Assembly (NCBI GenBank): GCA_018269025.1
Contig: JAFDVN010000101.1
Coordinates: 1-37,672, forward strand
Direction of reading: 5' to 3'
Source: Acidobacteriota bacterium
GTDB taxonomy: Bacteria; Acidobacteriota; Holophagae; Holophagales; Holophagaceae
Length of the DNA stretch: 37,672 bases
In this document: positions 1-37,672 of the stretch, one piece after another
How the letters are laid out: each line of letters starts with the position of its first letter
Numbering within the stretch: position 1 is the stretch's first letter
Position numbers and translations under genes: made by a program
Notes under the pieces: model-generated
What the model saw: the letters and a program-made list of their open reading frames with translations, nothing else
What the model was told of the DNA's origin: nothing
The model's database searches: none

Positions 1-450
1 GGGCGACTTCACCAGCAGGTCCGCCGCTTCGAAGGCGAAGGCTCCGCGCCCGGCGGGGCGGAGGCGGTAGGTGTGTTCGGTCCATCCTCGCGCGGGGACG
101 CGCAGGGCGTGGGGAAGACCCGTCGCCTCCATGCCGCCGGGGTGGCCATCGTGGATCGTGAGGCGCACCGGAAGGCCCTGGCCGTTGTGGACCTTGAGCC
201 GGACCACTGTCACCGCGCCGTTAGGCAGGATGAAGGGGGCGTGGCGCTCCACCCGGAGCTTCCGCACAAACATCACCACAGCCAGGTCGAGGATGAGCAG
301 GATGGCGAGGACCCATCCGGTGGTTTTCCATGCGGACAACAGGGCCGGGAAGAAGGCGGCGAGGATGGCGAAGCCCGTCCAGACCAAGGCCGCCCCCAGC
401 AGGAGGCGGCCCGGCAGGACGCGGCCGTTGCCTTCCCCGCGCGGCTTCAT
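1..450 (-). CDS. DUF58 domain protein, N-terminal 150 residues (runs off the left edge)
   Basis: Last gene of the RDD-to-DUF58 operon, cut by the window edge. The visible 150 residues start with a basic stretch, then two hydrophobic segments (about residues 12-33 and 43-60) with a short loop. A soluble beta-rich part follows that begins KLRVERHAPFILPNGAVTV. Two N-terminal membrane helices followed by such a domain is the usual DUF58 architecture; the DUF58 core itself would lie outside the window. The ATG overlaps the TGA of the moxR-like gene by 4 bases, so translation is probably coupled. DUF58 proteins normally accompany MoxR ATPases and are thought to be their membrane partners or targets. 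The family call rests largely on this context because the diagnostic part is missing. Confidence 0.75.
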   Translation of the reverse strand, partial: MKPRGEGNGRVLPGRLLLGAALVWTGFAILAAFFPALLSAWKTTGWVLAILLILDLAVVMFVRKLRVERHAPFILPNGAVTVVRLKVHNGQGLPVRLTIHDGHPGGMEATGLPHALRVPARGWTEHTYRLRPAGRGAFAFEAADLLVKSP

Positions 451-1430
451 GCCCGGGGGGCCTCGACCCGCTCCAGAAGCGCGCCGAGGAGCGCATCGGG
501 GCCATGGCCCTCGATCTCGCTTTCCGGCGAAGGCGTGATCCGGTGGCGCAGGGCGGGAAGGGCCATGGCCTTCACATCATCCGGCGTGACGAAATCGCGC
601 CCTTCCATCATCGCCACGGCCCGGGCGGCGCGGATGAGGGCGATGCCGCCGCGTGGGCCCGCGCCGAGGGCGATGCCCGGCCAGTCCCGGGTGGCGCGGG
701 CGATGCGCACGGCGTAAGCGTTCACAGCCTCATCCACCCGGATCGCGCTCGCTGCCCGCTGGGCCTCCAGCACCTGCTCCGGCGTAGCGACCACTTCCAC
801 CTGTTCCACCTGGAGATCATCCGCGACGCGGCCTTCCGTCACCTGACGGACGAGGGCCTGCTCTTCCACCTCGCCGGGGTAACCGATGGCGATCTTCAAT
901 AGAAAACGGTCCAGCTGGGCTTCAGGGAGCGGATAGGTGCCCTCCTGCTCCACGGGGTTTTGCGTGGCCATCACCATGAAGGGATGGGGCAATGGGAGCG
1001 CTTGACCCTCGATGGTCACCTGCCGCTCCTGCATGGCTTCCAGCAGCGCCGCCTGGGTCTTGGCCGGGGCACGGTTGATCTCATCCGCGAGGATGAGGTG
1101 GCCGAAGATGGGGCCTTTGCGAATTCGAAATTCCGCCTTCTCCAGTTCGAACATCGCGTGGCCCGCCACATCGGAAGGCATGAGGTCCGGCGTGAACTGG
1201 ATGCGCCGGTGCTCGCCGCGGAAGGTCCGGGCGAGGGCGCGCACGAGAAGCGTTTTCCCCAGGCCCGGCACACCTTCCACGAGCACATGGCCTCCGGCGA
1301 AGAGAGAGGCCAGCACTTGGTCGAGGACGGCCTCCTGGCCGACGACGGCCTTCTGGACTTCGCGCCGCATGGCCTGGGCGAGGGCACCGGCCTTCGCCAG
1401 TTGTTCGGGATCGAGCGCGTTGAGTGTCAT
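447..1430 (-). CDS. MoxR-family AAA+ ATPase
   Basis: A 327-residue AAA+ ATPase of the MoxR type, the typical length. Walker A is GVPGLGKT (residues 53-60). Walker B is LILADEINRAP (about 112-122). The sensor-1 region is MATQNPVEQEGTYPLPEAQLD, the best signature of MoxR proteins. The C-terminal lid contains VTPDDVKAMALPALRHRI. MoxR ATPases act as chaperone-like remodelers of partner proteins, often DUF58 or VWA proteins encoded next door. The ATG overlaps the upstream stop by 4 bases and is preceded by GAGGAA at good spacing. All catalytic motifs look intact. The client is unknown; the adjacent membrane proteins are the obvious candidates. Confidence 0.95.
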   Translation of the reverse strand: MTLNALDPEQLAKAGALAQAMRREVQKAVVGQEAVLDQVLASLFAGGHVLVEGVPGLGKTLLVRALARTFRGEHRRIQFTPDLMPSDVAGHAMFELEKAEFRIRKGPIFGHLILADEINRAPAKTQAALLEAMQERQVTIEGQALPLPHPFMVMATQNPVEQEGTYPLPEAQLDRFLLKIAIGYPGEVEEQALVRQVTEGRVADDLQVEQVEVVATPEQVLEAQRAASAIRVDEAVNAYAVRIARATRDWPGIALGAGPRGGIALIRAARAVAMMEGRDFVTPDDVKAMALPALRHRITPSPESEIEGHGPDALLGALLERVEAPRA

Positions 1431-2638
1431 GGCAGGTTCCTCAAGAGTTCGAGCGTCTGAATGGCTTCGGTGAAACTGCGGGAATCCGGGTGGCGGCCGA
1501 ATCGAAGGGCCCTGAAGATCCGGTCTTCGGAAAGGCCGGAGCGCTCCGCGAGGGCAGCGGGGAGTTCATCCGGCGGCAGCGCGGCGAGGGCGGGATGGAC
1601 GCGCCAGAGCCGCGCCTTGAAGGCGGCCTGAGCCGCCGAAAGCAGCGCCTCCCCATCCCGCACCGACGCGAGATAGCGGCCGGATGCGGCGAGGTGCTCC
1701 AACAGGCTGCGCCGAGATAAGGGCGGGTCGGGGAGACGCGGGCCGAGGCGGCGCAGGCCCCGCCAGAGCCCCAGGAGGAGCAGCACGCCGAGGGCGAGCA
1801 GAATCATCCAGGCGTTGGCGCGGAGCCAGGCGAGGAGCGACGGGGGTTCTTCCTGATAGACGATCCAGACCTTCGCATGGGAGGGACGGTTCTTCACAAG
1901 GGCCGCGAGAAAGTCCGCGTGGTCTTCCTGATCGAGGTGCCGGTTGTCCAGGGCGTAGAGGTGGGTGAAGAGGATGGCCGTTCCGCTGCCTTCCTGCCGC
2001 CCCAGAACATGGATGTCATTGGAAGCATCCGCGCCCGGACTCTGGTCCTCCAGGCGATCCCAGCCGCCGAGTTCCACCTTGCAGGACACCTCGTTGATGG
2101 TCAGATCGAAAACCCCGTGCTCTTTGGCGAAGACCTTCTTCCGCGCTTCGAAATCCTCTTCCGATTCCTTGTCGCCGATCTCGATCGGCTTCAGGCCCGT
2201 CTCCACCATGCGAACCTGGAACGCCTCGAAAAGCGGATCACTCACCCGGTCTGAATCGGCGCTTTCGGCGTAGGTGCCTTCGGCAATGAGAAGGCCACCC
2301 CCCGCGACCCAGTCCTTCAGGTCTTCCACCTGGCCCGGGGTGAGGCGGATGCGGCGATCCGGCAGGATCAGCGCGTCCTCGGTGCCGAGCGTTTTTTCGA
2401 GCGGAATCCCCCGCACGAGATGGGTCTCACGGCCCAGCTTGTTCAACAGCCGCGAGGCCGCCAGGAAATCATCGGTCCGCGCCTCGCCGTGGTAGCCGAC
2501 CCACACGCGCTCTTCCCGGGATTCCAGGTTTCGCGCCACGAACCAGCCGAAGACGCCAAGGATGGCCACGCCCAGCAGCGCGAGGCCGAGGATGCGTGCG
2601 CGATCCGCGCCCTTCCTGGAAGGGCCCCGCCTAGCCAC
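1427..2638 (-). CDS. DUF4350 domain membrane protein
   Basis: A 403-residue protein with one membrane helix near the N terminus (about 16-35), an extracytoplasmic domain of about 240 residues, a second helix (about 276-293), and a cytoplasmic C-terminal part of about 110 residues. The middle domain, with LILPDRRIRLTPGQVEDL followed by WVAGGGLLIAEG, matches the DUF4350 fold (a glutamine-amidotransferase-like domain without an obvious catalytic cysteine). I chose GTG at 2638, which has GGAGGT six bases upstream and overlaps the preceding TAG. An open frame extends 5' to 2842 but runs inside the DUF4129 gene. DUF4350 proteins commonly sit between DUF4129 and MoxR genes; the function is unknown. 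It overlaps moxR by 4 bases. Confidence 0.85.
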   Translation of the reverse strand: MARRGPSRKGADRARILGLALLGVAILGVFGWFVARNLESREERVWVGYHGEARTDDFLAASRLLNKLGRETHLVRGIPLEKTLGTEDALILPDRRIRLTPGQVEDLKDWVAGGGLLIAEGTYAESADSDRVSDPLFEAFQVRMVETGLKPIEIGDKESEEDFEARKKVFAKEHGVFDLTINEVSCKVELGGWDRLEDQSPGADASNDIHVLGRQEGSGTAILFTHLYALDNRHLDQEDHADFLAALVKNRPSHAKVWIVYQEEPPSLLAWLRANAWMILLALGVLLLLGLWRGLRRLGPRLPDPPLSRRSLLEHLAASGRYLASVRDGEALLSAAQAAFKARLWRVHPALAALPPDELPAALAERSGLSEDRIFRALRFGRHPDSRSFTEAIQTLELLRNLP

Positions 2639-4064
2639 GGCCACCTCCGAAATGCCGCCGCCAGCCTTCGCACAGCGCCTCCCCATCCGCGGAGTCCGCA
2701 TGGGCGTAAGCCAGAGCCTGCCACGCAAAAGTAAGGCCCCGGAAATAGCCGACACCTTCGGTATCCAGGACCGGCGACGCGGCTCGGAGGCAATCCCCTT
2801 CCGTCGCGCCAGGCGACACTTCCAACCCGCGTTCATGGACAAGCCGCGCCAGAGCCCCGCGATAGAGCAGGCTCAAGGCCGCGCGACGCTCGCCCTCGCG
2901 CCACAGCGCGAGCGCGGTGCCCGGAATGTCCTTGGGCAAGGAACCTGGGCGGATGTCGAGGCCGAACAGATCGTCCGGCTGATAGGAGGCCTCCTCGTCC
3001 TTCACCCATCCTCCCGAACGGGAGAGCAGGAAGCGCCATAGGAACCAGGCCACGCCCGACAGCACCGCGATGATGATGAGCCCCTTCAGGATCTGTCCCA
3101 GCAGCTTGAACACCCATTCCGGGATCTGGCTCTTGGAGCGCGGCTCCGCCTCCTTCCAATCCTTCCAGTGCCAGGTGCGTTCCTGGCTCCAGGTCTGGAA
3201 TTCCGGCGCCTTCAGCACCTCCTTCAATTCGGCCTTCGGGGAGTTCGGCACTTCTGGAGTACGCGCCCAAAGCCTACTGCCCATCACCAGGCCCGCGAAG
3301 ATCAGCAGCACCGCCACGGTTCGACCCAGCCCCGCGCGAAGGCGCTGAGCCAGACGCCGGAAGGCGAGGTCCAGGTCCCAGGCTTCAAGCTGGATTCGGC
3401 GATTCAGGTAGAGGCCGAATCCCCCCGCGAGGTAGAAGGGCTCCAGCACCGCCATGGCTACGGCGGGAAGGAGATAGAACAGCGGACCCGGTCCGCCCCC
3501 TGTCGCGACGAGATTCTTCGCCTGATCCAGGAGCCCCTCCGGCGCGAGGTACAGAATTCCGATCCAAATCGCCATGGAGAAGACGATCAGGAGCAGGAAG
3601 CTGAACACCGTGAACAGTGCTGACGGTCCGTGGGTGCGGCGGAGGAGCACGGGCGCGCGGCGGCGATACCCGGAGCCGCCCTGCCCCTCCAATTGCCAGA
3701 TCGGGAGGGTAAAGGCGCGGTTAAGGCCGATGCGCCGCCAGAGCAGGCCCGCCACCGTGCCGTGACGGTAGATCCCCTTGGCGTCCTTGAGGGTGGAACG
3801 CACCGTGGGTTGCTCGCCGAAGGTGGCCTTCGCGAGGGCATGGAGCGCGAAACGGCCGAAAATCGGTAGGAGCCACCAAAGCAGGAGCAACGCGATCCAG
3901 GCGCGGTTCCAGAATGTCCAGTACAGCGCTGCGGCGGCGGGCGCGAAGGCCGCGAGCCACAGCGCGTAGACCAGGCGGCCATGGGCGCGCAGGAGCGCGT
4001 AGCCGGAGTCCACGGCTTCCCACGCGCCGCGCAGGCGCAGGGCGAGGCGAAGGCGCTCAAGCAT
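2631..4064 (-). CDS. DUF4129 domain multi-pass membrane protein
   Basis: A 477-residue membrane protein. Hydrophobic segments appear at about 32-50, 57-72, 150-172, 190-215 and 245-262, then again at about 327-345. The C-terminal 100 residues resemble the DUF4129 domain (ALALWREGERRAALSLLYRG followed by GLEVSPGATEGDCLRA). This cytoplasmic domain is usually the last part of such proteins. The gene starts 8 bases inside the SpoIIM-like gene and ends 8 bases inside the DUF4350 gene, so the three are co-translated. DUF4129 proteins are standard members of MoxR/DUF58 clusters; no biochemical role is established. Nothing looks truncated. Confidence 0.85.
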   Translation of the reverse strand: MLERLRLALRLRGAWEAVDSGYALLRAHGRLVYALWLAAFAPAAAALYWTFWNRAWIALLLLWWLLPIFGRFALHALAKATFGEQPTVRSTLKDAKGIYRHGTVAGLLWRRIGLNRAFTLPIWQLEGQGGSGYRRRAPVLLRRTHGPSALFTVFSFLLLIVFSMAIWIGILYLAPEGLLDQAKNLVATGGGPGPLFYLLPAVAMAVLEPFYLAGGFGLYLNRRIQLEAWDLDLAFRRLAQRLRAGLGRTVAVLLIFAGLVMGSRLWARTPEVPNSPKAELKEVLKAPEFQTWSQERTWHWKDWKEAEPRSKSQIPEWVFKLLGQILKGLIIIAVLSGVAWFLWRFLLSRSGGWVKDEEASYQPDDLFGLDIRPGSLPKDIPGTALALWREGERRAALSLLYRGALARLVHERGLEVSPGATEGDCLRAASPVLDTEGVGYFRGLTFAWQALAYAHADSADGEALCEGWRRHFGGGRG

Positions 4065-5034
4065 CGGCGTCCACCCGGCCCCGGCCGACGAAGAGGAAGT
4101 AGGCCAGCACGAGCGTCCAGAGAATCGCGGCGGCGATGAATTTCACCCGTACCGGAATGAGCGCGCTGGAAGACCAGAAGGCTTCAAAGCCGGCCGCGCC
4201 CACATCCATCAGCGCCGAGCCCATGACGAGGATGAGGCCCTCCTTCGCCGCGAGAATGAGCGCCTGGCGGCGACTGCGCCGTCCCGGAAAGAGGAGCGAC
4301 CATCCCAGGAGAAGCCCCGCGCCCCCGGCGATGACGAGGGAGGTCAACTCCAGCGCGGAGTGGGTCGCCACGAAGGACCAGAAATTGCGGCCCAGGCCTT
4401 GGTGGGTGAGGTACCCGGCCACCGCGCCGCCGTGGACGCCATTCCAGAACAAGAAGACGAGTGATCCGAGCCCGGCGATCAGGCCCGACGCGAAGACCTG
4501 GAAATTGATGCGCACATTGTTCCAGATGTAAAAGCCGAACATCGCCACATCGGTGTCCGACTCGCCGGAGCGCCCGAACTTCTTCGTGTCCGACTGGTAC
4601 ATGGATTCCATGGAGGCGAGCGAGACCGGGTCTTCCACGAGATAGGCCACCTCTGGATTGGATTTCGCGCCGAAGGTGAGGGCCGTCGCGGGGCCGTAGA
4701 AGACGAGGGCCGCGAGGGCCATGGCCCGCCAGCGCTTGCGGGCGAGACGGGGAAAGGCGACGAAGAACCGGAGCGCCCCGCGCAAGGCGCCCTGGCGAAT
4801 CCCGTAGAGGCGCTGATGGCCCCGCAGGGCGAGGCCATTGAGCCGGTCCACCAGGCCCGCCGAATAGCCCCGCTCCCGCGCGAGCGCGAGGTGGTGGCAG
4901 ACGAGGCGGTACTGGGCGGGCATGTCCGCGAGGCTGGAAGGGGCTTCGCCCGCGGGCGTCTCCAGGCGACGCAGCAGCGTTTCGAAGGCGTCCCACGCCT
5001 CCTGGTGGAGCGTCTCAAAGGCCTGTTGCTTCAC
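4057..5034 (-). CDS. SpoIIM-like (stage II sporulation protein M family) membrane protein
   Basis: A 325-residue protein with a soluble N-terminal part of about 100 residues, then several membrane helices. The family signature is MFGFYIWNNVRINFQVFAS (about 165-183) followed by a glycine-rich helix (GLIAGLGSLVFLFWNGV) and HSALELTSLVIAGGAGL (225-241). In Bacillus, SpoIIM takes part in engulfment, but non-sporulating bacteria carry this larger form next to RDD and MoxR genes. I chose GTG at 5034: it overlaps the RDD stop (GTGA) and has GGGGAG six bases upstream. The open frame runs 5' to 5520 only as an out-of-frame reading of the RDD gene. There is no sign of a sporulation context here. Confidence 0.87.
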   Translation of the reverse strand: MKQQAFETLHQEAWDAFETLLRRLETPAGEAPSSLADMPAQYRLVCHHLALARERGYSAGLVDRLNGLALRGHQRLYGIRQGALRGALRFFVAFPRLARKRWRAMALAALVFYGPATALTFGAKSNPEVAYLVEDPVSLASMESMYQSDTKKFGRSGESDTDVAMFGFYIWNNVRINFQVFASGLIAGLGSLVFLFWNGVHGGAVAGYLTHQGLGRNFWSFVATHSALELTSLVIAGGAGLLLGWSLLFPGRRSRRQALILAAKEGLILVMGSALMDVGAAGFEAFWSSSALIPVRVKFIAAAILWTLVLAYFLFVGRGRVDADA

Positions 5035-5720
5035 AGGCGCTCCCCGCGAATGCCCGCGGCGTAGGCGTGGAGGCGCGCCACGCCTTCCTCCCCCCGAAGA
5101 CCCGTCAACGGTTCGAGGAGATTCGCCAGTTCCTGGGTCCGTTCGGAGGTGAGCGTGGCCGTCCGCTCGGCGAAGGCCGCGAGGGCGCGCTGCTCCGAAA
5201 GCGAGAGCGGCACCCTGGGCAGCATGGGCCGGGCGCTGGATGGAAGGGCCGCCTTGGCTGCGGAACGCCTCGGCGCATGCACCACCAAAGTGCCCGCCGC
5301 GAGATCCCCGATCCGCCGCCCTTCCCGGCCGCAGAGCATGGCCATCAGTCCGGTTCCATAGAACCCAGGCAAAAAGTCCACGAACATGAGCAAGCTCCGG
5401 AGCATCGCGGGCCCCCAGCCTTCCGGACGCCCATCCTCCATGAGCACCTGGAGACCAAGGGCGAGCTTGCCCGGGGTGCGTCCTTCCCAGAGCACCTCGA
5501 AGCACACCGGATAGAACCACTCGAGCAGGAACACGAGGATGGCAAGAAGTCCCAGTCCCGCCTTGCCAAAGAAGGCGAGCCCCATCCCCGCGGCGAGGTA
5601 GATCGCGGCCCGGATGCCCATGTCCAGCGCCCAGGCGAGACCCCGGGCCACAGGTCCGGCCGGGCGCAGTTCCAGGGCGATGCCTTCCGGCGTCTCGACG
5701 GTGCGGACAGTGTCAATCAT
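5031..5720 (-). CDS. RDD family membrane protein
   Basis: First gene of the six-gene operon: 229 residues. The RDD domain occupies about residues 20-150, with RGLAWALDMGIRAAIYLAAG, then EGRTPGKLALGLQVLMEDG, then a helix pair ending RRIGDLAAGTLVVHAPR. These contain the conserved Arg and the two Asp that name the family. The C-terminal 80 residues are charged and helical, probably cytoplasmic. RDD proteins are small membrane proteins, some implicated in transport, and they regularly precede SpoIIM/DUF4129/MoxR genes. The ribosome binding site is weak. A TAGACT hexamer on the minus strand (5762-5767) lies 41 bases upstream and may be the operon's -10 box. Confidence 0.88.
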   Translation of the reverse strand: MIDTVRTVETPEGIALELRPAGPVARGLAWALDMGIRAAIYLAAGMGLAFFGKAGLGLLAILVFLLEWFYPVCFEVLWEGRTPGKLALGLQVLMEDGRPEGWGPAMLRSLLMFVDFLPGFYGTGLMAMLCGREGRRIGDLAAGTLVVHAPRRSAAKAALPSSARPMLPRVPLSLSEQRALAAFAERTATLTSERTQELANLLEPLTGLRGEEGVARLHAYAAGIRGERL

Positions 5721-5798
5721 GGGTCAAGATCGCGGGGCATCGGGGAAGGCAGAATCCTCAAGTCTAGAGAAGGCACGCCCGCCGTGGAAGCTCGTCCT

Positions 5799-5827
5799 TG
5801 GGGCGCGGGCGCTGCGGCGCTACACTC
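5799..5827 (+). promoter_or_regulatory. candidate promoter of arcC
   Basis: TTGGGG (5799-5804) and TACACT (5822-5827) are separated by 17 bases and end 23 bases before the carbamate kinase ATG. The -10 hexamer resembles others upstream of genes in this window. The -35 box is a poor match, so this is tentative. Confidence 0.3.
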
Positions 5828-5850
5828 GTCTCTTTTCCTGGACTTGGATC

Positions 5851-6798
5851 ATGCCCCGTCCCATCGCCCTCCTCGCCATCGGCGGCAACGCGCTCCTGAA
5901 AGAGAAGGAGAGCGGGCTCCAGGAGGAGCAACTCGAGAACGCCCGGGAGACCGCGGAAACGCTGGCGCGGGTCGTCGCCGCGGGCTATTCGCTCTGCGTC
6001 GTTCATGGCAATGGGCCGCAGGTGGGCAACCTGCTCATCCAGCAGGAGGCCGCCGCGACCCAGATCCCGCCCTACAGCCTGGACATCGCCGTAGGCATGA
6101 CCCAAGGCTCCATGGGCTACATGATCGAGCGCATGCTCACGAACCGGCTCCGCTTCGAGAAGCTGGATACGCCCGTGACGACCGTGCTCACGGAAGTGGT
6201 CGTGGACAAGGACGATCCCGGCTTCGCCAATCCCACGAAGTTCATCGGTCCCTTCTACCCCGAGTTCCGCGCGCTGGAACTGGCGAAGACGAAAAAGTGG
6301 AAGGTGCGCGAGGATTCAGGTCGTGGCTGGCGCAAGGTCGTGCCCAGCCCCAAACCCCTTGAGATCGTCCAGTTCGAAGCGATCCGGCTGTTGCTCCAGA
6401 CCGGTCATGCGGTCATCGCGGGTGGTGGCGGCGGCATCCCCGTCATCAAGGACGCGAGCGGCTTCCTCGTGGGCGTGGAGGCTGTCATTGACAAGGACCG
6501 CCTCAGCGCCCTGCTCGCGGCCCAGCTCGGCGCGCACCTCTATGTGGTGCTCACCGGCGTACCCAAAGTCGCCCTCGATTTCGGCAAGCCCACGCAGCGC
6601 TGGGTGGATCGCATGACGGCCGCGGAAGCTCGGCAACACCTCTCCGAAGGCCAGTTCCCGCCGGGCAGCATGGGTCCCAAGATCGAAAGCGCCCTCGCCT
6701 TCCTGGACGGCGGCGGGAAAGAAGTGCTCATCACCTCGCCCGATGCCCTCAAAGGCCACAGCTTCGAAGCCGTCGGAACCCGCATTGTGAAGGACTGA
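5851..6798 (+). CDS. arcC: carbamate kinase
   Basis: A 315-residue amino-acid-kinase-fold enzyme of the usual length. It interconverts carbamoyl phosphate plus ADP with carbamate (ammonia plus CO2) plus ATP in the cytoplasm. Signatures are the N-terminal LLAIGGNALLKEKE, VHGNGPQVGNLLIQQEAA, PTKFIGPFY, the glycine-rich VIAGGGGGIPVI, EAVIDKDRLSALLAAQLGA, and the C-terminal GSMGPKIESALAFL. ATG 5851 places the usual start of the family at the N terminus; the frame is open further upstream but with no family match. No arcA (arginine deiminase) or ornithine carbamoyltransferase gene is nearby, so a classical arginine-fermentation operon is absent. The next gene starts two bases after its stop. Confidence 0.95.
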   Translation: MPRPIALLAIGGNALLKEKESGLQEEQLENARETAETLARVVAAGYSLCVVHGNGPQVGNLLIQQEAAATQIPPYSLDIAVGMTQGSMGYMIERMLTNRLRFEKLDTPVTTVLTEVVVDKDDPGFANPTKFIGPFYPEFRALELAKTKKWKVREDSGRGWRKVVPSPKPLEIVQFEAIRLLLQTGHAVIAGGGGGIPVIKDASGFLVGVEAVIDKDRLSALLAAQLGAHLYVVLTGVPKVALDFGKPTQRWVDRMTAAEARQHLSEGQFPPGSMGPKIESALAFLDGGGKEVLITSPDALKGHSFEAVGTRIVKD

Positions 6799-6800
6799 CC

Positions 6801-7094
6801 ATGTACGCCATCGCGCTCGTCAAGTATCGCAAGCCCCTTGAAGAGGTTCTCCAGGTTCTCGAAGCTCATCGCGCCTACTTGGGTGAGTTGAAGCGGCAGG
6901 GCCTGCTGTTGGCCTCCGGCCCGCTGGATCCGCGCAGTGGCGGCGCGTTGTTGCTACGGGTGCCTGATGACACCGTGGCGGCGAGCCTCGACGCCATCCG
7001 CGATGGCGATCCCTTCACCCAGACCGGCTGCGCCCAGTACGAGCTGTTGCCATGGGCTCCGACCATTGGCGTGGACTCGCTCGACAACCTCTAA
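6801..7094 (+). CDS. YciI-like (YCII domain) protein
   Basis: A 97-residue protein starting two bases after the arcC stop, so almost certainly co-transcribed. It has the YCII pattern: MYAIALVKYRKPLEEV with an early hydrophobic strand, then HRAYLGELKRQGLLLASGPL, and near the end DPFTQTGCAQYELLPW. The conserved His and Asp-Pro-Phe of the family are visible (HRAYL; GDPF). Members form a ferredoxin-like fold related to muconolactone isomerase and have mostly unknown functions. A CACGGAG repeat begins 3 bases after the stop codon. Confidence 0.85.
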   Translation: MYAIALVKYRKPLEEVLQVLEAHRAYLGELKRQGLLLASGPLDPRSGGALLLRVPDDTVAASLDAIRDGDPFTQTGCAQYELLPWAPTIGVDSLDNL

Positions 7095-7096
7095 CG

Positions 7097-7178
7097 ACTT
7101 ACACGGAGCCCACGGAGAAACGGAGAACGCGGAATAAGTTCTCTGTGAACTCCGTTCCTCCGCGTCCTCCGCGTAAGT
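7097..7178. repeat. CACGGAG-type inverted repeat, copy 1 (between convergent genes)
   Basis: Outer arms ACTTACACGGAG (7097-7108) and CTCCGCGTAAGT (7167-7178) pair at 11 of 12 positions. The interior carries further CACGGAG/CGGAGAA and CTCCGT/CTCCGCG units that can pair. It fills the gap between the convergent yciI and mlaD 3' ends, so it could act as a bidirectional terminator, but no T-tract is present. It belongs with the copies at 16533 and 25208. Confidence 0.7.
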
Positions 7179-7184
7179 AGTTTC

Positions 7185-8123
7185 TCACTTCACGGGTCGC
7201 TCCGCCGCATCCATGGCCTTCTGCTTCGCGGCGTCGCTGGGGCTGCCCCACACGACCCAGTGGGGTTTCTGCTTGAGCAGCTCCACCAGTTCGTGGAGGC
7301 TCTTCGTGAGTGCGTTCACGCGCTGGAGCGATTCGGCGAGTTGGGGTTGATCGGTGCGCACGGCCTCATCCAGCGCGGCACTGAGGCTATCCATGCGCTG
7401 GGTGAGGGAGGCGAGGTTCTTCACCGTCGTGTCCAGATCGCCGCTTCGGTTGTCGAGCAGCGTCCGCACCTGCTTGAGGCTCGCCTGGAGATCCGCCAAC
7501 GCGGGATCGAGCCCGGCGACAGTCTTGGAACCCTGGTCCGCGAGGCCCTTGTAGGCGCGCACGGTCGCATCGAGATCCTTCAACGCCTTCGCGACCGCCG
7601 GGTGATCCAGCACCACGCCCGCGCCCTTCGCCTTGAATTGCGCCCGCAGATCGTTCACGGACCCATCCAGGTCGCCGAGCAGCTTGTCCGCCTTCGCGAG
7701 CACGGTTCCCAGGCTGCTCCCCGGCTCACCGGGCAGGATCGCGCTCGCCGCGAGGATCTCGCCGCGCTGATCGGCAGGCGGCAAGACAAGTGCGAGGGCC
7801 GTGCCGCTCAGGCCCTGTCCGACCACGGCCGCCTTCGTGCCGTTCCACATCACGAGATCCTTCTGGATCGTCGCCTGGACGAGGAAGGTATAGGCAGTGC
7901 CCTCGCGGTTCAGCGTCACCCGCTCCACGCGCCCCACCTGGAAGCCTTGGAGCAGAATGGGCGTGCCCACCTCCACGCCCTGCAGGTCATCCAACCGGAT
8001 GCTCAAGGGCCGGGTGGATGAAGTGACAACGGGCGCACTCTTGTAGGCCAAGAGGCCCAGAAAGAGCGCGAGGGCCGCGAGGACGAACAGGCCAAGCCGT
8101 GCATCCTGGCGCTTGACGATCAT
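7185..8123 (-). CDS. MCE/MlaD-family periplasmic lipid-binding protein
   Basis: A 312-residue protein with one N-terminal membrane anchor (about 12-29, LGLFVLAALALFLGLLAY), an MCE domain (about 38-115, including GVEVGTPILLQGFQVGRV and a later GLSGTALALVL), and a long helical C-terminal region with probable coiled coil (about 140-280). MCE proteins form hexameric rings or tubes that carry phospholipids across the periplasm of diderms. The long helical tail is more like the PqiB/YebT or Mce-type extensions than the short E. coli MlaD. ATG 8123 follows GAGGAGG and overlaps the ATPase stop by 4 bases. It is the last gene of the mlaE-mlaF-mlaD order; the mlaB and mlaC partners are not present in this window. 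Confidence 0.92.
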   Translation of the reverse strand: MIVKRQDARLGLFVLAALALFLGLLAYKSAPVVTSSTRPLSIRLDDLQGVEVGTPILLQGFQVGRVERVTLNREGTAYTFLVQATIQKDLVMWNGTKAAVVGQGLSGTALALVLPPADQRGEILAASAILPGEPGSSLGTVLAKADKLLGDLDGSVNDLRAQFKAKGAGVVLDHPAVAKALKDLDATVRAYKGLADQGSKTVAGLDPALADLQASLKQVRTLLDNRSGDLDTTVKNLASLTQRMDSLSAALDEAVRTDQPQLAESLQRVNALTKSLHELVELLKQKPHWVVWGSPSDAAKQKAMDAAERPVK

Positions 8124-8788
8124 GGCCCCTCCTCGACTGGGTGGATTCTGCCAGCCTCCAGGCGAAATCGCCGCGCCCCGGGTAGAAGATCTGAATCCGC
8201 CTCCTCCGCGGAAAGCAGGAGGAGCCGGGTTGTGGATTCCGCCCAACGCTGGAGGGTGCCTCGCGCCAGATCCAGATCCGCGCCTTCCAGGTCCTCGAAG
8301 GGTTCCGAGAGGAAGATCACCTCCGGATCATGCGCTTCGATGCGGGCCAACTGGGCCAGCTTCCGAGCCCGGGCGCTGAGGGCGTGGGGACGGAGCCCGG
8401 CCGATTCCGAAAGGCCGAAGTGGTCCATCACGGCGTCCACCTCGGATTCCCGCCTTCCCGCGTAGCGAAGCGGAAGCGTGAGGTTTTCGCGAAGGGTTTG
8501 ATTGGAGAGCAGGCCGCCCTTGGCGAAGGCAAAACCGAGTCTCACCCGTCCTCGAAGCGCCGCCACGCCTTCGCCGGGCCAGAGGCGGATGCCATGGAGG
8601 CTCGCCTCGCCCGATTCGGGTTGAAGGAGGCCCGCGAGCACCTTCAACAAAGCCCGCTTGCCGGAACCGGCCGCACCCTCGATCCAAACCCGCGCCGCGG
8701 AAGGCACTTCCAGTGACGCGCCACGAAGGATGGCCCGCCCATCCGGCGCGGAAAGGACGAGGTCGCGGGCGAAGAGGCCTTCAGCCAT
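8120..8788 (-). CDS. MlaF-like ABC ATPase subunit with degenerate catalytic motifs
   Basis: A 222-residue ABC-type nucleotide-binding domain between the mlaE and mlaD homologues, so by position the MlaF subunit. The fold is recognisable but the motifs are eroded. Walker A is GAAGSGKR (38-45), with Arg where Ser/Thr should follow the Lys. The Q-loop Gln is replaced (FAFAKGG, Ala89). The LSGGQ-type signature reads LSARA (137-141). Walker B reads VIFLSEP, with Ser161 in place of the Asp though Glu162 remains. The switch His is replaced by Ser193 (LLLLSAEEAD). I checked the codons for Arg45 (CGG) and Ser161 (TCG) directly. Reading frame, length and overlaps (8 bases with mlaE, 4 with mlaD) are intact, so this is not an ordinary pseudogene. 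It may bind nucleotide without normal hydrolysis. Confidence 0.88.
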   Translation of the reverse strand: MAEGLFARDLVLSAPDGRAILRGASLEVPSAARVWIEGAAGSGKRALLKVLAGLLQPESGEASLHGIRLWPGEGVAALRGRVRLGFAFAKGGLLSNQTLRENLTLPLRYAGRRESEVDAVMDHFGLSESAGLRPHALSARARKLAQLARIEAHDPEVIFLSEPFEDLEGADLDLARGTLQRWAESTTRLLLLSAEEADSDLLPGARRFRLEAGRIHPVEEGP

Positions 8789-9566
8789 AGATCAGCGCCA
8801 CGAACAAGCCATCGGCGATGAAGACGCTCACGAGCGATGCCACCACCGCGTGGGTCACCGCCTGGGGGATCTCCGTCTGGCTGGCCTTCACCGAAAGGCC
8901 GAAGTAGAGGGACTGCGCGGCGATGAGCGCCCCGAACACGACCGCCTTCAAGGCGGTGAAGGCGAAGTCGCGGAGCTCCAACGCGTCCCGGACCTGCCCC
9001 CAGAAGACGCCCCAGGGTGTTCCCAACTTTCCGCTCGCCACCGCGAACCCCGCCAGAAGCGAGGCCACATCCAGGAAGATCATCAGCGCGAAGAGCGAAG
9101 CGACCACCCCGAGCAGACGCGGCGCGAGCAGGTAGGAACCCGGGTCCACCCCGTGAGCCTCCAACGCTTCCACCTCGTCTCCCAGGCGCATGGTGCCCAG
9201 CTCCGCGGCGATGGCCGTGCCACTTCGTCCGATGACCAGCACCGCGGCGAGCACGGGCCCCAACTCGCGAAGCACCACGGCGGAGAGCAGCGTTCCGGTG
9301 TATTGCCCGGGACCAAATCCCGCGAGCTGGGCGTAAGCCTGGAGCAGGGTCACCGCGCCGAGGATGGCTCCCGCGCCCGCGACGAGCCACACCGCCTGTT
9401 CGCCCGTGAACCGGAGCTGGGCCTTGAGCACCGGCAACACCACCCGCGCCCGCGCGCCGTCCAGCCTCAGGACGCCGCCCATGGCGCGCCCCAGCAGGTG
9501 CGCGAGATCACCGGCGTATTCCAGAAGGTGGCGCACGGCGGCGCCAAGGGCAGCGATCCAGGCCAT
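8781..9566 (-). CDS. MlaE-family ABC permease
   Basis: A 261-residue multi-helix inner-membrane permease. The MlaE signature is clear: LRELGPVLAAVLVIGRSGTA, then AAELGTMRLGDEVEALEAHG and VDPGSYLLAPRLLGV, followed by a helix and the C-terminal VTHAVVASLVSVFIADGLF. In Mla-type systems two copies of this subunit sit between the MCE ring and the ATPases and move phospholipids. ATG 9566 is chosen because the family N terminus starts here and AGGA lies upstream; the frame stays open 5' into the CAP gene. It overlaps the ATPase gene by 8 bases. The GTMRLGDEVEAL coupling-helix region looks normal although the ATPase it should contact is degenerate. Confidence 0.92.
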   Translation of the reverse strand: MAWIAALGAAVRHLLEYAGDLAHLLGRAMGGVLRLDGARARVVLPVLKAQLRFTGEQAVWLVAGAGAILGAVTLLQAYAQLAGFGPGQYTGTLLSAVVLRELGPVLAAVLVIGRSGTAIAAELGTMRLGDEVEALEAHGVDPGSYLLAPRLLGVVASLFALMIFLDVASLLAGFAVASGKLGTPWGVFWGQVRDALELRDFAFTALKAVVFGALIAAQSLYFGLSVKASQTEIPQAVTHAVVASLVSVFIADGLFVALIYG

Positions 9567-9607
9567 GGGAGTCCTGGAAAGCCTAGCAGCGAGGTCCCAT
9601 TCGCCCC

Positions 9608-10801
9608 TCAGGGAATGGGATGGAGCGGACCTGCCACATCGAGGACCGCCAAGGCGCCGAAGCGACGATGGGTATCCCAGGCGGCTCCTGCCCGATTCGC
9701 CCCTGGATCGAAGAGAAGGCGAAGGGTGCGCCGACCATGGGACCCGTCCGCCACCAGCATTGCAAGCAAGGCGCGCCGGAGGTTGTGGGGGCCACCAAAA
9801 TCGCCGTAAGTAAGCGCCTCTCCGCAGGGCGAGTCCAGGCCACCATGACGCGCGAGACGCGTGGAGAGATCCATCACAGTGGAAGTCGCGTCGCCATCCG
9901 CCACCACCCGCTCTTCGGCGCTTGCCGCGAGATCCTCGGACCACGCGACCGGCTGCACGGGCTGGCGCGACTCCAACAGGGCAATGGCCTCGCGGACTGC
10001 CTTCGGGCCTTCCGCCGTTTGCATCGGGCGCTCGCCAGGAAAGACCAGCACGCCTCCAGGCTGAAACCAGGACAACCAAGTCCGCAACTCCGCCGCGCAC
10101 CCTTTTGGATCTAGGCGCGCGCGGTTCAATTCCTGAACGAGCTCCTTCGCGAAGGCTCCACGCTTCGTTGGCTCCGGTCGAGGTTCCACATCCCGCAGGA
10201 ATCCCGTGGCGAAATCCACCACGACCATGCGGGTGTAGATGGGATGCGGGCCCCAGGCCGCGCCTGCCAGAGTGTAGGTTCCATCGAAGATCACCTTCCG
10301 ATGGCCGCGATCAGCCACGCCGTCATCCACGATGAGGGCCAGCACCGCGCGGCGCGGGTCTCCCGGCTCCCCGAAGGTCCCATAGGTGGCCACTTCCCCG
10401 ACGCCCCCATCCACCGTGCCATAGCGCTTGATGCGGTCCCAGGGCAAGCTGCCGTCGCCGCCCTTGTGCCCAAGCCCGCCATCCCTCGCCTGATCCTCGG
10501 CCAGGTCCCTCGCCGCCTTGGCGAGCCTGTCAGACCATGCCACAGGCGGAAGAGGCTTCTGCTGTTCCAGGAAGGCGATGGCCTCCTTCACCGGGGCCGC
10601 GCCTTCTTGGGTGCGAAGGCGCGGCTCACCGGGAAAGGCGAGGTAGCGATTCCCCTCAAAGAGGGGCAACCAGCTCTTCAGAACCTCCGCCGCGGCCTTG
10701 GGCTGCTGGCGCGCCCAGTTGATCTCCGCCACCACCTGCTTGGCCTGCTGGGCCGTCAGGCAGGATGCGAGGAGGAAGGCGGAGACGAGGATGGGGCGCA
10801 T
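9608..10801 (-). CDS. tandem CAP/SCP-domain protein, putative lipoprotein
   Basis: A 397-residue exported protein made of two homologous halves (about 19-210 and 215-395). Both contain the same block: FPGEPRLRTQEGAAPVKEAI in half 1 and FPGERPMQTAEGPKAVREAI in half 2, followed by PVAWSD/PVAWSE. Half 1 keeps CAP-type residues (GLGHKGGDGS, GEVATYG, DRGHRKVIF). Half 2 keeps GEALTYG but lacks the first His and the DGS segment. The N terminus is a short signal with a possible lipobox, LASC (Cys14). It lies 41 bases before mlaE and 28 bases after cysK on the same strand, so it may be co-transcribed with either. The start codon sits in the loop of a 14-bp stem-loop. The function of bacterial CAP proteins is largely unknown. 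Confidence 0.8.
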   Translation of the reverse strand: MRPILVSAFLLASCLTAQQAKQVVAEINWARQQPKAAAEVLKSWLPLFEGNRYLAFPGEPRLRTQEGAAPVKEAIAFLEQQKPLPPVAWSDRLAKAARDLAEDQARDGGLGHKGGDGSLPWDRIKRYGTVDGGVGEVATYGTFGEPGDPRRAVLALIVDDGVADRGHRKVIFDGTYTLAGAAWGPHPIYTRMVVVDFATGFLRDVEPRPEPTKRGAFAKELVQELNRARLDPKGCAAELRTWLSWFQPGGVLVFPGERPMQTAEGPKAVREAIALLESRQPVQPVAWSEDLAASAEERVVADGDATSTVMDLSTRLARHGGLDSPCGEALTYGDFGGPHNLRRALLAMLVADGSHGRRTLRLLFDPGANRAGAAWDTHRRFGALAVLDVAGPLHPIP

Positions 10802-10816
10802 GGCGCCCCATCCTCG
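10786..10816 (-). promoter_or_regulatory. perfect 14-bp stem-loop centred on the CAP gene start codon
   Basis: CGAGGATGGGGCGC (10786-10799) and its exact reverse complement (10803-10816) flank a 3-base loop. On the minus-strand mRNA the ATG (10801-10799) lies in and beside the loop, and the upstream GAGGA is inside the stem. It could mask translation initiation or act as a terminator after cysK; there is no T-tract. Confidence 0.7.
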
Positions 10817-10829
10817 CACAATCCGTTCC

Positions 10830-11795
10830 TTAGACCGCCACGGCCTCGTCCACCACTTCGGGAATCTCGGCGTAGAGCGGGTGGGTGAGGTAGCGCTCGC
10901 CGGTATCGGGGAGCACCGCCACGACGGTCTTCCCTTCACCCAGTTCCTTGGCGATTTGAAGGGCCACCGCCAGAGAAGCGCCGCTGCTGATGCCCGCGAG
11001 GATGCCCTCTTCCCGGGCCAGGCGACGGGCGGTCTCCACCGCGTCCTCGAAGGAGACGGGAATGGCCTTCTGGAAGGCCTCCCGGTCCAGCACCGCGGGG
11101 ACGAAGTTCGGGCCGATGCCCTGGATCTTGTTGGGCCCGATTTCGCCCTTGCTGAGGAGCGGCGAAGTGGTCGGCTCCACGGCGACGACGAGGGTGCCAG
11201 GCTTCTTCTTCCGGAGCGCGAGGCCAACCCCCGTCACCGTGCCGCCCGTGCCCACGCCCGCCACGAAGGCATCCAGCTCGGGCACTTGGGCGAGTACTTC
11301 CTCCGCCGTCGTGCGGCTGTGGACGGCTGGGTTGGCCGGGTTGTCGAACTGGCGCACCTGGAAATATCGGCCGGGGTTCTTCGCGGCGATCTCATCCGCC
11401 TTCTCCACCGCCGCCTTCATGCCGCCGGCGCCGGGGATGAGGACGAGGTGGGCGCCATAGGCCTTGAGCAGCGCGCGACGCTCGGCGGTCATGGTGTCGG
11501 GCATCACGAGGGTGATGGGGTAGCCCTTGGCGGCGGCGACGAAGGCCAGGCCAATGCCCGTGTTGCCGCTGGTGGCTTCCAGAAGGCGCATGCCGGGGCG
11601 CAGCAGGTCCTTCTTCTCCGCGTCCTCGATCATCGCGAGGGCGATGCGGTCCTTGACGCTGCCCCCGGGATTTTCGCTTTCCAGCTTCACGAAGACGGCG
11701 GCGGAGCCTTCGGGAACGAGGCGGTGCAGGCGCACCACGGGGGTGTGGCCGATGAGTTCGTAGGCGAACTCCACGCGGTTGGGGCGGTGGGTCAT
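10830..11795 (-). CDS. cysK: cysteine synthase (O-acetylserine sulfhydrylase)
   Basis: A 321-residue PLP enzyme that makes cysteine from O-acetylserine and sulfide. Landmarks are ENPGGSVKDRIA with the PLP lysine Lys48, the substrate loop ATSGNTGIG (about 74-82), the phosphate-binding glycine loop GVGTGGTVTG (about 175-185), and GISSGAS with the Ser contacting the pyridine nitrogen (about 265). The length matches CysK, and no C-terminal CBS extension is present. ATG 11795 has AAGGAG seven bases upstream. The divergent region to rluA holds two tandem palindromes, suggesting dedicated transcriptional control. A cysteine desulfurase lies about 7 kb away but is not linked. Confidence 0.95.
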   Translation of the reverse strand: MTHRPNRVEFAYELIGHTPVVRLHRLVPEGSAAVFVKLESENPGGSVKDRIALAMIEDAEKKDLLRPGMRLLEATSGNTGIGLAFVAAAKGYPITLVMPDTMTAERRALLKAYGAHLVLIPGAGGMKAAVEKADEIAAKNPGRYFQVRQFDNPANPAVHSRTTAEEVLAQVPELDAFVAGVGTGGTVTGVGLALRKKKPGTLVVAVEPTTSPLLSKGEIGPNKIQGIGPNFVPAVLDREAFQKAIPVSFEDAVETARRLAREEGILAGISSGASLAVALQIAKELGEGKTVVAVLPDTGERYLTHPLYAEIPEVVDEAVAV

Positions 11796-11810
11796 GGGGT
11801 CTCCTTAAAG

Positions 11811-11853
11811 TTGACTCTTTTACTCAACAATATCTTGACTTTTTTTGTCAACA
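11811..11853. promoter_or_regulatory. two tandem 19-bp palindromes between cysK and rluA (putative operator)
   Basis: TTGACTCTTTTACTCAACA (11811-11829) and TTGACTTTTTTTGTCAACA (11835-11853) are identical at 16 of 19 positions, start 24 bases apart, and each has TTGA/TCAA half-sites. The region is markedly AT-rich for this genome and lies 16-58 bases before the cysK ATG. On the minus strand a TTGACA (11851-11846) could serve as a -35 box, but no good -10 follows. A dimeric repressor or activator of cysK is the simplest reading. Confidence 0.6.
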
Positions 11854-11887
11854 ATTTATTTGAGCCCCTGCCGATAGGCTGTAAAGC

Positions 11888-12763
11888 ATGGCCTTGCAAC
11901 GCTGGACCTTCACGGTGGACCCCTCGGACGCGGGCCTGAGGCTGGACCAGCTCATCGCCGCCCGCACGGACCTCTCCCGCCGCGCGGCCCGGGAGGCCCT
12001 TCGACTGGGCGGTGTTCAGGTGGCGCGCAAACGGGTGCGGGTGGCGGGCAAGGTGCTGCCGACCGGCACGGAGGTCCGGGTGGCCTTCGACCCGGACCTC
12101 CCCGAACCACCGGACCTGGAGATCCCGATCGCCTTTGAAGACGATTGGTTGTTGGCGGTGGACAAGCCGGCTGGCCTGCCGACCCAGGGCACCTGGGCCT
12201 CGGACCAGCACGACCTCCAGGCGCTACTCAGGAAGCAGCGGCCGGACCTGAAGCTCTTTCTCCATCACCGGCTGGATCTCGGCACCTCGGGCCTCCTCGT
12301 CTTCGCCAAAGACGCGGCCGCGAATCCATCCCTCACGAAGCAGTTCACCGAAGGCGGCGTGCGAAAAAGCTACCTGGCCCGGCTGTCGGATGCGCTCGCG
12401 TCCTGCTCCGTGGACTGTCCCATCGGTCGCGTTCGCCACGCGGATCCGGGCCGCTTCGGGTGCGAGGGCGACCTCATCGAACCCAAGGCCTCCCGGACGG
12501 ATTTCGACGCGGTTCCGCCCGAGGTGTTGGCCTCCCTCGACGGCCCCCACTGGATCCTCGCCCGACCCCGCACGGGCCGCACCCACCAGATCCGCGTCCA
12601 CCTGGCGAGTTTGGGCCGCCCCATCCTCGGGGACCGTCTCTACGGTGGAGCGGAGTCCAACCAACTCTGGCTCCATGCCTGGCGCCTGTCCCTCACCCAT
12701 CCCGTCACGGGCGCGCCTCTGGAGTTGGAAGCGCCGCCTCAGCGGTTTCGGAGCCATCCATGA
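11888..12763 (+). CDS. RluA-family RNA pseudouridine synthase
   Basis: A 291-residue enzyme that isomerises uridine to pseudouridine in rRNA or tRNA. An N-terminal S4-like RNA-binding segment (about 16-70, LRLDQLIAARTDLSRRAAREAL) is followed by the catalytic domain. That domain has the RluA signature HRLDLGTSGLLVFAK, with catalytic Asp130, and later ARPRTGRTHQIRVHLASLG and PILGDRLYGG. The exact target cannot be read from the sequence. There is no ribosome binding site, and a TAGGCT hexamer (11875-11880) ends 7 bases before the ATG, consistent with a leaderless transcript. The stop overlaps the next start by 4 bases. Confidence 0.93.
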   Translation: MALQRWTFTVDPSDAGLRLDQLIAARTDLSRRAAREALRLGGVQVARKRVRVAGKVLPTGTEVRVAFDPDLPEPPDLEIPIAFEDDWLLAVDKPAGLPTQGTWASDQHDLQALLRKQRPDLKLFLHHRLDLGTSGLLVFAKDAAANPSLTKQFTEGGVRKSYLARLSDALASCSVDCPIGRVRHADPGRFGCEGDLIEPKASRTDFDAVPPEVLASLDGPHWILARPRTGRTHQIRVHLASLGRPILGDRLYGGAESNQLWLHAWRLSLTHPVTGAPLELEAPPQRFRSHP

Positions 12764-13257
12764 AGCTCTTCCGCCAACTTGGAACCTGGGGCTCGGCCCT
12801 CGCCTTTGCACCAGTTCTCTGGCTCGGCGCGGACTTCCTCGCCTGGGGCATGGCCCAATCCGGCTATCAGCGCATCGCGCCCTCGGTCCGGGCGTATCGG
12901 GTGCCACTCGGACCTGTCCCGAGCGGAGGGACGCCCGTTTCCGATCCCCTCACTCTCACCGAACTGAAGAAGTACGCCGCCATTTGGGAACTGGAACCGG
13001 GTGCCTGCGCGCGCTTCCCCGAACGGGACGCCTGGCCCTGGCGCTGGAATCCCCTCTCCTCGTCCGGCGACCTGCTGCGTCTGCGGCAGAAGCAGTCCTT
13101 CCTGCTCACTCAGCACCACCTCGTCGCGCGGCAACAGCAGCCGGACGGAACGCGGCTCTACGCCCTCACACCCGACCCCGGCGCAGCGCTCGGGGGAAGG
13201 CATTTCCGCCTGCGCGTGAAGCAGGGCGAATTGCTCCAGGCCTGGGAGCTGAAGTGA
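12760..13257 (+). CDS. hypothetical protein, possibly membrane-anchored
   Basis: A 165-residue protein I do not recognise. The ATG overlaps the rluA stop (ATGA) and its stop overlaps the next start (GTGA), so it is locked into translation with both neighbours. The N terminus (about 10-33) is hydrophobic and could be an uncleaved signal anchor (GSALAFAPVLWLGADFLAWG). The remainder is polar with a Trp/Pro-rich stretch (ERDAWPWRWNPLSS) and a C-terminal beta-like part (RHFRLRVKQGELLQAWELK). No cysteine motif or catalytic signature is visible. Codon use looks like the neighbours, so it is probably a real lineage-specific gene. Confidence 0.75.
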   Translation: MKLFRQLGTWGSALAFAPVLWLGADFLAWGMAQSGYQRIAPSVRAYRVPLGPVPSGGTPVSDPLTLTELKKYAAIWELEPGACARFPERDAWPWRWNPLSSSGDLLRLRQKQSFLLTQHHLVARQQQPDGTRLYALTPDPGAALGGRHFRLRVKQGELLQAWELK

Positions 13258-14207
13258 CGGAACGCCTCCCGCTCCTCTTCAATCCCCGTTCCGGCACTTC
13301 GAAGAAGGATCCGGACGCGCTCATGCGCAAGCTGCCCCCGGAGCTTCGCGCGCGCCTCGAACCCCTCGCCTTCGGCCCACCCTGGGATTACTCGGAGGCC
13401 ATCGAGAAGGCCGTGCGCGCCGAAGGCCCGCTCCTCGTCTGGGGTGGGGATGGCACGGTTCACCACGCGATGAAGGCCCTGCGCAAGCTCGGGTGTCCAG
13501 TGGCGCTCGGGGCCATCCCCGGAGGCAGCGGCAACGGCGCGGTGCGGGGACTCCGCACGCCATTGGAACCCGAAGGCGCGATCCAACGGTTGCTCGAAGG
13601 CCGCGAACTCCGGGTGGACCTGGGCTTGCTCGACGGCGAGCCCTTCCTGAATCTCTGCGGAACAGGGTTTGAAGCGGCGGTGGCCCACGGATTCGATGCC
13701 CTCGGCAGCCGGGGCTTCTTCGGCTACGCGAAGCTGTCGCTCCGCCTCTGGCGCTCCGAGAAGCCGCTCCGAGTCCGGTGGGACGCCACCCGGTCGCCCG
13801 TGGCGGAACCCAGCGGGGCCGTGGAAAAGTTCATGGCCGCCTGGAAGGGCGAAGAGCCCGATCTGCCCGAGCATCCCTGGAGCCTTTGCTTCGCCAACCT
13901 GCCCCAATTCGGCGCGGGACTCTGGATCGCGCCCCATGCGGACCCGTTGGATGGCGCGCTCCAGTGGGCTTCGCTCAAGCGCCCTTCCCTCTTTGGCGCG
14001 ATCGCCGAAGGACCCGCGCTGTTCCGTGAAAAGGGTCATAGCGCCCTGCGCTACGAAGGCCGCTTCCTCCGAGCCATCGTCCATCTGGACCGACCCGCCC
14101 CTTGGCACCTGGACGGCGAGCCCGTCGCGGTCAGGGACCGGGCCGAGCTCGCCGTGGAATCAAAATCCTTCAGGCTTCAGGTGACAGATGCCTGCCCATG
14201 GCGCTGA
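13254..14207 (+). CDS. diacylglycerol/lipid kinase family protein (DAGK catalytic fold)
   Basis: A 317-residue protein of the YegS/DgkB type. The N-terminal LLFNPRSGTSKK, the nucleotide-binding VWGGDGTVHHAMKAL (GGDGT at 64-68) and IPGGSGNGAVRGL are the family's core motifs. The C-terminal beta-sandwich includes FLNLCGTGFEAAV and ends with HLDGEPVAV. Members phosphorylate diacylglycerol, sphingoid or related lipids at the membrane; the substrate is not predictable. The start is GTG 13254, overlapping the previous stop by 4 bases. An upstream in-frame extension belongs to other genes. It is the last gene of the rluA trio. Confidence 0.9.
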   Translation: MTERLPLLFNPRSGTSKKDPDALMRKLPPELRARLEPLAFGPPWDYSEAIEKAVRAEGPLLVWGGDGTVHHAMKALRKLGCPVALGAIPGGSGNGAVRGLRTPLEPEGAIQRLLEGRELRVDLGLLDGEPFLNLCGTGFEAAVAHGFDALGSRGFFGYAKLSLRLWRSEKPLRVRWDATRSPVAEPSGAVEKFMAAWKGEEPDLPEHPWSLCFANLPQFGAGLWIAPHADPLDGALQWASLKRPSLFGAIAEGPALFREKGHSALRYEGRFLRAIVHLDRPAPWHLDGEPVAVRDRAELAVESKSFRLQVTDACPWR

Positions 14208-14231
14208 TCATCGCGCTGTCCATCGTGCCCC

Positions 14232-15059
14232 TCAAGGGTGCGCCGCGCTGAGCCAGTAGCTTTCCGGCGCGGTGTTCCAGATGCCCTGATTGACCGTCAC
14301 ACCCTGGGTGTCGAGGTGCGCCGCGTCGAAGCTGCGCTTCGCTGTCAAAGTGAAGGGATCCGTCTCAGTCGCCCATTGACCGGGGTCATCCACGATGGCG
14401 TAGACGGCCACTGTCTTTTTGCCCTGGTTGATATAGAGCGCTTCGGGCTCGCCAGGCTTAATCATCATGCCGGGTCGATACTCGCCCCATTGATCCACCC
14501 AGCGAACATTCACCCAGGCGGGTTTGTGGAAGTCCAGTTTGAGCAGAACCTGGCCGCCGGGCGGCACCACGAAGCCGTAGACCCTAAATCCGCTGGCGAC
14601 CATGGTGGATCCAGTGACCGTGTCTTTGTCCACTGGGAAGACCGTCGCGGGGATGAAGCCGCGCCGTGCCTCCCGCTGCATGGCGGCCATGATGTCGTAT
14701 TCCCGGGTCCGCCAGTAAGCCTGGGTGGGCACGACTGTGCATCGTGCGAAGACTGGCAGATAACCTAAGGAAGTAGTTGGAGACATACGGCGGAAGGTCG
14801 GCCGAAGCACCGGCGGGCGACCGGGAGGCGGGGCAGGCAAAGCCGGACTCCTTCGCGGCTGTACCTCTGAGAAACCCGGGCGCGGTGCCACGATGCCACC
14901 GGGCCGACCCGGGGTGGATTCAGAGTCGCCCAGGCTCGGGCGCGGCAATGGCGCGGGCCGGCGGCCATGGGCCTGAGGCATTTCGCCATGGGCTCGTGGC
15001 GAAATGCCAAGCATGAGGACTCCCGCGAGCGAGAGAGTTGAGAATTTCAGGCGTTTCAT
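14232..15059 (-). CDS. hypothetical secreted protein with proline-rich linker
   Basis: A 275-residue protein of unknown function. ATG 15059 is preceded by GGAGG and starts a normal signal peptide ([20 protein letters not shown], cleavage probably near residue 27). Residues about 30-95 are rich in Pro, Arg and Gly ([16 protein letters not shown]), likely disordered. The C-terminal 170 residues form a compact domain with [18 protein letters not shown] and [20 protein letters not shown]. The latter resembles a beta-sandwich with a pre-peptidase-like character, but I cannot assign a family. It is divergent from murC (112 bases apart) and convergent with the lipid kinase gene. Only one cysteine is seen in the mature part. 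Confidence 0.75.
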
Positions 15060-15171
15060 GGGTACCTCCAGGAAGTCTGAATGGAATAACTCAAACACCA
15101 TGCCACTCCTTTCATTGGATGCCGCAGGAAGCGCGAAGGTTGCCTTATCCTGGAGGCCTTGCGGAGTCCTC

Positions 15172-16536
15172 GTGTTCGGGCAGATCAAAGCCATCCACTT
15201 CGTCGGCATCGGCGGCATCGGCATGTCGGGCATCGCGGAGGTGCTGGCCAATCTCGGATTCCAGGTGAGCGGCTCGGATCAGAAGGCGAGCGCCACCACG
15301 GAGCGCCTGAAGAGCCTTGGCATTCGTATCGTCATCGGCCATGACGAGCGGAACATCGAAGGCGCCCAGGTGGTCGTCATCTCCAGCGCCGTGAAGGCGG
15401 ACAATCCCGAAGTGATCGCAGCCCACCAGGCCAAGATCCCCGTGATCCCCCGCGGCGAAATGCTCGCGGAGCTGATGCGCCTGAAGCAGGGCATCGCCAT
15501 GGCGGGCTCCCACGGCAAGACGACGACGACGAGCATGGTCGCCCAACTCCTCTTTCACGGCGGCCTGGACCCCACCATCGTCATCGGCGGGCGCCTCGGC
15601 ATCCTCGGCAGCAACGCGAAGCTGGGCAAGGGCGACTACCTCGTGGCCGAGGCGGATGAAAGCGATGGTAGCTTCCTCATGCTGAGCCCCACCCTCGCCG
15701 TCATCACCAACATTGACCGGGAGCACCTGGATCATTACAAGGATCTCGCGGAGATCCAGGACGCCTTCACCACCTTCGCCAACAAGATCCCCTTCTACGG
15801 CTGCGTCTTCCTGTGCAGCGACGACGCCCACGCCGCCGCGATCCTGCCGCGCCTCAAGCGCCCCGTCCGCACCTACGGCACGAGCCGGCAGGCGGAGCTG
15901 CGGGCCACGGACATCCAACAGGACGGCTTCCGCACCCACTTTTCCGTGACGGCCCACGGCGAGGATCTGGGTGCCTTTGAACTGGGCGTGCCCGGCCATC
16001 ACATGGTGCTGAACGCCCTCGCCGCCATCGGCGTGGCGCGGGAACTGGGCGTGGGCGTGGAGAGCATCCGAGAAAGCCTCAAGGACTTCACCGGTGCGGA
16101 ACGACGCTTCACGAAGAAGGGCGAGAAGGACGGCGTGCTCGTCGTGGACGACTACGGCCACCATCCCACGGAAATCGCCGCCACCCTCGCCGGGGCGCGC
16201 AAGGGTTTCCCGGACCGCCGCCTCGTCGTCGCCTTCCAGCCCCACCGCTACAGCCGCACCGAAGCGCTCATGGAGGAATTCGGCCGCGCCTTCTTCGAAG
16301 CGGACGCCGTGGTCGTGACGGAAATCTACGCCGCCGGAGAAGCTCCCATCGAAGGGGTGACGGGCGAAGCGCTGGTGGAGAGCCTTCGCTCCCACGGCCA
16401 GAAGGAAGTCCACTTCGTGCCGCGCGTCGAGGACCTGCCCGAAATCCTCAAGGACTTCACCCAGCCCGGCGATCTCCTCATCACCTTCGGTGCCGGGACC
16501 ATCACGAATGTCGGCCCGGCCTTTCTCAATCTTTGA
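15172..16536 (+). CDS. murC: UDP-N-acetylmuramate--L-alanine ligase
   Basis: A 454-residue peptidoglycan enzyme that adds L-alanine to UDP-MurNAc with ATP in the cytoplasm. The N-terminal Rossmann loop is [17 protein letters not shown] (9-25), the ATP loop is [12 protein letters not shown] (111-122), the central domain has [13 protein letters not shown] and [12 protein letters not shown], and the C-terminal domain has [15 protein letters not shown] and FQPHRYSRT. These are MurC-specific rather than MurD/E/F. I chose GTG 15172 (GGAG five bases upstream), which puts the Rossmann loop at the usual place. It is not in a division/cell-wall (dcw) cluster here. The stop codon lies inside the left arm of a CACGGAG repeat. 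Confidence 0.95.
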
Positions 16537-16610
16537 ACCACGGAGACGCGGAGGCACAGAGATGAAGACCAGAAGGCATTCCTCCGTGTCTCTGAGCCTC
16601 CGTGGTTCAA
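16533..16610. repeat. CACGGAG-type inverted repeat, copy 2 (murC-ubiX)
   Basis: Perfect 13-base outer arms TTGAACCACGGAG (16533-16545) and CTCCGTGGTTCAA (16598-16610) enclose inner units (GGAGGCACAGAG against CTCCGTGTCTCTGAG) that can also pair. The murC TGA (16534-16536) lies within the left arm, and the right arm ends 10 bases before the ubiX ATG. It probably folds as a long RNA hairpin between two same-strand genes. Confidence 0.8.
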
Positions 16611-16620
16611 TTCTTTGCCC

Positions 16621-17193
16621 ATGACCAAGCGCCTCACCCTTGCCCTCACCGGAGCCAGCGGCTCGGCCTTTGGTGTGGGGGTGCTGAGGCGCCTGGTGGC
16701 GCGGGAGGATGTGGCGGAGATCGCGCTGCTCATCTCGCCCACGGGTCGGCGTTGCCTCCATGACGAGACGGGGATGAAGGCGGAAGACCTCGTCGCGCTG
16801 AGCTCCAAAGTCTCGCTCAGAAACGAGCAGAACCTCGGCGCGGACATCTCCTCGGGTTCCTATCGCCAGGACGGCATGGCGATCGTCCCTTGCTCCGCCG
16901 GGGCGCTGGGGCGCATCGCCTCGGGGATCAGCGAAGGGCTCGTGAGCCGCGCGGCGGATGTGTGCCTCAAGGAGCGCCGCCCGCTGGTGCTCTGCCTTCG
17001 CGAGACACCCCTAAACCGCATCCACTTGGAAAACATGCTGCGAGTTCACGATGCGGGCGCCATCGTCATGCCCCTCATGCCGGGCTACTACACGAAGCCC
17101 GCGAGCCTCGCCGACCTCGTGGACACCTTCGCCACCCGGGTGTTGGACCAGCTTGGCCTGCCGGAAGACGATGCCCGGCGCTGGAAAGGCTGA
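16621..17193 (+). CDS. ubiX: UbiX-family flavin prenyltransferase
   Basis: A 190-residue protein of the UbiX/Pad1 family, which prenylates FMN to make the cofactor of UbiD-type decarboxylases. It shows LALTGASGSAFGVGVLRRL (flavin-binding start), the central PCSAGALGRIASGISEGL, VLCLRETPLNRIHLENMLRV, and the C-terminal MPLMPGYYTKPASLADLVD. All are standard UbiX motifs and the length fits. ATG 16621 is used; an in-frame TTG two codons earlier is possible. No clear ribosome binding site is present because the repeat lies just upstream. No ubiD gene is found in this window. Confidence 0.92.
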   Translation: MTKRLTLALTGASGSAFGVGVLRRLVAREDVAEIALLISPTGRRCLHDETGMKAEDLVALSSKVSLRNEQNLGADISSGSYRQDGMAIVPCSAGALGRIASGISEGLVSRAADVCLKERRPLVLCLRETPLNRIHLENMLRVHDAGAIVMPLMPGYYTKPASLADLVDTFATRVLDQLGLPEDDARRWKG

Positions 17194-17241
17194 AGGCGAC
17201 CGGAGTAGACTGGCGGCCCACCCCTGAATTCTGGAGGCCCC

Positions 17242-17775
17242 ATGCCGTTCTTCCTCCTGGCACCGCCCGCGCTGTCCGCGCCCCAATCCCATGCCAAGGC
17301 CAAGCCGAAGGCCGCGGAACCCGCTGCCGCGCCCGCGCCGAAGATGGATGGGGACTGGTCCCTGTCCGTGAACGACAGCGACAGCATTTCCACGCATATC
17401 GAAGGCGCCATCGCCAACATGAGCTTTTTCCAGAAACAGCTCTGGAAGCGCAAGCTCGCCAAGGCCTGCCTCAGCTACAACAAACTCTTCATCCTGACGG
17501 GCTTCGCCAACTCCATCTCCTTCGACAAGGAAGCGCCCATCAATTTGTCCGCCGATGGCACCGCCGCCACCTGGACACGGAGCGACGACGAGAAGTTCCA
17601 AGCCAGCCTTCAGAAGTCCCCCACCGGCTTCGTGATGATCCTTCAGGGAGATGGCTACACCCTCAACGAGCGCATGAGCGTGGACGGCGACACGCTGACG
17701 ATCTCCATCAGCTATGTGAACCCCAAGCTGCCGGACACCTTCTCCTACAAGCAGGTCTACAAGCGAAATGACTGA
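17242..17775 (+). CDS. hypothetical exported protein
   Basis: A 177-residue protein with GGAGG five bases before ATG 17242. The first 14 residues are a short hydrophobic stretch (PFFLLAPPALSA), then a Lys/Ala/Pro-rich linker (about 15-34), then a domain of about 140 residues. That domain includes GDWSLSVNDSDSISTHIEGA, ANSISFDKEAPINLSADG and QGDGYTLNERMSVDGDTL, a beta-rich pattern resembling small lipocalin-like periplasmic proteins, though I cannot assign a family. It overlaps the YheT-type hydrolase by 8 bases. A TAGACT box (17206-17211) lies 30 bases upstream. The signal peptide is unusually short; a further upstream start is not obvious. Confidence 0.7.
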   Translation: MPFFLLAPPALSAPQSHAKAKPKAAEPAAAPAPKMDGDWSLSVNDSDSISTHIEGAIANMSFFQKQLWKRKLAKACLSYNKLFILTGFANSISFDKEAPINLSADGTAATWTRSDDEKFQASLQKSPTGFVMILQGDGYTLNERMSVDGDTLTISISYVNPKLPDTFSYKQVYKRND

Positions 17776-18757
17776 TTCCGGCTCCGGGCCGGAGGATCCG
17801 CTCTCCCAACTGCCCCCGCTCCGCCCGCCCTGGTGGGCGCGTGGGGCGCATGCCCAGACCATCCTCGCCCATCTCAAGCCAAGTCGCTGCGCCACGCCGC
17901 CCTGGCAGAGCCTGGCGCTGCGCCTGCCGGATCACGATGTGATCAAGCTGCGGGTCGCGCGGGGCACCAGTGGGTTGGTGGTCTACCTCTTCCACGGCCT
18001 CGGTGGAAGCGCCGACGCCGACTACATGCGCCGCGCCGCAGCCTCGGCCTGGTCGAAGGGACATTCCGTCGTCGCCGTGAACCATCGCGGTGCGGGTGAG
18101 GGCAAGGGCGCGGCGGCGAAGCCCTATCACAGCGGCAGCACCCGCGATCTCGCGACGGTCTTCCTCATGGGTCAGGGGCTCTTCCCCGAACACCGCCACC
18201 TCGCCATCGGATTTTCCATCAGCGCCAACATGCTGTTGCTCCTCCTGGGGCGTGACACGCGGCTCACCCTGCCGGATGCCGCCATCGCCGTGAATCCGCC
18301 CGTGGACCTGGACGCCTGCAGTCGGCGCATGATCCAGGGCATGAACCGCATCTATGGCACGCGCTTCGTCCGCATGCTGAAGGCCCAGGTGCGGGAGCGG
18401 GTGGAATTCGGGCTCATTCCTGCCTTTCCCGCCTTCCCCCGCTTCACCAATCTGCGGGATTTCGATGCCGCCTACACCGCGCCCGCCGGAGGCTTTGAAA
18501 GCCGGGAGGACTACTACGCCCGATGCTCCTCCGGGCCCTACCTCGGTGCCATCGAGACGCCCACCCTGCTCATCACCAGCCGGGATGACCCCTTCGCACC
18601 CGCATCGGATGTGGAAGCTTGGACCCTCGGTCCCGGCGTGTCCCTCCGCGTCGAAGACCACGGTGGCCACATGGGCTACCTGGACCGCGCCGCACCGAAT
18701 GGCCGTTGGCTCGACCAGGCCCTGTCGTACGGCATGGACGCCTTTTCGAGTCCCTAA
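17768..18757 (+). CDS. YheT-type alpha/beta hydrolase
   Basis: A 329-residue alpha/beta-hydrolase. It begins with the YheT-type leader PPWWARGAHAQTILAHLKPS and then has YLFHGLGGSADADYMR (oxyanion region), VAVNHRGAGEGKG, and the nucleophile elbow GFSISANM with Ser150. Asp in TSRDDPFAP and His in DHGGHMGYLD complete the triad. The family contains predicted esterases of unknown substrate. It starts 8 bases inside the preceding gene and ends 4 bases into the convergent cysteine desulfurase gene. Confidence 0.9.
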   Translation: MTDSGSGPEDPLSQLPPLRPPWWARGAHAQTILAHLKPSRCATPPWQSLALRLPDHDVIKLRVARGTSGLVVYLFHGLGGSADADYMRRAAASAWSKGHSVVAVNHRGAGEGKGAAAKPYHSGSTRDLATVFLMGQGLFPEHRHLAIGFSISANMLLLLLGRDTRLTLPDAAIAVNPPVDLDACSRRMIQGMNRIYGTRFVRMLKAQVRERVEFGLIPAFPAFPRFTNLRDFDAAYTAPAGGFESREDYYARCSSGPYLGAIETPTLLITSRDDPFAPASDVEAWTLGPGVSLRVEDHGGHMGYLDRAAPNGRWLDQALSYGMDAFSSP

Positions 18758-19875
18758 ACCCGAGCTTCCGTCACGAGCTGCGGCAGCACCTTCGTCACGA
18801 CTTGGATCTCCTCTCGTGTCGTCTCGTGGCTGAGTGAGAAGCGGATGGAGCCCTTCGCGAAGGGGGCCTTCATGGCCTTCAGCACAGGGCTGGGTTCCGT
18901 CTGTCCCGCCGCGCAGGCACTTCCGGTGGAGACGCAGATGCCGCGTTCGTTGAGCTTGAGCAGGAGCGCTTCGCCCTCGAGTCCTTCGAATCCCGCGAAA
19001 CAGGTGTTGGGCAGGCGTTCGGTGGCCGCGCCATGGATGATCGCTCCCGGAATGCTTCGGATCGCGGCCTCCAGCTCATCCCGAAGGGCCTGGACCTGCT
19101 TCATGTCAGTCAGGCGTTTGGCCGCCAGCACCGCCGCTTTCCCAAGACCGACGAGGCCGGGCACATTCTCCGTGGTCGCCCTTCGCCCGCGCTCCTGATG
19201 CCCAGGAAGCAAGGGCTTCACACGGAGCCCGCGGCGTATGAAGAGCGCGCCGACCCCTTTGGGCCCGTGGAATTTGTGGGCGCTCAGGTTCAGGAGGTCC
19301 ACCGGCAGCGACGCGAGATCGAGGGGCACCTTCCCCACCGCCTGCACCGCGTCCACATGGAGCAACGCGCCCTTGGCTTTCACGCGGGGCGCGATCTGGT
19401 CCAGCGGGAACAGCACGCCCGTCTCATTGTTGGCGGCCATGATCGAGACGAGACCCGTGTCCGTTCGTATCGCGGCCTCCAGCTCCTCCAGATCCAGGCG
19501 ACCTGCGGCATCCACCGGGAGTACGGTCACCTCGACGCCATTCCGGCGAAGCCAGGAACTGGTCTCCACCAGCGCCGAATGTTCCACCGCGGTGGTCACG
19601 AAGTGGCGTCTGGCGGGATTGGCCTCGAACACCCCGCGAAGGGCGTGGTTGATGCCTTCCGTGCCCCCGGAATTGAAGACAATCTCCTCCGGCATCGCCC
19701 CCAGCAGCGCCGCCACCTGCTCCCGGGCGGCCTCCACCGCGCCAGCGGAAAGGTGGCCCAGGGCGTGCGCGGATCCGGCATTGCCGTAGCGTTCGCTGAA
19801 CCAGGGCAACATCGCTTCCACCACGGCCGGGTCCGTCCGCGTCGTGGCGTTGTTGTCCAGATAGATCAGGCCCAT
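18754..19875 (-). CDS. cysteine desulfurase (NifS/IscS family)
   Basis: A 373-residue PLP enzyme that takes sulfur from cysteine for Fe-S clusters or thio-modifications. It shows MGLIYLDNNATTRTDPAVVE, NSGGTEGINHALRG, TTAVEHSALVETSSWLRR, the PLP lysine in LSAHKFHGPKGVGALF, and the active-site loop STGSACAAGQTEPSPVL with the persulfide cysteine. The loop is of the group I NifS/IscS kind. ATG 19875 gives the usual N terminus; GTG 19893 would add six residues and cannot be excluded. No iscU, nifU or iscR gene is adjacent, so the client pathway is unknown. It is divergent from msrA. Confidence 0.93.
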   Translation of the reverse strand: MGLIYLDNNATTRTDPAVVEAMLPWFSERYGNAGSAHALGHLSAGAVEAAREQVAALLGAMPEEIVFNSGGTEGINHALRGVFEANPARRHFVTTAVEHSALVETSSWLRRNGVEVTVLPVDAAGRLDLEELEAAIRTDTGLVSIMAANNETGVLFPLDQIAPRVKAKGALLHVDAVQAVGKVPLDLASLPVDLLNLSAHKFHGPKGVGALFIRRGLRVKPLLPGHQERGRRATTENVPGLVGLGKAAVLAAKRLTDMKQVQALRDELEAAIRSIPGAIIHGAATERLPNTCFAGFEGLEGEALLLKLNERGICVSTGSACAAGQTEPSPVLKAMKAPFAKGSIRFSLSHETTREEIQVVTKVLPQLVTEARV

Positions 19876-19933
19876 GCCGCATTGTCGCATCACGGTTCAC
19901 CCGGTGGCGGCATCCTAGTGAGGTGAGGTGCCC

Positions 19934-20572
19934 ATGTTCTTCGCAAAGCCCGAGAAACTGACCCTGCCTGAGGCGAGCCGCGCCCTGCCCGGACGGGATG
20001 AGAAAATGCCCCTTCCCCCGCGCCACCGGGTCTTTGGGTCGCCGCTGGACGACGCCTTCCCCGGAATGGAGGTGGCCTTCTTCGGCCTCGGCTGCTTCTG
20101 GGGTGCCGAACGCCTCTTCTGGCGCCTTCCGGGGGTCGTCTCCACCGCCGCGGGCTACCAGGGGGGCCTCACGCCCAACCCAACCTACGAAGAGGTCTGC
20201 AGCGGCCTCACGGGTCACACCGAAATCGTCCGCGTCGTCTTCGATCCCACGAAGACCAGCTACGCCAAGCTCCTCAAGGCCTTCTGGGAGGCCCACGACC
20301 CCACCCAAGGCATGCGCCAGGGCAACGACATCGGCACCCAGTACCGTTCCGCGATCTACACGACGAGCGCGGCTCAGCTCGAAGCCGCCGAAGCCAGCCG
20401 TGCCGACTACGAGCGCGGCCTGAAGGAAGCCGGATACGCCGCTGTCACCACAGAAGTCCTCCCCTCCCCGCCCTTCTACTTCGCCGAGCCCTATCACCAG
20501 CAATACCTGGACGCGAACCCTAGAGGCTACTGCGGCCTCAAAGGAACCGGCGTGAGCTGCGCGATCGGGTAA
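19934..20572 (+). CDS. msrA: peptide methionine (S)-S-oxide reductase
   Basis: A 212-residue enzyme that reduces methionine-S-sulfoxide in proteins. The catalytic motif GCFWGAE (52-58, Cys54) and [21 protein letters not shown] are diagnostic. [13 protein letters not shown] and [15 protein letters not shown] follow. C-terminal cysteines (PRGYCG and GVSC) are candidate resolving residues. It has about 45 extra N-terminal residues compared with the short form, like E. coli MsrA. ATG 19934 is preceded by GAGGTGAGGTG. The 3' end overlaps the convergent TetR gene by 35 bases. Confidence 0.95.
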
Positions 20573-21191
20573 AGGCTTCGGTTGGAAGGAGAAGGTAGCC
20601 CATCAGCGCACGAAGGACCCTACGCTCCAACCCGGGGGCTGCGGGCTCTCGACGGTCCGCATCCGCTTCCACCATGGCGCGGGCGATGATCAACAAATCC
20701 GCCGCCGCGGAGTCGAGGTCCTGCAGCGGAAGGCGAGCTTGGTGAATGTCCAGGAAACCCCGCATCGCCTTCCGGATCGCGGTGCGAAAAGCCTCAATCT
20801 CCTTACCCAGAGGCAGACGCCGCTCTTCGTGATCCAGCGCGGAGGCTAGACCAGGCCGCCCGTACTGGTGAGAGACGGCCAAGGCCGCAAGTCGAGACAG
20901 CCCCGCTTCCAAGGAAAGGTCCTTGGTGTCCGAGACAACTGCTTCTACCGCCTGAACCAGTGCCGCCTGTTCCCGTCGAATGAGCGCGGCCGTCAAAGCG
21001 TGCTTGTTCGGGAAGTATTGGTACAGCGACCCGACACTGATGCCGGCCACTTCGGCGACCCGGGTGGCGGTGAACGCCGCCAAGCCTTCCCGCTCCAAAA
21101 CGCGAACCGCCGCCTCAAGAATCGCCTCCACCATGGCCTCGGAGCGTGTCTGACGCGGGGATTTGCGGGGCTCGAGCTGGCTGCGCTTCAT
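20538..21191 (-). CDS. TetR-family transcriptional regulator
   Basis: A 217-residue repressor-type protein. After a basic N terminus ([20 protein letters not shown]), the helix-turn-helix is [20 protein letters not shown], then [20 protein letters not shown] (about 27-65), a textbook TetR DNA-binding domain. The helical C-terminal ligand and dimer domain is variable, so no inducer can be named. It is divergent from the darcynin-like gene (70 bases apart), which is its most probable target. ATG 21191 has GGAG only two bases upstream. Its last 35 bases overlap the 3' end of msrA on the other strand. Confidence 0.92.
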
Positions 21192-21214
21192 GGCTCCGGA
21201 TGCGAAGTGAAAAT

Positions 21215-21227
21215 ACGAATGAATCGT
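21215..21227. promoter_or_regulatory. possible TetR operator between divergent genes
   Basis: ACGA, five bases, TCGT forms a short inverted repeat in an AT-richer stretch midway between the TetR gene and the darcynin-like gene. The position fits an autoregulatory operator; the repeat is short, so confidence is low. Confidence 0.3.
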
Positions 21228-21261
21228 CGCATATTTAGGTCTCACCCACAAGGAGGCCGAC

Positions 21262-21603
21262 ATGCCCCATCCGCACACCATTTTCATGCTCCTCCGGACG
21301 ACCCCGGCATGGCTCGGTTTGAGTCGGCCTGAGCGTCGTTCCTTCATGGACCGGGTGGTCCGCCCCATCTTGGAGAAGTTCCCCGATGTGAAGACCCGTT
21401 ACTTTGACGCGGAATCCTTCCATGCTCGTTGTACGGACTTGGCCATGTGGGAAACCACCAATCTGCAGCACTACACCTTTGTCGTGGACGCCTTGCGAGA
21501 CACCCCCTTCTTCGGCCTCCCCTATTTCGAGATCGTGGACATCATCACGACCCAGGAAGAGGGTTACCTGCGCTACGACCAGCATCTGGCCATCCAGGGC
21601 TGA
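21262..21603 (+). CDS. darcynin-like protein
   Basis: A 113-residue protein with an excellent ribosome binding site (AAGGAGG). From memory it resembles the Darcynin family, small proteins of unknown function: TTPAWLGLSRPERRSFMDRV, VRPILEKFPDVKTRYFDAES, CTDLAMWETTNLQHYTFVVD and PYFEIVDIITTQEEGYL follow the pattern I recall. The fold is probably a ferredoxin-like monooxygenase-type barrel half. It has no signal peptide. The divergent TetR gene suggests it is induced by a small molecule. The rarA gene starts 20 bases after its stop. Confidence 0.65.
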   Translation: MPHPHTIFMLLRTTPAWLGLSRPERRSFMDRVVRPILEKFPDVKTRYFDAESFHARCTDLAMWETTNLQHYTFVVDALRDTPFFGLPYFEIVDIITTQEEGYLRYDQHLAIQG

Positions 21604-21623
21604 GTGCCGCCTACACTGGAGCC

Positions 21624-23015
21624 ATGCTGGCTCCGTTGCCCGAGAGGATGCGTCCGAAGGCCCTCGACGAGGTCGTGGGGCAGGAGCATCTTCTCGGGGC
21701 GAGGGGCGCGCTATCGCGGCTGACGGCCGGGGGCAAACTGCCCTCCATGGTGCTATGGGGGCCGCCGGGCACGGGGAAGACGACGCTGGCGCGCATCCTC
21801 GCAGAGGCCGCGGGGCGAGGCTTCGTGGAATTTAGCGGGGTGACGGGATCGGCCGCCGAGCTGAAGAAGTTTCTCCTGGATCAAAGTTCCATGCCGCTCT
21901 TCAAGGGCGCGGCACCTGTGATCTTCCTGGATGAGATCCACCGCTTCAACCGCGCCCAGCAGGACATCCTCCTTCCCTTCTTGGAGCGGGGCGAAGCGGT
22001 GCTCATCGGCGCGACGACGGAAAACCCGGCCTTCTACTTGAACCCCGCGCTGCGGAGCCGATGCCAGCTCATCCCGCTGAAGGGGCTGGAACCGAAGAGC
22101 ATCCTCGTCGTGCTCCGCCGCGCCTGGGCGCGGGAACGGGTGGGTCAGCCCGAGCCCGCCGAAGCCTTCGAGTGGTTGTCCCACTGGGCTGGAGGCGATC
22201 TGCGCTCGGCCCTGTCCGGCCTCGAACTCTGGCTCGACATGGCGAATCCGGATCTCGAATCCCTCCAAAACGCCCTGGGCGGACGCATGATGTTCGACCG
22301 GGCCGATGGCCACTACGACCTCGCCTCCGCCTTCCAGAAATCCCTGCGGGGTTCGGACGCGGACGCGGCGCTCTATTACTTAAGCCGCATGATCCGTGGC
22401 GGAGAGGACCCGCGCTTCATCGCGCGGCGGTTGATGGTGACGGCCGCGGAGGATGTGGGCAACGCCGATCCTCAAGCGTTCCTCCTCGCCGAAGCCGCCA
22501 GCCGCGCCGTGGAGCGGATCGGCTGGCCCGAGGCCCGCATCCCCCTCGCCCAAGCCGTCCTCTACACCGCCAACGCGCCGAAGAGCAACGCGACCGTGAT
22601 GGCCGTGGACGCGGCCCTCGCTGCGGAGGACGCGCCCATCCCCGACGCCATCCGCGATGCCCACACGAGCACCGCGAAGCAGGCCGGGCGCGGCGCGGGC
22701 TACCACTACTCGCACGGCGACTACGACCGAGCGCAGGTCTTCCTGCCAGATCGCTTCAAGGACGCGCGCTTCTACGAACCCATCCGCCCCCAGGAACGGA
22801 GTTGGCGCGACCGGGATGAACCCGACGCCGCGAAACTCGGCGTGCTATGGGAAGCCTGGACGATCGCACACCCCCAAGGCGGCGAAGTTCCGATGGAAGC
22901 CTGGGCAACCAAGCTGGCCTGCAGCCGTGAAGCCCTCGCCCGCGCGGTGGCGCGCCTGGGAGGGACGCGCTTCACGCTGCGCCGCGCGCTGGTGGCGGAG
23001 TCTAAGGAAGGCTGA
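21624..23015 (+). CDS. rarA: replication-associated recombination protein A (MgsA/RarA AAA+ ATPase)
   Basis: A 463-residue AAA+ protein related to clamp loaders and Holliday-junction helicases, acting at stalled replication forks with SSB. It has [17 protein letters not shown], Walker [19 protein letters not shown] (46-53), Walker [17 protein letters not shown], sensor 1 GATTENPAF, and the arginine-finger region NPALRSRCQ. The RarA-specific C-terminal half includes [22 protein letters not shown]-like [13 protein letters not shown], and GYHYSHGD. The C-terminal 60 residues look like an extra small domain. ATG 21624 is chosen; a TACACT box ends 6 bases before it. Confidence 0.94.
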
Positions 23016-23103
23016 GAAGGATCTCGGCGAAATCGTCGGTGACCTCTCCGCCCATCGCGCCGAGATCATCGCCGCGATGGACCTGCTGTTGAGGGGGATC
23101 TAA

Positions 23104-23961
23104 TCAGCGCGGAATTTCCCCGAAATGGCCGCTGTTGAAATCCACGATGGCCTTTTCGATCTCCGCCTCGGAGTTCATGACGAAGGGGCCGTAGCCCGCG
23201 ATGGGTTCCTCTATGGGTTCGCCGCTGAGCAACAGCAGCGTCGCGCCGTCCTTGGATTTGAGCGTGAGGCCCGTGCCCTTGGGATCGAGCACGACCATCT
23301 GCGCCTCCTTCGCGGCGACGCCGTTGGCTTCCACCTCACCACCAAGAACGATGAGTGCGGTGTTCCATCCCTCGGTCAGATCGAAGGAGGCCTCGCCGTC
23401 GGCCTTCAGCGCCAGGTCCCACACCTGCATGGGCGTGAAGGTGCGCGCGGGGCCCTTGGCGCCATTGAACGCGCCCGCGATGACGCGCACGCGGCCGCCA
23501 GGCAGCTCCAAGGCAGGGATGTCGCCATCCACGATGCCCTGGTAGCCCGGCGCCGTCATCTTGTCCTTGGCGGGCAGATTCACCCAGAGCTGCACCATGT
23601 GCATGGGCCCACCAGAACGCGCGAAGGCTTCGGAATGGAACTCCTCGTGCAGAATCCCCGAAGCCGCGGTCATCCACTGCACATCCCCGGGGCCGATGGT
23701 GCCGCCCTTGCCCGTGGAATCGCGATGGGACACTTCGCCCTTGTAGACGATGGTCACGGTTTCGAAACCCCGGTGAGGATGTTCGCCGACGCCACGCCGG
23801 TGGGTGGTGGGCGTGAACTCTTTCGGCGCGGCGTAATCCAGCAGCAGGAAGGGGCTGAGGATCTCACCGTGGGTCATGTAGGAGAACATCGAATGGACAT
23901 GGAAGCCATCGCCCACCCAGTGCGGGCGGGGCGCTTCGGATACCGCGAGGACGTTCTTCAC
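23104..23961 (-). CDS. pirin family protein (first of two)
   Basis: A 285-residue double-cupin protein. The N-terminal cupin shows GVGEHPHRGFETVTIVYKG with metal ligands His61 and His63, and then ASGILHEEFHSEAF with His105 and Glu106/107, matching the pirin metal site. The C-terminal half has LPGGRVRVIAGAFNGAKGP, typical of the longer pirins. Pirins bind Fe(II); some are quercetin dioxygenases and others act in transcription or redox sensing. The start is GTG 23961 with AGGAGG six bases upstream, 10 bases after the stop of the second pirin gene, so the pair is an operon. Confidence 0.9.
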   Translation of the reverse strand: MKNVLAVSEAPRPHWVGDGFHVHSMFSYMTHGEILSPFLLLDYAAPKEFTPTTHRRGVGEHPHRGFETVTIVYKGEVSHRDSTGKGGTIGPGDVQWMTAASGILHEEFHSEAFARSGGPMHMVQLWVNLPAKDKMTAPGYQGIVDGDIPALELPGGRVRVIAGAFNGAKGPARTFTPMQVWDLALKADGEASFDLTEGWNTALIVLGGEVEANGVAAKEAQMVVLDPKGTGLTLKSKDGATLLLLSGEPIEEPIAGYGPFVMNSEAEIEKAIVDFNSGHFGEIPR

Positions 23962-23971
23962 AATCGCCTCC

Positions 23972-24670
23972 TCATCTCAAATCGAAGAGCAGCACTTCCG
24001 AATCCGTGGTCGCCACGAGGTCCAGGTGGGCCTCCGACGATAGCGCCAAGCCATCGCCGCTGGCGAGCGGAAGGCCATTGGTCGTCACCGTGCCCCGAGC
24101 TACTTGGACCCAGTAACGGCGGGTTGCATCCAGATCCCGGCTGAGAGCTTGATCCTTCCCAAGTCGCGTGACGAAGATGCGCGCGTCCTGGTGGAGGTGC
24201 GCCGAGCCCTCCGCGCCGTCGCGGCTCGCGATGAGCCGCCAGCGATCCTTCAGATCTTCCGCCGTGAACTCCACTTGGCCATAGCGCGGCGCGAGACCTT
24301 CCGCCTCCGGCAGCAGCCAGATCTGGAGAAAGTGGACGGGCTCCCTGGCGGAGGCGTTCATCTCCGCGTGACGGATACCCGTCCCCGCGCTCATCACCTG
24401 GGCCTGAAGCGGGCGAATGACGCCCTTGCTTCCAAGGGAATCCTGATGCTCCAGACCGCCTTCCAGTACCCAGGTGAGGATCTCCATGTCCTTGTGCCCG
24501 TGGGTGCCGAACCCTTTGCCAGGTTGCACACGGTCCTCGTTGAGCACGCGCAGGTCGCTGAATCGCACATGGTCGGGCGCGAAATACTCGCCGAAGGCGA
24601 AGCTATGCCTCGTGTCGAGCCAACCGAAGTCAAAGGCACCGCGCTCGGCGGCAGGGCGAAGGGTCATCAT
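23972..24670 (-). CDS. pirin family protein, YhhW/YhaK type (second of two)
   Basis: A 232-residue bicupin of the short pirin kind: LDTRHSFAFGEYFAPDHVRF, GFGTHGHKDMEILTWVLEG with His57, His59 and Glu63, then MSAGTGIRHAEMNAS. These are the YhhW metal-binding motifs; YhhW has quercetinase activity in E. coli. It is the promoter-proximal gene of the two-pirin operon. ATG 24670 or ATG 24667 can serve as start; GGAGGTGA lies upstream. A strong promoter with an embedded palindrome precedes it. Confidence 0.92.
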   Translation of the reverse strand: MMTLRPAAERGAFDFGWLDTRHSFAFGEYFAPDHVRFSDLRVLNEDRVQPGKGFGTHGHKDMEILTWVLEGGLEHQDSLGSKGVIRPLQAQVMSAGTGIRHAEMNASAREPVHFLQIWLLPEAEGLAPRYGQVEFTAEDLKDRWRLIASRDGAEGSAHLHQDARIFVTRLGKDQALSRDLDATRRYWVQVARGTVTTNGLPLASGDGLALSSEAHLDLVATTDSEVLLFDLR

Positions 24671-24689
24671 CCACTCACCTCCATGATTG

Positions 24690-24717
24690 ATTATAGATGT
24701 TTAAACACCTATTTCAA
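24690..24717 (-). promoter_or_regulatory. pirin operon promoter with a palindromic operator in its spacer
   Basis: On the minus strand TTGAAA (24717-24712) and TATAAT (24695-24690) are separated by 16 bases, a near-consensus sigma-70 promoter ending about 20 bases before the ATG. A 20-bp palindrome (24693-24712, core TGTTTAAACA, 9 of 10 pairs matching) fills the spacer, so a bound dimer would block polymerase. A weaker plus-strand promoter toward the stress protein gene may share the site. Confidence 0.7.
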
Positions 24718-24770
24718 AGCCTTCCTTTTCCTTCCTCCAGCCTAGGCTTGGAATGGAACCGGAGGCCGCC

Positions 24771-25235
24771 ATGATCCAATCCGTGCTCGTGGGTGTGGAT
24801 TTCTCAGCCGCCAGTCGTCAGGCGCTGGACAAGGGATCTGCCTGGGCGGCCCGCCTCGGTGTCCCAGTGGTCGCACTTCATGTGCTTCAGCCCCCTGCGC
24901 CCATGCTGCCGGAAGCCCAAATCGCGCTGCCCGACCCCACCTGGCTCCAGGAAATGGAACAACAAGCCCGGGCTCAACTCGCGGCCTGGGTGAAGGAGAT
25001 CCCCAACGCGGAGTCCCGCGTCGCCTGGGGCTCTCCCGCGGAAGAGCTCGTCGCCGCCTGTGACGCGGACACTCTCCTCGTCGTCGCCCAAGTCGGCCAC
25101 ACGGCCCTGGCCCGCCTGCTCTTCGGCAGCACCGCCGCCCGCGTCGTGCGCCACGCGCCCTGCGATGTGCTCGTGGTGCGGGCGGTTGATCGAGCGGATG
25201 AAAAAGCTTCACCACGAAGACGCGAAGACCACTAA
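24771..25235 (+). CDS. universal stress protein (UspA family)
   Basis: A 154-residue Usp domain. It starts MIQSVLVGVDFSAASRQAL, has the second strand VPVVALHVLQPPAPM, and ends with GHTALARLLFGSTAARVVRH followed by APCDVLVVR. The last includes the G-9X-GS part of the ATP-binding motif; the first Gly pair is altered (VAQVG). It probably binds nucleotide and responds to stress. ATG 24771 has GGAGG upstream (24761). The last residues (SPRRREDH) and the stop codon are encoded by a CACGAAG-type repeat that begins at 25208, so the native C terminus has probably been replaced or extended by repeat insertion. Confidence 0.9.
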   Translation: MIQSVLVGVDFSAASRQALDKGSAWAARLGVPVVALHVLQPPAPMLPEAQIALPDPTWLQEMEQQARAQLAAWVKEIPNAESRVAWGSPAEELVAACDADTLLVVAQVGHTALARLLFGSTAARVVRHAPCDVLVVRAVDRADEKASPRRREDH

Positions 25236-25246
25236 GGCCACAAAGG
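25208..25246. repeat. CACGAAG-type repeat, copy 3a
   Basis: TTCACCACGAAGACGCGAAG, continuing to CACAAAGG at 25246, is a run of four short imperfect ACGAAG/CTAAGG/CAAAGG units related to copies 1 and 2. It contains the usp stop codon (25233-25235). Confidence 0.6.
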
Positions 25247-25339
25247 ATTTTCTAGCCTTTCGCGCAATTCCGGGAAGAATCCGCCGACTTCAGACACCAT
25301 TCGAGGTATCTCAGCTCACGCCAAGGCGACCAAAGCAGG

Positions 25340-25378
25340 AACACAGAGGACACTGAGCAAGCACAGAGTGCACAGAGG
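25340..25378. repeat. CACAGAG-type repeat, copy 3b
   Basis: Four units (ACACAGAGG, ACACTGAG, GCACAGAG, GCACAGAGG) lie in the same direction as copy 3a. The gap 25236-25436 between the convergent usp and unknown genes otherwise holds no gene I can support. Confidence 0.6.
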
Positions 25379-25436
25379 TCCACCCTCTGAACGGCCAGCG
25401 GAAGCCATCGGTTGAGGGCGCGAGGAACCGATTTTC

Positions 25437-25988
25437 TTACCCTTCTGGGTGCGCCTTATTCAACGCTTCGAAGGTGTCGAAAACGCCCAATACGGTCGCG
25501 GGTTTCTGGATTGCCAAGAAATTGCCTCCATTCTGATTCATGGCTCCAAGGATGGCTGTCGGATCAAATCCGAGGCTCTTCAACAAGCTCGCGGCCCATC
25601 GATCCATTTCAGGGCTCACCGATCCCTTCATGGTGACCTCCGTATTGTCGTGAGTACTCAACTCGATCTGGTTTCCGACCAAACATGTGAGGTTGATCAG
25701 GTCGCCATAATGGTCCAACTCCTGATTCAGCCACTGGAGAGCGTCCCCCGCGGTCTCCAGCTCAGGCGCATCCGCGATGGTCAGAGAGCCGGATGGGCCT
25801 CCCCACATGAACAATTCGCGCAATGCGAATGGAGTCTCCGGGGCCAGCAGTCTGAGCGCTTGGCGAGCCGAGGTGCGCCATCCGAAGTAATACCGAACGA
25901 CGCCTTCCTCTGAAATGTCCGCGCTGACCCGATCAAGGACAAACACATCCTCGTCCAGAGGAAACAGCAGCCCATCCATTCTTAGCAT
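25437..25988 (-). CDS. hypothetical protein, AT-richer than its neighbours
   Basis: A 183-residue protein I do not recognise. It has no signal peptide or membrane helix. It begins MLRMDGLLFPLDEDVFVLDR and contains VVRYYFGWRTSARQALRLL, ELFMWGGPSGSLTI, LQWLNQELDHYGDLINLTCL and SVSPEMDRWAASLLKSLGFD, which reads like a compact alpha/beta cytoplasmic protein. ATG 25988 starts 5 bases after the nadC stop; ATG 25979 is an alternative and neither has a good ribosome binding site. Hand counts give 29 G/C of 60 at 25501-25560 and again at 25681-25740, against 49 of 60 at 26281-26340 in nadC, so it may be a recent arrival. Confidence 0.65.
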   Translation of the reverse strand: MLRMDGLLFPLDEDVFVLDRVSADISEEGVVRYYFGWRTSARQALRLLAPETPFALRELFMWGGPSGSLTIADAPELETAGDALQWLNQELDHYGDLINLTCLVGNQIELSTHDNTEVTMKGSVSPEMDRWAASLLKSLGFDPTAILGAMNQNGGNFLAIQKPATVLGVFDTFEALNKAHPEG

Positions 25989-25993
25989 CGGAG

Positions 25994-26842
25994 CTAGTCC
26001 ATCCGCAGGCTCAAATCCGCCGCGGGCGCACTGTGGGTGAGGGCGCCGACGCTGAGGAAGTCCACGCCTGTCTCGGCGACGGGGCGGGCGCGTTCCAGGG
26101 TCATGTTGCCGCTGGCTTCGAGAAACACCGTCCGGTGGCTTTCGTCCCGGAGTTTCACGGCCTGGCGTAGGGTGGCGAGATCCATGTTGTCGAGGAGCAC
26201 GCCGTCCACATCGGGAAGGGCGAGGCATTGGAGGAGCTGGTCGAGGGTTTCCACCTCCACCTCGATGCGGATGAGATTGGGCGCGGCGCGGCGGGCGGCC
26301 TCCACGGCCTGGGCGATGCTGCCCGCGGCGGCGATGTGATTTTCCTTCAGCAGCACGCCATCGCCGAGGGTGAGGCGGTGGTTCACGCCTCCGCCGCAGC
26401 GCACGGCGTATTTCTCCAGCAGCTTCAGACCTGGCGTGGTCTTGCGGGTGTCGAGGATGCGAGCCCTCGTGCCCTGAACGGCATCCGCAAAGGCACGGGT
26501 CAGCGTGGCCGTGCCCGACAAGCGCTGAAGCAGGTTCAGCATCACACGCTCGGCGAGAAGGATGGCGTGGCTGGAGCCCTTGAACACGAGCACATCCGTG
26601 CCCGGCTCGACCCGGTCCCCATCCTTGGCCATCGCGGCCACGCCCAGGTCCGGGTCCACGAGCCGCGCCAGCTCTGCCGCCATGGGTAGGCCCGCCAGCA
26701 CCAGGGGGGACTTGGCGCGGATGCGCGCGCGCATCGCCCGGTCCGGAACCCCTGCGGTGCTCCAGTCCTGGGATCCCCAGTCCTCCCTCAGGAAGGCTCG
26801 CAATTGATCGCGGTAGCTCTCGGGGTGGGGTGGATTGTGCAT
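25994..26842 (-). CDS. nadC: nicotinate-nucleotide pyrophosphorylase (quinolinate phosphoribosyltransferase)
   Basis: A 282-residue enzyme of de novo NAD synthesis that converts quinolinate and PRPP to nicotinate mononucleotide and CO2. Landmarks are LRAFLREDWGSQDWST, ERVMLNLLQRLSGTATLTR, ILDTRKTTPGLKLLEKYAV, RCGGGVNHRLTLGDGVLLKE, VEVETLDQLLQCL, GVLLDNM and LEASGNMT. These match NadC throughout, with the TRKTTPG and GGG..HR substrate residues intact. ATG 26842 is the first good start; the upstream region is occupied by a palindrome. The nadA and nadB genes are not in the window. Confidence 0.95.
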   Translation of the reverse strand: MHNPPHPESYRDQLRAFLREDWGSQDWSTAGVPDRAMRARIRAKSPLVLAGLPMAAELARLVDPDLGVAAMAKDGDRVEPGTDVLVFKGSSHAILLAERVMLNLLQRLSGTATLTRAFADAVQGTRARILDTRKTTPGLKLLEKYAVRCGGGVNHRLTLGDGVLLKENHIAAAGSIAQAVEAARRAAPNLIRIEVEVETLDQLLQCLALPDVDGVLLDNMDLATLRQAVKLRDESHRTVFLEASGNMTLERARPVAETGVDFLSVGALTHSAPAADLSLRMD

Positions 26843-26854
26843 GAAAATAGGCTA

Positions 26855-26907
26855 CCGGCTACCGCCTACCGGCTGCCAGGGCCTGGTAGCCGGTAGTCTG
26901 TAGCCGG
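26855..26907. repeat. 53-base imperfect palindrome between divergent nadC and hydrolase genes
   Basis: Built from CTACCGGCTACC/GGTAGCCGGTAG-type units; 25 of 29 positions match when the two overlapping arms (26855-26883, 26879-26907) are aligned. It occupies almost the whole 77-base gap, ending 12 bases before the hydrolase ATG, so it sits where both promoters should be. Confidence 0.75.
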
Positions 26908-26919
26908 ATCGGAGCGGCC

Positions 26920-27633
26920 ATGCAGATGCCGGAGGGTGCCTGGATCGAATTGGAGGCTTCCGATGGAACCTCGATGCGGGCTTGGCTCGCGCGGCCCACA
27001 GACCGCGCCAAGGCCTCGGGGCTGATCGTGTTCCAAGAAGTCTTCGGCGTGAATGACCATATCCAGGAAGTCTGCGAACGCTTCGCCGCCGAGGGCTTCG
27101 TCGTCCTCGCCCCCGAGGTCTACCACCGCACCGCGCCCGGCCGAATCTTCGCCTACGACGACTACGCCTCCGCCAAGGAGCACAAACTGACGCTCACGCT
27201 GGCTGGGCTTGAGGCGGACTTCAAGGCCTGTGCCGCGTGGTTCAACCAGGACCGCCAGACGGAAGGCATGGCGCTGGGGACCATCGGCTACTGCATGGGG
27301 GGCCGCCTGGCCTTTCTCGCCAACGCGATGCTTCCGCTGGCCTGCGCGGCGAGCTACTACGGCGGCGACATCCACACCCACCTGGATCTCGTGCCCAAGC
27401 TGCATGGCCCGCACCTCTTCTGCTGGGGCGGACTCGATGCCGCCATCACCTGGGAGCAGCGGCCCCTCGTGGTGGAAGCGCTGCGGGAGGCGAAGAAGCC
27501 CTTCCTGGATTTCGTCATCTCCAACGCCCACCACGGCTTCAACTGCGACCTCCGCCCGGCTGTCTATTCCGGCGCGGCGGCCCGCCAGGCGCGGGGGCTC
27601 ACGCTGGCCTTCCTGCATGAACACCTGGGCTGA
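26920..27633 (+). CDS. dienelactone hydrolase family protein
   Basis: A 237-residue alpha/beta-hydrolase of the DLH type. The cysteine nucleophile lies in GTIGYCMGG (Cys125), the acid in GGLDAAITWE (Asp173), and the base in SNAHHGFNCD (His204/205). Glu40 in VFQEVFGVNDHI is the residue that normally activates the cysteine. DLH opens dienelactones in chlorocatechol breakdown, but many genomic homologues have unknown ester substrates. No other catabolic gene of that pathway is adjacent. ATG 26920 has GGAG five bases upstream. It is convergent with the cyclase gene. Confidence 0.92.
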   Translation: MQMPEGAWIELEASDGTSMRAWLARPTDRAKASGLIVFQEVFGVNDHIQEVCERFAAEGFVVLAPEVYHRTAPGRIFAYDDYASAKEHKLTLTLAGLEADFKACAAWFNQDRQTEGMALGTIGYCMGGRLAFLANAMLPLACAASYYGGDIHTHLDLVPKLHGPHLFCWGGLDAAITWEQRPLVVEALREAKKPFLDFVISNAHHGFNCDLRPAVYSGAAARQARGLTLAFLHEHLG

Positions 27634-27642
27634 GGTCGGGTC

Positions 27643-29235
27643 TCACCCTTCTGTTGCCCGAGGAGGCACCCACACTTCCACCCGGTTCCGTCCGCTCTTC
27701 TTGGCCTGATAGAGCGCGCGATCCGCGCGTCTCAGAAGGCGGTCGGTGCCGATGGGAGCTTCTCCATCCGAGGCGGTGACGCCGAAGCTCGCGGAGCATT
27801 GGATGCGCTGATCGCCATCCTGATGCTCCATCGCCTCGAAACGCGCCCGGAGTTGCTCGGCCACCACCGCGGCTCCAGCGGCATCGGTGTTGGGACACAC
27901 CAGTAGGAATTCTTCCCCGCCCATGCGGCCCGCGTGATCGGTGAGGCGGGTGGCATCGCGCATGAGACGCCCCAGGTTCCGCAACACCACATCACCCATG
28001 GCATGTCCGTATTTGTCGTTCACATGCTTGAAGAAATCCACATCCATCGCGATGAGCGAGAGGGGGGTTTTCTCGCGGGCGGCCCGGGCCTCTTCTTCCG
28101 AAAGCCGAAGGTCCATGGCGCGGCGGTTGAGCAGGCCCGTGAGCCCGTCCGTCGTCGCCAGTTCCACCAGGGCGCGGTTGGCCTCCCGCAGCTCGCTCGT
28201 CATGCGGTCCGCCAGCACGAGGGCGCGCTCCCGGGCCAGGGCCAAGGCCGCGATGGCCGCGAGCAGACCCAGGCTCACGGCAAGGCCCGATCCGACCGCC
28301 TGCCAGGATTCACGACGGCCAAGGCCATCCCACCAGGCCGTGCCACGGATTTCCACCTTCCAGGTTCGGCCCAAGAGATCCAGGTCCTGATGGTGCACGA
28401 GCCGGGCGTGGAGGTTTCCCGACCCGCGCGCGTAGATCACATCCTGCTTCGAGCCCGCCCCGCCATCGTAGATGGCGACATCCAGCAGCGGGGCGTCGCC
28501 CAGGCCCCTGAACACCTCATCCGGCATCATGATGAGCGTGACGAACCCACGAAGCGCGGCTTGGCGTTCTTCCGTCGTGGCGGGTGTCGGTGTCGCGGCG
28601 TAGATGGGTGCGACCATGGGCAGCACCCAGGACTCGGGCGCCTGTTGGAGGCGGAAGGGAGGTCCAAGGGCGATCCGGCCCGTGTCCCGAGCCGGAACTT
28701 GGGCCCCGGCATGGGTGTCCTCCCGGCTGCTGGAATCGAAGGAGAGAATCGCCGGGTCCTTCGGCTCCGAGAGCAGGATCGGGTAATACACCTCGGCGGA
28801 TCGGGGCACGGCCCCCGCGCCATGGACCAAATCCCAGAGGGGTGGACGCCCATCTTCGGCGGCCTTTCGGTCGAAGGCATCCCGGGTGGCCGCATCCACC
28901 CGCTGGTCGTATTGGAAGCTGTGGACGCCGGGGTAGCGGCTGGCGGCATTGAGTGACACGAGGAAGGCATGCCACCCTGCGGGGCTCGGTGTGCCTTGGG
29001 CCTGCACATAGCCCCGAAGGGCCCGAAGCGCGTCGGCGTTGTTTTCCACCCGATCTTCCAGGTCGCGAACCAGCATGTCCGCTCGGCTCTGGAAGATGTG
29101 CTCCTCGTTCGTGGCCCGCCTCGCCTCAGCCCACCGCCATAGCAGGATGTTCATGCCGACGAGGACCACCGCCGAAAGCAGCGGAACCGTCCACCAGGGA
29201 CGGCGCTTCGGACCGGAGACGGGACGGGTGGCCAT
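27643..29235 (-). CDS. CHASE-domain diguanylate cyclase (GGDEF)
   Basis: A 530-residue membrane receptor that should make cyclic di-GMP. The order is a membrane helix (15-34), a periplasmic sensing region (about 45-300) with CHASE-type YPGVHSFQYDQRV, a second helix (about 312-334), and a cytoplasmic GGDEF domain (about 360-525). The active site is GGEEF (439-443), an active variant, and the inhibitory I-site RLTD (430-433) is five residues upstream, so product inhibition is expected. TTDGLTGLLNRRAM and DVDFFKHVNDKYGHAMGD are intact. No EAL domain is attached. CHASE domains sense small molecules; the ligand is unknown. Confidence 0.94.
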   Translation of the reverse strand: MATRPVSGPKRRPWWTVPLLSAVVLVGMNILLWRWAEARRATNEEHIFQSRADMLVRDLEDRVENNADALRALRGYVQAQGTPSPAGWHAFLVSLNAASRYPGVHSFQYDQRVDAATRDAFDRKAAEDGRPPLWDLVHGAGAVPRSAEVYYPILLSEPKDPAILSFDSSSREDTHAGAQVPARDTGRIALGPPFRLQQAPESWVLPMVAPIYAATPTPATTEERQAALRGFVTLIMMPDEVFRGLGDAPLLDVAIYDGGAGSKQDVIYARGSGNLHARLVHHQDLDLLGRTWKVEIRGTAWWDGLGRRESWQAVGSGLAVSLGLLAAIAALALARERALVLADRMTSELREANRALVELATTDGLTGLLNRRAMDLRLSEEEARAAREKTPLSLIAMDVDFFKHVNDKYGHAMGDVVLRNLGRLMRDATRLTDHAGRMGGEEFLLVCPNTDAAGAAVVAEQLRARFEAMEHQDGDQRIQCSASFGVTASDGEAPIGTDRLLRRADRALYQAKKSGRNRVEVWVPPRATEG

Positions 29236-29269
29236 CGGTCAGGTAGCATAAGGCTTTTCGGGGATTTCT

Positions 29270-30046
<777 letters not shown>

Positions 30047-30062
30047 CCAGGCTCAACCATCC

Positions 30063-30096
30063 GGGGACTCCACGGGCCTATTCCTGCGGAGTCCCC
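30063..30096 (+). promoter_or_regulatory. stem-loop covering the ribosome binding site of the DUF1800 gene
   Basis: GGGGACTCC (30063-30071) and GGAGTCCCC (30088-30096) are exact complements with a 16-base loop. The right arm contains the GGAG ribosome binding site and ends directly before ATG 30097. It could mask translation or serve as a terminator after the hydratase gene; no T-tract follows. Confidence 0.6.
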
Positions 30097-31677
30097 ATGC
30101 GTGTTCCGGTCATCGCCGTTCTCCTGGTCGCGCCCCTCGCGGCGCAAGTCCTCCCCGCCTCGCCCCTGAATGCCCAGGCCAAGGCCGCCCACCTGCTGGA
30201 CCGCCTCACCTTCGGCCCAAGGCCAGGGGAGGTGCAAGCCCTGGCGAAGGGCGGAGACAAGGCGTTGGAGGCTTGGCTGAAAGCCCAGCTCCACCCGGCC
30301 CCGGAGCCCCAGCTCGAAGCCTGGATCACGAAGGCCTACCCCACCCAAGGCATGAGCCTCGCGGAGATCCAGGCGGCCTTTCCCCGGCCCGGGGCGCTTG
30401 CGAAAGCGAGCGGGCTCAAGCCGGATGATCCCGACTACAAGGACAAACTCAAAGCGCTGGTCCCCTTCGAAAAGCGTCCCCAGCGCATGGAGGAGGAGCA
30501 GGCGGGTCAGAAACTCGTCCGCGCCATCGAAAGCCGCGACCAGCTCCAGGAGGTGCTTGCGGACTTCTGGTTCAACCACTTCAATGTGGATCAAGGCAAG
30601 GGCCTCGACCGCTGGTTCGTGCCCGCTTACGAACGGGACGCCATCCGCCCCTTCCTGTTCGGCAAGTTCCGCGACCTGCTGGAAGCCGTGGCCTGGCACC
30701 CCGCGATGCTCTACTACCTGGACAACTGGCTCAGCGTGAGGCCGGATTTTCAGCCTCCCCGCGCCAAGGCCAACGGGAAGAAGGCGGGCCTCAACGAGAA
30801 CTACGGTCGGGAGTTGATGGAGCTGCACACCCTCGGGGTGGATGGCGGCTATACCCAGAAGGATGTGACCGAGGTGGCCCGCTGCTTCACCGGCTGGTCC
30901 ATCCAGCGGCCCCAGGATGACGCCGCACCCTTCTTCCGCGTCCGAGCCCACGATGACGGCGTGAAGACGGTGTTGGGTGTGAACATCCAGGCCGGGGGAC
31001 GCGAGGACGGCGAGCGGGTGCTGGACATGCTGGCGTCTTCACCCACCACAGCGCGGCACCTGGCCTTCCTCCTCTGCCAGCGCTTCATCTCCGACACGCC
31101 GCCACCCTCCGCCGTGGACCGCGTGGCGAAGGCGTACCTGAAGACGAATGGCGATCTGCGCTTGGTCTATATGGCCCTTTTCACGAGCCCTGAGTTCTGG
31201 TCCAAGGCTTCCACCGGCGCGAAGGTGAAGACGCCCTTCGAATTCGTCGTGTCTTCGGTGCGCGCGCTGGATGGCCATGTGGATGATCCCTTCCCCATCT
31301 CCCGCACCGTGGCGCGCATGGGCGAGCCGCTCTACCGATGCCAGCCACCCACCGGCTACAAGAACACCAGCGACGCGTGGGTGAGCACGGGCGCGCTCGT
31401 GGAGCGCTTGCGCTTTGGCCTCGCGCTGGCCAAGCGCCAAGTGCCGGGCGTGAGCTGGCCGGACCTGCCTCCCTCCCCTTCAAACGATCCCGCCACCGTG
31501 ATCGCCGCCTTCTCCCCGCGCTTGGTCCCGACAGGCCTTTCAAGCGGCACGGAAGCCGCTCTTCTCAAGGCGGCCGATGCCACTCCCCGCACCTATGCCG
31601 ATGGCGAGATGCGTCCTGTGGATCAGGCGCAACTGCTGGGCTTCCTCCTGGGCAGCCCGGAATTCCAGAGGAAGTGA
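30097..31677 (+). CDS. DUF1800 domain secreted protein
   Basis: A 526-residue protein with an N-terminal signal peptide (MRVPVIAVLLVAPLAAQ). The DUF1800 domain spans most of the rest: AKAAHLLDRLTFGPRPGEVQ, LADFWFNHFNVDQGKG, NENYGRELMELHTLGVDGGY and TQKDVTEVARCFTGWSI. It ends with LLGFLLGSPEFQRK, the common family ending. The function is unknown, but the family is nearly always paired with DUF1501, as here (2 bases between stop and start). The hydrophobic leader indicates export. The frame is open far upstream only by overlap with the hydratase gene. Confidence 0.93.
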   Translation: MRVPVIAVLLVAPLAAQVLPASPLNAQAKAAHLLDRLTFGPRPGEVQALAKGGDKALEAWLKAQLHPAPEPQLEAWITKAYPTQGMSLAEIQAAFPRPGALAKASGLKPDDPDYKDKLKALVPFEKRPQRMEEEQAGQKLVRAIESRDQLQEVLADFWFNHFNVDQGKGLDRWFVPAYERDAIRPFLFGKFRDLLEAVAWHPAMLYYLDNWLSVRPDFQPPRAKANGKKAGLNENYGRELMELHTLGVDGGYTQKDVTEVARCFTGWSIQRPQDDAAPFFRVRAHDDGVKTVLGVNIQAGGREDGERVLDMLASSPTTARHLAFLLCQRFISDTPPPSAVDRVAKAYLKTNGDLRLVYMALFTSPEFWSKASTGAKVKTPFEFVVSSVRALDGHVDDPFPISRTVARMGEPLYRCQPPTGYKNTSDAWVSTGALVERLRFGLALAKRQVPGVSWPDLPPSPSNDPATVIAAFSPRLVPTGLSSGTEAALLKAADATPRTYADGEMRPVDQAQLLGFLLGSPEFQRK

Positions 31678-31679
31678 TC

Positions 31680-32894
31680 ATGCGCCGCCGCCTGTTCCTC
31701 CAAGCCTCCGGTTCCAGCCTCGCCTTCGCCGGGCTCGGCCTCGCGCCCTCCTTCCTCCGCGCCGCGGCGGATGCGCCCGTCGCCAAGGGCAAGGTGTTGG
31801 TACTGCTCATCCAGCGGGGTGCCTGCGATGCCCTCTCGGTGCTGCCACCGGTGGGCGAGCCCCGCTACTACGATCTACGCCCCACCATCGCCATTCCGGC
31901 CTCCGACGCGATCAAGCTGGACGGCACCTTCGGCCTTCATCCTTCCCTCTCCGCGTTGAAACCCTTTTTCGACGCCAAAGTGCTTGCGCCCGTGATGGGC
32001 GCGGGTTCGCCGGATCCGACCCGCTCCCACTTCGATGCCCAGGACTACCTGGAAAGCGGCACCCCCGGTGTGAAGCGCACGGACGATGGGTGTCTCGACC
32101 GCGCCTTGGCTTCCCTTCCGAATCCTGGCCCCTTCAGCGGCGTCGCGCTGCAGCCCACCCTGCCCCGCATCCTGCAAGGCCCCGTGCCCGCCTTGGCCCT
32201 GGGCAGCCTGGAGGATTTCCGCCTTCCAGATGGCCCCTCCACCGGTGGCTTCGAGGCCATGTACGGCGCTGCCCTGGACCAGACACTGCGCGGCGTTGGA
32301 GATGAGACCTTCCAGGCCCTGAAAGATCTTAAGGCCAAGGACCCGCGTTCCATCGCGGCCGCACCCGGCGTGGCCTATCCGGTGAGTGCCTTGGGAAAGC
32401 GCATGCAGCAGATCGCGCAACTCATCAAGGCTGATCTCGGTCTTCGCATCGCCGTCAGCGATTGCGGCGGGTGGGACACCCATGTGGGTCAAGGCTCCAC
32501 CAAGGGCCAGCTCTCAGCGCGGTTGCAGGATTTCGGCGACAGCCTGGGTGCCTTCCTCACGGATCTGTCGGATCGCATGGACCAGGTCTGCCTCGTCACC
32601 CTCACCGAATTCGGCCGCACCGCCCGGGAGAACGGCAACCGCGGCACGGATCACGGCCATGGATCAGCGGCCTTTGTCGCCGGAGGTGCCGTGAAGGGCG
32701 GGCGGGTGCTGAATGCCTGGAAAAGTCTTGGCGACGGCGATCTCAACGAAGGTCGTGACCTCAAAGTCGCCTTCGATTACCGATCCCTGCTGGGCGAAGT
32801 GCTCACCAAACACATCGGCATCCGGGACTTGTCCCGCGTCTTCCCCGGCTACGCCAATGACCCGAGGGCCTGGACGGGCGCCCTCAAGGCTTAG
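31680..32894 (+). CDS. DUF1501 domain protein with a Tat-type signal
   Basis: A 404-residue protein. The N terminus MRRRLFLQASGSSLAFAGLG carries a twin-arginine motif (RRxFLQ) followed by a hydrophobic stretch, so it is probably exported folded. The body has VLVLLIQRGACDALSVLPP, GAGSPDPTRSHFDAQDYLE and SDCGGWDTHVGQG. TEFGRTARENGNRGTDHGHG follows, with FVAGGAVKGGRVL near the end. The HFDAQ, GWDTH, TEFGR and DHGHG blocks are diagnostic of DUF1501, which is related to the alkaline-phosphatase/sulfatase fold. The substrate is unknown. The 3' end overlaps the convergent DUF962 gene by 11 bases. Confidence 0.94.
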   Translation: MRRRLFLQASGSSLAFAGLGLAPSFLRAAADAPVAKGKVLVLLIQRGACDALSVLPPVGEPRYYDLRPTIAIPASDAIKLDGTFGLHPSLSALKPFFDAKVLAPVMGAGSPDPTRSHFDAQDYLESGTPGVKRTDDGCLDRALASLPNPGPFSGVALQPTLPRILQGPVPALALGSLEDFRLPDGPSTGGFEAMYGAALDQTLRGVGDETFQALKDLKAKDPRSIAAAPGVAYPVSALGKRMQQIAQLIKADLGLRIAVSDCGGWDTHVGQGSTKGQLSARLQDFGDSLGAFLTDLSDRMDQVCLVTLTEFGRTARENGNRGTDHGHGSAAFVAGGAVKGGRVLNAWKSLGDGDLNEGRDLKVAFDYRSLLGEVLTKHIGIRDLSRVFPGYANDPRAWTGALKA

Positions 32895-33207
32895 GCGGGA
32901 TCGCCAGTCGCGCCATCTCGGCGTCCATGCGGCCGACGAGCATGAGGACCGCCATCTTGTGATCGCCGATCAGGGACAGCCAGGGATGCTTGAAAGTGGC
33001 GGGGCGGTTTTTCTCCACGAGGAAGTGGCCCGCCCAGGCGAAACCATAGGCGATCACGGGAACGGCCCAGATCCAGATCCAATGATGGGTGAGGATGAGG
33101 GTCGCCAGCAGGGCTAGGTAGAGGATCGTGCCCATCAGGTGCAACCGCCGATTGAGACGGCTGCGATGCTCGGCCACATAGGCGGGCCAAAAGCGACCGA
33201 AGGTCAC
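32884..33207 (-). CDS. DUF962/Mpo1-like small membrane protein
   Basis: A 107-residue protein. It has FWPAYVAEHRSRLNRRLHLMG, matching the YLxxH...NRxxHxxGT pattern of Mpo1/DUF962 proteins, then hydrophobic helices (about 27-60) and a conserved second part (GHFLVEKNRPATFKHPWLSL). Yeast Mpo1 is an Fe-dependent dioxygenase acting on fatty acids in phytosphingosine breakdown; the histidines needed for metal are present here. Bacterial members are mostly uncharacterised. The start is GTG 33207, overlapping the stop of the beta-propeller gene (GTGA). It is the last gene of the S55 operon. Confidence 0.87.
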   Translation of the reverse strand: MTFGRFWPAYVAEHRSRLNRRLHLMGTILYLALLATLILTHHWIWIWAVPVIAYGFAWAGHFLVEKNRPATFKHPWLSLIGDHKMAVLMLVGRMDAEMARLAIPPKP

Positions 33208-35318
33208 TTCTTCCCTCCCCCGATGGAAGCGGAAGCCGTCTGCTCATTCTCGCCTTCATCCGTCGCGCGCACGAGCACGCGCCCGCCCTTCACGAGGTCC
33301 GAGGGAAGCTGCACATCGAAGCTTTCCGTGGTCTGGTCGAAGACGCGGTCCTGGGGCGCAATCTCCACCCAATGATCGCCATCCGCGCTCACGGCGGCGG
33401 CCTTGATCACGGAGATGGCATCGGTGGCGGTGAACCGGACCCGCACGCCACCCGCCTCCGGCGCGGCGCTCAAGCCGCTGATGGAAGGCGGCGTGTGATC
33501 CAGCACGAAGGTGGGCGTGATCCAGGTGGAAGTCTCGGCGAGGTTGAAGGGGTTGCTCGGGGCGTCCGAGGCGGTCACTTCTAGCCGGTAGCGGCCATCC
33601 GGCACCGGCAGGGTGTCGAAGGCGAAGAAGCGTTCCGCCCAATGATTGGCCAAGGGGAGGGGCTGCCCATGGTCCGGGAGGAGGCGGATGTTGAACTCCA
33701 ATTGATCGTTGTTGGGATCCGACACCCGGAACATGAAACTCTGGGAGCCGCGGCGGAAAGTACGCCGCTCGGATCCCGCGTAGCCCATCGCCGGGATGAG
33801 CTTCTGGGTCTCCAGCGGTACGCGCTCGATGCCGATGTCATCGGGTGGCGCGCTGCGTGTGATGACGAGGCCCGGGGGCATGATGTCCACGCCTTCCCAT
33901 TGGGGCGGCAGGTTGCGATTGGCATAGCGAACGGTCACGCCACGGGCGATGGGCGTGGCTCCGCCCCGGGTGGAGGTGAGCCGCACACGGAACTGGGCGA
34001 AGCGCGAAGGCGGAAGCCCGGGCAGCTCTCCGCTCTTGAGGGGCGGTGTCCAGGCACTCCAGGTGGCATCCGGCTCCTCGGTGAAGCCCGTGCGGAATTG
34101 CAGGGTCAAATTCGTTCCTTCCGGCGCATCCGCTTCCAGCATCGCCCGGCCCCAGTCCGCCAGGGGCTGGGCGCGAAGCACCGGCGAATCCAGCGTGCCT
34201 TCCGTGGCTTGCACTTCGGAAAGCGCATGGACCTCGGCCGGATTGGAGGCCGCCACCAGGATCTCCGAGCCGGAAGGCAGGAAGGCCGTGGCCTGGCCCG
34301 CGCCGAGCTCGGTGAGAACCTCGAAGGGATCCATATCCCGCTGCTTCGGATCAAGGGGGATGGCGAAGATCCGGGAGCGGTTCCCGGTCCCGACGAGCAG
34401 GCGGCCTTTCCAGACCTCCAGCGCGTAGACCTGGCTCCGGGCGCTCTGCCACACCGTCTCCGGCACGCGGTCCTTGCCGATGCGAAGCACGGCGCATTTC
34501 GGCGCGCTTTGCGCGTCGCTCACGAGGTAGCCCTCCCGCTTCTCCAGCTTGCCGCTTTGGAGGTGACTCGCAAGGTCGTTGTTCGCGCCGATGTAGAGGT
34601 CGTTCCCACTGACCGCCAGGGCGCGGACCTCCTCGAAGGGCGTGTCCATGAGGATTTCGAGTCGGTCCGCGACGCGAGCGTAGTGGACCACGAGGCCGCG
34701 TCCTTGGGTGCCGAGGTAATAGCCGCCGGAGCCATCGGGGCACATCGCGGTGAAGGCGGTCTCCTCTTGGAGCCCAGCGAGGCGTCGGCTGCTCCCATCC
34801 CGGGCGAGGATCAGCGCCGCGCCGTTGGTGGATGCCCCCGCGCACACCACCTCAGAGCCCTCAACGCGCATCGCCCACACGACCGTGGCGTCCACCTCGC
34901 ACCAGGGCTTCACGGTGCCGTCCATGGAAACCCGGAACAGCTTGCCCTGGCCGCTGGGGGCGACGATGAGATCCGGGCCCACCTTCGCCATCGCGAAGAC
35001 GATGCCGCCCTTCACTTGGGCGAGGGGTCGTATCTGCCCATTGGCGTAGTGGTAGAGCTTGCCATCCGTGCCTGCCGATAAGTAGGCACCGCCCTGGCCA
35101 TCCGGCGTGGCGCACCAGATGACGCCTTCGGGAAGCTGCCCGACACGGCGCAAGGCCGGAGCGAGCCGCAGCGCGCCATCAGCGCCGATGCTGACCCCCT
35201 TGGTGGAAGCGCCAATCCAGTCATTGAAGCTGTCGAAGGAGGCCTTCGGTTGGCCCGCGATCAGCGCTGGGGCCAGCGCGAGCAGAACGGAAGAGGTCGT
35301 GAGGATTCGTGCGCGCAT
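33204..35318 (-). CDS. secreted beta-propeller protein with C-terminal Ig-like domain
   Basis: A 704-residue protein with a signal peptide (LTTSSVLLALAPALIAG, cleavage near residue 22). About residues 50-370 form repeated short strands of the beta-propeller kind, such as GVIWCATPDGQGGAYLSAGT, TAMCPDGSGGYYLGTQGRGL and VYALEVWKGRLLVGTGNRSR. Repeats are spaced roughly every 45-50 residues. About 400-480 looks like a laminin-type or fibronectin-like sandwich, and the last 200 residues include HTPPSISGLSAAPEAGGVRV, a bacterial Ig-like fold. No catalytic motif is seen. It starts 12 bases after the S55 peptidase stop and overlaps the DUF962 start, so it belongs to that operon. The exact family is not recognised. 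Confidence 0.8.
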   Translation of the reverse strand: MRARILTTSSVLLALAPALIAGQPKASFDSFNDWIGASTKGVSIGADGALRLAPALRRVGQLPEGVIWCATPDGQGGAYLSAGTDGKLYHYANGQIRPLAQVKGGIVFAMAKVGPDLIVAPSGQGKLFRVSMDGTVKPWCEVDATVVWAMRVEGSEVVCAGASTNGAALILARDGSSRRLAGLQEETAFTAMCPDGSGGYYLGTQGRGLVVHYARVADRLEILMDTPFEEVRALAVSGNDLYIGANNDLASHLQSGKLEKREGYLVSDAQSAPKCAVLRIGKDRVPETVWQSARSQVYALEVWKGRLLVGTGNRSRIFAIPLDPKQRDMDPFEVLTELGAGQATAFLPSGSEILVAASNPAEVHALSEVQATEGTLDSPVLRAQPLADWGRAMLEADAPEGTNLTLQFRTGFTEEPDATWSAWTPPLKSGELPGLPPSRFAQFRVRLTSTRGGATPIARGVTVRYANRNLPPQWEGVDIMPPGLVITRSAPPDDIGIERVPLETQKLIPAMGYAGSERRTFRRGSQSFMFRVSDPNNDQLEFNIRLLPDHGQPLPLANHWAERFFAFDTLPVPDGRYRLEVTASDAPSNPFNLAETSTWITPTFVLDHTPPSISGLSAAPEAGGVRVRFTATDAISVIKAAAVSADGDHWVEIAPQDRVFDQTTESFDVQLPSDLVKGGRVLVRATDEGENEQTASASIGGGKK

Positions 35319-35330
35319 GGGTTCCGTCCG

Positions 35331-37088
35331 CTATTCAGCTTCGATCTCGATGTCCATGGAGGCCAGCCCGCGCACTTCGCGATCCAGGGGGAGCACGCTG
35401 CGGCCGATGATCTGGCGTTTCAACTTGCCATCGTCCGCACCGCCATCGCTGGCGACGAGGTTCGCGACAGAGGGCGGAAGGTTCTCGATGCGCCCGCCCC
35501 GCAGGCCCACGCCCGTGTTGTCCTGCAGGAGGATGGCGTAGGCGTGGTTGTTCCGTAGCGCGCCGTTGAGCAGGCGCACCACATCCGAAAGGCTCGCCAC
35601 CTGGACGGCCTGCTGATCGGGATCGGCGGCCATGAGGCTGAGGCCGTCGCCCACCATCAGCGTCGCCTTGCCGGGCCGGGCCGAGCCTGGAATCTGGATG
35701 TTGAGCCGCGCGGATTCACGCACGCCCTGAACATTCTGGAGTGTGACGACGATGGGCAGGGTGTCGCCGGGCCGCACCCGGCCCTTGAGGACGCGCACCC
35801 CCGCGATGCCCGTGAGATCCAGCTTCTCTTCGGCCTTCACCGTGAGACTGATGCCATCGAAGACCGGCTTCTCGAAGGGGTTGAAGCAGAGGGCCTGGAG
35901 CATGCCGCCGAGAAAAGCCGAGAGGCGGCTGGAGTTGAGATCCGCCGTCACGCTTTCGATCTGGATGGGGTCCTGGCCTTCCAGCTTGATGTTTCCCTGG
36001 AGCGAAAGGCTCTGGTAGCCCACGCCCCGCACTTGGGATTCCAGCGTCTGACTCAGTACCGTCGCCGCGAGTTGGGGTGTCAGGAGCGGATGGTCCATGA
36101 CTTCATAGCGGAAATTGAGGGTCTTCCGGCCACCGAGGTTCAGGCCGATGCGGAGAGGGATCATCCGCGCCTCGGCGCCCAGCACCGCGCCCACGCCGTT
36201 CGCCCGATCCTCCCGCAACGCGCCGACCTGCTCCACAGGAAGCGCGATCTTCATGGAAGTGGAGTAGCTGGGCAGCACCGTCGCCACGCTGGCGGACCAA
36301 AGGGGAAGATCCACCGCGCCGAGGTTGAAGAGTGGATGACCGAAAAGGAGCAGCTTCTTCCCTTGGGCGTAGGTGATGGTCCCGGCAACCGTGAGGTTGA
36401 GATCCCCTTGCACGAGGTTGATGGCCACCATGCCGCCCGGCTCCAGCGGGCTCGCCGTAGCGCTTGCATCCGGCGCCAGGGCGGGCGCGGCGACGAACTG
36501 GATGGGCAAGCCCTGCCACAGCGCGCGGGTTTCGGGCCCGAGCGGCGTGCCCGCCACCGGGAGCGGCAACTCCTGGGGATCCGTGGCATCAAGAATGGAT
36601 GACAGGGGAATCATGTTCCCTTGCAGCGCGGACTTGATTACCGTGGGCGGGCCCAGCTTGGGCAGGATGAGCGGCGTGCCCTTGCCCGGCTGATCCGGCA
36701 CATCCTTGAGCTGATCCAGCATCTGCTGGATCGGGGTGATGCCGCCGATGGCGTCCTTCTCAAAGGCGAATCCCGTGGAGAGCGCGCCCACGAGCCGGTC
36801 CCCGATGTAGCAGGGGCTGCCACTCATCCCGGCGATGATGCCCGTTTCCGCGAGTGGGCCTCCGCTGCACTTCACGAGAATGCGAGCGCCGCCGGGCGTG
36901 GCGTTGCGTTGAACGCCGAGCACCTCAAAATCGAAGCGCTCGATCTTGCCGCCCTTGAACACCGTCCGTCCGTAGCCTTTCATCCCCGGACGCACCTCGC
37001 TGAGCGGCATCGTCCCCTGCGCGGAAGCCGGAACACCCGCCGCGAGGCCGATAAGAAGGACGGGGGCGAGGAGGCGAAGAGGCTTCAT
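35331..37088 (-). CDS. SpoIVB-type S55 peptidase domain protein, secreted
   Basis: A 585-residue exported protein (signal peptide to about residue 23). It carries the S55 signature: MPLSEVRPGMKGYGRTVFKG near the N terminus and AGMSGSPCYIGDRLVGALST (about 86-105). The nucleophile Ser is in GMSGSP, as in Bacillus SpoIVB. A later LLFGHPLFNLGAVDLPLWSA is shared by the long secreted homologues I recall from Acidobacteriota. A histidine equivalent to the SpoIVB catalytic one is not certain. The organism need not sporulate; these proteins are probably periplasmic or outer-membrane associated. First gene of a three-gene operon. A TAGGCT box (minus, 37116-37111) lies 22 bases upstream. Confidence 0.88.
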   Translation of the reverse strand: MKPLRLLAPVLLIGLAAGVPASAQGTMPLSEVRPGMKGYGRTVFKGGKIERFDFEVLGVQRNATPGGARILVKCSGGPLAETGIIAGMSGSPCYIGDRLVGALSTGFAFEKDAIGGITPIQQMLDQLKDVPDQPGKGTPLILPKLGPPTVIKSALQGNMIPLSSILDATDPQELPLPVAGTPLGPETRALWQGLPIQFVAAPALAPDASATASPLEPGGMVAINLVQGDLNLTVAGTITYAQGKKLLLFGHPLFNLGAVDLPLWSASVATVLPSYSTSMKIALPVEQVGALREDRANGVGAVLGAEARMIPLRIGLNLGGRKTLNFRYEVMDHPLLTPQLAATVLSQTLESQVRGVGYQSLSLQGNIKLEGQDPIQIESVTADLNSSRLSAFLGGMLQALCFNPFEKPVFDGISLTVKAEEKLDLTGIAGVRVLKGRVRPGDTLPIVVTLQNVQGVRESARLNIQIPGSARPGKATLMVGDGLSLMAADPDQQAVQVASLSDVVRLLNGALRNNHAYAILLQDNTGVGLRGGRIENLPPSVANLVASDGGADDGKLKRQIIGRSVLPLDREVRGLASMDIEIEAE

Positions 37089-37172
37089 CAGGGGTTCCCG
37101 GGATCAAGGAAGCCTAGCAGCATGAGGGCTTACGGGGCCTTCACAAGGGGTCAAAGACCACCGTTCCTGACC

Positions 37173-37202
37173 TTGGGTAGGTGACTTTGGGCTTGGTATA
37201 TG
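37173..37202 (+). promoter_or_regulatory. candidate promoter of the TonB receptor gene
   Basis: TTGGGT (37173-37178) and TATATG (37197-37202) are 18 bases apart in an AT-richer stretch, 39 bases before the ATG. The spacing is acceptable and both hexamers are imperfect. Confidence 0.35.
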
Positions 37203-37241
37203 AGATTTACCTCTGCAATCTGATCCCCGGAGGAACCTTCC

Positions 37242-37672
37242 ATGAATATGAGGCACTTAAAGGGCTCAGCCCTGGTCACTCTTCTGGTCGCTGCCAGCCC
37301 CCTCGCCGCCCAGGGCGTCAATGTTCAGCTCGCGGGCGTGGTGAGCGATTCCGGCGGTCAGCCCGTCAGCCTCGCCACCGTCTCCATCCGCAACCTGGAA
37401 ACGGGCTTCACCCGCGTGGTCCAGACCGCGGAGAACGGCCGCTACCTCGCCGTGAACCTGCCGGTGGGCCCCTATGCCGTCACCGTCACCAAGTCCGGAT
37501 TCCAAACCGCCTCCAATGTGCGCGTGGACCTGAACCTGGGTGACGCCGCGCCCCTCAACATCAAGCTCGCGCCGGAAGCCGCCGCTACCGTGGAAGTGGT
37601 TGCCACCGCCGCCGCCGTAGACACTGAGCGCTCCACCCAGGCCGCCATCATCAATCCGGACGCGCTGCAGAA
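37242..37672 (+). CDS. TonB-dependent (Oar-like) receptor, N-terminal 143 residues, cut by the right edge
   Basis: The gene runs off the window. ATG 37242 has GGAGGA seven bases upstream. Residues 1-24 are a signal peptide (GSALVTLLVAASPLAAQ). Residues about 28-110 form a carboxypeptidase-regulatory-like domain (LAGVVSDSGGQPVSLATVSI, ENGRYLAVNLPVGPYAVTVT). The start of a plug-domain-like region follows (ATVEVVATAAAVDTERSTQA). This layout is that of the large Oar-type outer-membrane proteins abundant in Acidobacteriota. The barrel lies outside the window, so ligand and length are unknown. It is divergent from the S55 operon. Confidence 0.85.
   Translation, partial: MNMRHLKGSALVTLLVAASPLAAQGVNVQLAGVVSDSGGQPVSLATVSIRNLETGFTRVVQTAENGRYLAVNLPVGPYAVTVTKSGFQTASNVRVDLNLGDAAPLNIKLAPEAAATVEVVATAAAVDTERSTQAAIINPDALQ

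Follow-up and report, generated by a model that had tools for sequence, protein, structure and literature searches.

The window, a stretch of 37,672 nucleotides from a Holophagaceae genome, carries on its reverse strand a three-gene operon of the Mla type, in which an ABC ATPase-like gene, here called F2, lies between mlaE and mlaD, the position expected of a member of the MlaF family. The frame of F2 is intact and it overlaps mlaE by 8 nt and mlaD by 4 nt, as a preliminary description had reported with exact coordinates and strand. The genes and their relevant features are listed below; clade counts refer to 77 F proteins linked to the E2 clade of MlaE (90% non-redundancy) and to 53 non-redundant canonical F proteins.

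8781..9566 (-): mlaE2, 261-aa MlaE permease belonging to the E2 clade (PF02405, 198 bits; clade with 100 SH-aLRT)
9150..9200 (-): coupling-helix region of MlaE2, residues 123-139, LGTMRLGDEVEALEAHG, with the canonical TEQIDA motif relaxed
8120..8788 (-): F2, putative ABC pseudo-ATPase at the MlaF position, 222 aa (PF00005, 54 bits)
8654..8677 (-): Walker A of F2, GAAGSGKR, residues 38-45, Lys44 retained, Arg45 for Ser/Thr
8522..8524 (-): Q-loop position, FAFAK, Ala89 for Gln (Gln in 17/77 of the clade vs 53/53 canonical)
8465..8518 (-): docking loop, kept, GGLLSNQTLRENLTLPLR, residues 91-108, which include the diagnostic Asn96 (motif alignment)
8366..8380 (-): signature position, LSARA, residues 137-141, not LSGGM/Q (intact LSGG in 0/77)
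8342..8344 (-): Arg149, equivalent of MlaF R157 (Arg in 77/77 of the clade and 53/53 canonical)
8300..8320 (-): Walker B, VIFLSEP, residues 157-163, with Ser161 in place of Asp, Glu162 retained
8204..8206 (-): switch-His position, Glu195 in the stretch LSAEEA (His in 2/74 of the clade vs 53/53 canonical)
7185..8123 (-): mlaD2, 312 aa, single MCE domain, C-terminal part helical (PF02470, 43.5 bits)

Both F2 and MlaE2 exceed the Pfam cut-offs (25 bits for ABC_tran, 22.5 bits for PF02405), the permease with a full-length match, and MlaE2 falls below the cut-off of the NCBIfam model TIGR00056 (154 vs 212). A reverse-strand gene for a secreted CAP/SCP-domain protein (PF00188) immediately precedes mlaE2 (9608-10801, 41-bp gap) and, as it occupies the same place in Geothrix, may be co-transcribed with the operon. 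Elsewhere in the window, two reverse-strand ORFs have no Pfam match at all (33204-35318, 704 aa; 15145-16761, 538 aa).

The substitutions that had been described for Walker A, the Q-loop, the signature and Walker B can be read directly in the protein: K44 is followed by R45, FAFAK contains A89, the glycines of LSGG are absent from LSARA, and VIFLSEP has S161. The switch His is also lost, but not to Ser as had been proposed, since the family alignment puts Glu195 in the His column. Compared with the features that define the MlaF family, F2 departs from the Walker A consensus GxxGxGK[ST] (which most of its Geothrix orthologues carry), lacks one member of the Walker B Asp and catalytic Glu pair (S161, E162), and has none of the Q-loop Gln, LSGG and switch His (A89, LSARA, E195). 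F2 also ends without the C-terminal handshake extension (about 25 aa), at 222 aa vs 270 aa in F1, the canonical protein of the same genome. Such residues are essential in related motors: K47A and E170Q abolish the function of MlaF (PMC7367683), and D188N/E189Q that of MceG (PMC9947336). The losses are not due to chance, as canonical MlaFs scored in the same way keep the Gln and the His in 53/53 cases, the Walker B Glu being present in 52/53. In the most degenerate F proteins, the motif columns hinge on the alignment.

A genome search recovered the same operon in the window's own genus, in Geothrix (represented by seven species in the first set) and in several further genera of Holophagaceae; it was not found in four other genera of the family. 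The operon has the same neighbours in Geothrix as in the window: cysK, the gene of the secreted CAP-domain protein, YCII and carbamate kinase. Not one of the 18 Holophagaceae F2 proteins compared has the Q-loop Gln, the LSGG pair or the switch His, and 24 of 24 F1-type proteins are canonical. Apart from rare exceptions, the window's genus and Geothrix retain the Walker A Lys, which the other Holophagaceae genera have lost. Because the Geothrix F2 proteins mostly retain GxSGSGKS and the Walker B Asp, R45 and S161 are additional losses of the window's lineage. The refuting condition given in the preliminary description, canonical motifs in relatives at this locus as a sign of recent decay, is mostly not borne out: the losses of the Q-loop, signature and His are common property, and the other two are confined to one lineage.

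The F2 ORF is intact in every orthologue examined. For unsaturated Geothrix pairs, dN/dS (Nei-Gojobori) ranges from 0.13 to 0.38 for F2, from 0 to 0.11 for F1 and from 0.04 to 0.27 for E2; F2 is under purifying selection, yet its constraint is weaker than that of a true motor. The long branch of the window copy and its two extra losses (R45, S161) could suggest a recently decayed pseudogene, or a sequencing or assembly error in a single genome. Such an origin is extremely improbable, as recent decay, a frameshift or an assembly error is ruled out by the same losses recurring across orthologues, the conserved synteny, the intact ORF and the low dN/dS.

A scan with the MlaE2 alignment was run on one genome per species. 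Retrieval was confined to MlaE proteins carrying two peptide patterns and to the 80 best loci, so that the extent of the clade and its canonical members are possibly under-sampled. Acidobacteriota, mostly Geothrix and other Holophagaceae, account for 45 of these 80. The other phyla are Gemmatimonadota, Spirochaetota, Elusimicrobiota, Lentisphaerota, Kiritimatiellota, Verrucomicrobiota, Zixibacteriota and Latescibacterota, together with loci labelled 'Deltaproteobacteria', four of which are listed as Myxococcota (uncertain), one of these (L146) falling with Holophagae. In a 90-row MlaE tree, a branch with 100 SH-aLRT sets the E2 loci apart from the rest. As the retrieval patterns bias MlaE residues 106-119 and 226-238, these columns were removed in a control tree, where the E2 branch still received 100 SH-aLRT. 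Two E2-F2 loci, L154 (from a MAG labelled Verrucomicrobiales) and L146, nest inside Holophagaceae, by transfer, mislabelling or binning error.

Besides the low counts for LSGG, His and Gln listed above, only 16 of the 77 E2-linked F proteins keep the catalytic Glu, and 53 have lost all four, each of which is kept in 51-53 of the 53 canonical MlaFs. All seven core residues occur together in none of the 77, against 50 of 53 canonical proteins. The same distant genomes also contributed F proteins to the canonical set (L216-L243), and every sampled F adjoining a canonical-clade MlaE is canonical or nearly so. Judged from these sequences, the loss of ATP-hydrolysis residues appears to be an old trait of the whole E2 branch, spanning about ten phyla, and not the oddity of one protein that had been described at the outset.

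The F proteins of the clade form a graded series, from near-canonical forms (spirochaete, elusimicrobial and two 'deltaproteobacterial') to degenerate ones. The latter occur in at least three subclades with good support: one of Holophagae and allies, one of Gemmatimonadota, Zixibacteriota and Latescibacterota, and one of Lentisphaerota and Kiritimatiellota. Without a fixed root for the E2 clade, any count of independent losses is tentative. Nine F proteins (L148, L151, L156, L159, L162, L167 and L170-L172) retain at least two of the Gln, Glu and His, and may still hydrolyse ATP. Near-canonical E2 operons also have a putative TPR lipoprotein gene after mlaD (L148:6398-7327, L170:6478-7434, L162:6577-7500), and none was seen in Holophagaceae. 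Two E2-clade MlaE genes of Spirochaetota (L168:2767-3561, L184:3863-4672) have no adjoining F and no evident MCE gene; these possibly represent an end state of motor loss, or their F is encoded elsewhere.

The fold is predicted to be kept. The AF2 model of the window F2 (pLDDT 94.9, pTM 0.90) is an ABC NBD fold according to Foldseek, with a TM of 0.81 to MlaF 6xbd, and even a Gemmatimonadota F protein without a P-loop is predicted to adopt this fold (pLDDT 90.3, pTM 0.88, TM 0.86 to 6xbd). In MlaF, the coupling helix of MlaE is touched by R52, L96, Y108, E112 and R157 (PMC7784689). Among the 77 E2-linked proteins, the equivalent of R52 is K/R in 64, that of L96 (L93 in F2) is L in 72, and that of R157 is invariably R; the Y108 equivalent is L in 71 and the E112 equivalent aromatic in 73. 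In the window F2, R149, L93 and K49 are the conserved residues of this set, with the Y108 and E112 positions altered. Three residues past L93, Asn96 is present in 77/77 E2-linked proteins and 0/53 canonical ones.

On the permease side, no segment of canonical MlaE is more conserved than the coupling helix (E. coli residues 120-136), with a mean pairwise identity of 0.71 that drops to 0.46 in E2, where TM1, TM2 and TM3 are about as conserved as in canonical MlaE, or more. Within the helix, E127 is replaced by G in 39/59 E2 proteins and Q128 by E in 55/59; the E(E/Q)xDA coupling motif is partly kept, reading DEVEA in the window.

A canonical MlaF is encoded in the same genome. This source genome, a MAG of 2.3 Mb that is 76% complete, has just two matches each for MlaE and MCE, and its second operon (contig C200 of G000, locus L003) is a fully canonical MlaE-F-D with the F1 motifs GGSGTGKS, FQD, LSGGM, DEP and THD. 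Across the complete or near-complete Holophagaceae genomes searched, F1, operonic with E1, is the sole canonical MlaF (about 400-420 bits, the next ABC protein reaching at most 131 bits). A few genomes (G022, G029, G056; loci L082, L083, L084) have an additional MlaE-F-D system with a canonical F. MlaD1 (L003:6685-8148, 487 aa) has a C-terminal part that resembles, by eye, an outer-membrane beta-barrel of the Veillonella type; MlaD2 lacks such a part. MlaC (PF05494) was absent from the eight Holophagaceae genomes searched.

The main rival to a non-hydrolysing system, unlikely but serious, is that F1 drives E2-D2 in trans, F2 being an assembly factor, a placeholder or half of a mixed pair. The intact, single-copy F1 of each complete genome, the partial retention of the coupling motif in E2, and the established precedent of one MceG serving several mycobacterial Mce systems (PMC9947336, PMC10517005) are all consistent with this. 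Nevertheless, a helix shared with F1 would be expected to stay canonical, while this segment is relaxed in E2, with E127 and Q128 substituted. The co-occurrence of E2 with E1/F1 was discarded as evidence of sharing, since E1 is near-universal in these genomes and its presence is therefore uninformative. A TAP-like F1:F2 heterodimer with one good site is likewise disfavoured, because the losses in F2 affect Walker B/His as well as the signature, leaving neither composite site consensus. F2 could also bar F1 from the permease by filling its NBD sites, a role resembling that of Mce1N, which shows that NBD displacement is a real mode of control (PMC10517005). The F2 gene overlaps its own mlaE and mlaD, and the clade-specific docking residues go with E2 and not with E1, which makes such negative regulation very unlikely.

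Another alternative starts from what F2 still has in Geothrix: its P-loop and Asp could bind Mg-ATP, either for slow hydrolysis, with the Glu at the switch-His position or an Asp/Glu after Walker B as a helper residue, or as an ATP-bound gate. The Walker A K and S/T and the Walker B Asp survive jointly in 42/77 E2-linked proteins, so that nucleotide binding is likely in this part of the clade, and Glu stands at the His position in 40/74. Set against this, no member of the 77 has an intact LSGG, other lineages that carry this operon (Holophagaceae sister lineages, Gemmatimonadota and Lentisphaerota) have lost the P-loop, and the window copy lacks both the Walker A Ser/Thr and the Walker B Asp. 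Nucleotide binding would thus hardly be a property of the whole clade, and non-canonical hydrolysis or switching is a quite improbable explanation of it.

The preliminary description had left three options, a system powered otherwise, a passive one, or one recruiting an ATPase from elsewhere. This set stands, and the relaxed coupling helix together with the retained docking surface of F2 favours a non-hydrolysing F2 seated on E2. With some reserve, we consider it on balance probable that F2 is a pseudo-ATPase on its own permease and that E2-F2-D2 is a lipid conduit working without hydrolysis by its own NBD; the canonical MlaF of every complete Holophagaceae genome, which could act in trans, remains the counterpoint. 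F2 would dock, as an NBD-fold subunit, on the coupling helix of E2, be unable to complete an ATP-hydrolysis cycle, and stabilise, hold or gate the permease dimer. The complex, with Mla architecture and a putative E2:F2:D2 stoichiometry of 2:2:6, would be an MCE lipid conduit through which lipid could pass without such hydrolysis, for example down a lipid gradient via E2 and the MCE ring. Given that the motif loss is inherited clade-wide, the E2 branch as a whole probably transports lipids with no ATP hydrolysed by its own motor. That an ABC motor turned here into a non-catalytic structural or gating subunit, with a depth of loss varying by lineage after relaxation of the coupling helix, has a little less than an even chance.

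The direction of MCE lipid transport (export or import) and its need for ATP are still debated. In the E2 lineage, the permease and the MCE ring are under selection and the motor is apparently dead, which separates the conduit from its motor; if the preferred reading is true, ABC-architecture lipid conduits can work without hydrolysis by their own NBD. The graded F series, from near-canonical to P-loop-free and including cultured Geothrix, offers a test of NBD roles beyond ATP burning. Annotation pipelines label the F proteins of this clade 'ABC ATPases', which they probably are not.

The open-access literature, to which the search was confined, yielded no description of a degenerate or pseudo-ATPase MlaF, or of MlaE in Geothrix or Gemmatimonadota. 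By position, fold and docking residues, F2 is homologous to the MlaF of MlaFEDB (E. coli, Acinetobacter, Pseudomonas), with which it shares the MlaE/MlaD operon partners, the NBD fold and the residues facing the coupling helix. By its catalytic features it is not an MlaF-type ATPase: the Q-loop, signature, Walker B and switch residues are lost, whereas MlaF needs K47 and E170. Unlike MlaFEDB, the window system also has an F without the handshake extension, and no MlaB or MlaC was seen. Degenerate ATP sites are tolerated in TAP, TM287/288, PatAB and CFTR, but these retain one consensus composite site, whereas both halves have lost residues here, leaving no consensus site in F2:F2 or F1:F2. PqiABC and LetAB (YebST) are likewise MCE systems with no working ABC ATPase, but they rely on the PqiA/LetA membrane proteins and not on MlaE with an NBD-fold subunit. 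The mycobacterial Mce1-4 operons also lack a functional ATPase of their own; they have no NBD gene and share MceG, whereas E2 operons keep their own degenerate NBD. The minimal MlaEFD of Veillonella parvula and other diderms (PMC10665443) is, like the window system, a three-gene E-F-D operon without MlaA/B/C, but its MlaE and MlaF are close to those of model diderms and its MlaD has an outer-membrane beta-barrel, whereas the window has a degenerate F and a D2 of 312 aa; the likely Veillonella-type equivalent in the source genome is its canonical operon (D1, 487 aa). The nearest known kinds are the minimal MlaEFD (PMC10665443), the shared MceG and the ATPase-free Pqi/Let systems.
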